Positions 1 through 64,000 of a stretch of DNA of 64,000 nt are shown piece by piece. Under the pieces are notes generated by a model that saw only the letters and a program-made list of their open reading frames with translations, was not told the DNA's origin and did not search any database. Where the stretch lies: NCBI GenBank assembly GCA_015068655.1, contig SVKC01000001.1, positions 1-64,000 on the forward strand, given 5' to 3'. How positions within the stretch are numbered: the stretch's first letter is position 1; each line of letters opens with the position of its first letter. Made by a program: the position numbers and the translations under genes. The stretch is from Oscillospiraceae bacterium (GTDB lineage: Bacteria > Bacillota > Clostridia > Monoglobales > Monoglobaceae).

Positions 1-742
1 CTTTCAAACCTTTTATTAAAGCAAGCTCCGGCTCATATACACTGTAATCATAAGTTCCGCTTACAGGATCGTATGCATCCCTACCGGAACTTGAATATGC
101 AAGTGATGTTATATCACTTTCTACCCACGCTCCCCACTTAACAGGGAACATTATACCGTACTGATTTTTGCTCTTATTGGTAAGCTTCTTTGCCGCCACA
201 CGCAATTCATCATAAGTTTTCGGTGGTTTTGCCTCTCCATTTTCGTCAACAATACCTGCAGCCTTGAACATATCCTTGTTATATATAAGACCTCTTGTCG
301 TGATACCGAATGGAAGAGCATATACTTTTCCTTTTACCTTATGTATATTTTCCTGCATATAAGGCTCATATTTAGCTATTGTTTCTTCCATGCCAGGCAG
401 TTGATCAAATGACAGTACCGCCTCTTTGTCTACAATATTTGTAGCATATCCTGCAAAGAACATTTCAGGAAGTTCACCTGACTGCAAAGCAATTTCAAGC
501 TGCTGATCATAACTTGAATCTGTCTTTGATTCCAACACCAATTTAACACCGAGGTCTTTTCCCTGTGAATCATTAAACTGCTTTACCTTTTCCTCCCAGA
601 ACGATTTTGAATGTCCTGAGTTCATCCACAATTTAACCTCTTTTGTGGAATCGCTTGCTGTCTGTTTGGAGCAAGCTCCAAAACTTAGCACCATTGCAGC
701 AGCAGAAAGTACTGCTATAATTTTTTTTGTTTTACTTTTCAT
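1..742 (-). CDS. Sugar ABC transporter substrate-binding lipoprotein, 5' part
   Basis: The minus strand reads from an ATG at 742 without a stop to the window edge, so only about 247 N-terminal residues are visible. The start MKSKTKKIIAVLSAAAM leads into a lipobox (FGAC), marking a lipoprotein exported and anchored outside the membrane. The region with LPEMFFAGYATN and KVYALPFGITTRGLIYNKD is typical of family 1 extracellular solute-binding proteins, which deliver sugars or oligosaccharides to an ABC importer. A ribosome binding site AAGGGAG lies just upstream. Permease genes would be expected further left but are not visible. Family assignment is secure; the ligand is unknown. Confidence 0.88.
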   Translation of the reverse strand, partial: MKSKTKKIIAVLSAAAMVLSFGACSKQTASDSTKEVKLWMNSGHSKSFWEEKVKQFNDSQGKDLGVKLVLESKTDSSYDQQLEIALQSGELPEMFFAGYATNIVDKEAVLSFDQLPGMEETIAKYEPYMQENIHKVKGKVYALPFGITTRGLIYNKDMFKAAGIVDENGEAKPPKTYDELRVAAKKLTNKSKNQYGIMFPVKWGAWVESDITSLAYSSSGRDAYDPVSGTYDYSVYEPELALIKGLK

Positions 743-798
743 ATTAAAAATCTCCCTTCTATTTAGTAGCTGCCTAAACATTACTATTACACATTTAC

Positions 799-827
799 AT
801 TATACCAAACAAACATATCAATGTCAC
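799..827 (-). promoter_or_regulatory. SigA-type promoter of the lipoprotein gene
   Basis: On the minus strand GTGACA (822-827) and TATAAT (799-804) are separated by 17 bases, with a TG one base before the -10 box. It sits 57 bases upstream of the ATG at 742, so it most likely drives the sugar-binding lipoprotein gene. Confidence 0.7.
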
Positions 828-922
828 GTTCAAAAATCCTAAACATGCTTTGTCCATCATTCTATTAAAAGATACAACCACAGAAATCCCCTTGTGTAGC
901 ATCCACACAAAAAGTGGGGCTG

Positions 923-1198
923 TTAAGGGTTGCCGCTATTACATCCAGCATAGCCTCTCGCAATAGCATCATCTCTTGTACAATTCATATAATCTTTATT
1001 ATGTTCGCTCATTTGTTTAACACTCCTGCAATCGGGATAGTGGAACTTTTTTGCGTTCTTATTTCCGATATACGATGTTTCAAGCGAAACATTTGTATCA
1101 GTTGTTGTTTCTTGTTTTTGTGGTGTTACAGCCGCAGAACTGCTGTAAGGAGCAGAACCGTCTTGCGCTTTACTTTCTCCTGTTGCATTTAAGTTCAT
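923..1198 (-). pseudogene. Degenerate Ada-type zinc-binding-like domain protein (fragment)
   Basis: A 91-residue frame whose second half (SYIGNKNAKKFHYPDC, then TRDDAIARGYAGCNSGNP) resembles the small C-terminal cysteine domain of secreted nuclease-like proteins. Those usually end in a C-x-x-C-x-P pair; here the second Cys is Gly (CNSGNP). No signal peptide precedes the domain, an in-frame TAG lies two codons before the ATG, and no good ribosome binding site is visible. It looks like the decayed 3' remnant of a longer secreted-protein gene. A very short functional protein cannot be excluded. Confidence 0.45.
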
Positions 1199-1215
1199 GG
1201 CAGCCTACAAACCTT

Positions 1216-1243
1216 AATCCGACAGTTCTTAAGTCGGATTTTT
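1216..1243 (+). terminator. Hairpin with plus-strand T-run, no gene upstream
   Basis: AATCCGAC (1216-1223) pairs with GTCGGATT (1233-1240) around a 9-base loop, followed by TTTT on the plus strand. It has the form of a plus-strand terminator, yet no plus-strand gene precedes it. It may be left over from a deleted gene. Confidence 0.45.
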
Positions 1244-1252
1244 ATTATTTAC

Positions 1253-1291
1253 AAAAGAAAAACACTACCGTATAGGATAAGAACGGTAGTG
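1253..1291 (-). terminator. Rho-independent terminator after the 1339-1722 frame
   Basis: CACTACCGT (1263-1271) and ACGGTAGTG (1283-1291) form a perfect 9-bp stem. On the minus strand the stem is followed by TTTTTCTTTT, so it would end transcription coming from the minus-strand frame at 1339-1722. Confidence 0.7.
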
Positions 1292-1338
1292 CTTTCGAGA
1301 GAGAAAGTTATATTGAAAAAGTTTATATATGAACAAGC

Positions 1339-1722
1339 TTACTCCACGTAGTTAAATACCTTTTTAAGAGTAAGGCTTAGTTGCATATCGGAATCAGCCG
1401 GCGATTGAAGCAAGTGCCATACAAAGGCTAACCGATGCTTATCAACCCCGTTTATTTTACGATTTAGTGTAGGATAACTGTATGTCTTTAAGAGTTCATC
1501 AATTCCTGCATTTATCTTGTCAATATTTTTATAATCTTTCAATGCTGTAATCAGACAATACAATCCCTTTTCAAATTCATTATAAATAACACCACGACTA
1601 AAAATTCTTTTGCAAGACATCTGATTAAAGACATCTTTGCCGCCACCACCGCAGACCGACACATATTTATTCAATTTATGTTCAACAGCTGTATCATGCA
1701 TTAACACCTTCAAAAAAGGCAT
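1339..1722 (-). CDS. Hypothetical protein, probably a 5'-truncated remnant
   Basis: A 127-residue frame from ATG 1722, ending VFNYVE and followed by a good terminator. I do not recognise a family. It is mixed charged and hydrophobic, with a glycine run (VCGGGGKDVF) near residue 28 and no signal peptide or membrane segment. An in-frame stop lies at 1741-1743 and no convincing ribosome binding site precedes the ATG. This fits the surviving 3' part of a longer gene, and the neighbouring stretch also looks like gene debris. Treat as uncertain coding. Confidence 0.35.
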   Translation of the reverse strand: MPFLKVLMHDTAVEHKLNKYVSVCGGGGKDVFNQMSCKRIFSRGVIYNEFEKGLYCLITALKDYKNIDKINAGIDELLKTYSYPTLNRKINGVDKHRLAFVWHLLQSPADSDMQLSLTLKKVFNYVE

Positions 1723-1743
1723 CAATTTTGATTTACCGCTTTA

Positions 1744-1953
1744 TAAAAATTGTATCGAATGAGAATAAAAAATCAACAGAACCGTAAACTCTTAATCATA
1801 GAAACAGTGCAGTATGGCGGGTTTCTTTGGCATGAGCTTCAAGGTTGAAGCACTTGACTCAATTCAAAACAAACCAGCAAGTCGAGACACATTCTATATG
1901 GGAATGAAAAAAGAACGATAATATAACAATTATACTAACAAAAAATATTCTCC
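1744..1953. other. Non-coding or decayed stretch
   Basis: No convincing gene. A 35-residue plus-strand frame (1814-1921, starting MAGFFGMSFKVEAL and ending YMGMKKER) is open between stops but has no ribosome binding site and no recognisable family. It may be a gene tail left by a deletion. Confidence 0.3.
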
Positions 1954-1994
1954 AAAAAGACAGAACCCCAGTCGGCAATGCACCGACTGGGGTT
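1954..1994 (-). terminator. Terminator of the oxidoreductase operon
   Basis: AACCCCAGTCGG (1964-1975) pairs perfectly with CCGACTGGGGTT (1983-1994) around a 7-base loop. On the minus strand it is followed by CTGTCTTTTT. It lies about 160 bases past the stop of the oxidoreductase gene at 2156 and would end that operon. Confidence 0.75.
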
Positions 1995-2087
1995 GACTAT
2001 CGCTAATCACTTTCTAAAACTATTATGTTTTAACTTTGTTTGTTATTTTGCATCTCTTATTGACGTCACAAACTGCTGTTTTGTTTT

Positions 2088-2135
2088 TTAAGTATATGCG
2101 CCAATTCCGCCGTCTACAACAATCACGTCATATTT
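2088..2135 (-). pseudogene. Possible SDR dehydrogenase C-terminal remnant
   Basis: The minus strand encodes KYDVIVVDGGIGAYT followed by a stop, with another in-frame stop just upstream at 2136-2138. A VDGG sequence close to the C-terminus is typical of short-chain dehydrogenases, so this may be the last codons of a deleted SDR gene. The match is only 15 residues and could be chance. Confidence 0.25.
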
Positions 2136-2155
2136 TTAACGTATAACGATTTCTA

Positions 2156-3244
2156 TCATTGGTTCTGCTCCAGCTCCTTGACGCTTATTTCTCTGCCAAG
2201 CTCTGCCGACTTGTAAAACATTTCTATTATACGTGATACATTGAGGGTTTCCTCAGGCTTGACTGTCAGTTCTGCCTCACCCTTCAATACTCTTCTCAGA
2301 TTATCTGCTATATACATATGTCCGGCAAAGGGTGTATCATAAAGACATTTTTCCGTTGTAATTGTCTCTTCACCGTTTTCATCAAAGAAAACCTTACACT
2401 CGGGAAGATATATTCCTCTTTTCTTGCCTATAAGCCGAATATCCGAGCTTTCCCGTATATTTGCCGCCCAGGCAACCTTGAACGCTACCTTTGCACCATT
2501 TTCAAAGGTAATCATACCACAGGAAAAGTCTTCAACATTCATTTCACCAGAGTCAAACTTGCGGGCATTGTCAACACTACCCGTCAAAGCACCGCTTCCT
2601 TTCAGCGAACCAATTTCACTTTTGTGATTCTGCATTGCCGTAGCCGTTACACTTTTTACTTTCGGATTTCCCATAAGCCACACCAAGGCATCAAGCATAT
2701 GCACACCAATATCCACAAAGGCACCACCGCAGCTTATTTCCTTCATATGAAAGGTCCCCCAAGTTGGTATACCGCGTCTGCGTATACGTGCAATCTCACC
2801 ATAATATATATCATCAATACAATTTTCGTCTATATATTTCTTTGCCGCCAATCTATCAGGAGTAAAGCGCATACTTTGACATGCCATAAGAAATTTATTG
2901 TTCTTTTTTGCACATTCAAACATTTCAATTGCATCAGTATATTTGAAAGCAAGAGGTTTTTCGCAAAGAACATTTGTTCCCATATTCAGCGCCATAAGCG
3001 TATATTCCTTGTGAAAACAATTAGGTACACATACCGAAACAATATCCGGTTTCAATTCCTCCAGCATTCGCTTTGCATCAGTATAGTATTTTGAAATCCC
3101 GTGCCTGTTTGCGGTATCCTTTGCCGTTTTTTCGTTTATATCACAAACACCGACAATTTCAAAATCCTCGCAGAAGTTTTTGTATGCAGGAATATGTGCG
3201 GAATTGGCAATCATACCACAGCTTATTATACAAACCTTGAACAC
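2156..3244 (-). CDS. Gfo/Idh/MocA family NAD(P)-dependent sugar oxidoreductase
   Basis: A 362-residue protein of normal family length. The N-terminal Rossmann fold starts MFKVCIISCGMIAN, with Asp35 (VGVCD) suited to bind the NAD ribose. The catalytic CEKPLA motif lies at 94-99, with Lys96 the expected hydride-transfer lysine. The second domain carries GGAFVDIGVHMLD (173-185) with the usual Asp178 and His182. Family members oxidise or reduce a secondary hydroxyl of sugars, inositols or sugar acids. It is last in an operon, overlapping the isomerase-like gene by one base, and is followed by a strong terminator. Substrate not determinable from sequence. Confidence 0.9.
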   Translation of the reverse strand: MFKVCIISCGMIANSAHIPAYKNFCEDFEIVGVCDINEKTAKDTANRHGISKYYTDAKRMLEELKPDIVSVCVPNCFHKEYTLMALNMGTNVLCEKPLAFKYTDAIEMFECAKKNNKFLMACQSMRFTPDRLAAKKYIDENCIDDIYYGEIARIRRRGIPTWGTFHMKEISCGGAFVDIGVHMLDALVWLMGNPKVKSVTATAMQNHKSEIGSLKGSGALTGSVDNARKFDSGEMNVEDFSCGMITFENGAKVAFKVAWAANIRESSDIRLIGKKRGIYLPECKVFFDENGEETITTEKCLYDTPFAGHMYIADNLRRVLKGEAELTVKPEETLNVSRIIEMFYKSAELGREISVKELEQNQ

Positions 3245-3996
3245 TACTCCACCTCCCTCAGAAAATCAAGAGTTTCACCATCATTTTTTGTAGCTATATA
3301 CTCAAGCCCTATGTATCCGTTGTATGGGAGCTTGCTGATTCCCTTCAATATCTCAACATAATCAACCTTTCCCGTTCCCGGCTCATGTCGTCCGGGTGCA
3401 TCTGCTACATGAAAATGTCCTATAAGAGAAATGTTTTCCCTTATTTCTTCCATATCAAAATCATCCATCATATTTTGATGGTACATATCATAAAGCATTT
3501 TTATATTCGGGCTGTTTATCTTTTTCAGGGTTTCAAGGAGTGGTGTTGCATAGGGCATAGAATACCCCACTCTGTCAATATTGTTAAGTGGCTCTATGAC
3601 CAGCGTTACATTATTTTCCTCTACTATCGGCTTTGCCGCGTTGAGGCATTTCAAAACATTTTCTTCGCTATACTCCTTATGCTCGCCTATTAAAACTATC
3701 ATAGCTTTTGCACCAAGCTTTTTGTATACAGGAATACTCTCGGAAAGAGCTCTTAAAAATTCTTCCTCCCGTCCGTCATTCAGAATACCTCTTGACAAAT
3801 CGTATGACAGTTTTTCATCGCTACTATCAATATTGAATACCGATACCTTCATTTCGCTGTTTATGATTTTTTCAATATCCTTGTCAGACCATTTCCAGAA
3901 TTCAATCGTGTCAATACCGCTTTTTTTTACTTCCCCAAAACGGTCATAAAAATCACAATATGAAAACATCATATCAATGCAAACACTTAGTTTCAT
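3244..3996 (-). CDS. Hydroxypyruvate isomerase-like sugar isomerase/epimerase
   Basis: A TIM-barrel isomerase of the xylose-isomerase-like superfamily, 250 residues from ATG 3996. That start has GGAG about ten bases upstream; an upstream ATG at 4017 would add seven residues and overlap the preceding stop. The motif HFHVADAPGRHEPGTG is characteristic of the hydroxypyruvate isomerase branch. VIEPLNN, YDMYHQ and GLEY supply the acidic and histidine metal and catalytic residues. Flanked by two Gfo/Idh/MocA enzymes in one operon, it probably interconverts an aldose/ketose or 2-keto intermediate of the same pathway rather than hydroxypyruvate itself. Confidence 0.82.
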   Translation of the reverse strand: MKLSVCIDMMFSYCDFYDRFGEVKKSGIDTIEFWKWSDKDIEKIINSEMKVSVFNIDSSDEKLSYDLSRGILNDGREEEFLRALSESIPVYKKLGAKAMIVLIGEHKEYSEENVLKCLNAAKPIVEENNVTLVIEPLNNIDRVGYSMPYATPLLETLKKINSPNIKMLYDMYHQNMMDDFDMEEIRENISLIGHFHVADAPGRHEPGTGKVDYVEILKGISKLPYNGYIGLEYIATKNDGETLDFLREVE

Positions 3997-4016
3997 AGCT
4001 TTCTTCTCCATATTCA

Positions 4017-5321
4017 TTACAAATTCATATAATCATGTGCGTCAACATCATAGAACTTGCTCATATCATCATAATTATCCTTGAATTCATATGTTATCAT
4101 TTCCCAATCCTTTGGTGCACTACCAAGGTCGGGAATATCCATCAACTCTCCGCCCCTGAGTGCAGATTCATGAGCAATAAGTCCGGGAATCATATATCTT
4201 GCTGACTCCCATGCATTGTTGGGTGGCAGTTTTCCGCTCACAACCGCTCTAACGAAATCATCAACAAGGAACGGATGGCTGCTCATATGATTACCTTTAG
4301 TTATGTTTTGCAGTGTCTTGGGTAGTCTTTCTTTGTTCTGAATGGGTGCAAAGCCTGCTATATATTTTGTTGAAATTGGGTCTTTGGTCATATCTATTTT
4401 CCCATTTCTCAAATCCTCATTGTATTCATAAGTGTTTACCAGATGTCCCACGTTTTCAAGATAAGGCTCTTCACCGCTTGAAATTCCCCTCTGGAATGTA
4501 TGTGTTGTAACCGAACATTCATAAGCCCCCTTGTCGCCATACATACAAGTAATGTAAGATGAAGGCTTGTTTATACCTACACGGCGGAATTCATTTATAC
4601 GGGCCACGCCTCCACCCGACATCTGGAAAATGGCTGTTTCATTGCTGAAAGGATTGGACCAGTTGTTCTTGTCCTCGCCATAAATATTATCCGAATGATT
4701 GTCTCTGTAACCCATACATGATACTTTGAGAGCGCGTTCATCAATAGCTGAAAAAAGCATTGATATAGAATGTGTAGGATAAAACATAGGCGGTATACCC
4801 GCAACTCTCCGCCAATTTAATCCACCGGAACGTGAAAAATCACTGTACATTTCGCAAATGTCATGATAGTACTGGGATTCGCCATAAACAAACTTACCCA
4901 TATCACCGCTGCGGTATTTCTCACGGCAGTATATTGCACAAGGATAATAATAGCAAGTCTCCCCCATCATATAGATTAGCCTTGTCTTCTCTGCAATTTC
5001 CGTAATCTCCTGAATTTCCTCCAAAGTACAACCAATAGGAACAGCACTGAACACATTCTTGCCGGCTTTCATTGCCTCCACAGCCATAGGACCATGGAGC
5101 TGACGCTGAACAAATATTCCTATACTGTCCACATCAGGAGCCTCTTTCAAAAGCTCATCAAAGGACAAAAATCCTCTTTTGAGGTTGTGTCTCTCCATAC
5201 ATTTTCTTACTCGTTCTGCGTTCAAATCCGCAATAACTACCTCTTCAACATCTGGATGCATATTGAATAATCTGATAAAATCATCGGAAAAAGCTCCTGC
5301 ACCAACAATTCCTACTTTCAT
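4017..5321 (-). CDS. Gfo/Idh/MocA-like oxidoreductase lacking the catalytic lysine motif
   Basis: Starting at ATG 5321 (MKVGIVGAGAF) the protein is 434 residues; an in-frame extension to 5420 runs into the divergent promoter region and is unlikely. The Rossmann glycine motif GAGAF is at 7-11. Where the family usually has E-K-P the sequence reads FSAVPIG (91-97), so the catalytic lysine is replaced by valine. A C-terminal domain of substrate-binding type follows (FYPTHSISML, INEFRRVG). First gene of the operon with the isomerase and the second oxidoreductase, divergent from an AraC gene. It may use other catalytic residues or have a non-redox role. Confidence 0.82.
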   Translation of the reverse strand: MKVGIVGAGAFSDDFIRLFNMHPDVEEVVIADLNAERVRKCMERHNLKRGFLSFDELLKEAPDVDSIGIFVQRQLHGPMAVEAMKAGKNVFSAVPIGCTLEEIQEITEIAEKTRLIYMMGETCYYYPCAIYCREKYRSGDMGKFVYGESQYYHDICEMYSDFSRSGGLNWRRVAGIPPMFYPTHSISMLFSAIDERALKVSCMGYRDNHSDNIYGEDKNNWSNPFSNETAIFQMSGGGVARINEFRRVGINKPSSYITCMYGDKGAYECSVTTHTFQRGISSGEEPYLENVGHLVNTYEYNEDLRNGKIDMTKDPISTKYIAGFAPIQNKERLPKTLQNITKGNHMSSHPFLVDDFVRAVVSGKLPPNNAWESARYMIPGLIAHESALRGGELMDIPDLGSAPKDWEMITYEFKDNYDDMSKFYDVDAHDYMNL

Positions 5322-5354
5322 AACCCTTTCATAACCTCCAATAGTTTTTTTGTT

Positions 5355-5363
5355 ATTATAACA
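5355..5363 (-). promoter_or_regulatory. Extended -10 promoter of the oxidoreductase operon
   Basis: On the minus strand TGTTATAAT (5363-5355) is a perfect extended -10 box 34 bases upstream of ATG 5321. No good -35 box is visible, which fits a promoter needing activation, perhaps by the divergent AraC protein. Confidence 0.5.
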
Positions 5364-5383
5364 TAACAATATTGAAATTCCTA

Positions 5384-5412
5384 TTGATAAAATGATAATT
5401 TTATTGTATAAT
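5384..5412 (+). promoter_or_regulatory. SigA-type promoter of the AraC regulator gene
   Basis: TTGATA (5384-5389) and TATAAT (5407-5412) are separated by exactly 17 bases. Transcription would start near 5419, just before the ribosome binding site AAGGTGGTG and the ATG at 5436. Confidence 0.75.
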
Positions 5413-5435
5413 ATGCGCATAAGGTGGTGAAAAAA

Positions 5436-6245
5436 ATGAACAAACCCTTTAATATAAAATTTTCCGATTTGCCCGAAAACAAGCTTAACACTTTCGGAGT
5501 TTTCACAGGACAGGTTTCAGTACCCGACTATTATATCTGTCGCGAAAACGAAAGAATATACAGCCGTTTTTTCTATGTTCTTCAAGGCGAAATTGTATTC
5601 AATAAGGGAACGGATGACATGGTTTCTGCCCCCGCAGGCTCTGTGGTTTACCTTCCAAACAACATTACCTATCATTCGGAATGGCTTGCTCCCCAAGAGG
5701 GAAAGTATATCGCCTTTCACTTCACGCTGGACGATCTTTCTTTGAATCTTCCTCAGTATATCTGCATTGCCGTCAAGGACAAAAACGGTGTATATCTGGA
5801 AATGTTTCAAAACGCTTACGAAATATGGAAAAACGGTGCACCCGGATGCAAACTTGAACTTCTTTCAGAGTTGTACAAAATACTCAACACTATGTTTCTG
5901 GATTCTGTGCGCAGAGAGCTAAAAACCAAACACCATACCATCTATCACGGAATTATTTATCTGGAAAATCACTACCTTGATGAAATCAGCGTTCAGGAGC
6001 TTGCATCAATGTGTAATATAAGTGAAAGCACCTTTCGTCGTTTGTTTCGGGAATACAAAAAAATGTCACCTGTGACCTACAAAAACTATTTGAGAATAAG
6101 AAGAGCCAGAGAACTTCTGCTGACGGGCGAATATAATGTTACCGAAGCTGCCGAAGCCGTAAACCTTTCTGATTTGTGCTACTTCTGCAAGCTTTTCAAG
6201 CGTTTTCTAGGTTGCAGACCAAAGGAATTGCTTGAACATATATAG
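5436..6245 (+). CDS. AraC family transcriptional regulator
   Basis: A 269-residue regulator starting at ATG 5436 behind AAGGTGGTGA. The N-terminal half is a cupin-type sensor (FYVLQGEIVFNKG, SVVYLPNNITYHSEW). The C-terminal 100 residues hold two helix-turn-helix motifs: VQELASMCNISESTFRRLF, then NVTEAAEAVNLSDLCYF followed by RPKELL. Such proteins sense a sugar and activate nearby catabolic genes. It is divergent from the oxidoreductase/isomerase operon, its most likely target, and ends at a bidirectional terminator shared with the glycosidase operon. Confidence 0.92.
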   Translation: MNKPFNIKFSDLPENKLNTFGVFTGQVSVPDYYICRENERIYSRFFYVLQGEIVFNKGTDDMVSAPAGSVVYLPNNITYHSEWLAPQEGKYIAFHFTLDDLSLNLPQYICIAVKDKNGVYLEMFQNAYEIWKNGAPGCKLELLSELYKILNTMFLDSVRRELKTKHHTIYHGIIYLENHYLDEISVQELASMCNISESTFRRLFREYKKMSPVTYKNYLRIRRARELLLTGEYNVTEAAEAVNLSDLCYFCKLFKRFLGCRPKELLEHI

Positions 6246-6250
6246 GCAGA

Positions 6251-6284
6251 AAAACACCGTCGCAGGAAGCTGCGGCGGTGTTTT
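6251..6284. terminator. Bidirectional terminator between convergent genes
   Basis: AAAACACCGTCGCA (6251-6264) pairs with TGCGGCGGTGTTTT (6271-6284) around the loop GGAAGC, with one G-T pair. Because the arms begin in A and end in T, it works in both directions for the AraC gene and the convergent glycosidase operon. Confidence 0.85.
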
Positions 6285-6297
6285 GATTATACTTGCG

Positions 6298-8172
6298 TTA
6301 TCCTTTTTTGAATTTGATTACACAAGCATCAAAGGGTTCAACCGATTCTTCATTTCCTTTGTATATTTTTTTCATCTTGTAGCCATCTTTCACCTTTAAG
6401 TCCAAGTTTTGTTTCTCCTCTGAGTGGTTGATAATAACCGCATAACAATCATCTTTCTCCCAATGATTTGTTATGCACAAGTATGGATTTTTTGATGTTA
6501 CGATATGGTCTTTTTTGCACGCCCTCAACAGCTCATCATAAATCAAATATGCTGAATCCGAAAATGCATCAAAACCATCCATCTTGTCTTTTTCCAAAGG
6601 AGCATTCAGGAAATATACCTTTCCTTTTCCGTAAGAATGAGCCGACAGAACAACATTTCCAACCTTGTCATAAGACAACACCTCTGCACCTGCCGCCCGT
6701 GTCTCGTACCTCCTGGAGGTTTTAACTTTGTAATCAACGCCCTTGAAGTTGAACTCTATCGTTTCGGGAGTGTTGGCAGAATCAACAATTTCCACGCCCA
6801 CAAAGTCCTTAAACCCCTGTATAAAAGCACTGTTGTTTGACATATAAAGTACAGCACCATTCTTCACCTTGTCACGAAGTTCATAGAACTTCAAAGTTGG
6901 ATAATCCCTTGCTATACAAGGCAAAATATAGGTTTCAGCATCAGGCAATTCATCATTGCAATAGGCAAATTTAATATTGATTTTTGCCTGCTTCGCCAGA
7001 ATATACGCAGAAAACGCAACTCCCCAGCTGTCCCATTGCTCATAACCGCAAGGAATAATACAAACCGCATCGATTATTGCCGAAGGAAGCCTGAAATCAA
7101 GAGACTTCAAGAACTTCGAAAAATCCTTCATTTTTTTCAGGTATGCCTTTGGCTTTCTGTCAGCAGAAATCATCCCCAGCTCAACCTCAAGCATCTGCCA
7201 CGTGTATGGCGGTGTTTTCAGCTCATTTTGTTCGTTTGCACACCACCACAGCAAGCCCATATTTCCGTTCGCCCAATTCGAATAGAGATTCACATTCATA
7301 TAATCCGCCGCAGTCTCATCATTACAGAGAGAGTTTCCCAAAGTTCCTATTTCCTCCACAAAACACGGCTTTTTTGAAAGATCCCCGTAATACCTTGTCT
7401 CCGCTGTGCCATGAAGGGTGGCACGTATAGATTTGAAATAATCGTTTGAGGAATGAGGATGAAAAAGAGTGTATGGATGGGTTGTCATTATGTCAAGATT
7501 TTCGGCATGTTCCTGCAAATTCCACGCCGTTTTTGTTCTGTCAGGTCCAAGACTTGCCATCCCCGAAATTACAGGTCTTGTGCTGTCCGCCGCCTTAATT
7601 GCATTTGTTATGATATAAGTCCAGTTTGTACTCACATCACAAGGCTCAACACCATCAACAAGCGGAATTTGCGACAAGCAGTTACATTCGTTACCCAGAT
7701 TCCACGCATATATATTTTCCTTTGCCTTGAATCTTGACACAAAGCCCTTGATGAATTTCTGTTCAAACATCAGCGCAACAGGGTCTGTAAACAAATTCTT
7801 GTCATTCAGTGCCTCCGGTATAAAAATTCTACCGCTCATCCAACCTGTTATCAGACCCACAATCAGCTTCATATTATATTCACGGCAAATATCGCAAAAC
7901 TTGTCAAACCTGTCCATCATATCAGTATCAAGATAATACGGATTGTCCGGTAGCTTGTCCTTGTTCACGCGGTATTCCTTGAACACCCCTGCCCAGCCGT
8001 ACATTTTCACCACCGGCTGAAAGTCTCTCCAAATTGGAAAAACACGCAAGTATTCAACACCGTTTTCCGACAATATAGCTAAATCCTCACGGATTGCGGC
8101 TTCGTCAAAATCTATCCACATCTCGGTTCCCGCATTGGATGCCCAGTAATTGCAGCCTAACATAAACTCCAT
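6298..8172 (-). CDS. Clan GH-A (GH5/GH42-like) glycoside hydrolase
   Basis: A 624-residue cytoplasmic protein without signal peptide. Residues 1 to about 350 form a (beta/alpha)8 barrel: YAWNLGNECNC places the acid/base Glu162 after Asn161, and PCFVEEIGTLG places a nucleophile candidate at Glu274. The rest resembles the trimerisation-like and C-terminal beta domains of GH42-type galactosidases (GYEQWDSWGVAFSAY, YGKGKVYFLNAPLE). Clan members act on beta-mannosides, beta-galactosides or beta-glucosides; which one is not clear here. It is the last of four glycosidase genes, with AAAGGAGGAG before the ATG. A cellulase-like label would overstate what is known. Confidence 0.82.
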   Translation of the reverse strand: MEFMLGCNYWASNAGTEMWIDFDEAAIREDLAILSENGVEYLRVFPIWRDFQPVVKMYGWAGVFKEYRVNKDKLPDNPYYLDTDMMDRFDKFCDICREYNMKLIVGLITGWMSGRIFIPEALNDKNLFTDPVALMFEQKFIKGFVSRFKAKENIYAWNLGNECNCLSQIPLVDGVEPCDVSTNWTYIITNAIKAADSTRPVISGMASLGPDRTKTAWNLQEHAENLDIMTTHPYTLFHPHSSNDYFKSIRATLHGTAETRYYGDLSKKPCFVEEIGTLGNSLCNDETAADYMNVNLYSNWANGNMGLLWWCANEQNELKTPPYTWQMLEVELGMISADRKPKAYLKKMKDFSKFLKSLDFRLPSAIIDAVCIIPCGYEQWDSWGVAFSAYILAKQAKINIKFAYCNDELPDAETYILPCIARDYPTLKFYELRDKVKNGAVLYMSNNSAFIQGFKDFVGVEIVDSANTPETIEFNFKGVDYKVKTSRRYETRAAGAEVLSYDKVGNVVLSAHSYGKGKVYFLNAPLEKDKMDGFDAFSDSAYLIYDELLRACKKDHIVTSKNPYLCITNHWEKDDCYAVIINHSEEKQNLDLKVKDGYKMKKIYKGNEESVEPFDACVIKFKKG

Positions 8173-8195
8173 AAATAACTCCTCCTTTCAACCAC

Positions 8196-9500
8196 TTATT
8201 TCAGGAAAATCTCAATAACCGGCACAAGTGTGTTTGGTTTGAGTACAGGAATATTCATAACAACAGAACCACTGAGGTCTGTATCATACTGGTCAGTAAG
8301 ATACACAGCATCCTCTTCAGAATATAAGATTTCACTTGCATCATGCAGGAACTGTGCATAGTCAATCTTGCCCGCAAGTCCCGGAAGTTCAAGAAAACGG
8401 AAGGGATATTCGAACAGATGAACATAAAGTCTCTTTCCGTCCTCACTCTGTGTATATTTGCAACCGCTTGGAGCCTTGAATTCTGGTTCTGCCATTGTAC
8501 AACCATAGATTGAACGGCTATTGTACTTCATCCATTCGCCAAAAGCTTCAAGAGCTTCTGTTGCTCGATAGTCAAAATAACCTCTTGCCGTCGGTCCTAC
8601 ATTCAGCAGCAGATTTCCGCCGAGAGATACTGTGCTGACAAGCATACGGATAAGCATATCATGAGACTTCCACGAGGTTTCGTCTCTGCTGTAACCCCAC
8701 GAACCCGAAAAAGTCTGGCAGGCTTCCCACACAACAAGCTCGCCTGTTTCTCTGTGAGTTGGCCAAAATGTGGGCTGGAACTGTTCAGGTGTCCACAAAT
8801 CCTGTTCCAGATCCGCTCTATTATCAATTATGATACCGGGTTGAAGTTCTCTCACCCTTTTGATAACTTTTTCAGTCTGCCACACTTCTTTGCCCTTGCC
8901 CTGCCATTTTCCTTCACCGTCATAGGAGAAGTCAAACCACAAAATATCAATTTTTCCGTAATTGGTCATAAGCTCCTCTACCTGATTATAGAGATACTCC
9001 GAATATTTGGTTATATCTCGTGTTTTGTTCAGTTCTTCAGCATTTTCCGCTGTATTATACGGATGAAACTTGTCAATTGTAAAATCAGGATGATGCCAGT
9101 CAATCAGCGAGTAATAAAGCCCGACCTTCAACCCTTCAGCACGGAAAGCATCAACAAATTCTCTCACAAGGTCACGGCCAAATGGAGTGTTTGTTATTTT
9201 GTAATCCGTGTATGCCGAGTCAAACATACAAAACCCCTCATGATGCTTTGTTGTGAGAATTGCATACTTCATACCTGCTTTTTTCGCCTGACGTGCCCAA
9301 TCTTTTGCATCAAACATATCAGGGTTGAAATACTTTATGTACCGCTGATCATAATCCTCATCAGTCATATGCTCTCTGCCCTTTGTCCACTCATGACGTG
9401 CGCACATAGCATACATTCCGTAATGAATAAACATACCAAACCTGTCATGAACAAACCATGCTGTATCTCCAGGTGTTTTTCTTGTTACATAACTTGACAT
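8196..9500 (-). CDS. GH29 alpha-L-fucosidase (first paralogue)
   Basis: A 434-residue intracellular alpha-L-fucosidase-type enzyme. The N-terminal barrel carries FGMFIHYGMYAM, LTTKHHEGFCMFDS and LYYSLIDWHHPDF, all typical of GH29. The expected nucleophile Asp190 is in ILWFDFSYDGEGKW, followed by NVGPTARGYFD. Family members release alpha-linked L-fucose with retention. The gene lies 23 bases upstream of the GH-A gene and 21 bases downstream of the GH38 gene in one operon. A second, clearly divergent GH29 enzyme heads the same operon, suggesting two linkage specificities. Confidence 0.92.
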   Translation of the reverse strand: MSSYVTRKTPGDTAWFVHDRFGMFIHYGMYAMCARHEWTKGREHMTDEDYDQRYIKYFNPDMFDAKDWARQAKKAGMKYAILTTKHHEGFCMFDSAYTDYKITNTPFGRDLVREFVDAFRAEGLKVGLYYSLIDWHHPDFTIDKFHPYNTAENAEELNKTRDITKYSEYLYNQVEELMTNYGKIDILWFDFSYDGEGKWQGKGKEVWQTEKVIKRVRELQPGIIIDNRADLEQDLWTPEQFQPTFWPTHRETGELVVWEACQTFSGSWGYSRDETSWKSHDMLIRMLVSTVSLGGNLLLNVGPTARGYFDYRATEALEAFGEWMKYNSRSIYGCTMAEPEFKAPSGCKYTQSEDGKRLYVHLFEYPFRFLELPGLAGKIDYAQFLHDASEILYSEEDAVYLTDQYDTDLSGSVVMNIPVLKPNTLVPVIEIFLK

Positions 9501-9521
9501 AATAAATTCTTCCTTTCTATT

Positions 9522-11978
9522 TTACGCTTCTCCGAGCATATTTGTTTCTTGTAAGCTGCAATTTCTATATATAAATGTCTTCACTTCAAATACACCAAAT
9601 GACAATTCAGCATTAATGTCCTTGAATCTAAGTCTTGTTTTCTGTCCCTTTTCTGTAGCATTGTATAGTCTCAACAAAAATTCCTCATTCCCCATAGGTC
9701 TGCAAGCGGTCATAATAACATTTCTGTTATCAAGTTCCAACATACTCTTGGGTTTTTCACCTTCTCCACCGGTAAAAAATGATAGTGCAACGGGAGGCTG
9801 ATTGAACACCAGTGCATCTGCATCTACACATTCTTGCTTGCTGACCGTAATTCTGAATGAACTTATTCTCTCCCCCATATCAATATGTTCCTTGAATCTT
9901 TCAGGCTCACTCAACTGGCGTCCGGGGATAGTCAATGCCGAATACACGGGCGTACGCAAAAGTGTGAGTTTCACGGAATTATCCTTACAGCTTCCGGCAT
10001 AAGTTCCGTTATTAATCACAGCAACCTCGGTTTCTCCTTCTCTAAGTGAACACCACTGATGGAAAACAACCTCTTCACCATTATCAAGCATTTTTTGCGT
10101 ACCAAAAGCAGTCTGACCGTGGAATCCGCTCTTTTCAAGACAGGTATCCACACAATACTTGTATGCACGGTTAACATCATTGGAGAGCATTGTTATCTTG
10201 ACATCAATGTGTTCATGATTTTTCGGAACAGTATATTCAACCACAGCAAAACTTCTGTCATATTTGAAGAACGACTGAACAACCGCTCTCACCTCGCCGT
10301 TTTCAATAACACGAACACTACCGAATTTCTCGTCGGAATAACCCACAAAAGCATCAGCTTCGTTATCCGGCATAAGCTCCATTTTGCCAATTATATTTTC
10401 ATAGCTCTGGGCATATGTTCCCCACGCATCCTCGTCATCCTGAATAACAAGAATTTTCCCTGAATTTTTCAGAAATTCCTTTCCATCAACCGTATAACTT
10501 TCAATAAGACCGGTTTTCTTGCTTATTTTCACAACACCACAACTGTTTTCAATGGTGATTAGGTTTTCATTCACATCAACGGGTGCAATAAGACTCGTCT
10601 TTTCCTGAAGCTTCAATCTGCAATTGAAACGTGCTATACTACAGGGCGGAATAGATGCCGAAAAAGTTATATGTTTTCGCCAATCGAGATTTATGGAGCT
10701 TTCAGGAGTAATGGTTTGGGACGGAAGTCTTCTTCCATTCTCATCATAAACCTCTGCAACAGTATACTCATTTTCGTTCCAGTTCTGTGATGCAAGGGTG
10801 AATTCTGCATCAAGGTCACATTCTATCGAATAGGGATGGGGATTGTATGCAATAATGGGAATTTCTCCATCCTTTGGCCGCTTCTGTCCTGAACAAAGTG
10901 CAAAAAAGCTCTTTGTTATCAACTTGTCTGCAACAGCAATACCGCCTCCAAGTCTGCGTATTGTATCGTCCTCTGCCTTCTTGATACAGCTTCCGGGAAG
11001 AATATCGTGGAACTGACAAAACATAAGCTCCTTCTTGGCTCTTTCAAGCTCTTTTCCGGGTTCTAATCCATATTCAATGCCTGCATGAGCAGAAATCTTT
11101 TCACAAAAATCAATCTTATTTTCCAGTTCTCTGTGAAGCTTTTTGATGCGTACCATAGATGTATAACATCCCGTCAAAGTGTGTTCAATAGAAGTATCCC
11201 TCTCAGGCAGAGTTTCTTTGCTGATTTCCGATATAAAGCTTTCAGGTGTTGACTGAACAATTTCAAGGTCATCTCTCTCCTTGATTATCTCCGCTACACC
11301 TTCCATATCAGGAATTGATGCACCGCCGCCATGGTTGCCTATACCCCAAAGCACTGCACCTGTTTTTATAGGATTGGTACCTTCAGGCGGATTATCCACG
11401 AACTCATCTATGAAGTTTTTAATTTTGTTCTTTGCTGCACCTCGGAGTGTAGCATAAGCACGGTACAGTATATGTGCTGTAACAGAGCTTCCGTCAAAAC
11501 CAATCCACTTGAAGGTGTGGTGATTTGGACCTATTCTTCTGACCATATAACCATCAAAGCCCGTCTTGTTCAAAATCTGAACAAGCCCCCTTGTGTGACC
11601 GAAAGAGTCAACACTCATAGCAACTGTTGGACGTACTCCAAACTTCTCATCAAAATACTTTCTTCCTTCTTCAATCTGACGCACCAAGGATTCACCGCTG
11701 AGCATCTGGGTATCGGGCTGGAGATACCAGCCACCCATAATATGCCAGTTTTCTTTCTTCACTTGCTCCTGAATTCTCGCAAAAAGTGCAGGTTCATACT
11801 CCTCAATCCATTCATAAAGAAGTGCCTCATTGTGATTAAAGATAAAGCCGTCATATTTTTCACAAAATTCAACCGCCGTTCTGAAGGTGGAAACCGCCTC
11901 TGCAGCCCCTTCGTGCCAAGTCCACAACCACACGGGGTCAATATGAGCATTACATATAAGATGAATTTTCGTTTTCAT
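9522..11978 (-). CDS. GH38 alpha-mannosidase
   Basis: An 818-residue intracellular enzyme. The N-terminal catalytic domain starts with the zinc motif NAHIDPVWLW (His12, Asp14). VAMSVDSFGHTRG holds the nucleophile and zinc ligand Asp124, and MFCQFHDILPGSCIKKAEDD supplies a further conserved His and Asp. The C-terminal half is the large beta-sandwich region of bacterial GH38 enzymes. Family members remove alpha-1,2-, 1,3- or 1,6-linked mannose with retention. Placed between two GH29 fucosidases, it suggests a mannose- and fucose-bearing substrate such as an N-glycan fragment or plant oligosaccharide (inference). Confidence 0.93.
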   Translation of the reverse strand: MKTKIHLICNAHIDPVWLWTWHEGAAEAVSTFRTAVEFCEKYDGFIFNHNEALLYEWIEEYEPALFARIQEQVKKENWHIMGGWYLQPDTQMLSGESLVRQIEEGRKYFDEKFGVRPTVAMSVDSFGHTRGLVQILNKTGFDGYMVRRIGPNHHTFKWIGFDGSSVTAHILYRAYATLRGAAKNKIKNFIDEFVDNPPEGTNPIKTGAVLWGIGNHGGGASIPDMEGVAEIIKERDDLEIVQSTPESFISEISKETLPERDTSIEHTLTGCYTSMVRIKKLHRELENKIDFCEKISAHAGIEYGLEPGKELERAKKELMFCQFHDILPGSCIKKAEDDTIRRLGGGIAVADKLITKSFFALCSGQKRPKDGEIPIIAYNPHPYSIECDLDAEFTLASQNWNENEYTVAEVYDENGRRLPSQTITPESSINLDWRKHITFSASIPPCSIARFNCRLKLQEKTSLIAPVDVNENLITIENSCGVVKISKKTGLIESYTVDGKEFLKNSGKILVIQDDEDAWGTYAQSYENIIGKMELMPDNEADAFVGYSDEKFGSVRVIENGEVRAVVQSFFKYDRSFAVVEYTVPKNHEHIDVKITMLSNDVNRAYKYCVDTCLEKSGFHGQTAFGTQKMLDNGEEVVFHQWCSLREGETEVAVINNGTYAGSCKDNSVKLTLLRTPVYSALTIPGRQLSEPERFKEHIDMGERISSFRITVSKQECVDADALVFNQPPVALSFFTGGEGEKPKSMLELDNRNVIMTACRPMGNEEFLLRLYNATEKGQKTRLRFKDINAELSFGVFEVKTFIYRNCSLQETNMLGEA

Positions 11979-11992
11979 TTTTATCTTCCTCT

Positions 11993-13228
11993 CTACACTA
12001 AATCAGCACAAGCAACACGAACACAATAATCCATACCATAATCATAACCCGAAAAGTTCACCCTCATGTTTCCGTTTTCACTTGTGAAATCAAGCTTTTC
12101 ACCGTTATCCATCCAATGAAGATTTTCTATTTTCAGGTCACAGTTTTCAAAAATGAAATCACCTTCGCTTCCCGAAAGATAGGTTACGTTTGCCGAGCCC
12201 TTGCGGAGCAAGTCAAAGCAGAAGATATAAGCCTTCTTGTCGCTCTTCATAATAAAGTTCTTCACATCAAGGCTGTACCAATAGGGTCTTCCTTCATAAA
12301 TTGCTTCTCCGAACAAACCCATCCATTTTCCGATTACTTCAAGCATCGCATTGGGGAAAGAGGGAATATGCCCCATGGCATCAGGACCCACGTTGAACAG
12401 ATAGTTTGCACCTGCACCACGGTTACGGCAAAGAGCCTCAATAATCGTCTTTGGTGATTTGAAGTTTATGTCATCTGCTATACCCCAGTGCATATTCACA
12501 CTGTCGCACACCTCTGCCGCAAGATATTTCTTCTGTCCTTCACGGTCAAGAGGAAATGCCTTGCCTCTTTCAAAGGTAACGGAGTCAATTTCTTCATATG
12601 CGCTTCCTTCACCATGCTTACTGAGCCCCGTGTTGTTTATAATCATTGCATCGGGCTGCAAGCTTCTTATCATTCCGTAGAGCTTGTCTTCCTGCCAAAC
12701 ATCCCCTTGCTTACTCCAGTTTCCGTCAAACCACACACCACCGATTTTTCCGTAATTTGTGCACAGAATTTTCACGCTTTCTCTCAGATATTCAAGGTAC
12801 TTTTCAAAATCCCCCTCAAAGTCCGGATGCCACCAGTCAAAGGTTGTGTGATAAAGGAACGGAACAATATCGTATTTGCGGCACGCATCAACGAACTCAC
12901 GAATCAAATCCCTGCCCGCTGCGCTGTGCATCACGTCAAAATCGCTCAACCCACAGGTGTCATAAAGAGAAAAACCATCGTGATGTCTTGTGGTGAGGGT
13001 TATGTACTTTGCTCCCGACTTGCTTATGTCAGCAACCATTTTTTCCATCGAATCAGGGTTAAACTTTTCTGTCAGTTTCCTATACTCGTCTGTATCTATT
13101 TTATCCTTCAGAATGTGTGCCGCCCATTCGCCTCTCTCCAAAAAGGAATAAAGTCCGAAATGAACAAACACTCCAAAGCCAAGTTTTTCAAAGTCCTTTA
13201 TATATTGTTTTGCTACCGGTATACTCAT
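11993..13228 (-). CDS. GH29 alpha-L-fucosidase (second paralogue)
   Basis: A 411-residue GH29 enzyme without signal peptide: FGVFVHFGLYSFLERGEW, LTTRHHDGFSLYDT and LYHTTFDWWHPDF. The likely nucleophile Asp168 is in GGVWFDGNWSKQGD, and NYLFNVGPDAMGH follows. It is shorter than, and clearly different from, the paralogue at 8196-9500. First gene of the four-gene glycosidase operon, reading into the GH38 gene after 14 bases. A hairpin separates it from the secreted-protein gene upstream and no clear promoter of its own is visible. Reduced expression by read-through is possible. Confidence 0.9.
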   Translation of the reverse strand: MSIPVAKQYIKDFEKLGFGVFVHFGLYSFLERGEWAAHILKDKIDTDEYRKLTEKFNPDSMEKMVADISKSGAKYITLTTRHHDGFSLYDTCGLSDFDVMHSAAGRDLIREFVDACRKYDIVPFLYHTTFDWWHPDFEGDFEKYLEYLRESVKILCTNYGKIGGVWFDGNWSKQGDVWQEDKLYGMIRSLQPDAMIINNTGLSKHGEGSAYEEIDSVTFERGKAFPLDREGQKKYLAAEVCDSVNMHWGIADDINFKSPKTIIEALCRNRGAGANYLFNVGPDAMGHIPSFPNAMLEVIGKWMGLFGEAIYEGRPYWYSLDVKNFIMKSDKKAYIFCFDLLRKGSANVTYLSGSEGDFIFENCDLKIENLHWMDNGEKLDFTSENGNMRVNFSGYDYGMDYCVRVACADLV

Positions 13229-13251
13229 ATCTGTTCTCTCCTTTTAAATCA

Positions 13252-13276
13252 AGGCGGTAGTCAAAGACCACCGCCT
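13252..13276. terminator. Hairpin between surface-protein and glycosidase operons
   Basis: AGGCGGT (13252-13258) pairs with ACCGCCT (13270-13276), extended by GTC/GAC across one mismatch. The plus side is followed by CTTTTCTT, the minus side by a weak TTGATTT. In the direction of the genes (minus) it is at best a partial terminator, so it may attenuate rather than stop read-through into the glycosidase genes. Confidence 0.5.
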
Positions 13277-13282
13277 CTTTTC

Positions 13283-15853
13283 TTAATCTTTTATTATGTA
13301 CATATACAAAATAATTGCATTTCTTGACATATAAACAAATTTATCGCCTTTTTCCACATCTGCAATTGAACCTGATTTTACAGTGATACCGCCTCTGCCA
13401 ACATCAACAACAGCAACTCTTGTTGAGCCGTAAGCTCCAAAAATAATATGCTCTGTTTCGTTGTTGTGACACATCTTCACCTTGATTGAATTGCTCATTT
13501 TCTTTGTGACTTCAGCCGAAATAACCCTGTTTTTTGCAGTAAAGCCTGTTTCAGTATTTGCTTCAACCCGATGCCCCTCGTCAATTGAGGTATCGGGGTT
13601 ATCAGCATAATTGTAGCGCTTTGCAAGAGTTGCCATCTCGCCATTCGGCGACAGGTCAAAGTTGATTATGTCGCCCTCTTTGATTTGACCTGATTCAAAC
13701 ATTTCAACAAGGTCCTCATCCGTCACTGGAATTTCCTGCACAGTTGCAGCCAAAGCAACTTTAACTGTGAATACGTCCTCATCATCTTTAAGAGACTTTG
13801 AAATTTCAAGCACCAAATAGGGAGCATCAGATGAAACAATAGTCTTATCAAGGGATGCCCCCGAATCACGCCATACCCCCGCTGTTGCATAGTCGTAATT
13901 ACTGTCGGTTTTATATGCTGTCAATCCATAGATATTGTTACCGGCTATATACTGAGGTGTTGTAAGGTCAAAATCCTCGTAACAGGTCAGGTCATCAGGA
14001 ATAATAAATATACTTGACGTTGCCTCAAAAGCAAATTTATTTCCCACAGTGTAATGATAAACCGGCTGATAATACATTGCAGCTCCTGCACTTCTGTTGG
14101 GCGTGTGTCCTTCAATAAACAGTCTATCAGTTTCATCATTATCTTCACTTTCAGCAAGAGCAGTCTCATACTCAACAAGCTTGCCGTCATCGTTTGTGCG
14201 GAAACGCACAAGCTGAGCTTCAACCGAACCATCCTCTGCCAAAACAGGCTCAAGAATCTTTTCAGCCGTTTTTTCACTTTCGCCATTTACTCGCACTGCG
14301 TTTGCACAATCAACACGCTTGTGTTCCCCATCAAAAATTGCCACGCTTACTACATCACCGAAAACTCCTGTTTCAGCAGCGGCATAAAGATAACCAAGCT
14401 TCATATCTGTTCTTCCCGTAGCACGGAAACCCGCTATGCTACCCGACGGGTCAAGATAAGCACTTATGTTCATTCCAACAGAAAGCTTGTTTCCGTCAAC
14501 GCACTTGGGAGAAACTCTGTACTCCTTGCCATCCATTTCAACGGCTGTATATTTCTTTCTGTCCCACATTTTCGAGATACGACCGGAAGCTGTATCAGCA
14601 GAAATCAAAACTGTTGCATAGCGTTCATCAAGGCTTTTTGCCACCCAGAGAATACCGCCCGGTATAAGGGAGGTTATCTGCATTGCCTTGTAGTCTGCAT
14701 CATATATATCATATTCATCAGTTTTTTCTGTATCAAGAAGCACATTGCCCTTGCTGTCCAATATTCCCGTATCGGTTGCACCGCCACTTATGGCAGATGC
14801 ATAATCCATTATAATCAATACATCATATCCACTTGTGTCATCATAATCAAGCAGGGTTATTTCCCCCACCTCAGGAACAAGCTGCTTCTCATTCAATTTT
14901 GAAAGACTTGTTGCAACAGAGTTATAAATTACACTTACATTACCACTAAGCTGTGCTTTTTTGCTGTTGCTGTTCCTTGTATAAAAGTATGCCTTGTCCG
15001 AATATTCGTCTATCTCAAAGCTTTCCAGATACAATTCCTTGCATTTGTTGCTTTTTTCAATCCAGACAAGTATATTTTCTCCATCCTTGCTGCGATAATA
15101 GCACTCAACACCATATCCCAGATAGAACTCCGCATCCGTATTGCCGGTTTTCAGAACAAAATCATCATCCAGACGGATTCTTCCTTCACCGACACCTGAT
15201 GCATCATACAGCGAGCTCCGACAGTTTGCTGTTACTCTGCCTGTATAGTTGTACACATCGTGATAAGCTTCAAGCAAGGTTTTACCCTTGGTTATGTCAG
15301 CAGAAACACCGATTGTTGAATATTCAGTAATTTCAACAACGTCTGCCATAAGCATATGGTAAAGCATTTCACCAAACTCATTGCCCGTAACATTGGCATT
15401 TGCAGACTTGTTTATTCCTTTTCCTATTCCCAGAAGATTCGCTTTGTTCATCATTCCCTCAAGGCTTGCCTTTCCGCCTACAATTGTTATATCATATCCG
15501 AGTGTATAAACAATTCCCGAAAGCACCTCGCCATATGTAACCAGAGTGTCAAGACCTGCCTTGCCGTCATCATACACACCAATTAGCTTTGTCTCTCTTG
15601 CCATTTCGGACAAAGAATCATCCGAAACATTTTCATTTGCATCAATATATCTTCCTATGCACAAAAGTGCCTCCGCATACTCACGTCTCGTCACATAACT
15701 GTCCGAAAAGTTATGGAAAAAGCCCAGTGCCTCAACAAGAGACTGACCCTTCGCCCCGGGTACAAAGCTGTCTTCTGCTGATGCTGTGTATATGCCCGAA
15801 AGAATCATTGCCAAACACAGAACCAGACAAGTTATTCTTTTCAAATTTCTCAT
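13283..15853 (-). CDS. Large secreted protein with degenerate N-terminal SLH-like repeats
   Basis: An 856-residue secreted protein. A signal peptide (ITCLVLCLAMILSGIYTASA) is followed by about 165 residues with three divergent S-layer-homology-like units: YVTRREYAEALLCIGRYI, TYGEVLSGIVYTLGYD and VTGNEFGEMLYHML. The remaining 650 residues are acidic, beta-rich and not recognised; short segments repeat a pattern of exposed loops. SLH units bind secondary cell-wall polymers, so the protein is probably displayed on the wall. It overlaps the preceding SLH gene by four bases (ATGA), so the two are translationally coupled. Function beyond attachment is unknown. Confidence 0.72.
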   Translation of the reverse strand: MRNLKRITCLVLCLAMILSGIYTASAEDSFVPGAKGQSLVEALGFFHNFSDSYVTRREYAEALLCIGRYIDANENVSDDSLSEMARETKLIGVYDDGKAGLDTLVTYGEVLSGIVYTLGYDITIVGGKASLEGMMNKANLLGIGKGINKSANANVTGNEFGEMLYHMLMADVVEITEYSTIGVSADITKGKTLLEAYHDVYNYTGRVTANCRSSLYDASGVGEGRIRLDDDFVLKTGNTDAEFYLGYGVECYYRSKDGENILVWIEKSNKCKELYLESFEIDEYSDKAYFYTRNSNSKKAQLSGNVSVIYNSVATSLSKLNEKQLVPEVGEITLLDYDDTSGYDVLIIMDYASAISGGATDTGILDSKGNVLLDTEKTDEYDIYDADYKAMQITSLIPGGILWVAKSLDERYATVLISADTASGRISKMWDRKKYTAVEMDGKEYRVSPKCVDGNKLSVGMNISAYLDPSGSIAGFRATGRTDMKLGYLYAAAETGVFGDVVSVAIFDGEHKRVDCANAVRVNGESEKTAEKILEPVLAEDGSVEAQLVRFRTNDDGKLVEYETALAESEDNDETDRLFIEGHTPNRSAGAAMYYQPVYHYTVGNKFAFEATSSIFIIPDDLTCYEDFDLTTPQYIAGNNIYGLTAYKTDSNYDYATAGVWRDSGASLDKTIVSSDAPYLVLEISKSLKDDEDVFTVKVALAATVQEIPVTDEDLVEMFESGQIKEGDIINFDLSPNGEMATLAKRYNYADNPDTSIDEGHRVEANTETGFTAKNRVISAEVTKKMSNSIKVKMCHNNETEHIIFGAYGSTRVAVVDVGRGGITVKSGSIADVEKGDKFVYMSRNAIILYMYIIKD

Positions 15854-17478
15854 TGCTTATACCCCCTTGAAAACTCAAGTGCATTGAAGATAATCTGAGC
15901 TGCCTCTGCTCGGTTGCTGTTTGCATAAGGTCTGAAGGTTCCGTCCTCCATCCCCTTTATAATTCCGTTGCTGCTTAGAGCATAAACCGCATCCAGAGCA
16001 TACTCCCCAATTTGTGCCTTATCATCAAAGGTCAGAACGTCACCTTTTTCCATATTCACTCCCGAATGAATCAAATATCTGTAAATAAGAACAACCATAT
16101 CCTGTCTTGTTATCTTTTCACCTATACCGAACTTGTCCATCGTAATACCTTTGATAAGCCCCTTTGAGTATCCGCTCGCAACATATGGATAATACCACGC
16201 ATTTACATCAACATCCACAAAAGAAGCGCCAACACCATTGACATTTTCATCAAAAGCAAGGGTCAGAAGCTTCACAAATTCTTCACGTGTTATACTGTCA
16301 AGGGGTCTGAATGAACCGTTGCCGTCACCGCTCACGATTCCCTCTTTGCCAAGTTCGAGAATCGCTTCCTTTGCCCACAAAACGCTGTCCAAATCCACGA
16401 ATCCTTCACCCTTTGATAAAGGTTCTGTCATTGTTGCAGATATATGTGTAGTACCTCCGCCACCAAAGGAGCCTGAGCCACCGCTTCCGCCGCTGTTACC
16501 GCCACCGCTGGATTTTCCTTCAAGAATGTCGATAATTCTTTTCTCCAGTTTTTCAATGCTGGCAAAACTTATGCCTGCAATGTTGCTGTCAACAGAATAT
16601 GTATTTTTCTTTGAGAAATAATCATCCATATCTTCGCTGAGCAGTTCTTTATATCTGTTCATAACAGAATTTACATCTGCACTGCCGTCAACATTGGCGA
16701 TAGCCGTCAGGAACGCAGCATCCGAAAAAACTTGTCCGAACTTTGCTTTGTCGGTTTGAGGATTGGAAATAATGCGTTCGCACATATCCGCTTTTTCATC
16801 CTCATCAAAGCCTTCATAATCGTCATAACCAAGAAGGTCTGCATCAAGAATACTTTCCTTGTACTTGTCAAGTATAGTTGCAGCTGCCTCGCCATTCTTT
16901 GCATATGACACAGCGATAATCGGAAACTGAGAATCGTACACACTCACATAATCTCCAATTGAAGATATTGCCGCATCCTTAACAGTATTTGCCCACATTT
17001 TTCTTCCTTCAGGGGTAAAAGATACATATGCCGATTCATCAATACCCAGTATTTCCCGTTTCTCTTTTTCATCAAAGGAGTCAAGAAGCTCATCAGCTGT
17101 ACCCGACTTAAGAGTGGCCATAACAGAAGAAAGTGTATCACTACTATAACATTTCAGCTTTGTCTGCCACAGTGCCTCGCTTGTACGACCGTTTACCTTT
17201 ACCGTGTACATATCATCATTTTCAATTTCCACAGGGATTGTTACCTTTCCGTTGTGGGTTTCAAAGAGCATAATATTCACAATATCTGACTTTGTTACAT
17301 CGCTGCCCTCTTCATAATCAGGCTTTAGCACCTGTACAGTCACGGAAGTCTGTTCAAGTCCGCTTATCTCGATATTGCCCGTCTCACGGTTCTGCACTGC
17401 AACAGGCTCAGCAAAGCAAACCGCAGATGCAGAAAGCAAAGCTGCCGAGATTGATGCCGCCAATAAAAATTTCTTCAT
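15850..17478 (-). CDS. Secreted protein with three C-terminal SLH domains
   Basis: A 542-residue protein with signal peptide (LLAASISAALLSASAVCFA). The region to about 340 is acidic, helical and unrecognised. A glycine/serine linker follows, then three SLH repeats from about residue 365: AILELGKEGIVSGDGNGSF, YVASGYSKGLIKGITMDKF and AVYALSSNGIIKGMEDGTF with TREEF, TRQDM and NRAEA. SLH triplets anchor proteins to pyruvylated cell-wall polymers. It is coupled to the next gene by a 4-base overlap, so the pair may build a joint wall-attached structure, perhaps a scaffold for the glycan-binding proteins encoded upstream. Confidence 0.88.
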   Translation of the reverse strand: MKKFLLAASISAALLSASAVCFAEPVAVQNRETGNIEISGLEQTSVTVQVLKPDYEEGSDVTKSDIVNIMLFETHNGKVTIPVEIENDDMYTVKVNGRTSEALWQTKLKCYSSDTLSSVMATLKSGTADELLDSFDEKEKREILGIDESAYVSFTPEGRKMWANTVKDAAISSIGDYVSVYDSQFPIIAVSYAKNGEAAATILDKYKESILDADLLGYDDYEGFDEDEKADMCERIISNPQTDKAKFGQVFSDAAFLTAIANVDGSADVNSVMNRYKELLSEDMDDYFSKKNTYSVDSNIAGISFASIEKLEKRIIDILEGKSSGGGNSGGSGGSGSFGGGGTTHISATMTEPLSKGEGFVDLDSVLWAKEAILELGKEGIVSGDGNGSFRPLDSITREEFVKLLTLAFDENVNGVGASFVDVDVNAWYYPYVASGYSKGLIKGITMDKFGIGEKITRQDMVVLIYRYLIHSGVNMEKGDVLTFDDKAQIGEYALDAVYALSSNGIIKGMEDGTFRPYANSNRAEAAQIIFNALEFSRGYKQ

Positions 17479-17504
17479 AGTTACCTCCGTTTTTTGTCCA
17501 CTTT

Positions 17505-17556
17505 AATCAAAACTTTTGTTTCCGTGGGCGACTGGGTCGCCCACGGAACTTTGATT
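17505..17556. terminator. Strong hairpin between two surface-protein genes
   Basis: TTCCGTGGGCGA (17520-17531) pairs perfectly with TCGCCCACGGAA (17537-17548) around CTGGG, and the flanks AATCAAA/TTTGATT extend it. The minus side lacks a clean T-run, so it may slow, process or stabilise the mRNA between the triple-repeat gene and the SLH pair rather than fully terminate. Confidence 0.5.
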
Positions 17557-17561
17557 TTCAC

Positions 17562-20500
17562 TTATTTTGTAATTTTTCCCGACATAGGCTTGATATTTGT
17601 AAGATTGTCTATGAACCAAGCCCCGGCTGTATAGCCTGTAATATCAGAAGGTAATGCCAAATCACTTGTAACAGAGAAATCATGGCTATCTGCCACATCA
17701 TAAAGTGTAACAGTTTCATAATCCACATCATAAAGACGACCTTCATTTGTATAAATAGCAAGAACCAATGTATAATCCTGTTCGCCTGCAACAGCCTGTG
17801 CAAGGGTTGCGTCTGCCGATACTTTGCTTCCTGCAACAAGATTTCCTATTGCAAAATCTGTGATGCTGTAAGGCATTGTTACAAGCACCTTGAAGGTCTT
17901 GTCTGCCTGTGTTGTTGCGCCCGACTGTGCTTCAACGCCCTTCTTTACGGTAATTGTATATTCACCGTCCTTGGGGTCTGCAAGAATAATGCTTAACTGC
18001 TTGCCTGTGTTGATATTGAGCGTTGTGCTGAAGTCAGCTGCGTTTCCGTCAGCATCTGTAATAGTTATAAGTTCATCCCACTTGTTTGTATTTGCCAGAG
18101 CTTCTTCAAATGTAAGTGAAATTGTCTCCTGAACATTCTTGATTTTGTCAGGTGTGAATTCAAGACCAATAGGTATAATCTTGATGTTATCAAATGTATT
18201 CTGTGCATTATTTACAGCAAATACAATCTTACCTGCACTTGGCGTCTGAATATTCTCTGCAACTGCTTTACTGATAAGGTTATCGCCATCATAAATACTG
18301 CTTGTAAGAGTTGTTCCCTTGATTTCAATTACCGCATGACGATTTGCATAATTATCATTCCAGTTGAGGTATTCACTTTCACCATAAGTTATATTTCCCC
18401 AATGATCATATTTAGCCACACCGGCTGTCATTGTGCTGATACCGTTTACCAATTCATAAGTATGTGTTGTACCATTGCCTGCACCAAGCTGAACTTCAAT
18501 ACCGTTGTAGTCTTCATCCATTCTGAGCATTATATAGGAATTCGCAACGGGACCTGTTGTGTAATCAAATTCAAGTCTGAAATCGCTCCAGTTGCTGTCA
18601 ACAATTGCAGCTCTCGGTGCATTTATATCAAATTTATGGCCATTGGCACTGCCTGTGAAGTTGAGAGAAGCACCATCTGTTGCACTTGTTCCCCAGAAAT
18701 CCTTAACATAAAATGTGTCCGTACCTGTGTTTGGACCATACTGTTCAAACTTTGCAAGTGATGCTGTTGCATTGGTAAAGTCTTCTGCGAAAATAACATC
18801 GCCTGACAATGATTCGGTTGTAAAGCTTGCTGTGAAATCACCGTATGTAATTGTATATGTTGTTTCATATTCAAGTGCATCTGTGAAGCAAAGCTTCAAT
18901 GTCTTGCCGTCAATAATCTTTCTAAATGCTGCCGCAGGTGAAATTGACACTGCATCAGCTACCTCTTCTGTTACAGCTTTTGCAAAAGTCAGCGCAACAT
19001 CCGACAATACGCTTACATCTGTGGCTTTGTCTACCGGAGTAATTGAATGTGGCGCGCCTCCCGCAAGGTCAGTAACCACGATATTATCAAAAGTATTTTG
19101 CGCACCATTGTTTGTAGCAAATACTATTTTACCTGCACTTGGTGTCTGAATATTCTCTGCAACTGCTGTGCTAATGAGGTTTTCGCCGTCATAAATGCTG
19201 CTTGTAAGAGTTGTTCCCTTGATTTCAATTACAGCATGACGGTTTGCATAATTATCATTCCAGTTGAGGTATTCACTTTCACCATAAGTTATATTTCCCC
19301 AATGATCATATTTAGCCACACCAGCTGTCATTGTGCTGATACCGTTTACCAATTCATAAGTATGTGTTGTACCATTACCTGCACCAAGCTGAACTTCAAT
19401 ACCGTTGTAGTCTTCATCCATTCTGAGCATTATATAGGAATTCGCAACGGGACCTGTTGTGTAATCAAATTCAAGTCTGAAATCGCTCCAGTTGCTGTCA
19501 ACAATTGCAGCTCTCGGTGCATTTATATCAAATTTATGACCATTGCTACTGCCGGTGAAGTTGAGAGAAGCACCTTCTGTTGCCTTTGTCCCCCAGAATT
19601 CCTTAACCAAAAATGTGTCCGTACCTGTATTGGGACCATACTGTTCAAACTTTGCAAGTGATGCTGTTGCATCAGTAAAGTCTTCATAGAAAAGAACATC
19701 TTCCATATTCATTTCAGTTTTGAAGCTTGATGTAAATTCACCCGAGGTAACTGTATATGTTGTATTGTATTCAAGTCCATCAAAATCAAGTGTAAGAGTA
19801 TTGCCGTCGATGTTGGGAGTATAGCTTGTTTCAGGTGAAACTGTTACAGCATCAGCCATAGCTTCTGTCACGTTCTTGCCATAAGTCAGAACAACATCAG
19901 ATGTTACACTAACATTATTTGTTCCGTTTGCAGGAGTAATTGAAACAGGGTCGTTGCTGGAAAGGTCTGTAACCACAATATTATCAAAAGTATTCTGTTC
20001 GTTATTTACGGCAAATACAATTTTACCTGCGCTTGGTGTCTGAATATTCTCTGCAACCGCTGTGCTGATAAGGTTTTCGCCGTCATAAATGCTGCTTGTG
20101 AGAGTTGTTCCCTTAATTTCAATTACCGCATGACGATTTGCATAATTATCATTCCAGTTTCTGTAAGCAGCTTCCCCGTACGTAATATTTCCCCAATGAT
20201 CATATTTAGCCACACCGGCTGTCATTGTGCTGATACCGTTTACCAATTCATAAGTATATGCTGTACCTGTACCTGCACCAAGCTGAATTTCAATACCATT
20301 ATAGTTTTCATCCATTCTGAGCATTACATATGAATTTGCAACAGGACCTGTTGTATAATCAAATTCAAGTCTGAAATCACTCCAATTGCTATCGGCTATG
20401 GCAGCTCTGGGTGCATTTATATCAAATTTATGACCATTGCTACTGCCGGTAAAGTTGAGAGAAGCACCTTCTGTTGCCTTTGTCCCCCAGAATTCCTTAA

Positions 20501-20681
20501 CCAAAAATGTGTCCGTACCTGTATTGGGACCATACTGTTCAAACCTTGCAATAGCGGCTGTTGCATCCGAAAAATCTTCTTCAAACAAAACTGTTCCTGT
20601 TGCATCCGCCGATACGGGCACAACAACAAGTGTCGCACACATAGCCAAAGCCAACATAATACTTAAAACTTTTTTTAACAT
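17562..20681 (-). CDS. Secreted protein with three near-identical jelly-roll-like domains
   Basis: A 1039-residue secreted protein (signal peptide VLSIMLALAMCATLVVVPVSA). It contains three copies of a roughly 205-residue beta-sandwich-like unit (each with ARFEQYGPNTGTDTF or a close variant, FRLEFDYTTGPVANSY, AKYDHWGNITYGE, SAGKIVFAVNN). Copies 1 and 2 are each followed by a Big_5/Ig-like domain (SITPANGTNNVSVTSD, SITPVDKATDVSVLSD). After copy 3 come Ig-like and C-terminal regions. The units resemble laminin-G/concanavalin-type carbohydrate-binding folds, so a multivalent glycan-binding surface protein is likely. No SLH or sortase signal is visible; attachment may depend on the SLH proteins encoded downstream. 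Confidence 0.8.
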   Translation of the reverse strand: MLKKVLSIMLALAMCATLVVVPVSADATGTVLFEEDFSDATAAIARFEQYGPNTGTDTFLVKEFWGTKATEGASLNFTGSSNGHKFDINAPRAAIADSNWSDFRLEFDYTTGPVANSYVMLRMDENYNGIEIQLGAGTGTAYTYELVNGISTMTAGVAKYDHWGNITYGEAAYRNWNDNYANRHAVIEIKGTTLTSSIYDGENLISTAVAENIQTPSAGKIVFAVNNEQNTFDNIVVTDLSSNDPVSITPANGTNNVSVTSDVVLTYGKNVTEAMADAVTVSPETSYTPNIDGNTLTLDFDGLEYNTTYTVTSGEFTSSFKTEMNMEDVLFYEDFTDATASLAKFEQYGPNTGTDTFLVKEFWGTKATEGASLNFTGSSNGHKFDINAPRAAIVDSNWSDFRLEFDYTTGPVANSYIMLRMDEDYNGIEVQLGAGNGTTHTYELVNGISTMTAGVAKYDHWGNITYGESEYLNWNDNYANRHAVIEIKGTTLTSSIYDGENLISTAVAENIQTPSAGKIVFATNNGAQNTFDNIVVTDLAGGAPHSITPVDKATDVSVLSDVALTFAKAVTEEVADAVSISPAAAFRKIIDGKTLKLCFTDALEYETTYTITYGDFTASFTTESLSGDVIFAEDFTNATASLAKFEQYGPNTGTDTFYVKDFWGTSATDGASLNFTGSANGHKFDINAPRAAIVDSNWSDFRLEFDYTTGPVANSYIMLRMDEDYNGIEVQLGAGNGTTHTYELVNGISTMTAGVAKYDHWGNITYGESEYLNWNDNYANRHAVIEIKGTTLTSSIYDGDNLISKAVAENIQTPSAGKIVFAVNNAQNTFDNIKIIPIGLEFTPDKIKNVQETISLTFEEALANTNKWDELITITDADGNAADFSTTLNINTGKQLSIILADPKDGEYTITVKKGVEAQSGATTQADKTFKVLVTMPYSITDFAIGNLVAGSKVSADATLAQAVAGEQDYTLVLAIYTNEGRLYDVDYETVTLYDVADSHDFSVTSDLALPSDITGYTAGAWFIDNLTNIKPMSGKITK
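18184..18783 (-). repeat. Repeat copy A (third domain of the triple-repeat protein)
   Basis: About 600 bases encoding the third jelly-roll-like domain. Its middle (18361-18600) differs from copy B (19261-19500) at only two positions out of 240, including synonymous sites. Confidence 0.9.
19081..19683 (-). repeat. Repeat copy B (second domain)
   Basis: Encodes the second domain, offset about 900 bases from copy A. It is a mosaic: its middle is almost identical to copy A, while 19531-19650 differs from copy C (20425-20544) at about one or two bases in 120. Confidence 0.9.
19978..20577 (-). repeat. Repeat copy C (first domain)
   Basis: Encodes the first domain after the signal peptide. Its middle has diverged more from A and B (for example about 13 changes in the 40 bases from 20155), but its N-terminal-coding end is nearly identical to copy B. 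Confidence 0.9.
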
Positions 20682-20717
20682 TTTTTATTCCTCCTTGATT
20701 TTAAATCGTTTCCGATT

Positions 20718-22073
20718 TTATTTTAACAAATCTTTCAGCTCTGTCTTTTCCTCTGCTGTCAGAGCACCGTCCGATATGAAAACATATCCGTCGAGGTAAT
20801 CTACTGTTTTTCCAACCGATTCCGCAATCACACGCACCGGCACAAACATTCTGTCATATTGAACGGCAGTCTTGCAATTACTCACAAACCAATCGTCATC
20901 AAGCTTATACTCCGCAAATCCCTCGGTGAATTCCATATTACATTCATCAAAGGCAAGAATGGCTTTTTTGTTTTTCTCATCATATGACACAACAGCACCC
21001 AACTGTTCCGAAATGAACCGCAAGGGTACAAGAGTTCTGTCCGACTCGGTGTACGGGGCAACATTTGCATTATTTTCATCAATTGCAATCACCTTTCCGT
21101 CTGCAAATGCCCATGAGCTTCCAAGCTTGAGAACAATTGCCCCCTCTGTAGCCGAAGCTTCACCCTTACCGCCGCTTTGAGCTATTGTGGGCTCAACCGC
21201 ACGCAGGCTGAGTTTTGTTCCGTCCCAGCACAGGAGATTGAAGTAACCTTCATCAAGAATTTCATAACCAAGCTCATCTGTATACGAAAATAATTCTTTT
21301 CCATCAACAGTGGTTGTTATTATTTTTGTGTCGCCATCCTTCACAACATCAATCTTCACTCTGTGCCATTCGCCGGGAGTCATTATTTCAGTTTCCGCTG
21401 TACTGACAATCGACTGACCGTCCGAACCGTAACGCTGGAATTCATAGTTTGTTCCTCTGAACAGAACCATATATCCTCCCACGCCCGTCTGCCAGTTGGG
21501 TGCCTGAGTCATTGTTGTAAGCATACTGAAGGCTATGAACCCTGTACTCCATTTTTCAGGAGCTTCGATTTTGAAGTCAAACTCATATGTTTCACAGCCA
21601 AACTTTCTTGTGGCATAACCAAAGGTTTTCTCACTTGCAATCGAGGAGCTCGACACCTCAAAATCAATGCTCTTTTCTTCAGCATTATATGCTGTTGCAC
21701 CAAGCACCGCATCCCAGCCGCGATAATCCACAATTGCATCCGACATATTTGTTATCTGCTCTGCCTTGAAGCTGTCATAGAGGTCATAGTTTGGCGGGTC
21801 AATCTGTTCACCGTTGAAGGTATAGCCCTCAAAAAGCTCCTTGTTTGAACCCGGAAGTTCTGTATTGAAATACATATTTCCCCAGTCCTGCTGGTCGTCA
21901 AAGGGAAGCTTTGCCGAAATATCTTCCTTTTTGTCAACTTCATCTGTCGCCTCTGTTGTCGCATCAACATTGTTTTGCTTTGTCTGCATATACCGTGTAG
22001 CAAACGCTGTCTGTGAAATAAAACACAAACACAATCCGCACACCAGAAGTCTTTTTAATTTTTTCACCAACAT
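20718..22073 (-). CDS. Secreted protein with LamG-like and copper-amine-oxidase-N-like domains
   Basis: A 451-residue secreted protein (signal peptide VCGLCLCFISQTAFA). Residues about 75-290 look like a concanavalin-type jelly roll (YEFDFKIEAPEKWSTGFIAF, PGEWHRVKIDVVKDGD). The C-terminal 130 residues form a copper amine oxidase N-terminal-type module, recognised by RTLVPLRFISEQLGAVVSYD and RMFVPVRVIAESVGKTVDY. In Bacillota this module is a common extracellular wall- or ligand-binding unit and does not imply oxidase activity. The gene sits between the beta-helix genes and the triple-repeat gene, and its jelly roll may share ligands with that protein. Confidence 0.85.
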   Translation of the reverse strand: MLVKKLKRLLVCGLCLCFISQTAFATRYMQTKQNNVDATTEATDEVDKKEDISAKLPFDDQQDWGNMYFNTELPGSNKELFEGYTFNGEQIDPPNYDLYDSFKAEQITNMSDAIVDYRGWDAVLGATAYNAEEKSIDFEVSSSSIASEKTFGYATRKFGCETYEFDFKIEAPEKWSTGFIAFSMLTTMTQAPNWQTGVGGYMVLFRGTNYEFQRYGSDGQSIVSTAETEIMTPGEWHRVKIDVVKDGDTKIITTTVDGKELFSYTDELGYEILDEGYFNLLCWDGTKLSLRAVEPTIAQSGGKGEASATEGAIVLKLGSSWAFADGKVIAIDENNANVAPYTESDRTLVPLRFISEQLGAVVSYDEKNKKAILAFDECNMEFTEGFAEYKLDDDWFVSNCKTAVQYDRMFVPVRVIAESVGKTVDYLDGYVFISDGALTAEEKTELKDLLK

Positions 22074-22117
22074 TTCTCCTTTCCTGATTTTATTTATATA
22101 ACTTTAATAATTTTTCA

Positions 22118-24763
22118 TTATTTGCGGTAATTGTCCTTATATGTACCAATGCTGTCATAATCAATTGGCTCAAATCCGCTGATTTCACTGTAAATCGGCG
22201 AATCTGTTCTGAGATTGTAATTACCCTTTGTTTCATCAACAAATCCAAGGTCGCTGTTTATCACCTTATTGCTAATGAATTTGATATTAAGGCTCTTTCC
22301 GCTGCTGTCAACTGGATTGTCAACATATATTCCTTTTGCATATTTCGCAGTTTTATCCTCTGACCATCTGTCAAAGAAGCTCACCCCGTGATTGTGAATT
22401 ACGTTGTTTTTGTAGCTTATATCCGCAGGGTATCTCGCATTGTCACTTTCAATATCAAGAGCATCAAGCTCAGGATATATCTCCTTGTACGGCTCGGAAT
22501 GAATGGGGAATAGCTCTATAAACGAAAGTGTATTGTTCCACGCCGTATCGCCCGCATACTGGTGAACTCCGCAAGGATACATATATGTGTAATAGCCCGT
22601 ATTCTTTTCAGGAATATCCATCAGAATATTGTTCTCAAACTTGATTCTCCGTCCGCCGTTGCTGAGCAAGGGCACATCCACATTTCGGAATATATTTCCC
22701 GTAATCTCAAAGCCCGAAGACAACTCATCAAGGTAAACCCCGACTGTACTGCCGCTTATGGGTGCGTCCTTTCCTTCCAGATTATAGAATTCATTATTCC
22801 TGATGATGTTTCCTGCACCTGTATACCAATGATAGGAATAAATTGCTCCATAGTCCGAGGCATCAAGACAAACATCATGGAACTTGTTGTTCTCAATCAA
22901 TGTTGTGAAACCAACGCTTCCGACTGCAACAGTGGTTGCATCAAAGAACTCGTTGTTTCTGATATATGCACCCACACTCCAATCAAGGTCAATGGCTGGA
23001 CTGTATGCTCTTGCCTGCTTTGCGTAATTGAAGATTTTATTGTTTTCAATCACCGTCTTGCTGTCCTCAAGGGTGTTCCAATTCTTATTACTTACTCTGA
23101 TTGCCTTCTGTGCCACATCATGAATGTCCGATGAATATATTCCGCAATCCGAAGTATTCAGGAACTCAACAGCATTATCTCCGAAATCGGTGATTTCGCA
23201 TCCTTTGATTTCACAGCCTGTTGAATTTGATACAACAACGCCACGTCCGAGACCGCTGCGGATTTTGATTCCGTCAATCACAACATTTTGGCATTTTTCA
23301 AGGGTTATAAGAGCATTTTCATTAAAACTCACATATGCATCCTCTATGCTGTCACCCTTTGGCGGATAAACATAGAGCTTGTCGGTATTTTTGTCAATGA
23401 ACCATTCTCCCGGTGCATCAAGCTCTTCAAGAAGGTTATAAACAAAATACCATGCATCGTCTACCGCATTATATGTGGGTGTATTGTTTGACACAACAGT
23501 ATTACCACTCACTGAGCTTATTTTCAAGGTATCCTCATGCCAGTTATATTTCCAGTAACCAAACAGATGTGCATTATCTGCCGTTGCCCAGTTTGCTGTA
23601 CCGTCATAATCTGTGGTGAAGCTCAATCCGCTGTCGGTTTTGTTGATGCTCACAACCTTCGCAAACTCATCATTGTTGGGCCATCTTGCGTTTGTGCACA
23701 TTTCACCGTTGATGTTGAAGCTCACTCTTGGTGTATGTTTTCCGCTTCCCGAACGCAGAACCTCTTCGCCATAGCCTTTGTATCCGTCTGCTCCAAGGTT
23801 GTATTCATATACCTTGCCCTGTGCTGTCGCCGGAATTCTGCTGTCTGTTGAAATACTGAATTTTTCTGCCGGCAGATTTGTCTCACCTGTTATAACAGCA
23901 TTGTCACCAAGAGCTGTTATGCGGATGTTGTTATATCCCTTCAAGGTCAAGCCCGAATTTTCCACGGCATATTCACCATCCGCAAGGCATATCACGGCAT
24001 TTTCAATCCCGCCGTAATATACACGGTTGAGTGCCACCTGAATTGTCTTGAGAGGCTTTTCTGCACTGCCGTCACCGTTCTCGTCATTTCCCTTTGGTGA
24101 TACGTATATCGCATCACCTTTTTTAATGTCATAACTAAGTGTTTCAAAATACGGCTGCATATTCTCATCAAAAACAAAAATTTTCATTTCCTGTGCCGTG
24201 ATTTCTTCAGGGGCATACAGCTTTATACTCAGGCTCTCCCTGTCCTCCGTATCTGCCTCAGGTACGTAACTTTTTGCTTCAAGAAGCACTCCGTTTTCGT
24301 CATACACAGCGGTCAATACTGCATATATTTTTGCTCTTGTGTCGTTATCATTAAGCTCCAGCTTGAGAACATCTCCAAAGCCGATTTCTGTACCGCCGTC
24401 CGATACATACATTCCTGTCAGTATGTGTTCACCAACCACATTGCCGGGTCTTGGTGCATCCACAGTTTTTTCCGCAATGCCCGTTCCGTCATTGACCAGA
24501 ATTTCCATATTCTGACCATAATCATCAATGGGAGTCTTCTGCACGAAAGCATTGTCTATATCCTCTATAAGATTGATATATTCAATATTTCCGTCAGCAT
24601 CCTTGACTACCACAGATGCCTTACTGCCCTCAGCCGTACCCTGAACCGACATTTGATTATCCTCAGAATCGGGATAAATTCGGTCAATGGAAACAGCATG
24701 AGCACTTGTTGGAATCAGCATCGCCAGCAACAATGCCACGGCTCTTATACTCTTTATTTTCAT
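22118..24763 (-). CDS. Secreted right-handed parallel beta-helix protein (second of pair)
   Basis: An 881-residue secreted protein with signal peptide (AVALLLAMLIPTSAHAV). Residues about 1-220 are a beta-rich accessory region. The beta-helix begins at YVSPKGNDENGDGSAEKPL, the usual entry of this fold in polysaccharide-active proteins. Successive coils are rich in N-N-x-(I/F) ladders such as VIENNKIFNYA, IRNNEFFDATTV, LIENNKFHDVC and IIRNNEFYNLEG. The fold is shared by polysaccharide lyases and some glycosidases, but no catalytic residues can be assigned. It has the same ending pattern (F-x-P-I ... I-G-x-Y-x-x-x-Y-R) as its neighbour at 24770, seven bases upstream. Confidence 0.85.
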   Translation of the reverse strand: MKIKSIRAVALLLAMLIPTSAHAVSIDRIYPDSEDNQMSVQGTAEGSKASVVVKDADGNIEYINLIEDIDNAFVQKTPIDDYGQNMEILVNDGTGIAEKTVDAPRPGNVVGEHILTGMYVSDGGTEIGFGDVLKLELNDNDTRAKIYAVLTAVYDENGVLLEAKSYVPEADTEDRESLSIKLYAPEEITAQEMKIFVFDENMQPYFETLSYDIKKGDAIYVSPKGNDENGDGSAEKPLKTIQVALNRVYYGGIENAVICLADGEYAVENSGLTLKGYNNIRITALGDNAVITGETNLPAEKFSISTDSRIPATAQGKVYEYNLGADGYKGYGEEVLRSGSGKHTPRVSFNINGEMCTNARWPNNDEFAKVVSINKTDSGLSFTTDYDGTANWATADNAHLFGYWKYNWHEDTLKISSVSGNTVVSNNTPTYNAVDDAWYFVYNLLEELDAPGEWFIDKNTDKLYVYPPKGDSIEDAYVSFNENALITLEKCQNVVIDGIKIRSGLGRGVVVSNSTGCEIKGCEITDFGDNAVEFLNTSDCGIYSSDIHDVAQKAIRVSNKNWNTLEDSKTVIENNKIFNYAKQARAYSPAIDLDWSVGAYIRNNEFFDATTVAVGSVGFTTLIENNKFHDVCLDASDYGAIYSYHWYTGAGNIIRNNEFYNLEGKDAPISGSTVGVYLDELSSGFEITGNIFRNVDVPLLSNGGRRIKFENNILMDIPEKNTGYYTYMYPCGVHQYAGDTAWNNTLSFIELFPIHSEPYKEIYPELDALDIESDNARYPADISYKNNVIHNHGVSFFDRWSEDKTAKYAKGIYVDNPVDSSGKSLNIKFISNKVINSDLGFVDETKGNYNLRTDSPIYSEISGFEPIDYDSIGTYKDNYRK

Positions 24764-24769
24764 CTCGCT

Positions 24770-26938
24770 TTACCTCCTGATTTCCGTACGGTATTCATCC
24801 GTATAAAGACCAATATCTTCAAATGGAATAGGCTTAAATTCAGGAATATCCCTAAACACAACCGAATCCTCTTTCAACGTAAAGTTTTTGTTTTCCATAT
24901 CAACAAAGCCTATATCCTCACCTGCCTGATATTCAACATTGTTTTCAATGGTAACATGTTTTTTTGTTTCCTCATCAAAGATAAAATACATACCGTTATA
25001 GAAAACATTATTATCAAAATAGCTGTTATAAGGATAAAGATACACATCATCCTCGTTCACATGATACAGTTCGGGATACTTCTTCTGATAAGCCTCTGAC
25101 TGCACAGGGAATAAACCTCTCCAGCTTTCTTTTGAAGCCCAGTCGCCCCAGTTATATGCATGAGAATACAACGACATTGGTTCTTTCACATCCGTTGGAG
25201 TGTTCAGAACTATATTGTTTCTGAAAATGTTTCTGTGACCGCCATTCATCAGAAGTGCTCCGTTAACATTGTCAATAATATTTCCGTAAGCTGTATTTCC
25301 GCTGGACAGCTCATCAAAGTATATTGCCGGAGTCCAGCCCGAAAGCCCTGTACCCTTTGTATCGTGCAGATAATTATATCGAATAATTACGCCAGCCATA
25401 TTATACTCCCAGTAAGAATACATCATTCCCATATCCGCCGCCGTCTGGCACACGTCATAAATCTCGTTGTATTCATAAATCCCCGTATGTCCGCCAAAGC
25501 CTATTGCATTACAAGGTCCGTCATGAATAACATTGTGGGCAACATAAATACCCGTACTGTAGCCCGTCTCTATTGCACCGTTATATATTGTGTTATACTG
25601 TGCATACTTTTCGATGTAGTTGTTGACAGCATAACAATTTCGGTTTTCAAGGTTTTGCCAGTCGTTACAGTCAAATTCTATACAGGTTGAACCCATATTG
25701 TAAAAATCACTCGACAGCACGCCTGAATAGTCGCAGTCGCTGAACATAACACCAACAAGCTGAATCCCTTCAAAATCACAGCCAAACATCTGCACATAAT
25801 CACAGCCGTTTGCGTCAACAACACCGCCCAGGCTGTTTTTGAAGCTCAAGTTTTCAAAGGTCACATAATTACAGTTGTCAAGGTCAAACATCAAATCCGC
25901 ATATGTCAGGATTTCCATATGAGAATCTTCCGTTATCTTTTCCGTGGGATAGAAATACAGTATATCCGTATCATCATCCACGTACCACTCACCGGGGGCA
26001 TCCATTTCCTGAAGAAGATTGAATACGTAATACATACCGTCTCTCACAACACTGAACGATGCGGGGCTTTCGGTAAACACCATATTTCCCTGAACGGTTT
26101 TGATACGGGTTGAATCAACAGCCCAGCCATACCTCCAGTATCCATATAGCCATGCATCCTTTGCATCGCCCCACGCTTCAACCCTCGGAGCATCAGAGCT
26201 GAACACAAAGCCCGGCAGCCCTTCAAGGCTGGGAACCATTCCCGAACCGTTGTTATACTTTGAGCCATACCACTCTATCCCGGGATAATAAACCGTTCCC
26301 ACTTTGGCAAATTCATCGCCATTGGGCCATCTTGCACACACCAAGTCCTGACCGTCAAAAACAATCTTTGCCTGTGGCTTGGAATCGTACACGCCATAGT
26401 ACGTCTGAGGAACATAACCTGTTCCGTAAATTCCCTGCTCTCCCAAATCAATCTCGTATATCTCGTTGCGAGCTTCTTTTGGAATCTGTTTTAAAATGTC
26501 CTTGTTCTTCACCTTTGTTGCCTTTGAGACATCAACATTTTCTGCGCCTACAAAGACCGGTTTTTCTCCCTCAAAAGCTGTGATTACCAACGGAGTTTCC
26601 GCAGTACCCGAATCCTTCGCCGTCATTACCACAGGCTCCGTAAACATATAGTTGCCACCGCGCATAACAATCTTTACGCAGGAATAAGTTCCGTCCTTGG
26701 GGATTGTTTCAGCCTTTGCCAATGCCTTTGCCACAGTTCCGTATGGTCTTTCAAAGCTTCCGTCACCCTTGCCGTCAGGTGCAACAAAAATTGTATAGGC
26801 ATTGCTGTCATCATACCTTGACGGCTTTACCCACTTTGAACTTCCACCTTCGTCTGACGCAAAGCTCTGCATTGGAGCAAATACCGAAGCAAGGCAAAGA
26901 ATCATGCTCAATATTATTGAAGTTTTTTTGATGCGCAC
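24770..26938 (-). CDS. Secreted right-handed parallel beta-helix protein (first of pair)
   Basis: A 722-residue secreted protein with signal peptide (LSMILCLASVFAPMQSFA). The beta-helix starts early (FVAPDGKGDGSFERPYGTVA) and continues through coils such as CDYVQMFGCDFEGI, VIRYNYLHDTKGTG and NIFRNNIVLNTP. It is a paralogue of the 881-residue protein that follows: both share the middle block DAPGEW(Y/F), the INGG/MNGGHR region and the C-terminal ending. The pair directly follows the sugar-binding lipoprotein gene (14-base gap), so it probably cleaves or binds the glycan whose fragments are imported. Lyase or hydrolase activity is plausible but not shown. Confidence 0.85.
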   Translation of the reverse strand: MRIKKTSIILSMILCLASVFAPMQSFASDEGGSSKWVKPSRYDDSNAYTIFVAPDGKGDGSFERPYGTVAKALAKAETIPKDGTYSCVKIVMRGGNYMFTEPVVMTAKDSGTAETPLVITAFEGEKPVFVGAENVDVSKATKVKNKDILKQIPKEARNEIYEIDLGEQGIYGTGYVPQTYYGVYDSKPQAKIVFDGQDLVCARWPNGDEFAKVGTVYYPGIEWYGSKYNNGSGMVPSLEGLPGFVFSSDAPRVEAWGDAKDAWLYGYWRYGWAVDSTRIKTVQGNMVFTESPASFSVVRDGMYYVFNLLQEMDAPGEWYVDDDTDILYFYPTEKITEDSHMEILTYADLMFDLDNCNYVTFENLSFKNSLGGVVDANGCDYVQMFGCDFEGIQLVGVMFSDCDYSGVLSSDFYNMGSTCIEFDCNDWQNLENRNCYAVNNYIEKYAQYNTIYNGAIETGYSTGIYVAHNVIHDGPCNAIGFGGHTGIYEYNEIYDVCQTAADMGMMYSYWEYNMAGVIIRYNYLHDTKGTGLSGWTPAIYFDELSSGNTAYGNIIDNVNGALLMNGGHRNIFRNNIVLNTPTDVKEPMSLYSHAYNWGDWASKESWRGLFPVQSEAYQKKYPELYHVNEDDVYLYPYNSYFDNNVFYNGMYFIFDEETKKHVTIENNVEYQAGEDIGFVDMENKNFTLKEDSVVFRDIPEFKPIPFEDIGLYTDEYRTEIRR

Positions 26939-26952
26939 TCACATCACCTCAC

Positions 26953-28395
26953 TTACTTATTTTTGTTAGCAATAAATTCATCAATCTGTTTCTGTACCTC
27001 TGCCATAACTTTTTCAAGCCCAGCGCTCTTGAGCTTTTCCACAAACTCTTTGTGCAGCTTCTCATAATCCTCAGCACCATAAACAAGATAATCAAATTCC
27101 TTTTCAACAGCCGATAGGTTTGCAATTTCAGTCTTGATATTATCTGTGTTAAGTTCAAATCCGTCAAGGAACATAACCTTTGCCCTTCTGTTCAGTTCAT
27201 CAGCCTGCTGCCAAAGACCCTTTTCCTGTCCTTCGATGTAGTAAGAATTGAACTGGCTACCGAAAGCAAAACCGTTTGTTGTAGCGTATCCGCCGTCGGG
27301 TATAATTCTTACAGTTTCATCATCTATCTTCTCATAGTGCTTTCCTTCGATACCGAAGTAAATAAGATTGTAAAGGTCTTTGTCTTCATTGAGTAACTTC
27401 ACAAGCTGCAAAGCTTCCTTTGGATGCTTGCTTGTTCTTGAAACAGCTGTCATTGTTGCTCTTGCGCCATTATTGCTGAGTACAGGCTCTTTAAGAAGAG
27501 GAATTTCAATAATTTCTTCACCGTATTGGTCTTTGAGATTTGCAGCTGTACCTGCACCTGCCTGAACTCTCCAGCATCCGTATTTGATTGTATTTGTCTG
27601 TTCTTCTCCTGCCGCACTTACAACGTCGGGACGGATATAGCCTTTTTTGTAGTAATCACGAACCAATGCCAGCTTCTGCTCATATTCGTCTGTTTCATAA
27701 ATTGAATAAACCTTTCCGTCAGCATCAGCATCTATTACGCCAACAGCAGGAGCACCTGTTCCAAAATAAATCCATGTCTGGAGGTTGAATCCAATTGGAT
27801 TGAGAGGATAAAGATTAGGTTCGTTCTTCTTTATCTGTTCAAAATACGGCTCCAAATCCTGAAGCTCTTCAACCGCTTCAACATCAACATTGTATTTTTC
27901 CGCAAGGCGCTTCGGAATTGCCGCAGCCTCATAGTATGTATAGCTCTGGTAATTTGGAACAGCCATAACTTTTCCGTTTATACGGGCAGAATTCCATGTA
28001 TACTCAGGAATCGAGTTGTAAAAATCCTGTTCTTCTGCCAAAAGGTCATCCAAAGCATAGAAAGCACCGTTTTTTGCATTCTTCAGAAAATCGTTTGACC
28101 AGCTTGATGTAAAGCACAGATCAAATTCCTCACCCGATGAAATAATCATATTCATTTTTTCTGCATATACACCTGTGTCAATAACCTGAATATCTACAGT
28201 GAAACCAAGCTTTTCCTTCACACGCTTGTTGAACTCCGTCATCACTGTTTCCATATCTCTCTGCTTATTTCCGAGAACGTACCAAAGAAGCTTCGTTTCA
28301 CCTGCTTCTTCCTTCTTTTCACCTCCGCAGCCTGCCAGTGACAGCATCAAAACAACCGCCAATACTGTCGCCAATAATCTCTTACCAAATTTCAT
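26953..28395 (-). CDS. ABC transporter substrate-binding lipoprotein
   Basis: A 480-residue lipoprotein with a clear lipobox (LAGC, Cys23) after a 22-residue signal. The mature part matches the extracellular solute-binding family partnered with LplB/YtcP-type permeases (ETKLLWYVLGNKQRDMETVM), and its C-terminal third (LSAVEKEFDYLVYGAEDYE) resembles the DUF3502-type domain common in these binding proteins. It captures complex-glycan oligosaccharides and passes them to the two permeases encoded just upstream. No ATPase gene lies in the operon; such systems usually share a common MsmX-like ATPase encoded elsewhere. Confidence 0.93.
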   Translation of the reverse strand: MKFGKRLLATVLAVVLMLSLAGCGGEKKEEAGETKLLWYVLGNKQRDMETVMTEFNKRVKEKLGFTVDIQVIDTGVYAEKMNMIISSGEEFDLCFTSSWSNDFLKNAKNGAFYALDDLLAEEQDFYNSIPEYTWNSARINGKVMAVPNYQSYTYYEAAAIPKRLAEKYNVDVEAVEELQDLEPYFEQIKKNEPNLYPLNPIGFNLQTWIYFGTGAPAVGVIDADADGKVYSIYETDEYEQKLALVRDYYKKGYIRPDVVSAAGEEQTNTIKYGCWRVQAGAGTAANLKDQYGEEIIEIPLLKEPVLSNNGARATMTAVSRTSKHPKEALQLVKLLNEDKDLYNLIYFGIEGKHYEKIDDETVRIIPDGGYATTNGFAFGSQFNSYYIEGQEKGLWQQADELNRRAKVMFLDGFELNTDNIKTEIANLSAVEKEFDYLVYGAEDYEKLHKEFVEKLKSAGLEKVMAEVQKQIDEFIANKNK

Positions 28396-28436
28396 TTTTC
28401 ATTCCGTCCTTTCGTATATATATTATTTTTTATTAT

Positions 28437-29309
28437 TTACCCTTTTACCGAACCAACCGTAAGTCCCTTTGCAAAATACTTCTGGAAGAAGGGGAATACC
28501 AGTATCATAGGTCCTGACACAACAACCGCCAAAGCCATTCGCACTGACTCGGTGGGAACATCCACATTCATCATCTGCATTGGCATATTGCTCATCTGTG
28601 TCTTTATGAGCTCAACATTCTTCATAATTCTCTGGAGCTGATATTGAAGAGTTACCAGGTTCTCGTCATTGATATAAAGAAGACAGGTGTACCAGTCATT
28701 CCATCTGGTAAGTGCCCCCAAAAGCGCAACCGTCGCAAAAACCGGTTTGGAAAGGGGAAGCACAACCTGAAAAATCATTCTCACATCGCTGCATCCGTCA
28801 ATCTTCGCTGCATCAAACAGCTCACCCGGAAGCTGTTGAAAGAAGGTTCTGAACAAAATTACGTGGAATGGTGTCACAAGCCCCGGAAGAACAAGCACCC
28901 AGAAGTTGTCCTTGAGATACAGATACTGAGTAATAAGCATATAGCTCGGAACAAGACCTCCCGAAAAAAGCATAGTGAAAAATACGTAAAATGAAACTAC
29001 TGACTTAAACTTGAAATCCTGTCTTGACAAGGGATATGCCAGGAACGACATAACCAACACCGCAAGAACTGTTCCAACGACCGTACTTGCAATAGTCACA
29101 CCATATGAGCGTATAATCGGTTCCGGATCCAAAAATATGTATTTGTAAGCATCAAGACTGAAGGTTTTTGGAAAAATACTGTATCCGAATTCATTGAGTG
29201 TTGCCTCATCCGTAAGGGAAACAGAAACAACAACTATGAACGGTATCAAACAAAGAATCGATGCCAGAATTAGCCAAATATGTGAGATAATACTTTTTTC
29301 TTTTTTCAT
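28437..29309 (-). CDS. Carbohydrate ABC transporter permease (YtcP/LplC type)
   Basis: A 290-residue membrane protein with about six transmembrane segments, the first at ILASILCLIPFIVVVSVSL. The EAA loop, the contact with the ATPase, is GELFDAAKIDGCSDVRMIFQ. The ending FAKGLTVGSVKG is characteristic of the LplC/YtcP class. It forms the import channel with the permease encoded 17 bases upstream. The gene is followed by the binding lipoprotein. Confidence 0.94.
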   Translation of the reverse strand: MKKEKSIISHIWLILASILCLIPFIVVVSVSLTDEATLNEFGYSIFPKTFSLDAYKYIFLDPEPIIRSYGVTIASTVVGTVLAVLVMSFLAYPLSRQDFKFKSVVSFYVFFTMLFSGGLVPSYMLITQYLYLKDNFWVLVLPGLVTPFHVILFRTFFQQLPGELFDAAKIDGCSDVRMIFQVVLPLSKPVFATVALLGALTRWNDWYTCLLYINDENLVTLQYQLQRIMKNVELIKTQMSNMPMQMMNVDVPTESVRMALAVVVSGPMILVFPFFQKYFAKGLTVGSVKG

Positions 29310-29326
29310 AGCTTTTACTCCCTCCG

Positions 29327-30232
29327 TTAGAATAATGCGTTGTCCTTCTCTATTCTTCTTACAATCCAGTTCACCAAAACGATAGTAATGAAACCTACAA
29401 TAGACTGGAAGAATCCAACCGCTGCCGACATACCTATTTCACCGTTTGTGTTCAATGCTCTGAATATGTAAGTATCAATAACATCTGTGGTCTCATAAAG
29501 CTTTCCTATATCTCTTGTGACCTGATAGAACAAACCAAAATCAGAACGGAAAACATTGCCCAATGCCAACAATGTCATTGTTATTATCAAAGGAATAATC
29601 GACGGAATTGAAATATGCCATATTTTCTGTAACCTTGATGCTCCGTCAAGATCTGCCGCTTCGAAAAGCGAATCATCAATACCCATAAGTCCGGCATAAT
29701 AAATTATGCAGTTTATTCCCACGTTCTTCCACACAGAAAAGAAGCCAAGTATAAAGGGCCAGTACTTTGGCTTTGCGTACCAGTCAATCATATCAACACC
29801 GAATTTTTCCAAAATTCCGTTTATAATACCTGCTGTCGGGTTCAAAAAGCCATAAGCCATACAGCCAACAACAACCCATGACAAGAAGTAAGGAAGCATC
29901 ATTGTGGTTTGATATGCTTTTATCATAATCCGTTGTCTTATGTTGTAGAGCATAAGAGCAAACAGAACAGCTACCACTATGCCCAAAATTATGTATGACA
30001 GGTTGAGTGTAATGGTGTTAAAAAGAATTCGCTTTGCATCCTGTCCTGCAAAGAAAAACTCAAAATTTTTGAACCCTACCCACGGGCTTTTCAGAATTCC
30101 CAGGTCATATCGGTAATCTTTGAACGCAATAACCAGGCCTCCTATGGGAATATAACAAAATACAAACAACAACAGAACCCCCGGCAATGCCATGAGGCAA
30201 TACATCAACTGTGTTTTGTTAAACTTCTTCAT
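29327..30232 (-). CDS. Carbohydrate ABC transporter permease (LplB type)
   Basis: A 301-residue membrane protein with about six transmembrane segments; the first is CLMALPGVLLLFVFCYIPI. The EAA loop is DDSLFEAADLDGASRLQKIW. The class motif IAFKDYRYDLGI near the N-terminus marks LplB-type permeases for complex saccharides. It is the first gene after a terminator and begins an operon of permease, permease, lipoprotein and secreted glycan proteins. AGGAG lies about 12 bases before the ATG. Confidence 0.94.
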   Translation of the reverse strand: MKKFNKTQLMYCLMALPGVLLLFVFCYIPIGGLVIAFKDYRYDLGILKSPWVGFKNFEFFFAGQDAKRILFNTITLNLSYIILGIVVAVLFALMLYNIRQRIMIKAYQTTMMLPYFLSWVVVGCMAYGFLNPTAGIINGILEKFGVDMIDWYAKPKYWPFILGFFSVWKNVGINCIIYYAGLMGIDDSLFEAADLDGASRLQKIWHISIPSIIPLIITMTLLALGNVFRSDFGLFYQVTRDIGKLYETTDVIDTYIFRALNTNGEIGMSAAVGFFQSIVGFITIVLVNWIVRRIEKDNALF

Positions 30233-30280
30233 TTTTTGCTGACACTCCTATCTTATATTTAGATGTAATAATATTTTATC

Positions 30281-30314
30281 AAAAAAATAACAACGCAACA
30301 ATTTGCTGCGTTGT
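30281..30314 (-). terminator. Terminator between histidine kinase and ABC operon
   Basis: ACAACGCA (30290-30297) pairs with TGCGTTGT (30307-30314). On the minus strand it is followed by TATTTTTTT, a good rho-independent terminator for the kinase transcript. It separates regulatory and transport transcripts. Confidence 0.75.
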
Positions 30315-30337
30315 CTCAATATTATAATTTTTTGTCC

Positions 30338-31975
30338 TTAGTCTACTGATATTTTCACCTGTATCTTTGTACGTCCCTCTTCATCATATCCAATCTTCAA
30401 GCCATAGCCGTCACCGTATATGAGGTGAAGCCTCTGATTTACGTTGTTCAGACCTATATTGACATCTTCGGTAAACTCATGATTCAGGAACTTTTTGTTG
30501 AGTTCCTCTGCCAGTTTTTTCTCAATTGGTTTTCCGTCATTTGTGATTTCAAAGTATGCATTGCCGCCGTCCATATAGCCCTTTATGTACACTCTTCCGT
30601 CTACGGGCTGGCAACATCTCACCGCATTTTCAACTATGGGCTGAAAAGTCACTTTGGGCACCTTTATGGACATCATATTCTCAGGGATTTCAATAACACA
30701 ATCAAAGGAATCGAAAAGACGTTCCTTCTGTATATCCACATACATTTTCAGGTATTCAATTTCCTCATTCAAAGCAACGGTATGGGTCTTTGTGGAGAAC
30801 GAAAACCTCAGAATTGTTGAAAGCTTCACAAGCATCTCCGCAACCTTTTCCCCATCCTTGCCAAGTCTCTCGGCATACAGACCTATAATCTGCAGAGTGT
30901 TTGAAATAAAATGCGGATTTATCTGGCTTTGAAGTGCAACCATTTGCATCTTGTTCATATTTTCAAGGCTTTTGTCAAGACGTCTTGCGCGGAATACGTG
31001 TCGCGCATTTCCCCTTATATTGTTTCCGATAATTCTTTCATATTCATCAATTCTGGATATTGCGTCTTCCTCATTCATTATGTTCATAACACGTTCAAAG
31101 GGAACATAAATTTTCAGGCACGCAACTGCAGTAAGCACAATCAGGAGAATGAATATAACCAGAACCAGCAAAGCCACACTGGGTGAGAATATGTTCGTTA
31201 TTTTCAGTTCATCGCTTATGTCGGTATAACACACAAGGATATAGCTTTTTTCATTTGTCTTTTCTGTTTTGACAAATCTTTTTCCTTCTGTATCGGACGG
31301 CAAAGTGTCAATCACGGTGTAGCCCAACTCATCTGTCAATTTGAGCCCCAGAAGATTTGCCTGTTTTGCATCAAGAAAGCTCATCAGGTCATCGTAATAA
31401 AGCCCATACACAACAGTTCCGAGAAAAGTCTCGTTGTCCCATATGCCTTCTGTCACAATGAGATATTCTATTCCATTTATTATGTCACGCCTATACATAC
31501 GGTAAGCTTTGTCTGCCCTGACAGCGTCAGAAAGTTCTTCAACATACTGTTTTTCCTCATCTAAGGAGCATTGAAGAACATAATCACTTTGAGCTGCATA
31601 GGTCGCAATAAACGCTCCCATAGAGGATGCCGCAAGAAGCTTGTCTGCCGTGCCGTAAAACTCCGTTACCATATTCCGAAAGGCTGTCATATCCTCGTAT
31701 AACTCTTTTGTGGCAAAAAGATTCTGCACCGCCATGCTTTTTTGAATTTCCTCCATCTGTCTGTCAACGTCAAAAAAGACCTTGTCGGCAAGCACAAGCC
31801 TGTGCGCTGTCGTATCATTTGCCTCAAAGGTTACTCTGTCTATATTCTTTTCCGCAGACAGATTGTATATCAGGAAAATTATTATTATGAACACAATTAC
31901 TGCAGGAACAACAATCATTGCTATATTCGCAAAAAACAGTTTCCTGACTTTTCTGTTCGTTTGATTCATAACCAT
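30338..31975 (-). CDS. YesM/LytS-type sensor histidine kinase
   Basis: A 545-residue membrane kinase. Two transmembrane segments (about residues 17-37 and 268-290) flank an extracellular sensing domain of dCache type. The transmitter contains the phospho-acceptor motif MVALQSQINPHFISNTLQII. An ATP-binding end follows with EIEYLKMYVDIQKERLFDSF and VPKVTFQPIVENAVRCC (N box) and INLNNVNQRL-like GLNNVNQRLHLIYG. Its partner response regulator lies 8 bases upstream. The pair almost certainly senses a carbohydrate outside the cell and controls the adjacent LplBC-type transporter. Confidence 0.93.
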   Translation of the reverse strand: MVMNQTNRKVRKLFFANIAMIVVPAVIVFIIIIFLIYNLSAEKNIDRVTFEANDTTAHRLVLADKVFFDVDRQMEEIQKSMAVQNLFATKELYEDMTAFRNMVTEFYGTADKLLAASSMGAFIATYAAQSDYVLQCSLDEEKQYVEELSDAVRADKAYRMYRRDIINGIEYLIVTEGIWDNETFLGTVVYGLYYDDLMSFLDAKQANLLGLKLTDELGYTVIDTLPSDTEGKRFVKTEKTNEKSYILVCYTDISDELKITNIFSPSVALLVLVIFILLIVLTAVACLKIYVPFERVMNIMNEEDAISRIDEYERIIGNNIRGNARHVFRARRLDKSLENMNKMQMVALQSQINPHFISNTLQIIGLYAERLGKDGEKVAEMLVKLSTILRFSFSTKTHTVALNEEIEYLKMYVDIQKERLFDSFDCVIEIPENMMSIKVPKVTFQPIVENAVRCCQPVDGRVYIKGYMDGGNAYFEITNDGKPIEKKLAEELNKKFLNHEFTEDVNIGLNNVNQRLHLIYGDGYGLKIGYDEEGRTKIQVKISVD

Positions 31976-31983
31976 ACACCACT

Positions 31984-33108
31984 TTATCGTCTTTTCTTCA
32001 TTCTGTACTCCTTTGGAGTCATTCCTGTATCCTTTTTCAAAATGGAATAAAAATACGGCAAATTTCTCATTCCTACTCTCTCTGCAATTTCGTGTGCAGT
32101 CATATCTGTTCTAACAAGCAAATCCTTTGCCATATCAATACGTTTTTGGAGAATATATGTGCTTATGTTCTCGCCCATGTGCCACTTGAAAAGCCTTGAC
32201 AGCCAAGAGGTTGAAACAAAGCACTCCTTTGCCACCATTTCGAGACTCAAAGGCTCGGAAAGATTGTTTTCTATAAAGTTAACTGCATTGGTAACAACTG
32301 CATTCTCTGCTTTGAACGTACCTTCCGACACCGCAACTTTTTCCGTCTTGTAATACTCTTCGAGCATTCCGATATTATCAAACTGTCTCACGTTCTTGAT
32401 TTCTATGTCCATCCCAAGACAATCCTTCACGCTTGCGATATACTCTTCTGTCCAATTCTCCGCTATTTCTTCCCGGGAAAAAATCAACACCTCATACGCA
32501 ACACCAATGTTTCCAAGAATACAAAACTTCACTTTTTTGTATATGAGTGAGAAAATACTGTACAAGGCACGAAGAAGCTTTTCAGAAGCAATCGTGTCGC
32601 AAATATTCAGTTCAAAAAGGAAGAAGCTGCAGTCATCAAAATCATACATTTCACTACTTATACACTTTCCTGCAAGACCGTTGAAATAACCCTTGTAAAT
32701 AGACGTCTCAGCAAAATTGTTCTTCACCTTCTCAACGTCAAGGTATTCCCTGATTTCCGCAAATTCCTGTTTGAGCTGTTTTATGGTAAGAGGCTTGTTC
32801 AGATAAAAACGTACATTGTAACGCATTCCTTCTTTTGCATAATCAATCTCGTTGAATGCACTCAGGAAAACAATCATCACCGATGACCAGTTTTCATATA
32901 TATACCGACTCAGCTCAATACCGCTCATATCTGGCATTGATATATCAGTTACAACCATATCAACCTGATTTTTCTCTAAAAAGGAAATAGCATCTTTTCC
33001 CGAATAAAAGCTTCCTACACATTCAAAGCCCAATTCTTCCCACTTTATTAATTCACGAAATCCGTCTGCTATTGCCCTTTCATCATCAACCAAAATAAAT
33101 TTATACAT
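31984..33108 (-). CDS. YesN-type response regulator with AraC DNA-binding domain
   Basis: A 374-residue regulator from ATG 33108, preceded by GGTGGG; an in-frame extension to 33177 has no start support. The receiver domain has the acidic pair in FILVDDERA, the phosphorylated Asp in MVVTDISMPDMSG and the conserved Lys in YLNKPLT. A middle region of about 150 residues is unassigned. The C-terminus is an AraC-type pair of helix-turn-helix motifs (LEMVAKECFVSTSWLSRLF, TAHEIAERVGMRNLPYF, GMTPKEYR). It acts with the kinase encoded downstream and likely activates the ABC and surface-protein operon. Confidence 0.93.
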   Translation of the reverse strand: MYKFILVDDERAIADGFRELIKWEELGFECVGSFYSGKDAISFLEKNQVDMVVTDISMPDMSGIELSRYIYENWSSVMIVFLSAFNEIDYAKEGMRYNVRFYLNKPLTIKQLKQEFAEIREYLDVEKVKNNFAETSIYKGYFNGLAGKCISSEMYDFDDCSFFLFELNICDTIASEKLLRALYSIFSLIYKKVKFCILGNIGVAYEVLIFSREEIAENWTEEYIASVKDCLGMDIEIKNVRQFDNIGMLEEYYKTEKVAVSEGTFKAENAVVTNAVNFIENNLSEPLSLEMVAKECFVSTSWLSRLFKWHMGENISTYILQKRIDMAKDLLVRTDMTAHEIAERVGMRNLPYFYSILKKDTGMTPKEYRMKKRR

Positions 33109-33228
33109 TATTATCCCACCAATGTCCTGTTCTTTTCTGCACAGTGTCATTTTATAATAATCATATTCTAAAAACAATATGCTTTCTTGTCTTTATTCTT
33201 CCTTATAGTTGCTGTTTTAAACTGTATA

Positions 33229-35496
33229 TTAGATAATTACGTCCGTCTCTTTGCCATCAAAGGAAATGAACTTCTTTTCATTTTTTGTAATCGTAATATT
33301 ATAAGTCTTTCCCCTGAAAACTCTCGTAACCTTTGCAGGAAGCATCTCCTTTGGCAAGCACGGGTCAATTTCAAGTCCGTCCCACTTTGCACGGATACCG
33401 AGCATATACTGGGTTACAGCAACATACATCCAAGCCGCAGTTCCCGTAAGCCATGATACATTTGCAAGACCGAACTTGTCACTTTCAGGCCCAAAAATGT
33501 TTGAACAATAAACATAAGGCTCTGCCTTGTATCTCCACTCTCCCGCCTGTGCTTGTGCAACCATAGGGAGAAGCTGATGATAATACTTGTACGCATTTTC
33601 GGGGCGTTTAAGCAAGCACTCTGCAATTACAGCCCATGTGTTTGCATGGCAGAACACACTTCCGTTTTCTCCACAGCCCTTGTTGTACATAGTCAGGTTG
33701 CCGTCTTTTGTTGGATAGTCGGTTGTCATTGAGGGATGTATTTTCTTGATTCCCAAATCGGTATCAAGATACTTTTTCACATTATCCATTGCCTGGGTGC
33801 CGTTGTCACCCATTCCCGAAATAACAGACCAGCTTTGAGTATTGAGCCAGATTTTTGCTTGAGGTTCTTTTTCGCTGCCGATAAATGTACCTTCATCTGT
33901 AATACATCTTCTGTACCATTCGCCATCCCATGCAATTTCGTTTACGAGTTTTTTTTGCTGTTCATATGTTTCAAGATATTTGCTGCCGTCCTCACCTTTA
34001 AGGTCAGCTATTTCCGCAATCTGTCTGAGAACAGTTCCAAACTGCATACTTGTCCAAATGCTTTCGCCCTTGCCCTCACGGCATACCTTGTAGAGCATAT
34101 CGTTCCAGTCCGATGAAAGCATAAGGGGAAATCCGCATTCACCTAGGTTTGCAAGACAGAAATCTATTGACTTCTTTATGTGTTCCCATACAGTTGCACT
34201 TCCTCCGTCATAAAATTCCACAACCTCATCAAGATAGTCAAGCTTTCCTTCTTCAATCACTATATGATAGCAAGCCATAACAAGCCACAAATGATTGTCA
34301 CTGTGGATTCTTGTAACAGGCTCCCACCCTTCGGTAGGGAAGCAATAGTGATTACAATGTCCGTCATTATACTGCTGAGTAAATAAAAGATTTAACTTGT
34401 CCTTTGCACGTCTCAAATCAAATGGTACCATTGCAAGGATGTCCTGCGCCGTATCCCTCACACCCACACCACGGAATGTTCCCGTTGCATAATATGAGAT
34501 ATTTCTCGAAAACTGGAAGTTTCGTTCCGCCTGATAAGGATTCCATATATTTATCATTGTTTCTGCATCCTTATCGGGAATTTTGCATTGGAATTTGCTT
34601 AAATGAGCATCCCATTTTTCTGCGAGACCTTTGAATGATTTTTCAACAAAATCAGTCTTTCTGCAGTTTTCAACACTTTTCCTTATGTCCTCTTCGGTCA
34701 TTGCTGTACCGAGGAAGATATTAACTTCTTTTTCTTCGTTTGCTTTGAGTTCAATTTCAAGCTGAAGTGCAAAGCAAGGGTCACCGCCGTACATGGTTGA
34801 CTTTGAGCAATTTCCCAATTCTACTCTCTGTGGATTTTCCTCACTTCTGTATGCACCCACAAACTCGTCCCTATCGCAATCAAATGCCGTAACCGGAACA
34901 TTTGCCGCAAAATAAACAAGAGGTGTTTCATCGGGCTTTGGCTGTGTTTCAACTCCGTATTTATACACCAGAACATCTTCCATGTTATAGCAGGAAAGCT
35001 GATGCTTGTTATAGCACTGCCATTGAAGTTCACGCATAAACTCCATCATTCCAAGCTCAACATACGGAAACAGCGTTATATGTTTGTCGCTATCCGATTT
35101 CAGCTTTAAATTCCATATAAGTGCGTTTTCATATTCACCCACAAAGTATGTGGCAGTTACCGATACGCCCTTTCGCTCTGCCTCAAAGCGAGTATATCCC
35201 ATACCATGAGTTGACTGCCATTTTTCAGGCTTTGTCTTGCAGGGCTCGTTTGTGGGACACCAGTATTCACCACCGTCCTTTATGTAGGTATAAAATCCGC
35301 TTCTGTCTGTGGGAACATGAAAGAATTTATAATGGTTTATTCTCCATATCTGCGGAGATTTATAAAATGCAACACCGCCCCCTGCCTGCGACATCATTGT
35401 GTGGAATGTGCCGTTTGACAGATAATTCATCCACGGGGTTGGTGTGTTGTATTTTTTAAATGTTATTTCTCGTTTTTGGTTGTTAAAGCTATACAT
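33229..35496 (-). CDS. GH94-like glycoside phosphorylase
   Basis: A 755-residue cytoplasmic protein of the GH94 (former GT36) group, close to cellobiose phosphorylase in length. The N-terminal beta-sandwich starts WMNYLSNGTFHTMMSQAGGG. The catalytic (alpha/alpha)6 barrel includes RGVGVRDTAQDILAMVPFD, IHSDNHLWLVMACYHI and the general-acid region LSSDWNDMLYK (Asp463, Asp466). These enzymes split a beta-linked disaccharide with phosphate, giving a sugar 1-phosphate without ATP. The exact disaccharide cannot be read from sequence. The GH3 gene is 11 bases upstream, so the two probably act on the same oligosaccharide. Confidence 0.88.
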   Translation of the reverse strand: MYSFNNQKREITFKKYNTPTPWMNYLSNGTFHTMMSQAGGGVAFYKSPQIWRINHYKFFHVPTDRSGFYTYIKDGGEYWCPTNEPCKTKPEKWQSTHGMGYTRFEAERKGVSVTATYFVGEYENALIWNLKLKSDSDKHITLFPYVELGMMEFMRELQWQCYNKHQLSCYNMEDVLVYKYGVETQPKPDETPLVYFAANVPVTAFDCDRDEFVGAYRSEENPQRVELGNCSKSTMYGGDPCFALQLEIELKANEEKEVNIFLGTAMTEEDIRKSVENCRKTDFVEKSFKGLAEKWDAHLSKFQCKIPDKDAETMINIWNPYQAERNFQFSRNISYYATGTFRGVGVRDTAQDILAMVPFDLRRAKDKLNLLFTQQYNDGHCNHYCFPTEGWEPVTRIHSDNHLWLVMACYHIVIEEGKLDYLDEVVEFYDGGSATVWEHIKKSIDFCLANLGECGFPLMLSSDWNDMLYKVCREGKGESIWTSMQFGTVLRQIAEIADLKGEDGSKYLETYEQQKKLVNEIAWDGEWYRRCITDEGTFIGSEKEPQAKIWLNTQSWSVISGMGDNGTQAMDNVKKYLDTDLGIKKIHPSMTTDYPTKDGNLTMYNKGCGENGSVFCHANTWAVIAECLLKRPENAYKYYHQLLPMVAQAQAGEWRYKAEPYVYCSNIFGPESDKFGLANVSWLTGTAAWMYVAVTQYMLGIRAKWDGLEIDPCLPKEMLPAKVTRVFRGKTYNITITKNEKKFISFDGKETDVII

Positions 35497-35507
35497 AGCA
35501 GAACTCC

Positions 35508-37055
35508 TTATATTTTTGTAAGAACAGGCTTTCCTTCAAATTTCATATCCCCCAAAAGCCCGTCAACAAGCAGTTTCACAGTTTCAGGTGTTGGCTGACA
35601 GTTCATTTCTATAAACGTTGGGTCTTCTGGGAAGTAATCAACCGCAAAGTATGGCGAGCCGTAATTCACAATTACTTTCTTATCCTTGTCAAACAAATGG
35701 GATGCCCAGATAAGCATATGAGGAACGCTCCACTGTGCAACAAAGAAGGCGTTAACATTAAATATCACAAGGTCATACTCCGCCTGAAGCTTATCTATAT
35801 CCGCCTGCCAACATACTCTTGATGGTACGTCATAAATATCACGTTTGACCTCCGTCTCTATTCCTCTGCTTTCAAGTTCTTTCCGAAGCAGCTCCGAAGA
35901 GAAATTATCCTCGTCTGTCACATCAACAACAAGAACCTTCTTGTACTTTTCTTTGCTTATTGGAATAATGCTCTTTTCGTTTCGCAAAAGACACATTCCG
36001 TTCTTTGCAATATCAAGCAAAGTCTTGTCAACATATTCAGCATCAGGCTTGTCAAATTTCTTTTCTTCAAGCGCCTTATTACGGAAGTTTTCCATTTTTT
36101 CAATTCTTTCAAGGGCATCATCAAGACGGCTCATAGGTATCTCACCACTCAAAAGCTGCTTTTCTATTTCCTCTGCGGCTTCAACAGGCGGCCACAAAAG
36201 CAAATCCGCCCCTGCCTTGAATGACTGAACAGTTTCAGCAACCAAATCACCCGTTGCCATTCCACCCATAATGAGAGCATCTGTAACCACAGCCCCTTCA
36301 AAGCCAAGGTCATTTTTCAACAAATCGGTTGTAAGCTTTTTGGAAAAAGTTGCGATTGGGTAATAGCCATCTGTAAACTCATCATCATAGGATTTCAGGG
36401 ATATATGGGTTGTCATAACCGACATAACGCCTTCCTTGAACATTTCCTTGTATGTATAGCCATAGGTCTCCATCCACTCATCAAAAGGCAGATTATTAGC
36501 ACCCGGAGCCATATGCATATTCACAAAATACGTTCCAAGTCCCGGAAAGTGCTTAACCGTTGAGCATACACCCTGATCCTGAATACCTCTCACCACCTGA
36601 CGGTATATCTCGCCAATAACTTTGGGGTCATCACTGATTGCTGTAAGGTACATAAGGTGGTCAAAGCACATATCAATGCTCGGGCTGAGCACCCAGTCTA
36701 TTCCCTTGTCGTTCATCTGCATACCAATACATTTGCCCCAATTGTATGCATCCTCAAGGCTTTTGGAACCTCCCAAAGAGGATTGTGGATAAATATTCAC
36801 CTTCTGCCCTCTCACAAATGCTCCGTCTGCACACACAAGAAGCTTCTTTTTGGATGCTTTTTTGCATTTGTTCAAGGTTTCAAAATCGAACTGTGTTCCA
36901 ATCTCCAAACCATTTTCGTCCTTAAGAACATTTGCCTCACCATAATATAATCCACCTACGGGATAATTCTCAAAGAACTTTTCAGGACCTCCGTGTGTGT
37001 TTATCTCACGAATTGTCACGATAAAAGTCTTCAAAATTTTTTCTCTTAATGTCAT
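35508..37055 (-). CDS. GH3-family beta-glycosidase with unusual motif
   Basis: A 515-residue intracellular GH3 enzyme. The N-terminal barrel has KHFPGLGTYFVNMHMAPG (168-185) and the nucleophile Asp259 in GAVVTDALIMGG. NagZ-type enzymes carry D-S-H after KHFPG-H-G; here that segment is replaced by VNMHMAP, so a hexosaminidase-specific dyad is not clearly kept. A C-terminal alpha/beta domain follows (VLVVDVTDEDNFSSELLRKE). Family members remove beta-linked GlcNAc, glucose or xylose. It starts a short operon with the GH94 gene and lies after a terminator. Confidence 0.85.
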   Translation of the reverse strand: MTLREKILKTFIVTIREINTHGGPEKFFENYPVGGLYYGEANVLKDENGLEIGTQFDFETLNKCKKASKKKLLVCADGAFVRGQKVNIYPQSSLGGSKSLEDAYNWGKCIGMQMNDKGIDWVLSPSIDMCFDHLMYLTAISDDPKVIGEIYRQVVRGIQDQGVCSTVKHFPGLGTYFVNMHMAPGANNLPFDEWMETYGYTYKEMFKEGVMSVMTTHISLKSYDDEFTDGYYPIATFSKKLTTDLLKNDLGFEGAVVTDALIMGGMATGDLVAETVQSFKAGADLLLWPPVEAAEEIEKQLLSGEIPMSRLDDALERIEKMENFRNKALEEKKFDKPDAEYVDKTLLDIAKNGMCLLRNEKSIIPISKEKYKKVLVVDVTDEDNFSSELLRKELESRGIETEVKRDIYDVPSRVCWQADIDKLQAEYDLVIFNVNAFFVAQWSVPHMLIWASHLFDKDKKVIVNYGSPYFAVDYFPEDPTFIEMNCQPTPETVKLLVDGLLGDMKFEGKPVLTKI

Positions 37056-37095
37056 AATAACCCGCCTTATTATTTAAATTATGTATTATTATACC

Positions 37096-37132
37096 AAAAA
37101 ACGGACAACTCAACAATGTGTTGAGTTGTCCG
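37096..37132 (-). terminator. Terminator of the phosphate cotransporter gene
   Basis: CGGACAACTCAACA (37102-37115) pairs perfectly with TGTTGAGTTGTCCG (37119-37132) around ATG, a 14-bp stem. On the minus strand it is followed by TTTTTT. It ends the transcript of the cotransporter gene that stops at 37263. Confidence 0.85.
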
Positions 37133-37262
37133 CAAATTATAATTTGTTGTCTTTTCACCATTTAAATCCCGACTTCAACGGTTGCATAACCATTGTAATT
37201 GTCCAATATCCTTACGTTATGCAGCAAATATTGCAACTCATATGCTCCTTCCTCATATTCTG

Positions 37263-39029
37263 CTATATAGCATATTTTTCTTTGTATGTCTGATACATTT
37301 CCTCAAATGAATGGTCGTGACTTTCTTTGACATTTTTGAGGTATTCATGAGTTTCAAATGAATCAAGTGAAATCTCAATAATACACACAGCAATATTTGA
37401 ACAATGGTCTGAAACTCTCTCGTAATTGGTAAGAAGGTCTGAAAGAATGAACCCCAGCTCCATTGTGCAGTCACCCTGTTTGAGCCGTGAGATGTGGTTT
37501 GCTTTGATTTTGCGCTTCAAACGGTCAATAACCTGTTCAAGCGGTTCAACCTTTGCGGCAATAGAAATATCCTCTTCTGTGAGTGCCGATGTAGCAAGCT
37601 CAAGAATTTCAGCTGATGCCTCTGTAATAATTTTTATATCCTTTTGTGCCTGAGTTGAGAAGGATATGCCCTTGTCGTGCATTTCCTGTGCAACCTCTGC
37701 AATATTCACAGCATGGTCTGAAATTCTTTCAATATCTCCAATACAATGAAGAAGCTCAGTTACTATTTTACTGTCCTTTGCAGACATATTGTTTGCCGCA
37801 ATTTTGACAAGATAAGAGCTTGTTTTGTCCTCGTATTTGTCAACCAGCTTTTCGTGCTCCATAATTTCTTTAAATTTTGCATCGCTGTAATCGGACATCA
37901 ACTCTGTTGCCGCATTAAATGAATAAGCGGAGAGCTTCGCCATATCACAAACAAGCTCACGACACTTTTCAACAGCAAACGACGGAATATTAAGAAATCT
38001 TTCATCCAATGTGTCAAAGGTATTGTTTTTCTTTTCGTCCTTCTTTGCGCCTCTTATGGTGCTGATTGCGAGCTTTTCAATAAGAGCACAGAAGGGCATA
38101 AGAATTATTGTAGAAATTATATTAAAAACTGTATGAGTTATTGCAATCGAGAAGAAAGACGCATCGGATAACATAAAGTTCACAATTGGCTTTATTCCGA
38201 AATAATACAGCAGATAATATATAGCAGTAACCACTATTACACCTATCATTTTTATATAGAGACAGGATGCAGCAACACGCTTGGCTTCAGTATTTCCGCT
38301 TATAGCCGAAATTATCGGAGTAATCGTGGTACCGATGTTCATTCCCAAAAGAACAGGCAACGCAACTGCGTGCTGGATAGAGATTGAGCCTACAAGCACC
38401 TGCAAAATACCAACAGACGCAGATGAGCTCTGAATTATTGCCGTAAAGATTGTACCAACAATGATTCCCATAAGAGGATTTGAGAACATAACAAGCAAGT
38501 TTTTGAAGCGTTCGTTGTCCTTGAAGGTTTCCGCAGCATCACTCATAGCCTCCATACCGAAAATCAGTACCGAAAACCCAAGAAGAATTGTCGCAATGTT
38601 TCGCTTTGAATCGCTTTTGGTGGTCATAGTAATAATCACACCAATGGCAGCAAGAACAGGTGTAAAATTCTCCGGTTTCAGAAGATTGATGAACGCAGCC
38701 CCCTCAATATCCTTGAGTGCGAGAAGCCACGCCGTAACTGTTGTGCCTATGTTGGCACCCATAATAATACTGATTGTCTGACCCAGATTCATTATACCCG
38801 AGTTTACAAAGCCTACAAGCATAACCGTCGTCGCAGATGAGCTTTGAATAACAGCCGTAACAACAAATCCCAGAAGCAGCCCTGTCCATCTGTTTGACGT
38901 AAGCCGTGCCAAAATAGATTCAAGCTTGCCGCCCGCCAGCTTTTTCAGACCGTCACCCATAAGATCCATACCAAACAGAAACAGCGCCAATCCGCCTATC
39001 AGCCCCAAAATTACAAAAACCATATCCAT
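37263..39029 (-). CDS. Na+/phosphate cotransporter with PhoU-like tail
   Basis: A 588-residue membrane protein from ATG 39029, preceded by AAGGAG; an in-frame extension to 39110 is less likely. It has two inverted NptA-type units, each with the family signature QSSSATT or QSSSASV (VVTAVIQSSSATTVMLVGF and FTAIIQSSSASVGILQVLV), and GANIGTT and GMNIGTT motifs. The last 210 residues are helical and PhoU-like (LLHCIGDIERISDHAVNIAE, NYERVSDHCSNIAVCIIEI). It imports phosphate with sodium and its tail may regulate transport. It is divergent from the M42 operon and stands alone. Confidence 0.93.
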   Translation of the reverse strand: MDMVFVILGLIGGLALFLFGMDLMGDGLKKLAGGKLESILARLTSNRWTGLLLGFVVTAVIQSSSATTVMLVGFVNSGIMNLGQTISIIMGANIGTTVTAWLLALKDIEGAAFINLLKPENFTPVLAAIGVIITMTTKSDSKRNIATILLGFSVLIFGMEAMSDAAETFKDNERFKNLLVMFSNPLMGIIVGTIFTAIIQSSSASVGILQVLVGSISIQHAVALPVLLGMNIGTTITPIISAISGNTEAKRVAASCLYIKMIGVIVVTAIYYLLYYFGIKPIVNFMLSDASFFSIAITHTVFNIISTIILMPFCALIEKLAISTIRGAKKDEKKNNTFDTLDERFLNIPSFAVEKCRELVCDMAKLSAYSFNAATELMSDYSDAKFKEIMEHEKLVDKYEDKTSSYLVKIAANNMSAKDSKIVTELLHCIGDIERISDHAVNIAEVAQEMHDKGISFSTQAQKDIKIITEASAEILELATSALTEEDISIAAKVEPLEQVIDRLKRKIKANHISRLKQGDCTMELGFILSDLLTNYERVSDHCSNIAVCIIEISLDSFETHEYLKNVKESHDHSFEEMYQTYKEKYAI

Positions 39030-39205
39030 AATTACCGCTCTCCTTATCTCCGTGATAATAATCTTTGGATAAAATATTGTTTTGGACATTGTGAAAATGC
39101 AACTTTTCACAAATATATGTTATCACAAAGTTTTGAAAAAATAAAGACTTTTTGTTGAATTTTTGTTTTTTTGTTAAAACTGACCATTCAGATTGTTGTT
39201 TTTCC

Positions 39206-39234
39206 TTGACTGAAATGAGCCGTTGGGGTATAAT
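39206..39234 (+). promoter_or_regulatory. SigA-type promoter of the M42 operon
   Basis: TTGACT (39206-39211) and TATAAT (39229-39234) are separated by exactly 17 bases. A transcript from about 39241 would begin 27 bases before the first M42 start codon. The rest of the 39030-39267 gap is AT-rich and presumably also holds the cotransporter promoter on the other strand. Confidence 0.8.
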
Positions 39235-39267
39235 ATACAATATATTACGCTAAAAGGAATTTGATTT

Positions 39268-40296
39268 ATGAGTATTCTGGAAACAACAAAGGAACTGCTG
39301 AAATACCCCGGTATTTCAGGTTTTGAAAAAGATTTTTCTCTCACACTTTGTGAAAAGCTGAAAAAATACTGTCCCGATGCATCGGTTTCAAAAACGAACT
39401 GCGTTCTGGGAAATATTTATTCAGAAAATTCGGATGCACCCACAGTTATGCTTGAGGCACATCTTGACCGTATCGGTCTTATTGTTTCATCCGTTGACGA
39501 AAACGGATTTGTAGGCTTTGATACAGTGGGCGGTGTTGACGAACGTATTCTTCCCGGTGCAGAGGTATGGATTCTCGGACAGGAAAAGGTTCTCGGCATT
39601 ATTGGCGCAAAACCACCCCATATTACCGACAAGGACGAAGCAAAGAAAGGTATCAGCGCATCTAATATGCTTATTGATACAGGTCTAGGAGAAAAGGCAA
39701 CAGAGATTATTAGAGTAGGCGACCCCATTTTGCTTGACTCAAAGCTATGTGAGCTAATCGGAGGAAAAATTTCTTCAGCGGCTCTGGATAATCGTGTGTC
39801 CATTGCCGCAATTTTTGAAGTATTGGAAGAACTGAACGAAAAAATACTTCCGGTGAACCTATCCGTTGCCTTCACAAGCGGTGAGGAATCAGGGCTTCTC
39901 GGTGCATATACGGTTGCAGGCGAAAATGCACCCGACCTTGCGGTGGTGCTGGACGTAACTTATGGAAGAACACCCGATGCTGACGGATGCGAAACCTTTC
40001 CTCTCGGCAGCGGTGCAGCAATCCTCCGAGGACCCAATGTCCATTATGATTATACAAAAAAACTTATGTCTGTCGCAAAGAAAAATAGTATTCCCTTTGA
40101 AATTGAGGTAGCTCCTCGAAGCTCAGGCACAACCGCCTGGGCAATACAGACTTCAGGAAACGGTGTTCCTTGCGTTATCATTTCAATTCCCCTCAGGTAT
40201 ATGCATACAACAGTTGAAACGGTGGATTTGCTTGATGTTCAGTGTGTTTGCAGACTTTTGAAGGAAATTATCTGCGGAGGTGAGGTCATTGCTTAA
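39268..40296 (+). CDS. M42 family metallo-aminopeptidase (glutamyl aminopeptidase type), copy 1
   Basis: A 342-residue cytosolic peptidase with the M42 metal set: His65 and Asp67 in LEAHLDRIGLIV, the bridging Asp174 in AALDNRVS, the catalytic/metal Glu pair 206-207 in FTSGEESGLLGA, Asp229 in VVLDVTYG, and a C-terminal RYMHTTVE His. M42 enzymes release N-terminal residues from peptides and assemble as dodecamers. It overlaps copy 2 by eight bases if the TTG start is used, and heads a five-gene operon. A GGAATTTG site precedes the ATG. Residue specificity is unknown. Confidence 0.9.
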   Translation: MSILETTKELLKYPGISGFEKDFSLTLCEKLKKYCPDASVSKTNCVLGNIYSENSDAPTVMLEAHLDRIGLIVSSVDENGFVGFDTVGGVDERILPGAEVWILGQEKVLGIIGAKPPHITDKDEAKKGISASNMLIDTGLGEKATEIIRVGDPILLDSKLCELIGGKISSAALDNRVSIAAIFEVLEELNEKILPVNLSVAFTSGEESGLLGAYTVAGENAPDLAVVLDVTYGRTPDADGCETFPLGSGAAILRGPNVHYDYTKKLMSVAKKNSIPFEIEVAPRSSGTTAWAIQTSGNGVPCVIISIPLRYMHTTVETVDLLDVQCVCRLLKEIICGGEVIA

Positions 40297-41302
40297 AAAG
40301 CTTACGAATGCTTTCGGGGTTTCGGGAAACGAAAGAGAAGTACGTGAAATTATTATTGAAGAGCTCAAGGATTGTGATGTCGACCTTTCCGTTGACAGTA
40401 TGGGAAATCTGGTAGTTTTCAAGCTTGCCGAAGACAAGTCCGATGCAAAGACAATTCTTTTTGCAGCACATATGGATGAGGTCGGTTTTATTGTAACCGA
40501 CATTACAGAAGATGGCTATATAAAGTTTGAAGCAATCGGAGGTATTGACCCAAAGGTTTTGATTTCAAAAAGAGTGATTATAAATGGTTGCCCCGGTGTT
40601 ATCGGCTTGAAGCCCATACATCTGACAACAAAGGAAGAACGACAGACCACCCCCTCTATCGACGAGTTATTTGCGGACATTGGTGCAAACAGCCGTGAAG
40701 AAGCGAAAAAGCTGGTAGAAAAAGGCGATTATTTCGGTTTTGACAGCGAATACCGAGAATTTGGCAATCAGATAAAGGCAAAAGCTATTGACGACCGTCT
40801 CGGCTGTGCAGTTATGATTGAATTACTCAGAAAAAAATGGAATGTAAATCTGGTATGTGCCTTCACAGTTCAGGAAGAGGTCGGACTTCGAGGTGCAAAA
40901 ACTGCTGTCCGCGGAATTAACCCCGACTTTGCGGTTGTGCTTGAAGTAACAACCTGCAACGATATGACCGGAGTTCCAAAGCACCTGAGAGTTACGGAAA
41001 TGGGCAAGGGACCTGCAATTACAGTTCTTGATTCTGCTTGCAAAACAAACCGTGAAACAGTGGAGCTTTTGTGCAATGCCGCAAAAAAAAGAGGAATTCC
41101 ATATCAACTCAAAGGATCCACGGCCGGCGGAAATGATTCAGGGATAATACATCTTCTCGACGGCGGCATAAAAACAGCTTCGATTTCTGTGCCATGCAGA
41201 TACTTTCATTCTGCTTCCTGTGTAGTAAGCAAGAATGACATTGAAAACTGCCGGAAGCTTGCAGAGGGATTTCTTGAAGACTTGGGAAGGAGTGAGAATT
41301 AA
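40289..41302 (+). CDS. M42 family metallo-aminopeptidase, copy 2, probable TTG start
   Basis: A 337-residue M42 peptidase. The likely start is TTG 40289, behind GGAGGTGAGGTCA; a GTG at 40280 would lie inside that ribosome binding site. Metal and catalytic residues are intact: His61 and Asp63 in FAAHMDEVGFIV, Asp168 in KAIDDRLG, Glu196-Glu197 in FTVQEEVGLRGA and a C-terminal RYFHS His. Glu219 (VVLEV) replaces the more usual Asp. It overlaps copy 1 by eight bases and copy 3 by one. Closest of the three to typical M42 sequences. Peptide specificity cannot be read. Confidence 0.9.
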   Translation: MLKKLTNAFGVSGNEREVREIIIEELKDCDVDLSVDSMGNLVVFKLAEDKSDAKTILFAAHMDEVGFIVTDITEDGYIKFEAIGGIDPKVLISKRVIINGCPGVIGLKPIHLTTKEERQTTPSIDELFADIGANSREEAKKLVEKGDYFGFDSEYREFGNQIKAKAIDDRLGCAVMIELLRKKWNVNLVCAFTVQEEVGLRGAKTAVRGINPDFAVVLEVTTCNDMTGVPKHLRVTEMGKGPAITVLDSACKTNRETVELLCNAAKKRGIPYQLKGSTAGGNDSGIIHLLDGGIKTASISVPCRYFHSASCVVSKNDIENCRKLAEGFLEDLGRSEN

Positions 41303-42204
41303 TGCAAAATATCGTTGAGGCTTTTGCTCCTTCGGGATGTGAAGAACCGCTTTGTGAACTTTTGAAAAACAGGATTCAGTCCAAGTTCGAAAAGGTATTT
41401 GTTGATAATCTGGGAAACCTTGCGGCAAGCTCAGGAGACGGAAGACTTTGTATTGAGTGCGGGATGGACAGCACGGGAGTTATGGTAATCACGCCAAATG
41501 ATGAACAGATACGTTTTTCTGCTGTGGGAAATATAAAGCCAAAGGACATAATCGGTCGCAAAGTTGTTTTCGAAAACGCATCTTGCGGCAAGGTATTTTG
41601 TGATAATGAAAAAGATACCGAAGACGCAAAGCTTTCTGATTTATATATTCTGCTTGATGAAGGCTCGGTAAAAAAAGGCGATTTCGGGGCAATTGTCCCT
41701 GATTTCAGTGAAGAAGATGGCGGTTATACAGCTTACGGGCTCAAAAATCGCATTGCGGCAGCGGCTGTCTGCAAGGCACTGGAAAATACCGATTGTGCAG
41801 AAAACGTAACTATCTTGTTTTCCGCTCAAAAAAGACTTGGGGCAAGGGGACTGCGAGCCTTCTTCGGTGTTCATTCCTTTGAACAGATTATTACAGTTGA
41901 CGGATGCACAGATGACGGATGTGTAATTATAGCAAAGGACGAGAAAATTGTTGCAAATCCTGATTTAAGAAAAAAAATTGAAACGTTGGCACAAGAAAAG
42001 AATCTCGATGCAGAAACTGTTGTCAGCGAAAATAACTTTCATTTGGAGCAGATTGCAGTTTCCTGTGGAGCCCCCTGTGCGGCAATAGGCATTTCGGTTC
42101 TTTGTGAGGATGGTGAGCCCGAGAGGGTAAGCAAAGCAGATTTTGACACGTCAGTTTTGCTGATTGAAGAAATATTGAAGGGTTGTGAAAAAAAATGTTT
42201 GTAA
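41302..42204 (+). CDS. Degenerate M42 paralogue, probably catalytically inactive
   Basis: A 300-residue paralogue that follows the other two with a 1-base overlap. It keeps the overall M42 layout but lost essential residues: the metal His becomes Gly (IECGMDSTG, Gly54), the bridging Asp becomes Lys148 (YGLKNRIAA versus A-x-D-N-R or D-D-R), the catalytic Glu pair becomes Lys177-Arg178 (FSAQKRLGARG), and the C-terminal metal-His motif is absent. Asp56 and Asp200 remain. The reading frame is intact and the loss is selective. This suggests a retained non-catalytic subunit, perhaps in a mixed M42 dodecamer, rather than a pseudogene. Confidence 0.85.
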   Translation: MQNIVEAFAPSGCEEPLCELLKNRIQSKFEKVFVDNLGNLAASSGDGRLCIECGMDSTGVMVITPNDEQIRFSAVGNIKPKDIIGRKVVFENASCGKVFCDNEKDTEDAKLSDLYILLDEGSVKKGDFGAIVPDFSEEDGGYTAYGLKNRIAAAAVCKALENTDCAENVTILFSAQKRLGARGLRAFFGVHSFEQIITVDGCTDDGCVIIAKDEKIVANPDLRKKIETLAQEKNLDAETVVSENNFHLEQIAVSCGAPCAAIGISVLCEDGEPERVSKADFDTSVLLIEEILKGCEKKCL

Positions 42205-42617
42205 AACAAATTTCGGTTTTTGTGGAGAACAAGCCCGGACAGCTTGGGAAAATAACAAAAATTCTTGCTGAAGAGAAAATCGATATACGTGCTTTCAGCG
42301 TTGCGGACACGGTGGAGTTCGGTATACTCAGGCTTATAGTGAAGGAGCCTGACCGCGCGGCAGAGCTGTTGCGAAATGCCGGCTTTACGGCACAAATGAA
42401 CGAAGTCATTGTTGCTGTTATGAAAGACAAACTGGGTGCATTTGATGAAATTGTTATGCAGCTGGCATCAAAAAACATTGATGTGCAATATGTCTATTCC
42501 TTCATTGGCGAAGTTGCCGCAACAGGCAGAGTGGCAATAAGAACAGACAATATGAACGAAGCTTTTGAAACCTTGGAAAAAAGCGGAATAACACTTTCAA
42601 CACAAGAGGATATTTGA
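42195..42617 (+). CDS. Tandem ACT-domain protein
   Basis: A 140-residue protein made of two ACT-like beta-alpha-beta units: QISVFVENKPGQLGKITKIL at about 5-24 and DIQYVYS-like NIDVQYVYSFIGEV at about 95-108. Stand-alone tandem ACT proteins of this kind are usually encoded near amino-acid metabolism genes such as aryl-CoA ligases and bind amino acids as regulators. Here it overlaps the third M42 gene by ten bases, so it is part of the peptidase operon and might sense an amino acid released by the peptidases. The mechanism is inferred only. Confidence 0.85.
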   Translation: MFVKQISVFVENKPGQLGKITKILAEEKIDIRAFSVADTVEFGILRLIVKEPDRAAELLRNAGFTAQMNEVIVAVMKDKLGAFDEIVMQLASKNIDVQYVYSFIGEVAATGRVAIRTDNMNEAFETLEKSGITLSTQEDI

Positions 42618-42618
42618 C

Positions 42619-43017
42619 ATGGAAAAGAAAATGTGTATTTTGTATGATAACAGAATTTGTGACAATTGCGGTGAATGCAATATGTGTGACCTTGACCCCA
42701 AAAAGGTTTGCGACAGCTGCGGTGCTTGTCTCGAAACGGACGAGGACTACAATACTCTTGATGTGGATTTGGTATACGAAAACGCAGACGACCCTGAAAT
42801 GTTGAGCTTTGAAGAGCTTTTCCCCGATGAGGCATTTGGCGGCGACCGAAATTGGGATGATGAGGAAGACGAGGACGAGAACGTTATCGAAGACTATGAT
42901 GACTATGACGGGGATTTTGACAATAATGACGGATTTTATGACGAGAATGAGTTTTATTCCGAGGACGACGAAGATGACCTGAGACGTGATTTTGGTGATT
43001 TTTTTGGTCGTGGATAA
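42619..43017 (+). CDS. Cys-rich, highly acidic protein of unknown function
   Basis: A 132-residue protein with a striking layout. The first 37 residues hold seven regularly spaced cysteines (Cys14, 17, 20, 23 and Cys31, 34, 37 in CDNCGECNMC and CDSCGAC), a pattern suited to zinc or iron-sulfur binding. From about residue 75 to the end the chain is dominated by Asp and Glu (DDEEDEDENVIEDYDDYDGD). AGAGGA lies eight bases before the ATG. It ends the M42/ACT operon, immediately before a strong bidirectional terminator. I do not recognise its family. Confidence 0.75.
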   Translation: MEKKMCILYDNRICDNCGECNMCDLDPKKVCDSCGACLETDEDYNTLDVDLVYENADDPEMLSFEELFPDEAFGGDRNWDDEEDEDENVIEDYDDYDGDFDNNDGFYDENEFYSEDDEDDLRRDFGDFFGRG

Positions 43018-43024
43018 GGTTGGC

Positions 43025-43071
43025 AAAACAAAATGGCGATTTTCAAAATTAGAAAATCGCCATTTTGTTTT
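43025..43071. terminator. 20-bp bidirectional terminator between convergent operons
   Basis: The left arm (43025-43044, centre ATGGCGATTTTC) and right arm (43052-43071) are perfectly complementary over 20 bases around the loop AAAATTA. A-rich and T-rich ends give a good T-run in both directions. It sits between the stops at 43017 (+) and 43073 (-). Confidence 0.95.
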
Positions 43072-43072
43072 T

Positions 43073-44734
43073 TTATCTAATTTTGTAAGAAAGTGTGTTG
43101 TAATCAACAATTACTTTTGTGCCATCCGAATATGTAACCGCAAAAATATTTTCCTCAACTTCCTTGTGCTCCAATATAAATTCAGTTTGAAGATGCTTAA
43201 TAGTTTTATATTCTTCATAAGCCTCCTTGATTTTTGACACGCTAAATCTCAGTTGCTCATCTGTATCAATAATCAAATCTTCTTTTCCCAACCAATCATC
43301 ATTATCGCTTCCCTCCAAAAATTTTGAATAGATATAAAACGAAGGTCTTGTTCCATCCTCAAGAACAAGCAAGTGATTTTTAACATCCTTTATGGGATAA
43401 TTCACCGTATCGGTTGTGGAGTTGTAAAGCATTATGCCGTGATAGGCAATTTGCCAGAATGGAACGACCTTGTCAGCCATAACATCCTCAACTACCGGTC
43501 TCGACACATACAGTCCGTAATCAAGATATTCTGCGCCAAAGTCAAAACATCCTTCCGATGAAAAACCGCCAAAGAGCTCATGGCAAAGTGCCATTATCTT
43601 ATGATACATTTCAAGAGTTTCTTTTGAATTCACAGGGTGGTTTTTATCATAACACCATCTTAAAGGAACAACTGTTAACACATCAATGTAATGCAGGCCT
43701 TCGAATCCCAGCTCCCTCACCTTTGGCAGATAGCTTTTTGCATATGCAAGCGCCTTGACGGGACAAAGATCATACGGTCTTCCGCCGCTCCAGCCAAAGT
43801 CATTCATACCAATCGAACCGTCTTCATTCTTGACTACAATATCCTCAGAAAAGGTATCGGCAATGCTATAACAATCCGTACTGTTTGTATGACATACAAT
43901 CTGATAGCCGTTTTTCTGTGCATAAGAAATTAGGTGTCGGAGTCCTTTTTCGCCGCCAAGCTTTTCTTCCACCGGGAAAATTTGCGGCCATCTTCCGTCG
44001 TGTCCGCTTTTATTCCACCCAACCAAACAAAGCTGTGCCTTATCAATACCCTGTGCTTTCATCTCGTCAATCAGGTCGCACACTCTGTCAAATGTGCATG
44101 CAACCTTCATTTCAGGTTCATTTTCAAGTGTTTGTTCAAGCACTGTTGGCGGTGCAGGCTTCCAGCCCATTCTGATACGTATTTCAGGGGCAGCAATTGC
44201 GTATGCCAGTGCTTTACGTTCTTTTATCTTTTCCGAAAGGGGCAAACAAACACCTTTTCCCAGCTGATAGTTTCGGTATGCAACAGCCATATCGCTGTAA
44301 GTTGCATCATTTTCCAAGGTTATCAGCTTGATACAAATATCTTCGTAAGGCACATTTCCATTCAAGAAGAACCGAGGATAAATATAATATTCACCATTCT
44401 TAACGCCAAAAACAAGGCTGAACTCATATTTAAAACCTTCAACTATCACAAGTGCACAGCTGCCGTCTTTTTTTACACCAAAGAGCGGCATAAGGTCCTG
44501 CTTCAAAATTCGTTCATCATCCGGCTTGTCATTGAAGAAACAAAGCCTGCTTCCCTTTTTGTCAAAATCTGCAATTACATAATATCCGTTTTCTCCGGTT
44601 TTGGCAAAGAGAGCTTCATTTACAAGGTCAATATACTCGAGGTTCTCCGGTATATCTGACCTTTTCACAACAAACACATCATTATTTACCGAAACATTAT
44701 ACTTTTTTCCTGCGTTATCTGAAGCTATCCACAT
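43073..44734 (-). CDS. Glycosidase-like TIM-barrel protein (DUF5696/GH101-like)
   Basis: A 553-residue protein from ATG 44734 behind GGAG. It overlaps the preceding iron-sulfur gene by 20 bases. An N-terminal beta-sandwich of about 170 residues is followed by a barrel with CLVGWNKSGHDGRWPQIFP, LISYAQKNGYQIVCHTNSTD, YDLCPVKALAYAKSY and GFEGLHYIDVLTVVPLR. This arrangement resembles DUF5696 proteins and GH101-type endoglycosidases; the Asp in LHYIDVLT and Glu in GFSSEGCFDFGAEY are candidate catalytic residues. No signal peptide. It is last in the iron-sulfur operon, so its substrate may be a glycoside whose other part those enzymes reduce (speculative). Confidence 0.7.
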   Translation of the reverse strand: MWIASDNAGKKYNVSVNNDVFVVKRSDIPENLEYIDLVNEALFAKTGENGYYVIADFDKKGSRLCFFNDKPDDERILKQDLMPLFGVKKDGSCALVIVEGFKYEFSLVFGVKNGEYYIYPRFFLNGNVPYEDICIKLITLENDATYSDMAVAYRNYQLGKGVCLPLSEKIKERKALAYAIAAPEIRIRMGWKPAPPTVLEQTLENEPEMKVACTFDRVCDLIDEMKAQGIDKAQLCLVGWNKSGHDGRWPQIFPVEEKLGGEKGLRHLISYAQKNGYQIVCHTNSTDCYSIADTFSEDIVVKNEDGSIGMNDFGWSGGRPYDLCPVKALAYAKSYLPKVRELGFEGLHYIDVLTVVPLRWCYDKNHPVNSKETLEMYHKIMALCHELFGGFSSEGCFDFGAEYLDYGLYVSRPVVEDVMADKVVPFWQIAYHGIMLYNSTTDTVNYPIKDVKNHLLVLEDGTRPSFYIYSKFLEGSDNDDWLGKEDLIIDTDEQLRFSVSKIKEAYEEYKTIKHLQTEFILEHKEVEENIFAVTYSDGTKVIVDYNTLSYKIR

Positions 44735-45650
44735 CAAAGCTCCACTCCTCTCTCTTTCTGAAAGGTGTCTTAAATTTCTTTGTCAACACACCTTTTTCTT
44801 CAAGATGGATATAACACGCCACATCGCAGGCACGACCACAGATTGAACATTGATATGCGTGTTGTGCCGGCGGATAAAAATATATGTTATCAAGAATCTT
44901 TCTTGCGGTTTCAGGTGTTACTTTCGCCTCTCCTGCAATTATTTCAATACGGTTATCAAAATCAGCAAATGCCTCAGGTGACATAAAAGGATTCTTTGTA
45001 CCATTTGCGCCGTTATAATAAACCGCACATTGCCATGCATCCACATTTCCGTCATTGTCTATGGCTTTGCCGGGGCAGGCATCCTTACATTTTCCGCACT
45101 TGTCACATAGGTGAGGCTCAACAATGTCACTCTCTTCAAGCTCTGCATCGGTAAGTATAAAACAATATCTCACCATAGGTCCGAATTCATCAGTGAGAAG
45201 AGTATTATGAAAACCCTTTTCGCCAAGTCCGCATTTTATGGCAGTATCAAGAAAATCCATTTGAGTTTCAGCAGTTCTGCCTCTGTATACCGCATCATAT
45301 GCAACTTCAGGATTTGTACTGTTTTCTTCTGCCATAATCTGCTGATGACGGCGTTGGGGGAGTGCAATATATCCTTCCTCTTCAATCATCATGGCAACTT
45401 TCAGCTGTGCCATTGGCATAACGGTTTCTTCCATATTTTCAACCGCCATAGTTGTGTACTGATAATATGTACTGCCTTCCTCAATCCCTCTGTAAATTCC
45501 ACGAAGCACACGGAATGCAAGACCAATCACTGTCTTTGTGTCAGGCATAATTTTGAAGATAGGATTGTCTTTTTCAAAACGGCTGCTTGGCGCAAAGCCC
45601 ACAATATCCGCACCGTTTGCTTTTGCAAGCTCTATAATTCTTTCTCTCAT
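44715..45650 (-). CDS. QueG/reductive-dehalogenase-like [4Fe-4S] protein, copy C
   Basis: A 311-residue soluble protein from ATG 45650; a TTG at 45656 overlapping the previous stop is an alternative. It has the epoxyqueuosine reductase/reductive dehalogenase-like core: an N-terminal corrinoid-type domain (ANGADIVGFAPSSRF, KCGLGEKGFHNTLLTDEFGP), then cluster motifs at Cys182, 185, 188 and 192 (CDKCGKCKDACPG), Cys208, and Cys268, 271, 275 and 279 (CSICGRACDVAC). It lacks Tat signal and QueG HEAT repeats. Third of three paralogues in the operon; probably reduces a small molecule with ferredoxin-derived electrons. Cobalamin use is inferred from family only. Confidence 0.8.
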   Translation of the reverse strand: MRERIIELAKANGADIVGFAPSSRFEKDNPIFKIMPDTKTVIGLAFRVLRGIYRGIEEGSTYYQYTTMAVENMEETVMPMAQLKVAMMIEEEGYIALPQRRHQQIMAEENSTNPEVAYDAVYRGRTAETQMDFLDTAIKCGLGEKGFHNTLLTDEFGPMVRYCFILTDAELEESDIVEPHLCDKCGKCKDACPGKAIDNDGNVDAWQCAVYYNGANGTKNPFMSPEAFADFDNRIEIIAGEAKVTPETARKILDNIYFYPPAQHAYQCSICGRACDVACYIHLEEKGVLTKKFKTPFRKREEWSFDVDSFR

Positions 45651-45652
45651 AA

Positions 45653-46543
45653 TCAAAGCTCTCCTTTCAGATGCTTATAACAGGCAATATCACACTTTCT
45701 GCCGCATAAGCATGGTGCATATCCCCACTGAGTATTGGGCAAAAAATCCATTTCTTTGTATATCTCACGGGCAGATTCTGCATCAAATCGCTTTTCACCA
45801 TTGAGAATCGCTTCTCGTTCAGGATTATCCTTCAAGAATTCCTCTGTAATAAAAGGATTTGACTTGTGTGCTCCCTTGTAATAAACACTGCACTGCCACG
45901 TATCAAGCCCCTTTTCGTCTATTGCATTGCCGGGGCAAGCCTTTATGCACGCACCGCACTTGTCACAAACACTTTCGGTCAATTCTTCATCAAATTCAAG
46001 TGGCATATCTGTTATGATAAAACAGTATCGCATAAAAGGTCCGTATTTCTTGTTTATTATCTTTCCGCTCAGACCCATTTCGCCAAGTCCGCAAGCCTTT
46101 GCTGCTTTTCCGAAGTCAATAATAACATCAGGAGCAGGTTTTCCGTCTTCAACCGCTTCGGCGTGAATAAGCTCATATGTATCAAACACTTCAGGATTTG
46201 TGTTTTTGTCACCCTTTATTCTGAGGTTAGGAACAGATTTCTGAAGACAAGCATCATAGCCTTCGTTCTCAATCATTCCACCAATTTTGAGAAGAAATAT
46301 TTCCGCCATTTCCTCATCAAAATATTTTACTCCAAGTGTTGTATATGTATAATACTGACTTCCTCTGTCCATTGCCATATACATCCCCTTTGGTACTGCA
46401 AAACCAAAGCCGATAATAGATTTTGCATTGGGGAGAATCATCCTAGGGTCTCTTTGAGGATTCTCTTCTCCATACACTCTGCCTATTCCACAAACTGTTG
46501 CACCAAGCTCTTTTGCTTTTTGTTTTATAAATTCAGCTGTCAT
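45653..46543 (-). CDS. QueG/reductive-dehalogenase-like [4Fe-4S] protein, copy B
   Basis: A 296-residue paralogue with the same plan as its neighbours: N-terminal ELGATVCGIGRVYG, a central ACGLGEMGLSGKIINKKYGP resembling the QueG corrinoid region, one cluster motif at Cys193, 196, 199 and 203 (CDKCGACIKACPG), Cys218, and a second at Cys278, 280, 284 and 288 (CLCGRKCDIAC). It ends four residues after the last conserved segment. Its start overlaps the cupin stop by four bases (ATGA), implying translational coupling. It is clearly similar to copy C and less so to copy A. Substrate unknown; shared ancestry with epoxyqueuosine reductases does not imply the same reaction. Confidence 0.8.
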   Translation of the reverse strand: MTAEFIKQKAKELGATVCGIGRVYGEENPQRDPRMILPNAKSIIGFGFAVPKGMYMAMDRGSQYYTYTTLGVKYFDEEMAEIFLLKIGGMIENEGYDACLQKSVPNLRIKGDKNTNPEVFDTYELIHAEAVEDGKPAPDVIIDFGKAAKACGLGEMGLSGKIINKKYGPFMRYCFIITDMPLEFDEELTESVCDKCGACIKACPGNAIDEKGLDTWQCSVYYKGAHKSNPFITEEFLKDNPEREAILNGEKRFDAESAREIYKEMDFLPNTQWGYAPCLCGRKCDIACYKHLKGEL

Positions 46544-46866
46544 TTTACCAACCTTCTTTCTGAGTTTTCTCTGGCAGTGCTGCTGTTTTCCACCACAAGT
46601 ACCTCTGCATCTTCAGACAACACAATATGATGCCAAAGTCCCTTTTTCACATTATAAACTTTATACAGCTCCATTATATATTCCTTATCCTCTTCGTATA
46701 TAACAGCATTTCCTTTAAGCAGCACAAAGGCTTCATCCGTCAAAAGATGCCGTTCATCTTCAACTCTTTTTGAAAACCTTTCATCGTAATGTATCATCCC
46801 GATTCTCCAGCCCTCAAAGTCAAATAGCGGTTTCCAGCCCTCGCCCTTATGTTCAAAAATCTCCAT
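46540..46866 (-). CDS. Small cupin-fold protein
   Basis: A 108-residue single-domain protein. Predicted beta strands with RHLLTDEAFVLLKGNAVIYE, KVYNVKKGLWHHIVLSEDAE and VLVVENSSTAREN give a cupin signature; the His in GLWHH may be a metal ligand or catalytic residue. It starts one base over the previous stop and overlaps the next gene by four, so it is translationally tied between iron-sulfur proteins A and B. Possible roles are isomerase, lyase or binding of a sugar-derived acid. Function inferred only from fold and context. Confidence 0.65.
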   Translation of the reverse strand: MEIFEHKGEGWKPLFDFEGWRIGMIHYDERFSKRVEDERHLLTDEAFVLLKGNAVIYEEDKEYIMELYKVYNVKKGLWHHIVLSEDAEVLVVENSSTARENSERRLVK

Positions 46867-47948
46867 TATCTGTCAAGCCTCCATGCTTTCTTTGTTCTTA
46901 AGGGTTCTTTGAATCTGTCTTCCATACAGCCGCCTTTCTTCTCAAGGACAGAAACACATGCTCTTATACAGCCGCCGCATTTTGCCATGTTGTAGCCGAC
47001 CCAACTGGGGAAATATTTTGCCAGTGCACCGTAGACCTTCATAATTTCCTTTTCGTCAGCAACATCTGTTACCCCTTCCATAAGGTCAAGGTCACCATTT
47101 TCATTTTTGTCCCATACGTCCTTTGGCACAAAGGGATTATAATATCTGCCCGCATGGGTATAGAACGCATAGCAACGCCACATATCAATGTCGCCCCACT
47201 CTAAAACTTTGCCATCCAGATTAACTGTTATTGTTTTTCCTGAATTTATAGCAGGAATACATCCGCCGGGACATTCTCTCACACAAGCACCGCACTTACG
47301 GCACAAGGGCTTGCCGTTATACATTTGGTCATACTCATCAAATTCTGCATCGGTGAATATGAACGCTACTCTCTGGAGAGGTCCGAATTCAGGAGTAAGC
47401 AGCATTTTGCTCCAGCCAATCTCACCAAGACCGCAAGCAACTGCCGCAATTCTGAACTGAAACTGCAAATCAGGTGCAACACCGCCTTCACGAGCCGGTC
47501 TTGTAAACTGTACACTTCTGTGGTGTGCCGTGTTGGTTTTTGCATATTCATTTACCTCAATCTGTTCTTCGGGTGAAAGAGTATTGCCGGGGCTTCCGTC
47601 CATATCCGACACAACACCTCTTGCGCCTGTATTACGGTAAACAAATGCCTCATACCCCTCATCTTCAATTACCTTGCCCACCTGATAAAGTACAGCAGGA
47701 GCGTATATTTCATTTATGCCGCCATATGCCATTGACGGATACTGATAAAACTGTGTTCCCTCTTCAATTCCACGCTGAACACCTCTGGGTATTCTGAAAA
47801 CAAAGCCTATACAGCTTTTTGCCTCAGGAAACAAAAACTGCGGATTCATTTCATCAGGTGCTCCATCGAATCTTGACATTGGCGAAATTCCACAAGCGTC
47901 TGCACCTGCCGCAAGTGCCGCTTCTTTAATCACTTTACTGCTTAACAT
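46866..47948 (-). CDS. QueG/reductive-dehalogenase-like [4Fe-4S] protein, copy A
   Basis: A 360-residue protein, the largest of the three paralogues and first in the operon, behind AGGAGGTAAAATA. It has the same N-terminal pattern (AAGADACGISPMSRFDG), central ACGLGEIGWSKMLLTPEFGP, the cluster motif Cys216, 219, 222 and 226 (CRKCGACVRECPGG), and a modified second cluster (CGGCIRACVSVLEKKGGC). Extra segments at about 105-150 and 230-300 enlarge it. Operon order is A, cupin, B, C, glycosidase-like. The three copies are far apart in sequence and so probably have separate steps or partners. A reductive, oxygen-sensitive role is likely. Confidence 0.8.
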   Translation of the reverse strand: MLSSKVIKEAALAAGADACGISPMSRFDGAPDEMNPQFLFPEAKSCIGFVFRIPRGVQRGIEEGTQFYQYPSMAYGGINEIYAPAVLYQVGKVIEDEGYEAFVYRNTGARGVVSDMDGSPGNTLSPEEQIEVNEYAKTNTAHHRSVQFTRPAREGGVAPDLQFQFRIAAVACGLGEIGWSKMLLTPEFGPLQRVAFIFTDAEFDEYDQMYNGKPLCRKCGACVRECPGGCIPAINSGKTITVNLDGKVLEWGDIDMWRCYAFYTHAGRYYNPFVPKDVWDKNENGDLDLMEGVTDVADEKEIMKVYGALAKYFPSWVGYNMAKCGGCIRACVSVLEKKGGCMEDRFKEPLRTKKAWRLDR

Positions 47949-47961
47949 TATTTTACCTCCT

Positions 47962-47990
47962 GTTATATAATAGAATCAAAATTTTCACAA
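47962..47990 (-). promoter_or_regulatory. Promoter of the iron-sulfur operon
   Basis: On the minus strand TTGTGA (47985-47990) and TATAAC (47962-47967) are separated by 17 bases and lie just upstream of AGGAGG and the ATG at 47948. Both boxes deviate from consensus, consistent with AraC-type activation. Confidence 0.5.
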
Positions 47991-48018
47991 AAAATACCTA
48001 AAGATGAAACTTAATATC

Positions 48019-48047
48019 TTGATTTTATCATATTATTGTGGTAATAT
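48019..48047 (+). promoter_or_regulatory. Promoter of the second AraC gene
   Basis: TTGATT (48019-48024) and TAATAT (48042-48047) are separated by 17 bases, with TG one base before the -10 box. Transcription would start near 48054, 47 bases before the ATG. The divergent gap 47949-48100 is the expected operator region for both directions. Confidence 0.6.
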
Positions 48048-48100
48048 AAACATAAAAAACAAACTACAATTTTAACAAAACAAACTTTTTGGAGATAAAA

Positions 48101-48946
48101 ATGAAAATTGCAGATATAAATCCTCATATCCGTTTTGCAGAACAACTCACTTACTCCGTAAAACACAGCAATGTATACGTAAAGGATTGCAGATTATTTT
48201 ACATAATAAGCGGTAATGCAAAAATCTTCGTAGACAATTCCGAAATGCCCTTGACCAAAAACACTCTATTTTATTGCTGTGGGGGAACAAAATATACCAT
48301 CGAAACAGGCGAAACACTTCAGCTATACTCACTGAATTTTGACCTTTCGCAACATCAGTCCGAAATTATCAGACCTATCCCTATGGAATTCAATCACACA
48401 AAAAATTACAGCCCCATAGATAAATGTAATATCAAAGACAGTGATTTTTTGAATTCTTTTCTGTTACTGAAAAACGCTACGGAATTCAAACCTACAATTT
48501 CTGATATTACAAAAGAATACTCAATTCAAAAGGCATATTTCAGAGAAAACTGCAGTTCAATACTCAAATTACTTCTCATCAAGCTACACAAACAAAATAG
48601 CGATACAACAACTAATTCTTCTGATGCAATCAACAAAATCATTGCTTATGTTACCTCAAATTTTGCCAAAGAAATAAAGAATAGTGAGCTAGCTGAAATA
48701 GCCGGCTATCACGAATATTATTTGAACAGACTTTTCATACGACATACAGGCACAAGTATGCACAAGTACATTTTGAATTTGAGAATAAATGAAAGCAAAC
48801 GCCTTTTGCTCAATACAAATTTATCAATATCGGATATTGCTTCCCGAATAGGGTTTAACAGCCATACTCATTTTTCTACATACTTTAAAAAAGAAACCGG
48901 TCTATCACCTTTTGAATATAAAAATAATTTTAAAAATAATATTTGA
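48101..48946 (+). CDS. AraC family transcriptional regulator of the iron-sulfur operon
   Basis: A 281-residue protein from ATG 48101 behind GGAG. The N-terminal cupin-like sensor has LFYIISGNAKIFVDNSEM and LPLTKN-like EMPLTKNTLFYCCGGTKYTI. The C-terminus has two helix-turn-helix motifs (NSELAEIAGYHEYYLNRLF, SISDIASRIGFNSHTHF) followed by GLSPFEYK. It is divergent from the iron-sulfur operon and is its likely activator, responding to a small ligand bound in the cupin domain. A weak AT-rich hairpin follows at 48953-48969. Confidence 0.9.
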   Translation: MKIADINPHIRFAEQLTYSVKHSNVYVKDCRLFYIISGNAKIFVDNSEMPLTKNTLFYCCGGTKYTIETGETLQLYSLNFDLSQHQSEIIRPIPMEFNHTKNYSPIDKCNIKDSDFLNSFLLLKNATEFKPTISDITKEYSIQKAYFRENCSSILKLLLIKLHKQNSDTTTNSSDAINKIIAYVTSNFAKEIKNSELAEIAGYHEYYLNRLFIRHTGTSMHKYILNLRINESKRLLLNTNLSISDIASRIGFNSHTHFSTYFKKETGLSPFEYKNNFKNNI

Positions 48947-49082
48947 TTTAACGAAAATCTATGATTTTCCTTCAATGGATACTTTTTTCCAACAACCTCA
49001 TTCTAATAAAAAAAATTAAAAAGCAATATTTCTTTCAATAATAAAAATCCTTTTTGGGGTTAAAATCTTACTAAAAGTGTAT

Positions 49083-49110
49083 TGCAAAATTTTCTTAATA
49101 GTGTTAAAAT
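49083..49110 (+). promoter_or_regulatory. Promoter of the gatCAB operon
   Basis: TTGCAA (49083-49088) and TAAAAT (49105-49110) are 16 bases apart. A transcript would start near 49117, 26 bases before gatC. The region 48970-49082 is AT-rich with nothing else recognisable. Confidence 0.55.
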
Positions 49111-49142
49111 AAAAGATAATGTATTTTAAAGGAAGTGACTAT

Positions 49143-49427
49143 ATGTTATCAATGGACAACCTGAAGCTTCTTTGTGAGCTTTCAAAGCTTCATCTTTCGG
49201 AAGACGAGATGAAGGAATATCAGAAGGAAATGACCGATATTATCAATCTTATGGACACTATCGGCGATTCCGACTTTGAATATAATCCCATAGATATGAC
49301 AAACGCAATACCCTTTGGGGAACTGCGTGCGGACAATATTACCGAATTTGACAATATGGACGGAATCGTGAAAAATGGTCCTGAAGTTATTGAAAATCAG
49401 TTTGTTGTTCCCAAAATTGTTGATTAA
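49143..49427 (+). CDS. gatC: Asp-tRNA(Asn)/Glu-tRNA(Gln) amidotransferase subunit C
   Basis: A 94-residue protein from ATG 49143 with AAAGGAAGTG upstream; an ATG at 49119 is within the leader and is less likely. It matches GatC: LCELSKLHLSEDEMKEYQKE, then IINLMDTIG and the C-terminal GPEVIENQFVVPKIV. GatC wraps around GatA and stabilises the GatCAB complex, which amidates mischarged Glu-tRNA(Gln) and Asp-tRNA(Asn). First gene of gatCAB, with gatA 12 bases downstream. Confidence 0.95.
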   Translation: MLSMDNLKLLCELSKLHLSEDEMKEYQKEMTDIINLMDTIGDSDFEYNPIDMTNAIPFGELRADNITEFDNMDGIVKNGPEVIENQFVVPKIVD

Positions 49428-49439
49428 GGAGGTGCTGAT

Positions 49440-50873
49440 ATGACAACTTTAACCATGCTCAGAAAAAAACTTGATGCAAAGGAAATTTCCTCTGTTGAGC
49501 TTACAAAAGAATATCTCAAAAAGATAAGTGAAAATCAATCTCTTGGTGCATTCAACACAGTATGCGAAGACGAGGCTCTCAAAATGGCAGAAGCTGCCGA
49601 CAAAAAAATTGCAGAAGGAAGCATTTCACCCCTTACGGGTGTTCCCCTTGCAATAAAGGACAATATCTGCACAAAGGACATCAAGACCACCTGTTCTTCA
49701 AAGATGCTTGCAGACTATGCACCTCCCTACAATGCAACCGTTATGGAAAAGCTGAATGCTCAAGGCATTGTAACATTGGGCAAAACCTCAATGGACGAAT
49801 TTGCAATGGGCGGTTCTTCACAGACTTCTGCCCTTGCAAAGCCAAAAAATCCCTTCAACACAAGCTGTGTTCCCGGTGGTTCTTCAGGTGGAAGTGCTGT
49901 TGCCGTTGCGGCAGGTCTTTGTGCGGCAGCTCTCGGCTCAGACACGGGTGGTTCGGTTCGTCAACCAGCGTCTTTCTGTGGTATTACTGGTATGAAACCC
50001 ACATATGGAACAGTTTCACGTTATGGGCTTATTGCCTTCGGAAGCTCCCTCGACCAGATTGGTCCTATGGCAAACTCTGCCGAAGACTGTGGAATTATCC
50101 TCAACGCCATTGCAGGTCAGGACGTACACGACGGCACATCCAGACGTCACAATATTGATTTCAACGCACTTCTCGGTCAGGACATAAAGGGTATGAAAAT
50201 CGGTATTCCCAAAGAATTCTACGGTGATGGTATTGACGAAGAGGTAAAGAACGCCGTAATCAAGGTTGCGGACTTTTATAAGTCTCTTGGTGCAGAGCTT
50301 GTTGAAGTTTCAATGCCCACACTCAAATATGCAGTTTCGGCATATTACCTCCTTGCCTGTGCAGAAGCAAGCACAAACCTTTCACGTTATGACGGTGTAA
50401 AATACGGTTATCGCACAGACTCACCCGAAAGCTATGACGAGCTTATCAAGAAATCCAGGGCAGAAGGCTTTGGAACAGAAGTAAAGAGAAGAATTCTTCT
50501 TGGAACATACGCTCTTTCAAGCGGTTATTATGATGCATACTACAAGAAGGCTCTCGCAGTACGTCAACAGTTCCGTCTGGAGCATGACCTGATTTTTGAA
50601 AAGTGCGACCTTATGCTGACACCTTCAGCACCAACTGTTGCATACGGAATCGATTCAAACATCGACGACCCCGTAAAAATGTATCTGGCAGATGTTTGTA
50701 CAGTTACGGCAAACATCGCAGGAATCCCTGCAATTTCAGTGCCCTGCGGAGTTAATTCAGAGAATATGCCCATCGGTTTTTCACTCTCTGCCAAAAGATT
50801 TGACGATGCAAGAATAATCCAGTTTGCGGATGTATACGAAAAAAGCTTCGCACATCCCACAGCAAATATATAA
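49440..50873 (+). CDS. gatA: Asp-tRNA(Asn)/Glu-tRNA(Gln) amidotransferase subunit A
   Basis: A 477-residue amidase-signature enzyme that releases ammonia from glutamine for tRNA amidation. The Ser-cisSer-Lys triad is visible: Lys in GVPLAIKDNICTKD, the cis-Ser in PGGSSGGSAVAVAAG and the nucleophile Ser in GSDTGGSVRQPASFCG. GatA passes ammonia to GatB through a channel. Ribosome binding site AAGGAGG overlaps the gatC end. Length is normal and no anomaly is seen. Confidence 0.97.
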   Translation: MTTLTMLRKKLDAKEISSVELTKEYLKKISENQSLGAFNTVCEDEALKMAEAADKKIAEGSISPLTGVPLAIKDNICTKDIKTTCSSKMLADYAPPYNATVMEKLNAQGIVTLGKTSMDEFAMGGSSQTSALAKPKNPFNTSCVPGGSSGGSAVAVAAGLCAAALGSDTGGSVRQPASFCGITGMKPTYGTVSRYGLIAFGSSLDQIGPMANSAEDCGIILNAIAGQDVHDGTSRRHNIDFNALLGQDIKGMKIGIPKEFYGDGIDEEVKNAVIKVADFYKSLGAELVEVSMPTLKYAVSAYYLLACAEASTNLSRYDGVKYGYRTDSPESYDELIKKSRAEGFGTEVKRRILLGTYALSSGYYDAYYKKALAVRQQFRLEHDLIFEKCDLMLTPSAPTVAYGIDSNIDDPVKMYLADVCTVTANIAGIPAISVPCGVNSENMPIGFSLSAKRFDDARIIQFADVYEKSFAHPTANI

Positions 50874-50887
50874 GGAGGTAACTGACA

Positions 50888-52312
50888 ATGTGCGCAAAAT
50901 ACGATACAGTCATCGGTCTTGAAGTTCATGCCGAGCTTTCAACAAAAACGAAAGCATTCTGCACCTGTGACGCCTCCTTCGGCGGCGACCCCAATACTCA
51001 CATCTGCCCTGTATGTACAGGTCAGCCCGGTGCACTTCCCATTATCAACCACGAAGCCGTGAATTATGCAATCCGTGCCGGACTTGCGTTTGGTTGTGAC
51101 ATCAACCGTTATTCACGATTTGACAGAAAGAACTACTTCTACCCCGACCTTCCCAAGGCTTTCCAGATTTCACAGCTTGACCTTCCATTGTGCGTAAACG
51201 GGAAAATTGAGCTTTCAACGGGAACAACCGTCAGAATTCACCAGATTCACCTTGAAGAGGATGCGGGAAAGATGGTTCATGACGACTATCACGGACAGAG
51301 CTGGGCGGATTACAACCGTTGCAGCGTGCCGCTGATTGAAATAGTTTCTGAGCCCGACATCACATCTGCTGAGGAAGCGGCAGAGTTTGTTTCAAAGATT
51401 GCCCTCTATCTCAAGTATCTCAACGTATGTGATGCAAAAATGCAAGAGGGTTCAATCCGTGCCGATGTAAATGTTTCTTTGAAACCTGCAGGCTCGCCTG
51501 TTTTGGGAGACAGAGCGGAAATAAAGAACCTCAACTCCTTCCGTTCAATCCAGAGAGCAATTGAATGTGAAATCGAAAGACAGACAAAGATTCTCGACGA
51601 CGGCGGCAAGGTTGTTCAGGAAACAAGACGTTTCGACGATGCAACAGGAACAACATCTTCCCTGAGAAGCAAGGAAAACGCCAACGACTACCGTTATTTC
51701 CCAGAGCCTGATATTATGGCAATTTCTTTCACCGATGAAGATATAGAAAAGGCAAAGAGTGAAATCCCGCTCCTTCCCCACGAAAGAGTAAGCAAATATG
51801 TGAACGAATACAAGCTCACCGACGAGGACGCAAGAGTTCTCACTCTTGAAAAATACATCTCGGATTTCTACGATGAAACTGTTGCAATCTACCCCGAATA
51901 CAAAAGCGTTGCAAATATGTTTCTGACAGAAGTTATGAGAAGAGTGAAAGAAACTGATGACGAGGAAATTCCCGTTACAGCCGCAGATTTTGCAAAAGTT
52001 TGTGAAATGGCTGACAAAAACACCGTCAACCGAAACGATGCAAAGACAATAATCCGTTATATGTTTGAAGAAGGCGGCGACCCTATGGAAATCGCAAAGA
52101 AAAATAACTTTATTGTCGAAGAGGACTTGTCCGCAATCAATGATTTCATTGACAAGCTTTTTGCAGAACGACAGGACCTTGTGGAGGACTACAAAAACGG
52201 AAAAACCTCTGTATTCGGCTTCTTTATGGGACAGACAACAAGAGGTCTTCAAGGAAAAGCTACTCCCAAATCAATCAAGGAGTGTCTTGAAGCAAAGCTA
52301 AAGAATTTGTAA
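50888..52312 (+). CDS. gatB: Asp-tRNA(Asn)/Glu-tRNA(Gln) amidotransferase subunit B
   Basis: A 474-residue subunit that activates the tRNA-bound Glu or Asp with ATP and transfers ammonia. The N-terminal cradle begins DTVIGLEVHAELSTKTKAF and has the zinc cysteines in CTCDASFGGD and CPVCTGQPG. DRKNYFYPDLPK and LEEDAGKMVHD are conserved core motifs. The YqeY-like C-terminal tail ends KATPKSIKECLEAKL and binds tRNA. Preceded by AAGGAGG, 14 bases after gatA. With GatCAB, the cell need not encode its own GlnRS. Confidence 0.97.
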   Translation: MCAKYDTVIGLEVHAELSTKTKAFCTCDASFGGDPNTHICPVCTGQPGALPIINHEAVNYAIRAGLAFGCDINRYSRFDRKNYFYPDLPKAFQISQLDLPLCVNGKIELSTGTTVRIHQIHLEEDAGKMVHDDYHGQSWADYNRCSVPLIEIVSEPDITSAEEAAEFVSKIALYLKYLNVCDAKMQEGSIRADVNVSLKPAGSPVLGDRAEIKNLNSFRSIQRAIECEIERQTKILDDGGKVVQETRRFDDATGTTSSLRSKENANDYRYFPEPDIMAISFTDEDIEKAKSEIPLLPHERVSKYVNEYKLTDEDARVLTLEKYISDFYDETVAIYPEYKSVANMFLTEVMRRVKETDDEEIPVTAADFAKVCEMADKNTVNRNDAKTIIRYMFEEGGDPMEIAKKNNFIVEEDLSAINDFIDKLFAERQDLVEDYKNGKTSVFGFFMGQTTRGLQGKATPKSIKECLEAKLKNL

Positions 52313-52318
52313 AACAAA

Positions 52319-52457
52319 AAGACCTGTAACGAAATGAAAAAAACGGTTCGGTGTGGAAATCGAACCCTACAAATTGTGTCACAAAAAAACGAGTGTGCAA
52401 TATATGTAGGGGACGGGTTTCATCCCGTCCCGAAAATTTCATTTTGTTACAGGTCTT
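52319..52457. repeat. 139-bp palindromic intergenic repeat (REP/MITE-like)
   Basis: The outer arms AAGACCTGTAACGAAATGAAA (52319-52339) and its complement (52437-52457) differ at one base. Inside, CCCTACA (52365-52371) pairs with TGTAGGG (52405-52411); GGTTCG/CGAACC and GGGACGGG/CCCGTCCC form two more hairpins. No transposase is encoded. Such elements with GTAGGGG-x-GGG cores occur between genes in many Clostridia (general knowledge). It sits between convergent gatB and rnfB and may also act as a terminator. Confidence 0.75.
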
Positions 52458-52471
52458 AATTCTAAGATTTT

Positions 52472-53302
52472 TTATCTTTTTTTCACCGCAACAGCAACCT
52501 TTATTTCTGCTGTTTTGTTTATAAGTTCAATGCATTTTTTCGGACATTTTTCAACACATATGCCGCATCCGACACATTTTGAACCATCAATCCTAGCAAC
52601 ATTATTTTCTACTGTTATTGCCTCTTTCGGACAGTTTTTCGCACAGATTCCGCAACCGAGACAACCAACATCACACACCGCACGAACTTCCTTTCCGGAT
52701 GCCTTTGAGTTGCAGAACACAGCCGCCCGTGTGGAATATGGAATACGTATAATCACCCCTCTGGGACACTCCTCAATACAAGCACCACAGTTTGTACAAA
52801 GATTGCGATTGACAACAGCTACGCCATTCACAACGCTTATTCCCCCGAAAGAGCACTTCTCAACGCACGAACCACAACCAAGACAACCGTACGTACAACC
52901 CTTTATACCACCTGCAAGGCGATTTGCAGTATGACAATCGATATCTTGATTGTTGAGAAACCTGTTTTTTGCCACTTCAGGAGTTCCTGCACAGGCAACA
53001 AAGGCTACCATTCTTTCGTCCTCTTCTGCCTCAACACCCATAATCTCCGCAATTTTGGCAGCAGCCTTAGGTCCGCCAACGGGACAAAGATTTACCTTTG
53101 CCTCACCATTGCAAATTGCTTCCGCATAAGCCGCACATCCTGCAAATCCGCAACCGCCACAGTTTGCACCGGGTAGACATTCTGTAATAAGGGGAATACG
53201 TTCGTCCTTCTTTACTTCAAAAATCTTTGCCGCAACAGCCAACAGGGCACCAAAAATCAGACCCATGCCGCCAATTGCAAGAACAGCCTTCAAAATTTCC
53301 AT
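52472..53302 (-). CDS. rnfB: Rnf complex subunit B, electron input iron-sulfur protein
   Basis: A 276-residue protein with a membrane-anchoring N-terminus (ILKAVLAIGGMGLIFGALLA). A CxxCxxxxC domain is at CLPGANCGGCGFAGC, followed by Cys in NLCPVGG. Four further cluster motifs follow: CTYGCLGCGSCVEKC, CTNCGACIEEC, CDVGCLGCGICAKNC and CVGCGICVEKC. RnfB takes electrons from reduced ferredoxin. It is last of six rnf genes on this transcript. The high cluster number is normal for clostridial RnfB. Confidence 0.96.
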   Translation of the reverse strand: MEILKAVLAIGGMGLIFGALLAVAAKIFEVKKDERIPLITECLPGANCGGCGFAGCAAYAEAICNGEAKVNLCPVGGPKAAAKIAEIMGVEAEEDERMVAFVACAGTPEVAKNRFLNNQDIDCHTANRLAGGIKGCTYGCLGCGSCVEKCSFGGISVVNGVAVVNRNLCTNCGACIEECPRGVIIRIPYSTRAAVFCNSKASGKEVRAVCDVGCLGCGICAKNCPKEAITVENNVARIDGSKCVGCGICVEKCPKKCIELINKTAEIKVAVAVKKR

Positions 53303-53313
53303 ATTTGCACCCC

Positions 53314-53904
53314 CTAAAAGCTCAAGCCTGAAAAGCCCATGAAAGCAATGGACAAAAGGCTTGCAGTAATAAGTGTAATAGGCATTCCCTTCAAGAATTC
53401 GGGAATATTTGAGCTTTCAAGACGTTCACGAACACCTGCAAACAAAACAATAGCAAGCGTAAAGCCAATTCCTGCAGTTGTGCCGTAAACAACAGACTTT
53501 ATAAAGCTGTATTCCAATCCTCCGAACTTGGTTATGTTCTGAATAGCAACACCCAAAACAGCACAGTTGGTGGTAATCAACGGAAGATAAATTCCGAGAG
53601 AGTTGTAAAGTGACGGAACAGACTTTTGAAGAAACATCTCAACAAACTGAACCAATACGGCAATAACCAGAATAAAGGCAATTGTTTGGAGATATTCAAT
53701 TCCGAGAGCAATCAGAAGCTCCTGAACCACCCAGGTAATTGCCGAAGCACACGCCATAACAAAAACAACCGCAAAGCCCATACCCGTTGCCGTTTCAACC
53801 TTTTTTGAGACACCAAGAAAAGGACAGATTCCGAGGAACTGAACAAGTACAAAATTCTGTACAAGAATTGCGCCGATACTGATAATAAGCAAATCTCTAA
53901 ACAA
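53314..53904 (-). CDS. rnfA: Rnf complex subunit A
   Basis: A 196-residue integral membrane protein with about six transmembrane helices. It starts MFRDLLIISIGAILVQNFVL, with conserved FLGICPFLGVSKK (a cluster-ligand Cys between RnfA and RnfE) and YLPLITTNCAVLGVA, which holds the second Cys. Together with RnfE it forms the membrane electron path. It overlaps rnfE by eight bases and lies eleven bases upstream of rnfB. Confidence 0.96.
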   Translation of the reverse strand: MFRDLLIISIGAILVQNFVLVQFLGICPFLGVSKKVETATGMGFAVVFVMACASAITWVVQELLIALGIEYLQTIAFILVIAVLVQFVEMFLQKSVPSLYNSLGIYLPLITTNCAVLGVAIQNITKFGGLEYSFIKSVVYGTTAGIGFTLAIVLFAGVRERLESSNIPEFLKGMPITLITASLLSIAFMGFSGLSF

Positions 53905-54505
53905 TTTTACTCTCCCCCTTCTTCTTTTTCTGTGAAATAATGTTAATCACCATAACAATAATTCCCAGGGTTAGAAAAGCTCCTGGAGGCAAAATCATAA
54001 TTGTCATAGGCTGAAAGCTTTCTCCGAACAGTGAAAAGCCAAATATTGAGCCTGCACCGAGTATTTCACGAATACTTCCGATTATTGTCAGCGCGCAAGT
54101 AAAGCCAAGACCCATACCAAGCCCATCAAAAGCTGACTTGAGCGGACCATTTTTTGAAGCAAAAGCTTCCGCACGTCCGAGAATAATGCAGTTTACAACA
54201 ATAAGCGGAATATAAAGTCCCAAAGACTTTGAAAGAGCGGGAACATATGCGTTCATAAGCATCTCAACAACGGTAACAAAGCTTGCAATAACAACCACAT
54301 ATGCCGCAATTCTCACCTTTTCGGGGATAAAGCTGCGAAGAAGTGATATAAAAATATTTGAACAAACCAGAACCGCCATTGTTGAAAGTCCCATTCCAAT
54401 ACCGTTAATCGCTGCAGTAGTCACCGCAAGGGTCGGACACATACCCAAAAACAATACAAATGTAGGATTTTCCTTGAAGATACCGTTTAAAAATGTATTT
54501 TTCAT
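53897..54505 (-). CDS. rnfE: Rnf complex subunit E
   Basis: A 202-residue membrane protein homologous to RnfA, with inverted topology. FVLFLGMCPTLAVTTAA and YIPLIVVNCIILGRAEAFAS carry the two cluster cysteines shared with RnfA. Six transmembrane segments are predicted, and the C-terminus is basic (SQKKKKGES). Start overlaps rnfG by one base, end overlaps rnfA by eight, so translation is coupled. Confidence 0.96.
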   Translation of the reverse strand: MKNTFLNGIFKENPTFVLFLGMCPTLAVTTAAINGIGMGLSTMAVLVCSNIFISLLRSFIPEKVRIAAYVVVIASFVTVVEMLMNAYVPALSKSLGLYIPLIVVNCIILGRAEAFASKNGPLKSAFDGLGMGLGFTCALTIIGSIREILGAGSIFGFSLFGESFQPMTIMILPPGAFLTLGIIVMVINIISQKKKKGESKIV

Positions 54506-55137
54506 TATTCCTCCGTACCTCCTTCTCCATTATTTGTGTTCACAAAGGCATCAGCCGGATTAAGTGCTTTTGCATCCTGTGCCGCCAGCATAGCCGCATT
54601 TACACATCCCGTAACAGCCTTTGATGTGATTGTCGCACTGGCAATAGCGGAAATTTCGTTTTCCTTTGCCTCACCCTTCACAACAGTGAGAGCAGCATTC
54701 TTGCCTTCAAACTGTCCCGCAAATGCAGGCTTTGATGCATTTGCACCAAGACCTGCGGTTTCGGAGGACTCCAAAATTTCAATTCTCGTTACCGCAAGGT
54801 TTCCGTCAAGTCCGACCATAACCTTCACATCACCGCCATAGCCTTCCTTTGAAACGGCAGTAACAACATAACCTACAGGATTTTCGCCATCAAAACCCAC
54901 ATTGAGCTTTTCGATAGCAACGCCATCAACCTTTGATTGAGGAAGAAATTCCGCCTTGACTTCCATGAAAGTCTTCGCCGTACCAAGAACCTCCTGCATA
55001 GCTTCAGCTTCGGCTTTTTTTGCATTATCAGCAATCACCTGCTTTGTAAGTCCGTTCACAAAGGCAAGACAAAGAGCCGCAACAGCAGTAATTACAAATA
55101 GCTTAAGAGATATAACAATCGTATCTTTTCCAAACAT
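54505..55137 (-). CDS. rnfG: Rnf complex subunit G with covalent FMN
   Basis: A 210-residue protein with one N-terminal transmembrane segment (SLKLFVITAVAALCLAFVNG) and an extracytoplasmic FMN domain. The flavin is attached to the Thr in SAIASATITSKAVTG, matching the S-x-A-T-x-T pattern. ESSETAGLGANAS is another family hallmark. RnfG relays electrons in the complex. It overlaps rnfD and rnfE by one base each. The Gly usual in SGAT is Ser-Ala here, a mild variant. Confidence 0.95.
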   Translation of the reverse strand: MFGKDTIVISLKLFVITAVAALCLAFVNGLTKQVIADNAKKAEAEAMQEVLGTAKTFMEVKAEFLPQSKVDGVAIEKLNVGFDGENPVGYVVTAVSKEGYGGDVKVMVGLDGNLAVTRIEILESSETAGLGANASKPAFAGQFEGKNAALTVVKGEAKENEISAIASATITSKAVTGCVNAAMLAAQDAKALNPADAFVNTNNGEGGTEE

Positions 55138-56132
55138 CAGTTCCTACCTCCTTTTGCTAGTTTGAACTTTTTCTCCTTCGGAGCACCGAAGCGTTTCGGC
55201 ACACATTTTTTGTCAATAAGAGGAGCAACCACATTCATAAGAAGAATTGCATAAGATGTTCCTTCCGGATAACCGCCGTAAATTCTTATGACTGACGTGA
55301 GTATACCGCAACCCAGTCCGAAAATAATCTGTCCGGTCTTTGTATAAGGAGTGGTAACATAGTCTGTTGCCATAAAGAAAGCACCAAGCATAAGACCGCC
55401 AGACAGAATATGCATAAGAGCATCACCCTTAAAAAATCCGTCCTTGCCGCCAAAAATGAAGGTCAATACTGCAACAGTAATTATGTAAGTTGCAGGAATC
55501 CTGATGCTGATAACTCTCCTGAAAAGCAGATAAGCTGCACCCAGAAGAATCGCAAGAGTTGATACTTCACCGATACATCCCGGTGTATTTCCGAGGAACA
55601 TTTCAAGATAGGTCGGAAGCTTTTCCTCAAGTCCGCCCTTCATTATCGCAAGAGGAGTTGCAGACGAAATCGCATCTGCGTAAGGCTGTTGCCAGGTTGT
55701 CATTGCCTGAGCCCATGAGGTCAGCAAAAACGCACGTGCCGCAAGAGCGGGATTCATAAAGTTGTGACCTATGCCGCCGAAGAACTGTTTTACAACAATT
55801 ATCGCAAAGACCGAACCGATTGCCGCTATCCAAAGCGGAATAGTAACCGGAAGATTTAGTGCCAGCAAAAGTCCGGTAACCACAGCACTGAAGTCACCCA
55901 CAGTAATCGGCTGTTTAAGAAGCTTCTGCCATATCCATTCAGAAGCAACAGCCGCAAGGACACATACAAGAGTCACAAAAATGGCACGAAAGCCAAAAAT
56001 AACCGTACCTGCCGCAAGTGCAGGCGTAAGTGCAATAACAACATCAAGCATTACCTGTGCCGTAGAGTTTCCCGATCTCACATGAGGTGATTCAGAAACA
56101 ACAAGTTTTTCATTTATATTTTCAAGAGCCAT
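55137..56132 (-). CDS. rnfD: Rnf complex subunit D with covalent FMN
   Basis: A 331-residue membrane protein with about nine transmembrane helices. An FMN-binding Thr is in ADAISSATPLAIMK (S-A-T-P). GGIGHNFMNPALAARAFLL and YVTTPYTKTGQIIFGLGCG are family motifs. RnfD and RnfG together couple electron flow to Na+ or H+ pumping; the ion cannot be told from sequence. It overlaps its neighbours by one base each. Confidence 0.96.
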   Translation of the reverse strand: MALENINEKLVVSESPHVRSGNSTAQVMLDVVIALTPALAAGTVIFGFRAIFVTLVCVLAAVASEWIWQKLLKQPITVGDFSAVVTGLLLALNLPVTIPLWIAAIGSVFAIIVVKQFFGGIGHNFMNPALAARAFLLTSWAQAMTTWQQPYADAISSATPLAIMKGGLEEKLPTYLEMFLGNTPGCIGEVSTLAILLGAAYLLFRRVISIRIPATYIITVAVLTFIFGGKDGFFKGDALMHILSGGLMLGAFFMATDYVTTPYTKTGQIIFGLGCGILTSVIRIYGGYPEGTSYAILLMNVVAPLIDKKCVPKRFGAPKEKKFKLAKGGRN

Positions 56133-57508
56133 TACTTCTTCACCTCCTGTTTCGCCTTTGCCGCAAGCTTAGCTCTGCCTGTTCTCACAAACTGCAAAGG
56201 ATTCTGTTCAGCGGGACAAACATATGTACATGAACCGCACTGAATACAATCCATAACATTGAGCTTTTCAACTTTTTCAATATCACCTGCCACAACAGCC
56301 TCTTTGATTATGTTCGGGAGAAGATTCATAGGACAACCTTCAACGCATTTTCCGCACCTTAAGCAGTTTTGTCTGGGTCTTTCATAGAGCATATCCTCGC
56401 TGAAAGCAAGAATACCTGCCGAGCTTTTCACTATGGGTACATCGGTTGAAACCATAGCAACACCCATCATAGGGCCGCCCATAATAACCTTCGCCGCAGT
56501 TTTTTTGAAGCCGCCGCAGTTTCTGATTACATCTTCAACATTTGTACCTACACGAACTCTGAAATTTGCAGGATTTTCTATACAATCACCACTCACAGTA
56601 ACAATACGCTTGATAACGGGAACACCGTACAAAAATGCTCTGCCGATAGCGGCACAGGTATCAATATTGTCAACGATACATCCCACGTCCATCGGAAGCT
56701 TTCCGGGAGGCACCAACCTTCCCGTAACAGCCTTGATAAGATGTTTTTCCGAGCCCTGAGGGTATTTTGTTTTCACCCTCACAACCTCAATTGTACAATC
56801 CTTTTCATTGGCCGCACATTCTTCCATTACGGCAATGGCGTCGGGTTTGTTTGTTTCGATAGCAATATATCCCTTTTCAAGACCGAAAACTGCCATTACA
56901 ACCTTCAAGCCTTCAATAATCTCATAAGGTGTCTCCAGCATAGCACGATGGTCGGAGGTGAGATAAGGTTCACATTCCGCACCGTTGACAATTATGTATT
57001 CAATCTTCTTGTCGGGAGGAGGGCTCATCTTCACATGAGTGGGGAAGGTAGCACCGCCCATACCCACAATGCCTGCATCCCGTATAACATCAACAATCTC
57101 CTTTGCAGACATTTTTTTCCAATCCTTTGTCTGCATTTCGGGGCAAAGCTCATCAAGACCGTCATTTTCAATTATGATTGAGTTGATTTTCACTCCCGAA
57201 TGATGCATTCTGGGTTCAACAGCCTTCACCGTTCCCGAAACGGACGAATGAATGTGTGCAGACACAAAGCCGCCTGCCTCTGCAATTCTCTGTCCCATGA
57301 GGACACGATCTCCGACCTCAACACAAGGAACTGCAGGAGCTCCTATATGCTGTTGAAGAGGAAAAACCATTTCCTGCGACGGTTCAAGCTCAACAATTTC
57401 CTTTCCTTCGGTATCCGCCTTCATATCTGCGGGATGAATACCGCCCTTGAAGGTTTTTGCACCAAATCCTGTGAACTTCATTCTTCCGAGTATTTCTGAC
57501 ATATTCAT
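56132..57508 (-). CDS. rnfC: Rnf complex subunit C, NADH/NAD+ site
   Basis: A 458-residue peripheral subunit. The N-terminal barrel begins FKGGIHPADMK; VGMGGATFPTHVKMSPP is the flavin/NADH site, and GAECEPYLTSDHRAMLE follows. Two [4Fe-4S] motifs lie near the end: CLRCGKCVEGCPMNLLP and CIQCGSCTYVCPAEQNPLQ. RnfC reduces NAD+ with electrons from ferredoxin. First rnf gene, behind AAGGAGG, 30 bases after dnaC, so it may be co-transcribed with the replication genes. Confidence 0.96.
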   Translation of the reverse strand: MNMSEILGRMKFTGFGAKTFKGGIHPADMKADTEGKEIVELEPSQEMVFPLQQHIGAPAVPCVEVGDRVLMGQRIAEAGGFVSAHIHSSVSGTVKAVEPRMHHSGVKINSIIIENDGLDELCPEMQTKDWKKMSAKEIVDVIRDAGIVGMGGATFPTHVKMSPPPDKKIEYIIVNGAECEPYLTSDHRAMLETPYEIIEGLKVVMAVFGLEKGYIAIETNKPDAIAVMEECAANEKDCTIEVVRVKTKYPQGSEKHLIKAVTGRLVPPGKLPMDVGCIVDNIDTCAAIGRAFLYGVPVIKRIVTVSGDCIENPANFRVRVGTNVEDVIRNCGGFKKTAAKVIMGGPMMGVAMVSTDVPIVKSSAGILAFSEDMLYERPRQNCLRCGKCVEGCPMNLLPNIIKEAVVAGDIEKVEKLNVMDCIQCGSCTYVCPAEQNPLQFVRTGRAKLAAKAKQEVKK

Positions 57509-57538
57509 AACAACGCCTCCTTGCCAAATGTCAAATTT

Positions 57539-58501
57539 TTATCTTACCCGTTTGATTTTTCTTATATCCTCACCAAGGGTCTGGAGAATTTTGTATTCAC
57601 CCAAAAACCTTGATGTGATTCGCTGACTATACATCTCAGAAAGAGTTTCAAAACTGAGGTTAGTGGAAATAACCGTGCTTTTTCCTGCGGTTATTCTCGA
57701 ATTAATTATATCAAAAAGTGTTGCCGACGTGAATTGAGTAACAAACTCTGTTCCCAAATCATCAATAATCAAAAGGTCAACATCATAAACATACTTCACA
57801 ATTTCAGGAGCTTCCTCATCGCCCTTTCCGAATTTTGCATTCTCAAAGGTTTCGAAAAGTCTGTATGCTGTCTGGTAATAAACCGTTTTGCCTCTTTCCA
57901 GAGCCCTGTTTGCTATACAGCTTGAAACAAAGGTTTTTCCGGTTCCGGCATTTCCCAGCAGAAGAAGGTTTTCATGATTTGTGTCAAAGCTTTCAGCAAA
58001 GGTAACAGCCGTATCACAAACCACCCGCATAACCTTCAACACTCTGCCGCCGTTTTCAGTCTGGTTCGCAAAAATTGACATATCAAATTTCTCAAAAGTT
58101 TGCTCACGCATAAACTCTGTCAGGTTTGAGTTGGCACCGATATTCTTTGCAATAAGATTTTTGAGGCATACACAACGACTGCCCTCTACAAAGCCCGTAT
58201 CACGACAGCTTTCGCAGCTGTAAATCTCGTCTGTATAATCAGCAGAAAAGCCATTTGCAACAAGTAATTCTGCCTTCTTTTTTTGAAGCTCCTTTATGCT
58301 TTTCTTCACATCCTCAAAGCAATTGCTCCTGTCCAGAATACAGCTGAGAAGTCTTGTCCCGTTCTTCATCAGTTGAGTTTCTATCTCCGGATACTGCGGT
58401 ATCTTTTCGCAGACCTCCATATGCCGTCTGCTTTCCTCTGCCTTGTTTGCAAGACGGATTTCTTCAAGCTCACGGCTTGCCAGAACATAAGCCGATTCCA
58501 T
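57539..58501 (-). CDS. dnaC: DnaC/DnaI-type helicase loader ATPase
   Basis: A 320-residue AAA+ protein from ATG 58501 with GGAGGAG upstream; a GTG at 58510 overlaps the dnaD stop. Four Cys in an N-terminal zinc-like segment (CESCRDTGFVEGSRCVC). Walker A is LLLLGNAGTGKTFVSSC, Walker B is VDLLIIDDLGTE, and the arginine finger is expected in SQRITSRFLGEY. It loads the replicative helicase at the origin or restarted forks. Pairing with dnaD is standard for Bacillota. Confidence 0.93.
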   Translation of the reverse strand: MESAYVLASRELEEIRLANKAEESRRHMEVCEKIPQYPEIETQLMKNGTRLLSCILDRSNCFEDVKKSIKELQKKKAELLVANGFSADYTDEIYSCESCRDTGFVEGSRCVCLKNLIAKNIGANSNLTEFMREQTFEKFDMSIFANQTENGGRVLKVMRVVCDTAVTFAESFDTNHENLLLLGNAGTGKTFVSSCIANRALERGKTVYYQTAYRLFETFENAKFGKGDEEAPEIVKYVYDVDLLIIDDLGTEFVTQFTSATLFDIINSRITAGKSTVISTNLSFETLSEMYSQRITSRFLGEYKILQTLGEDIRKIKRVR

Positions 58502-58506
58502 AACTA

Positions 58507-59523
58507 TCACTCCTCCAGCATATCACTAAGTATTTCTTCAGCAAAATTCGAATAATCAGGCTTATTTGTGTCCTCGTAATTATTGAATTTGCTCTTTTTC
58601 CCATTTTCCTTTTTCTTTGTAGGCGAGTTTTTGATTTTGAACATTTCCTCGTTTGCTCTCACCTGCTCAACAGTTTCAAAGCACTGTTCCTTCCAGCTTT
58701 CAAGAATCTTGTTCATATACGCCCAGCTGAGCTTTCCCGTTGCCGCAACCGTTCTGTCATAAGCTGCCGCAATAAGCTCAGGAGAGATTTTCTTTTCGCC
58801 CACCCAAAGTCCGATATACTTCTTTTCAGTCTGGGTCAGAGCACGATCATAAATCCCAAGAATTCCCCGCACCTTTCCTTCGTTGGAAAGCTTAAGTTCA
58901 ATCTCCCGTATATATTCCTCTGCACTTTCATAGGTATCAATTCCCTTGTCTGCCCAGTCAATTGCCACAGTTTCAAGGTATCTTTTGCCCGTTTTTCCCT
59001 GTCTTGCTCCAAACTGAAGAAGCATAATAACAACTTCAACAGGAAGTCCGAGCCAGTCCACAAAGGAATAAATCATTTCAAAATCCGAAGGGCTGAGAAT
59101 CTTGTCCAGAATAATCTCTGCCTGCTTGAAAAGATAATCAACGCTGTCATTGACCGAAGCCGCTGCATCAATCTCTGCCGAGGCATAAGATGGTCTGGTT
59201 CTGAGCCGCTCCGAAGTCTGAGACTTCTTGCTCCCTTTTTTCGGTTTTTCCAAATCAACTATCTTTGAAGAACTGTCCATATCCGGAAAACAATATCCGC
59301 ATCCGTCTTTTTCAAGAACCTCTGCCGTAATCCAGAAATCAATAGCATCCGCCACCGCATCAGGACTGATTCTGAGCTTCTTTGCAATTTCTTCCTCCTT
59401 CAGGATTTTTCCGTTTTTCCTGAAGCAACTCAATATGTAAATATAAATCCGGAAATCCTCGGCACTTGCCAATCTTCCCCATTTTTCAACAAAGCTGAAT
59501 TCCAGCTCAAAAGCTTTACTCAT
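58507..59523 (-). CDS. dnaD: DnaD-domain replication initiation protein
   Basis: A 338-residue protein. An N-terminal winged-helix-like region (LKEEEIAKKLRISPDAVADA) is followed by a Lys/Ser-rich linker. Two DnaD/DnaB C-terminal-type domains follow, each with the Y-x-x-x-I-x-x-W signature: RYLETVAIDWADKGI and YMNKILESWKEQC. The tail is basic, then acidic. It recruits the helicase loader during initiation. It is upstream of dnaC by a 7-base overlap or short gap and starts a minus-strand unit that continues into rnf. Confidence 0.92.
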   Translation of the reverse strand: MSKAFELEFSFVEKWGRLASAEDFRIYIYILSCFRKNGKILKEEEIAKKLRISPDAVADAIDFWITAEVLEKDGCGYCFPDMDSSSKIVDLEKPKKGSKKSQTSERLRTRPSYASAEIDAAASVNDSVDYLFKQAEIILDKILSPSDFEMIYSFVDWLGLPVEVVIMLLQFGARQGKTGKRYLETVAIDWADKGIDTYESAEEYIREIELKLSNEGKVRGILGIYDRALTQTEKKYIGLWVGEKKISPELIAAAYDRTVAATGKLSWAYMNKILESWKEQCFETVEQVRANEEMFKIKNSPTKKKENGKKSKFNNYEDTNKPDYSNFAEEILSDMLEE

Positions 59524-59571
59524 TTCTACTCTATCCTTATCTGACGAAAGAAAATTTTATCTATTATATAT

Positions 59572-59600
59572 ATATTACCACAAAACTTCCGATTTGTCTT
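59572..59600 (-). promoter_or_regulatory. Promoter upstream of dnaD
   Basis: On the minus strand AAGACA (59595-59600) and TAATAT (59572-59577) are 17 bases apart, with TG one base before the -10 box. It lies about 50 bases before the dnaD ATG and would drive the dnaD-dnaC-rnf run. Confidence 0.55.
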
Positions 59601-59634
59601 CAAAAATTTTTTTATTTTTTTGTCTATTTTTTAA

Positions 59635-59666
59635 CAAAAAAAGTAACTCCATTACCAGAGTTACTT
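59635..59666 (-). terminator. Terminator of the dnaA-mnmE transcript
   Basis: AAGTAACTC (59641-59649) pairs with GAGTTACTT (59658-59666) around eight bases; on the minus strand it is followed by TTTTTTTG. It overlaps the end of mnmE and separates it from dnaD. Confidence 0.85.
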
Positions 59667-61055
59667 TCCTACGCAAAACCGTTCAAAAACACGGTCTATT
59701 ATTTCATCCTGAACCGTTTGTCCCGTAACCTCACCTAATGCCGCAATAACCTCTTCAAGGTCAACATAGAGCATATCGGCAGGCATACCGCTTCGGAGAC
59801 TTCCGAGCATACCATCCGCCACAGCCTTCGCCTTTATGAGAGCATTCTTCTGGCGGTCATTGGAGATGAATACATCATCGGAACTTATTCCACCGCTCAG
59901 GAACATTCTCATTATCTTTTCTTCAAGATTGTCAATTCCCGAAATCTCGCCATTTTCAGGGGTTGCGGTAAGAACAATCGACTGTTCATCAATATGGAGC
60001 TTCTTTCCAAGCTCTTCCGTGCTCAAAATTGCTCCTTTGTCGGTTTTGTTCAGTATAACTATTATATTCTTATTCTGCATATAGCCGAAGATTTCCATAT
60101 CCTCGTCCGAAAGCTCCTTTGAGCTATCCAGAACAAACAAGCATAGGTCAGCATCCTCGATATTCTTTTTTGCTCTGTCGATTCCTATTTTCTCAACAGA
60201 ATTATCGCTTTCACGTATCCCTGCCGTATCCACAAGCCGAAGTGCAACACCGCTGAGATTAACGTATTCCTCAATGGTATCTCTCGTTGTTCCGGGAATA
60301 TCTGTTACAATAGCCCTTTCGGTACGACTGAGAGCGTTGAGTAAAGACGATTTGCCCACATTGGGACGTCCGGCTATAACCGTCATAATTCCGTCACGCA
60401 TAAGCTTTCCCTTGCTGAATCCGGAAAGCATAACTTCTATATCATTTGAAATTTCAGAAATTTTTTCTTCAAGCTCTTCATCCGACAAAGGTTCAATTTC
60501 GTCGGGAAAATCCGCAACGGCAGAAATATTTGCCGCAAAGGCAACCGCCTTGTTTCGGATTTCATCGACCTGAGCTGAAAGCTTTCCCGAAAGGGCCTTT
60601 GCCGCATTTGACTGTCCCAGAGAAGAATTGGAGTGAATAAGGTCAACAACAGCCTCTGCGCCAATCAAGTCCATTTTTCCGTTCACAAAAGCACGTCTAG
60701 TGAACTCGCCTGCCTCCGCCTGCCTCATTCCGCACCTGAAAAGCTCCTCCAGAACCGACTCTGCCGCAAAAAAACCGCCGTGACAGTTTATTTCCACCAC
60801 ATTTTCACCCGTGTAAGAGTTGGGTCCACGCATCACAGCAACCAAAGCTTCATCCAGTACCGAGCCGTCGGAAGCTCTCCTGATTTCCGAAAGGGTAAGC
60901 TTGTGACTTTCAAGGTTTTCAAGACTCTTTCCGTTTTTCGGAAACGCAACTGCAGAGGCAATTGCTTCTGCTTCAGTACCGCTTATTCTTATTATTGCAA
61001 TACCTCCAACACCTATTGGTGTGGCAATTGCGCCGATTGTATCAAATTCCTTCAT
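59661..61055 (-). CDS. mnmE: tRNA uridine-5-carboxymethylaminomethyl modification GTPase
   Basis: A 464-residue protein that, with MnmG, adds the carboxymethylaminomethyl group to wobble U34. The N-terminal folate-binding domain begins DTIGAIATPIGVGGIAIIRI, and LSEIRRASDGSVLDE and NCHGGFFA follow. The inserted GTPase domain has GRPNVGKSSLLNAL, DIPGTTRDTIEE, DTAGIR and NKTD. The C-terminal catalytic motif is CVGK. Located 38 bases after dnaA on the same strand. In related genomes mnmE usually lies near jag/yidC, so the position here is shifted. Confidence 0.96.
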   Translation of the reverse strand: MKEFDTIGAIATPIGVGGIAIIRISGTEAEAIASAVAFPKNGKSLENLESHKLTLSEIRRASDGSVLDEALVAVMRGPNSYTGENVVEINCHGGFFAAESVLEELFRCGMRQAEAGEFTRRAFVNGKMDLIGAEAVVDLIHSNSSLGQSNAAKALSGKLSAQVDEIRNKAVAFAANISAVADFPDEIEPLSDEELEEKISEISNDIEVMLSGFSKGKLMRDGIMTVIAGRPNVGKSSLLNALSRTERAIVTDIPGTTRDTIEEYVNLSGVALRLVDTAGIRESDNSVEKIGIDRAKKNIEDADLCLFVLDSSKELSDEDMEIFGYMQNKNIIVILNKTDKGAILSTEELGKKLHIDEQSIVLTATPENGEISGIDNLEEKIMRMFLSGGISSDDVFISNDRQKNALIKAKAVADGMLGSLRSGMPADMLYVDLEEVIAALGEVTGQTVQDEIIDRVFERFCVGK

Positions 61056-61093
61056 TTTTCTTCTCTTCTATTATATAATTTATTTGGGCATTA

Positions 61094-62419
61094 TCAACCC
61101 TTCTTTATATTGGAGATAATCTCCCTCACAGCCTTTGCAACTTCCGCATCTGTATCAATGTCTGATGAAATTTTTCTGACATTGTGAAGAACCGTTGTGT
61201 GGTCACGTCCTCCAAATGCCTCACCGATTTTGGGAAACGATGGGTCATCAAGAATCTCTCTGCATATGTACATAGCAATCTGTCTTGGAAGGGCAATATC
61301 TGCACTGCGCTTTTTGGAAACAAGAGAGCCTTTTGAGAGACTATAATATCTTTCAACCTCATCAATAACAAGCTTTGTTGTTATTGCACGTCTGGGTTGA
61401 ACCGAAAGAATATCTCTAAGTGCTTCTGTTGCAAGGTCCATAGAAATTTCGTTTGTACGCTTTATACCGGCATAAACCAGTATACGCTTTACCGCCCCCT
61501 CAAGGTCACGGACATTGGACTTGATGCTGTCTGCAATAAACTCAACAATCTCATCATCCACCGTCAGATATTCGCTCTGGATTTTGTTTTTGAGAATAGC
61601 CATACGTGTTTCAAAGTCAGGAGGCTGAACATCTGCAAGCAAGCCGCTGTTGAAACGTCCCACCAGTCTTTCCTCAAGCTGAGGTATTTCCGACGGAAGA
61701 CGATCCGATGTGAGAACAATCAGCTTGTCCGCTTCAAAAAGCGCATTGAAGGTATGGAAGAATTCTTCCTGAGCTCTTTCCTTTCCCGCAAAAAACTGAA
61801 CGTCATCAATAAGAAGAAGGTCAACGTGTCTATACTTGTTTCGAAAATCCTGATTGGTCTTTTTTTGAATGGCATTAACAAGCTCATAGGTAAACTTTTC
61901 ACTTGTAGTATAAAGCACCTTTTTCGTCGGATAGTTCTCGATAAAGTAGTTGCCTATCGCCTGCATAAGATGTGTTTTTCCAAGTCCGCTGCCACCATAG
62001 AGGAACAGAGGATTTGAATTTTTCGCAGCATCAGCAGGTCTTTCCGCCAGAGCAAGTGATGCAACATAAGCGATGTCATTGTTGTTGCCCACAACGAAAG
62101 ATGAAAATGTATACTTCGGATTGAGGGTATTTTCCACAGTAATCGGGTCAACATTCTCAATCTCTCTGCTTTTTTCATCAACCACAACATCAATATCAAA
62201 CTTGTGTGACGTAACCGACTCAAGACTGCTTTCAATAAGCGAAAAATATTTGGTCATAATCATATTTTTGTTCACGGCAAAGGGTACCTTGAGTATAATC
62301 TTTGTATCGTCAATAGACACAGCCTCAATAGGTTTTATCCAAGTATCAAAGGACACCGCAGAAATCTCATCCGCAAGATCTCCCTGAACCCTTTCCCATA
62401 TTCTTTTCAATTCTTCCAC
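61094..62419 (-). CDS. dnaA: Chromosomal replication initiator protein DnaA
   Basis: A 441-residue initiator starting with GTG 62419 behind AGGAG. It shows domain I (LKRIWERVQGDLADEISAVS), a short linker, then the AAA+ domain from YTFSSFVVGNNNDIAYVASL with Walker A LYGGSGLGKTHLMQA (about 142-149) and Walker B LLLIDDVQFFAGKE. The DNA-binding domain ends in the signature FGGRDHTTVLHNVRKI. It binds DnaA boxes at the origin and melts DNA. Downstream is mnmE, not the usual dnaN. Confidence 0.97.
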   Translation of the reverse strand: MEELKRIWERVQGDLADEISAVSFDTWIKPIEAVSIDDTKIILKVPFAVNKNMIMTKYFSLIESSLESVTSHKFDIDVVVDEKSREIENVDPITVENTLNPKYTFSSFVVGNNNDIAYVASLALAERPADAAKNSNPLFLYGGSGLGKTHLMQAIGNYFIENYPTKKVLYTTSEKFTYELVNAIQKKTNQDFRNKYRHVDLLLIDDVQFFAGKERAQEEFFHTFNALFEADKLIVLTSDRLPSEIPQLEERLVGRFNSGLLADVQPPDFETRMAILKNKIQSEYLTVDDEIVEFIADSIKSNVRDLEGAVKRILVYAGIKRTNEISMDLATEALRDILSVQPRRAITTKLVIDEVERYYSLSKGSLVSKKRSADIALPRQIAMYICREILDDPSFPKIGEAFGGRDHTTVLHNVRKISSDIDTDAEVAKAVREIISNIKKG

Positions 62420-62796
62420 AACTGCTACTCCTTTTTAAAACTACTGTATATACACGGCAAAAGCCGATGTCTACCTATATAATGTAATATCCCGACTTAA
62501 TAACTCTTTTAAAGTCATACTAGAACATAATAACAGATTTTCAAATCTTTTTCAATAGCAAAAAAAGCCTTTTTTTGAGACATTTCTTTTCAAAAACTCG
62601 AAAAAACACAAAATATAGATTTCTGTGTTTATGAATTTCGCAATATCTTCGGTTTTTTGCCTTCAAAAAAATTTTTTAAAATTTTTCCGTGCCGAAACTC
62701 TTGACAAGCGAATGAACTTGTGCTACAATAAGAAGGCTGTTTTACAGATATTTATTAATTTTCAATATTTAATGATTTTGCATTGGAGGGATACAG
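62420..62796. other. dnaA-rpmH intergenic region
   Basis: 377 bases between divergent dnaA and rpmH. It is strongly AT-rich with A and T tracts (62560-62700). I find no TTATCCACA-like DnaA box on either strand; the closest site has three mismatches. The rpmH promoter lies at its right end. The origin may therefore be elsewhere, or the boxes here may be divergent. Confidence 0.6.
62701..62729 (+). promoter_or_regulatory. Strong promoter of rpmH-rnpA-yidD-yidC
   Basis: A perfect TTGACA (62701-62706) and TACAAT (62724-62729), 17 bases apart, with TG one base before the -10 box. Transcription would start near 62736, about 60 bases before rpmH. Confidence 0.85.
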
Positions 62797-62931
62797 ATGC
62801 TTAGAACATTCCAACCTAAAAAGAGACACAGAGCCAAAGAGCATGGTTTCAGAAAAAGAATGTCGACCAGCAATGGACGCAAAGTTTTAGCAAGAAGAAG
62901 ACTTAAAGGCAGAAAAAAATTGTCAGCCTAA
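62797..62931 (+). CDS. rpmH: Ribosomal protein L34
   Basis: A 44-residue, very basic protein too short for most ORF filters. The sequence starts [18 protein letters not shown] and ends [12 protein letters not shown], matching bL34 throughout. It lies behind TTGGAGGG. Ribosomal protein L34 is part of the large subunit, and its gene beside dnaA is typical of bacterial origin regions. A hairpin follows the stop. Confidence 0.98.
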
Positions 62932-62953
62932 AGACGCCTTTGTGCGTCTTTTT
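62930..62953 (+). terminator. Hairpin after rpmH, partial terminator or processing site
   Basis: AAAGACGC (62930-62937) pairs with GCGTCTTT (62944-62951) around six bases and is followed by TT. It may lower read-through from the abundant rpmH mRNA into rnpA. Confidence 0.65.
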
Positions 62954-63048
62954 GACTATTAAGGGATTTTTTCCCTGTCTTTCGCAGAAAGATGCACCGA
63001 AAAACACCGACCGGGAGAAACGCTATGAGAAAATCTATCGGAGGGGCA

Positions 63049-63378
63049 ATGAGCCTCACACTGAACAACCAGTTCAAAAAGCTCTACCAAAAGGGCGACT
63101 CTCAGGTTTATCCCTCGGTTGTGGTCTACGCAAAACGCAACGGTCAAAAAAACAACCGTTTGGGTATTACTGTTAGCAAAAAAATTGGAAAGGCGGTTAC
63201 AAGAAACCGTGCAAAGCGCAGGCTCCGTGAGGTTTACCGCACGAACTCCGCACAACTTTCCACAGGCTTTGATTTTGTTCTGGTTGCACGCGGGCGCACG
63301 GCCACCGTGCCCTTTTCAAAGCTCAATGCAGATTTTCTGCATGCGGCAGACAAGCTTGGAGTACTGAAAAATGAATAA
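63049..63378 (+). CDS. rnpA: Ribonuclease P protein component
   Basis: A 109-residue protein from ATG 63049, behind GGAGGGG; an ATG at 63025 would add eight residues and also has a possible GGGAG site. [12 protein letters not shown] at the N-terminus, [20 protein letters not shown] and the RNPA signature [13 protein letters not shown] are clear. It assists the RNase P RNA in maturing tRNA 5' ends. It overlaps yidD by eight bases. Confidence 0.95.
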
Positions 63379-63589
63379 ACTTCTGTCTTTTCTACTCACA
63401 AAACCCATCGAATTTTACAGACGTTTTATTTCACCCATCAAGCCACCGTGCTGCCGATTTTATCCTACGTGCTCGGAATATGCCTTGCTGGCAATCAGAA
63501 AACACGGACCGCTCAAAGGCTTTTTGAAAGCTCTGTGGCGGATACTGAGATGTCATCCTTTTTCAAAGGGTGGCATAGATATGCCATAG
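63371..63589 (+). CDS. yidD: Membrane protein insertion efficiency factor YidD
   Basis: A 72-residue protein. [20 protein letters not shown] and [20 protein letters not shown], then RCHPFSKGG, are family motifs. It is peripheral to the inner membrane and helps YidC-mediated insertion. Position between rnpA and yidC is the standard arrangement. ATG 63371 lies within the end of rnpA. Confidence 0.96.
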
Positions 63590-63653
63590 CATTTGAATAC
63601 GGTATTACATTTTCCGATGTCACCAATTACTACTTACAACCGGAGGATATCAG

Positions 63654-64000
63654 ATGTTATCATACATTATGATGGGTCTGGGATGGATACTCAACCTTTT
63701 TTATGAGCTAATAGGAAACTATGGTGTTACAATTATACTTTTCACCATTTTTATCAAGCTCGCACTCTTCCCCCTGGACCTGAAGCAAAGGCGTTCAATG
63801 GCAAGAACGCAGAAAATCCAGCCTCTTTTGATGGAGGTTCAAAAAAAATATGCCAACGACAAAGAACGTTTGAATCAGGAAACAATGAAGCTGTACCAGA
63901 AATACGGAATCAATCCTATGGGCGGTTGTCTTCCAATGCTTATACAGTTTCCAATAATTATAGCCCTTTATTGGGTGGTGAGAAAGCCTATCGTTTATAT
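63654..64000 (+). CDS. yidC: Membrane protein insertase YidC/OxaA, 5' part
   Basis: Starts at ATG 63654 behind GGAGGATATCAG and runs off the window after about 115 residues. MLSYIMMGLGWILNLFYELI is followed by GVTIILFTIFIKLALFPLDL. KQRRSMARTQKIQPLLMEVQ and KYGINPMGGCLPMLIQFPII are classic YidC/Oxa1 motifs. It inserts and folds membrane proteins alone or with SecYEG. No Gram-negative-type periplasmic domain is seen, as expected for Bacillota. Confidence 0.96.
   Translation, partial: MLSYIMMGLGWILNLFYELIGNYGVTIILFTIFIKLALFPLDLKQRRSMARTQKIQPLLMEVQKKYANDKERLNQETMKLYQKYGINPMGGCLPMLIQFPIIIALYWVVRKPIVY

Follow-up and report, generated by a model that had tools for sequence, protein, structure and literature searches.

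What would a bacterium do with three different homologues of QueG and the dehalogenases (RdhA), encoded side by side with a cupin, a glycosidase-like protein and an AraC-family regulator? To our knowledge, class III cobamide enzymes so far comprise two groups with known reactions, the dehalogenases and QueG. The window analysed here (64,000 nucleotides, the whole stretch of DNA) belongs to a 1.78-Mb assembly that is 82% complete, and the features of the locus are listed in Table 1. The answer that we tentatively favour, and consider quite possible, is that the three paralogues A, B and C form a heteromeric, ferredoxin-fed, cobamide-dependent reductase which, together with a companion protein here named U, would act on a glycoside-derived molecule.

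Table 1 Features of the locus and their positions in the window
Feature	Position	Strand	Length	Description
A	46866..47948	-	360 aa	class III cobamide-type [4Fe-4S] protein (predicted), slow-evolving copy
Small cupin	46540..46866	-	108 aa	optional cassette member
B	45653..46543	-	296 aa	second paralogue; clusters kept, RGxxRGIEEGT motif diverged
C	44715..45656	-	313 aa	third paralogue; motifs as in A
DUF5696/GH101-type, GH129-like glycosidase	43073..44737	-	554 aa	likely cytosolic; optional member
Divergent AraC-family regulator	48089..48946	+		HTH_18 E 6e-24
AT-rich divergent control region	47949..48088	.		from sequence; promoter-like matches only
Perfect 20-bp hairpin, terminator-like	43025..43071	.		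separates operon from convergent gene

The minus-strand operon runs in the order A, cupin, B, C, glycosidase, and the divergent AraC gene named in the original prediction was confirmed on the plus strand. The AraC gene was called from a TTG at 48089, and an alternative ATG at 48101, preceded by TGGAGA, appears from its sequence to be the likelier start. Overlaps of 1–4 bases had been reported between the operon genes. These exist between A and the cupin (1 base), the cupin and B (4 bases) and B and C (4 bases, taking the called TTG as the start of C), but not between C and the glycosidase, which overlap by 20–23 bases.

The open reading frames of the locus lie where they had been placed, and the CGLGE-x-G region and the Cys motifs were present in the window copies of A, B and C, which are 30% (A–B), 33% (A–C) and 39% (B–C) identical. 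The proposed kinship to the QueG/RdhA superfamily was borne out at the level of predicted fold, with Z scores of 15–17.5. When A was modelled by AlphaFold (pLDDT 82), the model matched QueG (Z 17.5) and RdhA structures (15–16, with PceA at 16.0), and the next folds were the B12 proteins CblC (Z 9.9) and CblD. A joint A/B/C profile searched against the PDB retrieved PceA, QueG and NpRdhA (E down to 1e-16).

Gene order in other genomes had been set as a test of the locus. A scan of GTDB genomes gave at least 559 relatives, and locus counts refer to the best 80 of these. The best 80 loci (of at least 559) are nearly all from metagenome assemblies of gut Clostridia, with goat, sheep, deer, buffalo and rabbit among the hosts, and in all of them A is followed by B and then C wherever the contig reaches. 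The five-gene order thus held in its A-B-C part, whereas the exact five-gene set is one variant, the cupin being present in 27 and the DUF5696 glycosidase in about 20 of the best 80 loci (of at least 559). Nor are the five genes the full unit. The most constant partner is U, a protein of U32 fold, which lies directly upstream of A in 77 of the best 80 loci (of at least 559). It had escaped that prediction since the source genome appears to lack it; U was not found in this 82% complete assembly, which makes it a rare case. Two other cassette genomes have no U next to A but encode it elsewhere. AraC(minus)-U-A is found in exactly this arrangement in 57/80 of the best loci (of at least 559). The core unit is therefore an AraC gene divergent from U-A-(cupin)-B-C, with a final slot that varies and holds the glycosidase, a Gfo/Idh/MocA protein of about 420 aa (23 of the best 80 loci, of at least 559), or neither. 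Any further neighbour family is shared by 7 loci at most (best 80 of at least 559), so the cassette acts as a unit amid varying surroundings.

A, B and C are never apart in type-1 loci. For A, B, C, U and AraC, pairwise distances correlate with one another (r 0.57–0.87; 0/500 permutations as high), those of the regulator varying with those of the four other proteins. Fourfold-degenerate sites differ at about 65%, while the identity of A is 86% (median) to 93%, which indicates purifying selection and not recent transfer; recent transfer was thus unsupported as the cause of the 90% identity of A. Because the A-B-C order is kept in all best 80 loci (of at least 559) and A is conserved despite the fourfold divergence, chance is excluded. 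The spread is patchy, the cassette being present in one of eight other species of the genus, as the type-2 form. Smaller related systems also exist: some combine an A-like protein with U, close to GH28, GH2 and GH10 genes, and others have an A-like/C-like pair without adjacent U. A cobalamin riboswitch was found in the source genome and most relatives, whether or not they have the cassette; it is compatible with cobamide use but not diagnostic, and it was rejected as a marker of cassette genomes since it does not discriminate. The cassette contains no dedicated electron donor gene.

Residue conservation was counted over 75–79 sequences each for A, B and C. Loss of the cobalamin pocket and cluster ligands in two of the three copies had been named as a sign against the proposal, but each of the paralogues retains at 100% all eight Cys expected for two [4Fe-4S] clusters, and these follow the order of the ligands in QueG, Cys 184/187/190/194/210/236/239/243 (PMC4646009). 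Arg193, which aligns with PceA Arg305 and has no equivalent in QueG (PMC4646009), is kept in 100, 100 and 98% of the A, B and C sequences. The GLGExG...FGPxxR stretch common to RdhA and A/B/C is likewise kept, and the Asp-Tyr-His motif strictly conserved in QueG (PMC4646009) was found in none of the window copies. The motif RGxxRGIEEGT is almost fully kept in A and C and lost in B, where the equivalent of Glu176 is only 42% kept, and these changes make B look like a diverged partner. The class III tyrosine above the corrin is Tyr101 in QueG and Tyr246 in PceA. Counting back without gaps from the GYxA motif, which is shared, tentatively places an invariant Glu80 at this position, where the profile alignment inserts gaps, and a conserved Tyr70 lies nearby.

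These residues also bear on a different reading, in which A, B and C would be three separate monomeric cobamide reductases working in sequence on one substrate, with U and the glycosidase providing other steps. Such an arrangement would suit the retention of both clusters and the Arg in each copy, the identity of only 30–39% between the paralogues, the single-chain catalysis of QueG and RdhA, and the loci in which an A-like protein stands with U alone. However, B is without the RGxxRGIEEGT motif common to A and C, and the three proteins co-vary and are not separated in type-1 loci, so we consider this reading unlikely. The original prediction had allowed for either a multi-subunit or a multi-step system; that the three genes are retained together, with B diverged, leans towards subunits, as in the heteromeric reductase that we favour.

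Protein U, of about 320 residues, scored above cut-off with none of the Pfam or NCBIfam families. The structure modelled for it (pLDDT 92.6) is a U32 barrel, matching 5d88 with Z 18.9 over 224 residues (rmsd 3.1), and the next barrel has Z 12.5. The best of ten core U proteins reached 17.7 bits against the Pfam PF01136 gathering score of 22.4, and distant relatives scored 28–40 bits, above the Pfam U32 cut-off. These distant relatives are located in NRPS and radical SAM clusters. Four cysteines (C80, C189, C193 and C222), the number expected for one putative [4Fe-4S] cluster, are invariant in 50 sequences, with a spacing of CXnCX3CX28C, unlike CX6CX15CX3C. In the model, C80 and C189 come after barrel strands, which would place them on the catalytic face. 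The U32 proteins UbiU and UbiV bind [4Fe-4S] clusters and have a role in O2-independent hydroxylation (PMC6747719, PMC11574389). U is rare outside the class, with 1/398 genomes of a phylum sample positive at E <= 1e-30.

The constancy of U, unmatched by any other non-paralogue partner, could also mean that cobamide use has been lost from A, B and C, which would then be Fe-S electron-transfer or scaffold proteins that feed U or another enzyme for the chemistry. The cluster cysteines are the most invariant feature of the paralogues, and there is no clear counterpart of the class III Tyr, both of which would agree with such a role. On the other hand, GLGExG...FGPxxR, common with RdhA, and the near-cobalt Arg are kept, the nearest folds past QueG/RdhA are again B12 proteins, and an A-like/C-like pair exists without adjacent U. 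We regard the loss of the cobamide as rather improbable, and retain the cobamide-dependent reductase as the preferred reading.

For the glycosidase-like protein, the assignment made in the original prediction was upheld, with the catalytic Asp/Glu pair in place. The protein matched Pfam DUF5696 (156 bits) and GH101 (33 bits), both over cut-off, and its closest PDB match was the GH129 alpha-N-acetylgalactosaminidase 5wzn (E 2.9e-10). Asp352 and Glu395, each conserved in 95% or more of 21 sequences, align with 5wzn positions 435 and 478, which we take to be the catalytic pair of NagBb. No secretion signs were found in the window glycosidase. The Gfo/Idh/MocA protein is nearest to DgpA and GH109, but it was not assigned to either because the matches lie mainly over the Rossmann domain. 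The sequences of the two partners both suggest glycoside cleavage. The glycoside link is partial, since neither protein is directly downstream in 41/73 loci (among the best 80 of at least 559). When loci are split by A identity, glycosidase and Gfo loci number 12 and 0 at 86% or above, and 3 and 18 below 86%. Strict mutual exclusion of the two was not upheld, being only a trend (Fisher p 0.096). The cupin has a weak Cupin_2 match (E 0.0011, below the Pfam cut-off), and its conserved residues are H40, E45 and H79. In type-2 cassettes and at locus L043 there is also a radical SAM/SPASM protein, whose match to the W_rSAM_matur model falls short of the cut-off.

The cassette might instead make or mature a cofactor or modified peptide, and not degrade a substrate. 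The radical SAM/SPASM protein and the genomic setting of the distant U relatives could be taken in this sense. However, the radical SAM gene is found in only 3–4 loci, a conserved precursor peptide or synthetase is absent, and AraC control with glycosidase or Gfo partners fits catabolism. A maturation function is accordingly very unlikely in our estimate, and the reductase acting on a glycoside-derived molecule is kept.

The original prediction had left the placement of the paralogues to a tree with QueG and RdhA. In our IQ-TREE tree of 86 proteins, which covers QueG, RdhA, A/B/C and the type-2 and distant kin of A/B/C, the three proteins join these kin in a single clade that is distinct from the QueG and RdhA clades (each 100/99). 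A, B and C, confirmed as homologues of QueG and RdhA, form a third, separate and well-supported clade. Within it B and C cluster together and A stands apart, so the paralogues arose before the cassette diverged into types. All matches to the NCBIfam models were partial: A, B and C scored 34.1, 48.0 and 45.0 bits with the RdhA model TIGR02486 (cut-off 160.35), and 22.3, 48.5 and 43.7 bits with the QueG model TIGR00276 (cut-off 200). Despite the superfamily kinship, it is hardly credible that they are ordinary QueG or RdhA copies for tRNA modification or dehalogenation, which is contradicted by scores of 22–48 bits against cut-offs of 200 and 160 and by the tree; moreover, a separate QueG-like gene exists at G000:C3:41434-42114, and no RdhA-type N-terminal extension is present in the window copies.

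In the heteromeric reductase that we favour, AraC would sense the substrate and switch on U-A-(cupin)-B-C, in some loci together with a glycoside-cleaving enzyme. Electrons from ferredoxin would pass the two [4Fe-4S] clusters of each chain to the cobamide, and Co(I) may then cleave a C-O bond of the glycoside-derived molecule, by dehydroxylation or an epoxide-type deoxygenation. A and C would probably be the catalytic chains and B a diverged structural or electron-relay partner. U, as a predicted U32-fold Fe-S protein, might perform a companion oxygen-handling or electron-transfer step, and in the source genome it would be either supplied from elsewhere or absent.

No publication describing the U-A-(cupin)-B-C combination was found in the open-access literature, nor any pathway of the composition for which the original prediction knew no precedent. 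As far as these publications go, the cassette is an undescribed gene set within a known superfamily, in herbivore-gut Clostridia. A broader claim, possible but in our view doubtful, is that it represents a third kind of cobamide enzyme, multi-subunit and with a U32 Fe-S protein, which would carry out an anaerobic reaction on glycoside-derived molecules, either removing oxygen or moving it, and be widespread in herbivore guts. If true, B12 chemistry would reach into gut carbohydrate or plant-glycoside metabolism through a third class III clade that occurs in threes with a U32-fold partner, frequently next to an enzyme cleaving glycosides, and a new reaction would raise the novelty beyond the known superfamily. 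The cassette would also provide a concrete, testable setting for unassigned U32 proteins.

Compared with known systems, the glycosidase resembles the GH129/GH101 enzymes (NagBb, EngBF) over the catalytic domain, with Asp352 and Glu395 aligned, and differs from them in its shorter length, its far stronger DUF5696 match and its lack of any secretion sign. U shares the U32 barrel fold and has four invariant Cys like the U32 oxidases (UbiU, UbiV, RlhA and TrhP). Unlike these, it falls below the Pfam cut-off, is partnered with class III-type proteins, and has a Cys spacing of CXnCX3CX28C, which departs from the published motifs (PMC6747719). A, B and C resemble QueG in fold (Z 17.5), core length and cluster-cysteine order, whereas they are below its cut-off, fall in a separate clade, and have neither the DYH motif nor, in the window copies, its tRNA-binding C-terminal domain; they also carry the Arg that is absent from QueG (PMC4646009). 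With RdhA (PceA, NpRdhA) they have in common the catalytic-domain fold (Z ~16), the eight Cys for two [4Fe-4S] clusters, and GLGExG and FGPxxR with the Arg305 equivalent. They are set apart from RdhA by scores far under the family cut-off, the separate clade and the missing N-terminal extension, and by their occurrence as three co-inherited paralogues with a U32 partner and sugar-type neighbours.

Distant relatives of U, the U32-fold protein of the U-A-(cupin)-B-C cassette, exceeded the Pfam U32 cut-off at loci L225 and L227 (genomes G281 and G242) and at L221 and L228 (G106 and G073), where they were located between NRPS genes or amid radical SAM genes. These neighbours suggest that U32 proteins take part in natural-product pathways. 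Smaller relatives of the cassette were also observed: at L049, L051, L234 and L256-L259, an A-like and a C-like gene were accompanied by a divergent AraC gene, without an adjacent U, and at L234 three genes stood in a row, in the order C-like, A-like, C-like.

In the window, the small protein encoded next to the operon had no match in Pfam, and no Pfam family was assigned at E 1e-5 to the 856-aa protein, which shares its locus with genes whose products carry GH38, GH94, beta-helix, SLH or 3-keto-disaccharide hydrolase domains.

Additional features in the window and at cassette loci
Feature	Location	Strand	Remark
Cobalamin riboswitch	L108:16952-17140	-	~3 kb downstream of cassette
Small protein	window 42619-43017		Cys-rich start, very acidic tail; convergent with operon
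856-aa protein	window 13283-15853		within polysaccharide locus
Three successive genes	window 39268-42204		resemble tandem M42-type peptidases; test covered third gene
Radical SAM/SPASM protein	L039:7829-8821
Radical SAM/SPASM protein	L042:7887-8882
Radical SAM/SPASM protein	L043:4783-5709

Some cassettes, chiefly those of the type-2 form, contained a radical SAM/SPASM protein. The three listed were related to TIGR04317, a tungsten-enzyme maturase model, with scores under the cut-off of that model.
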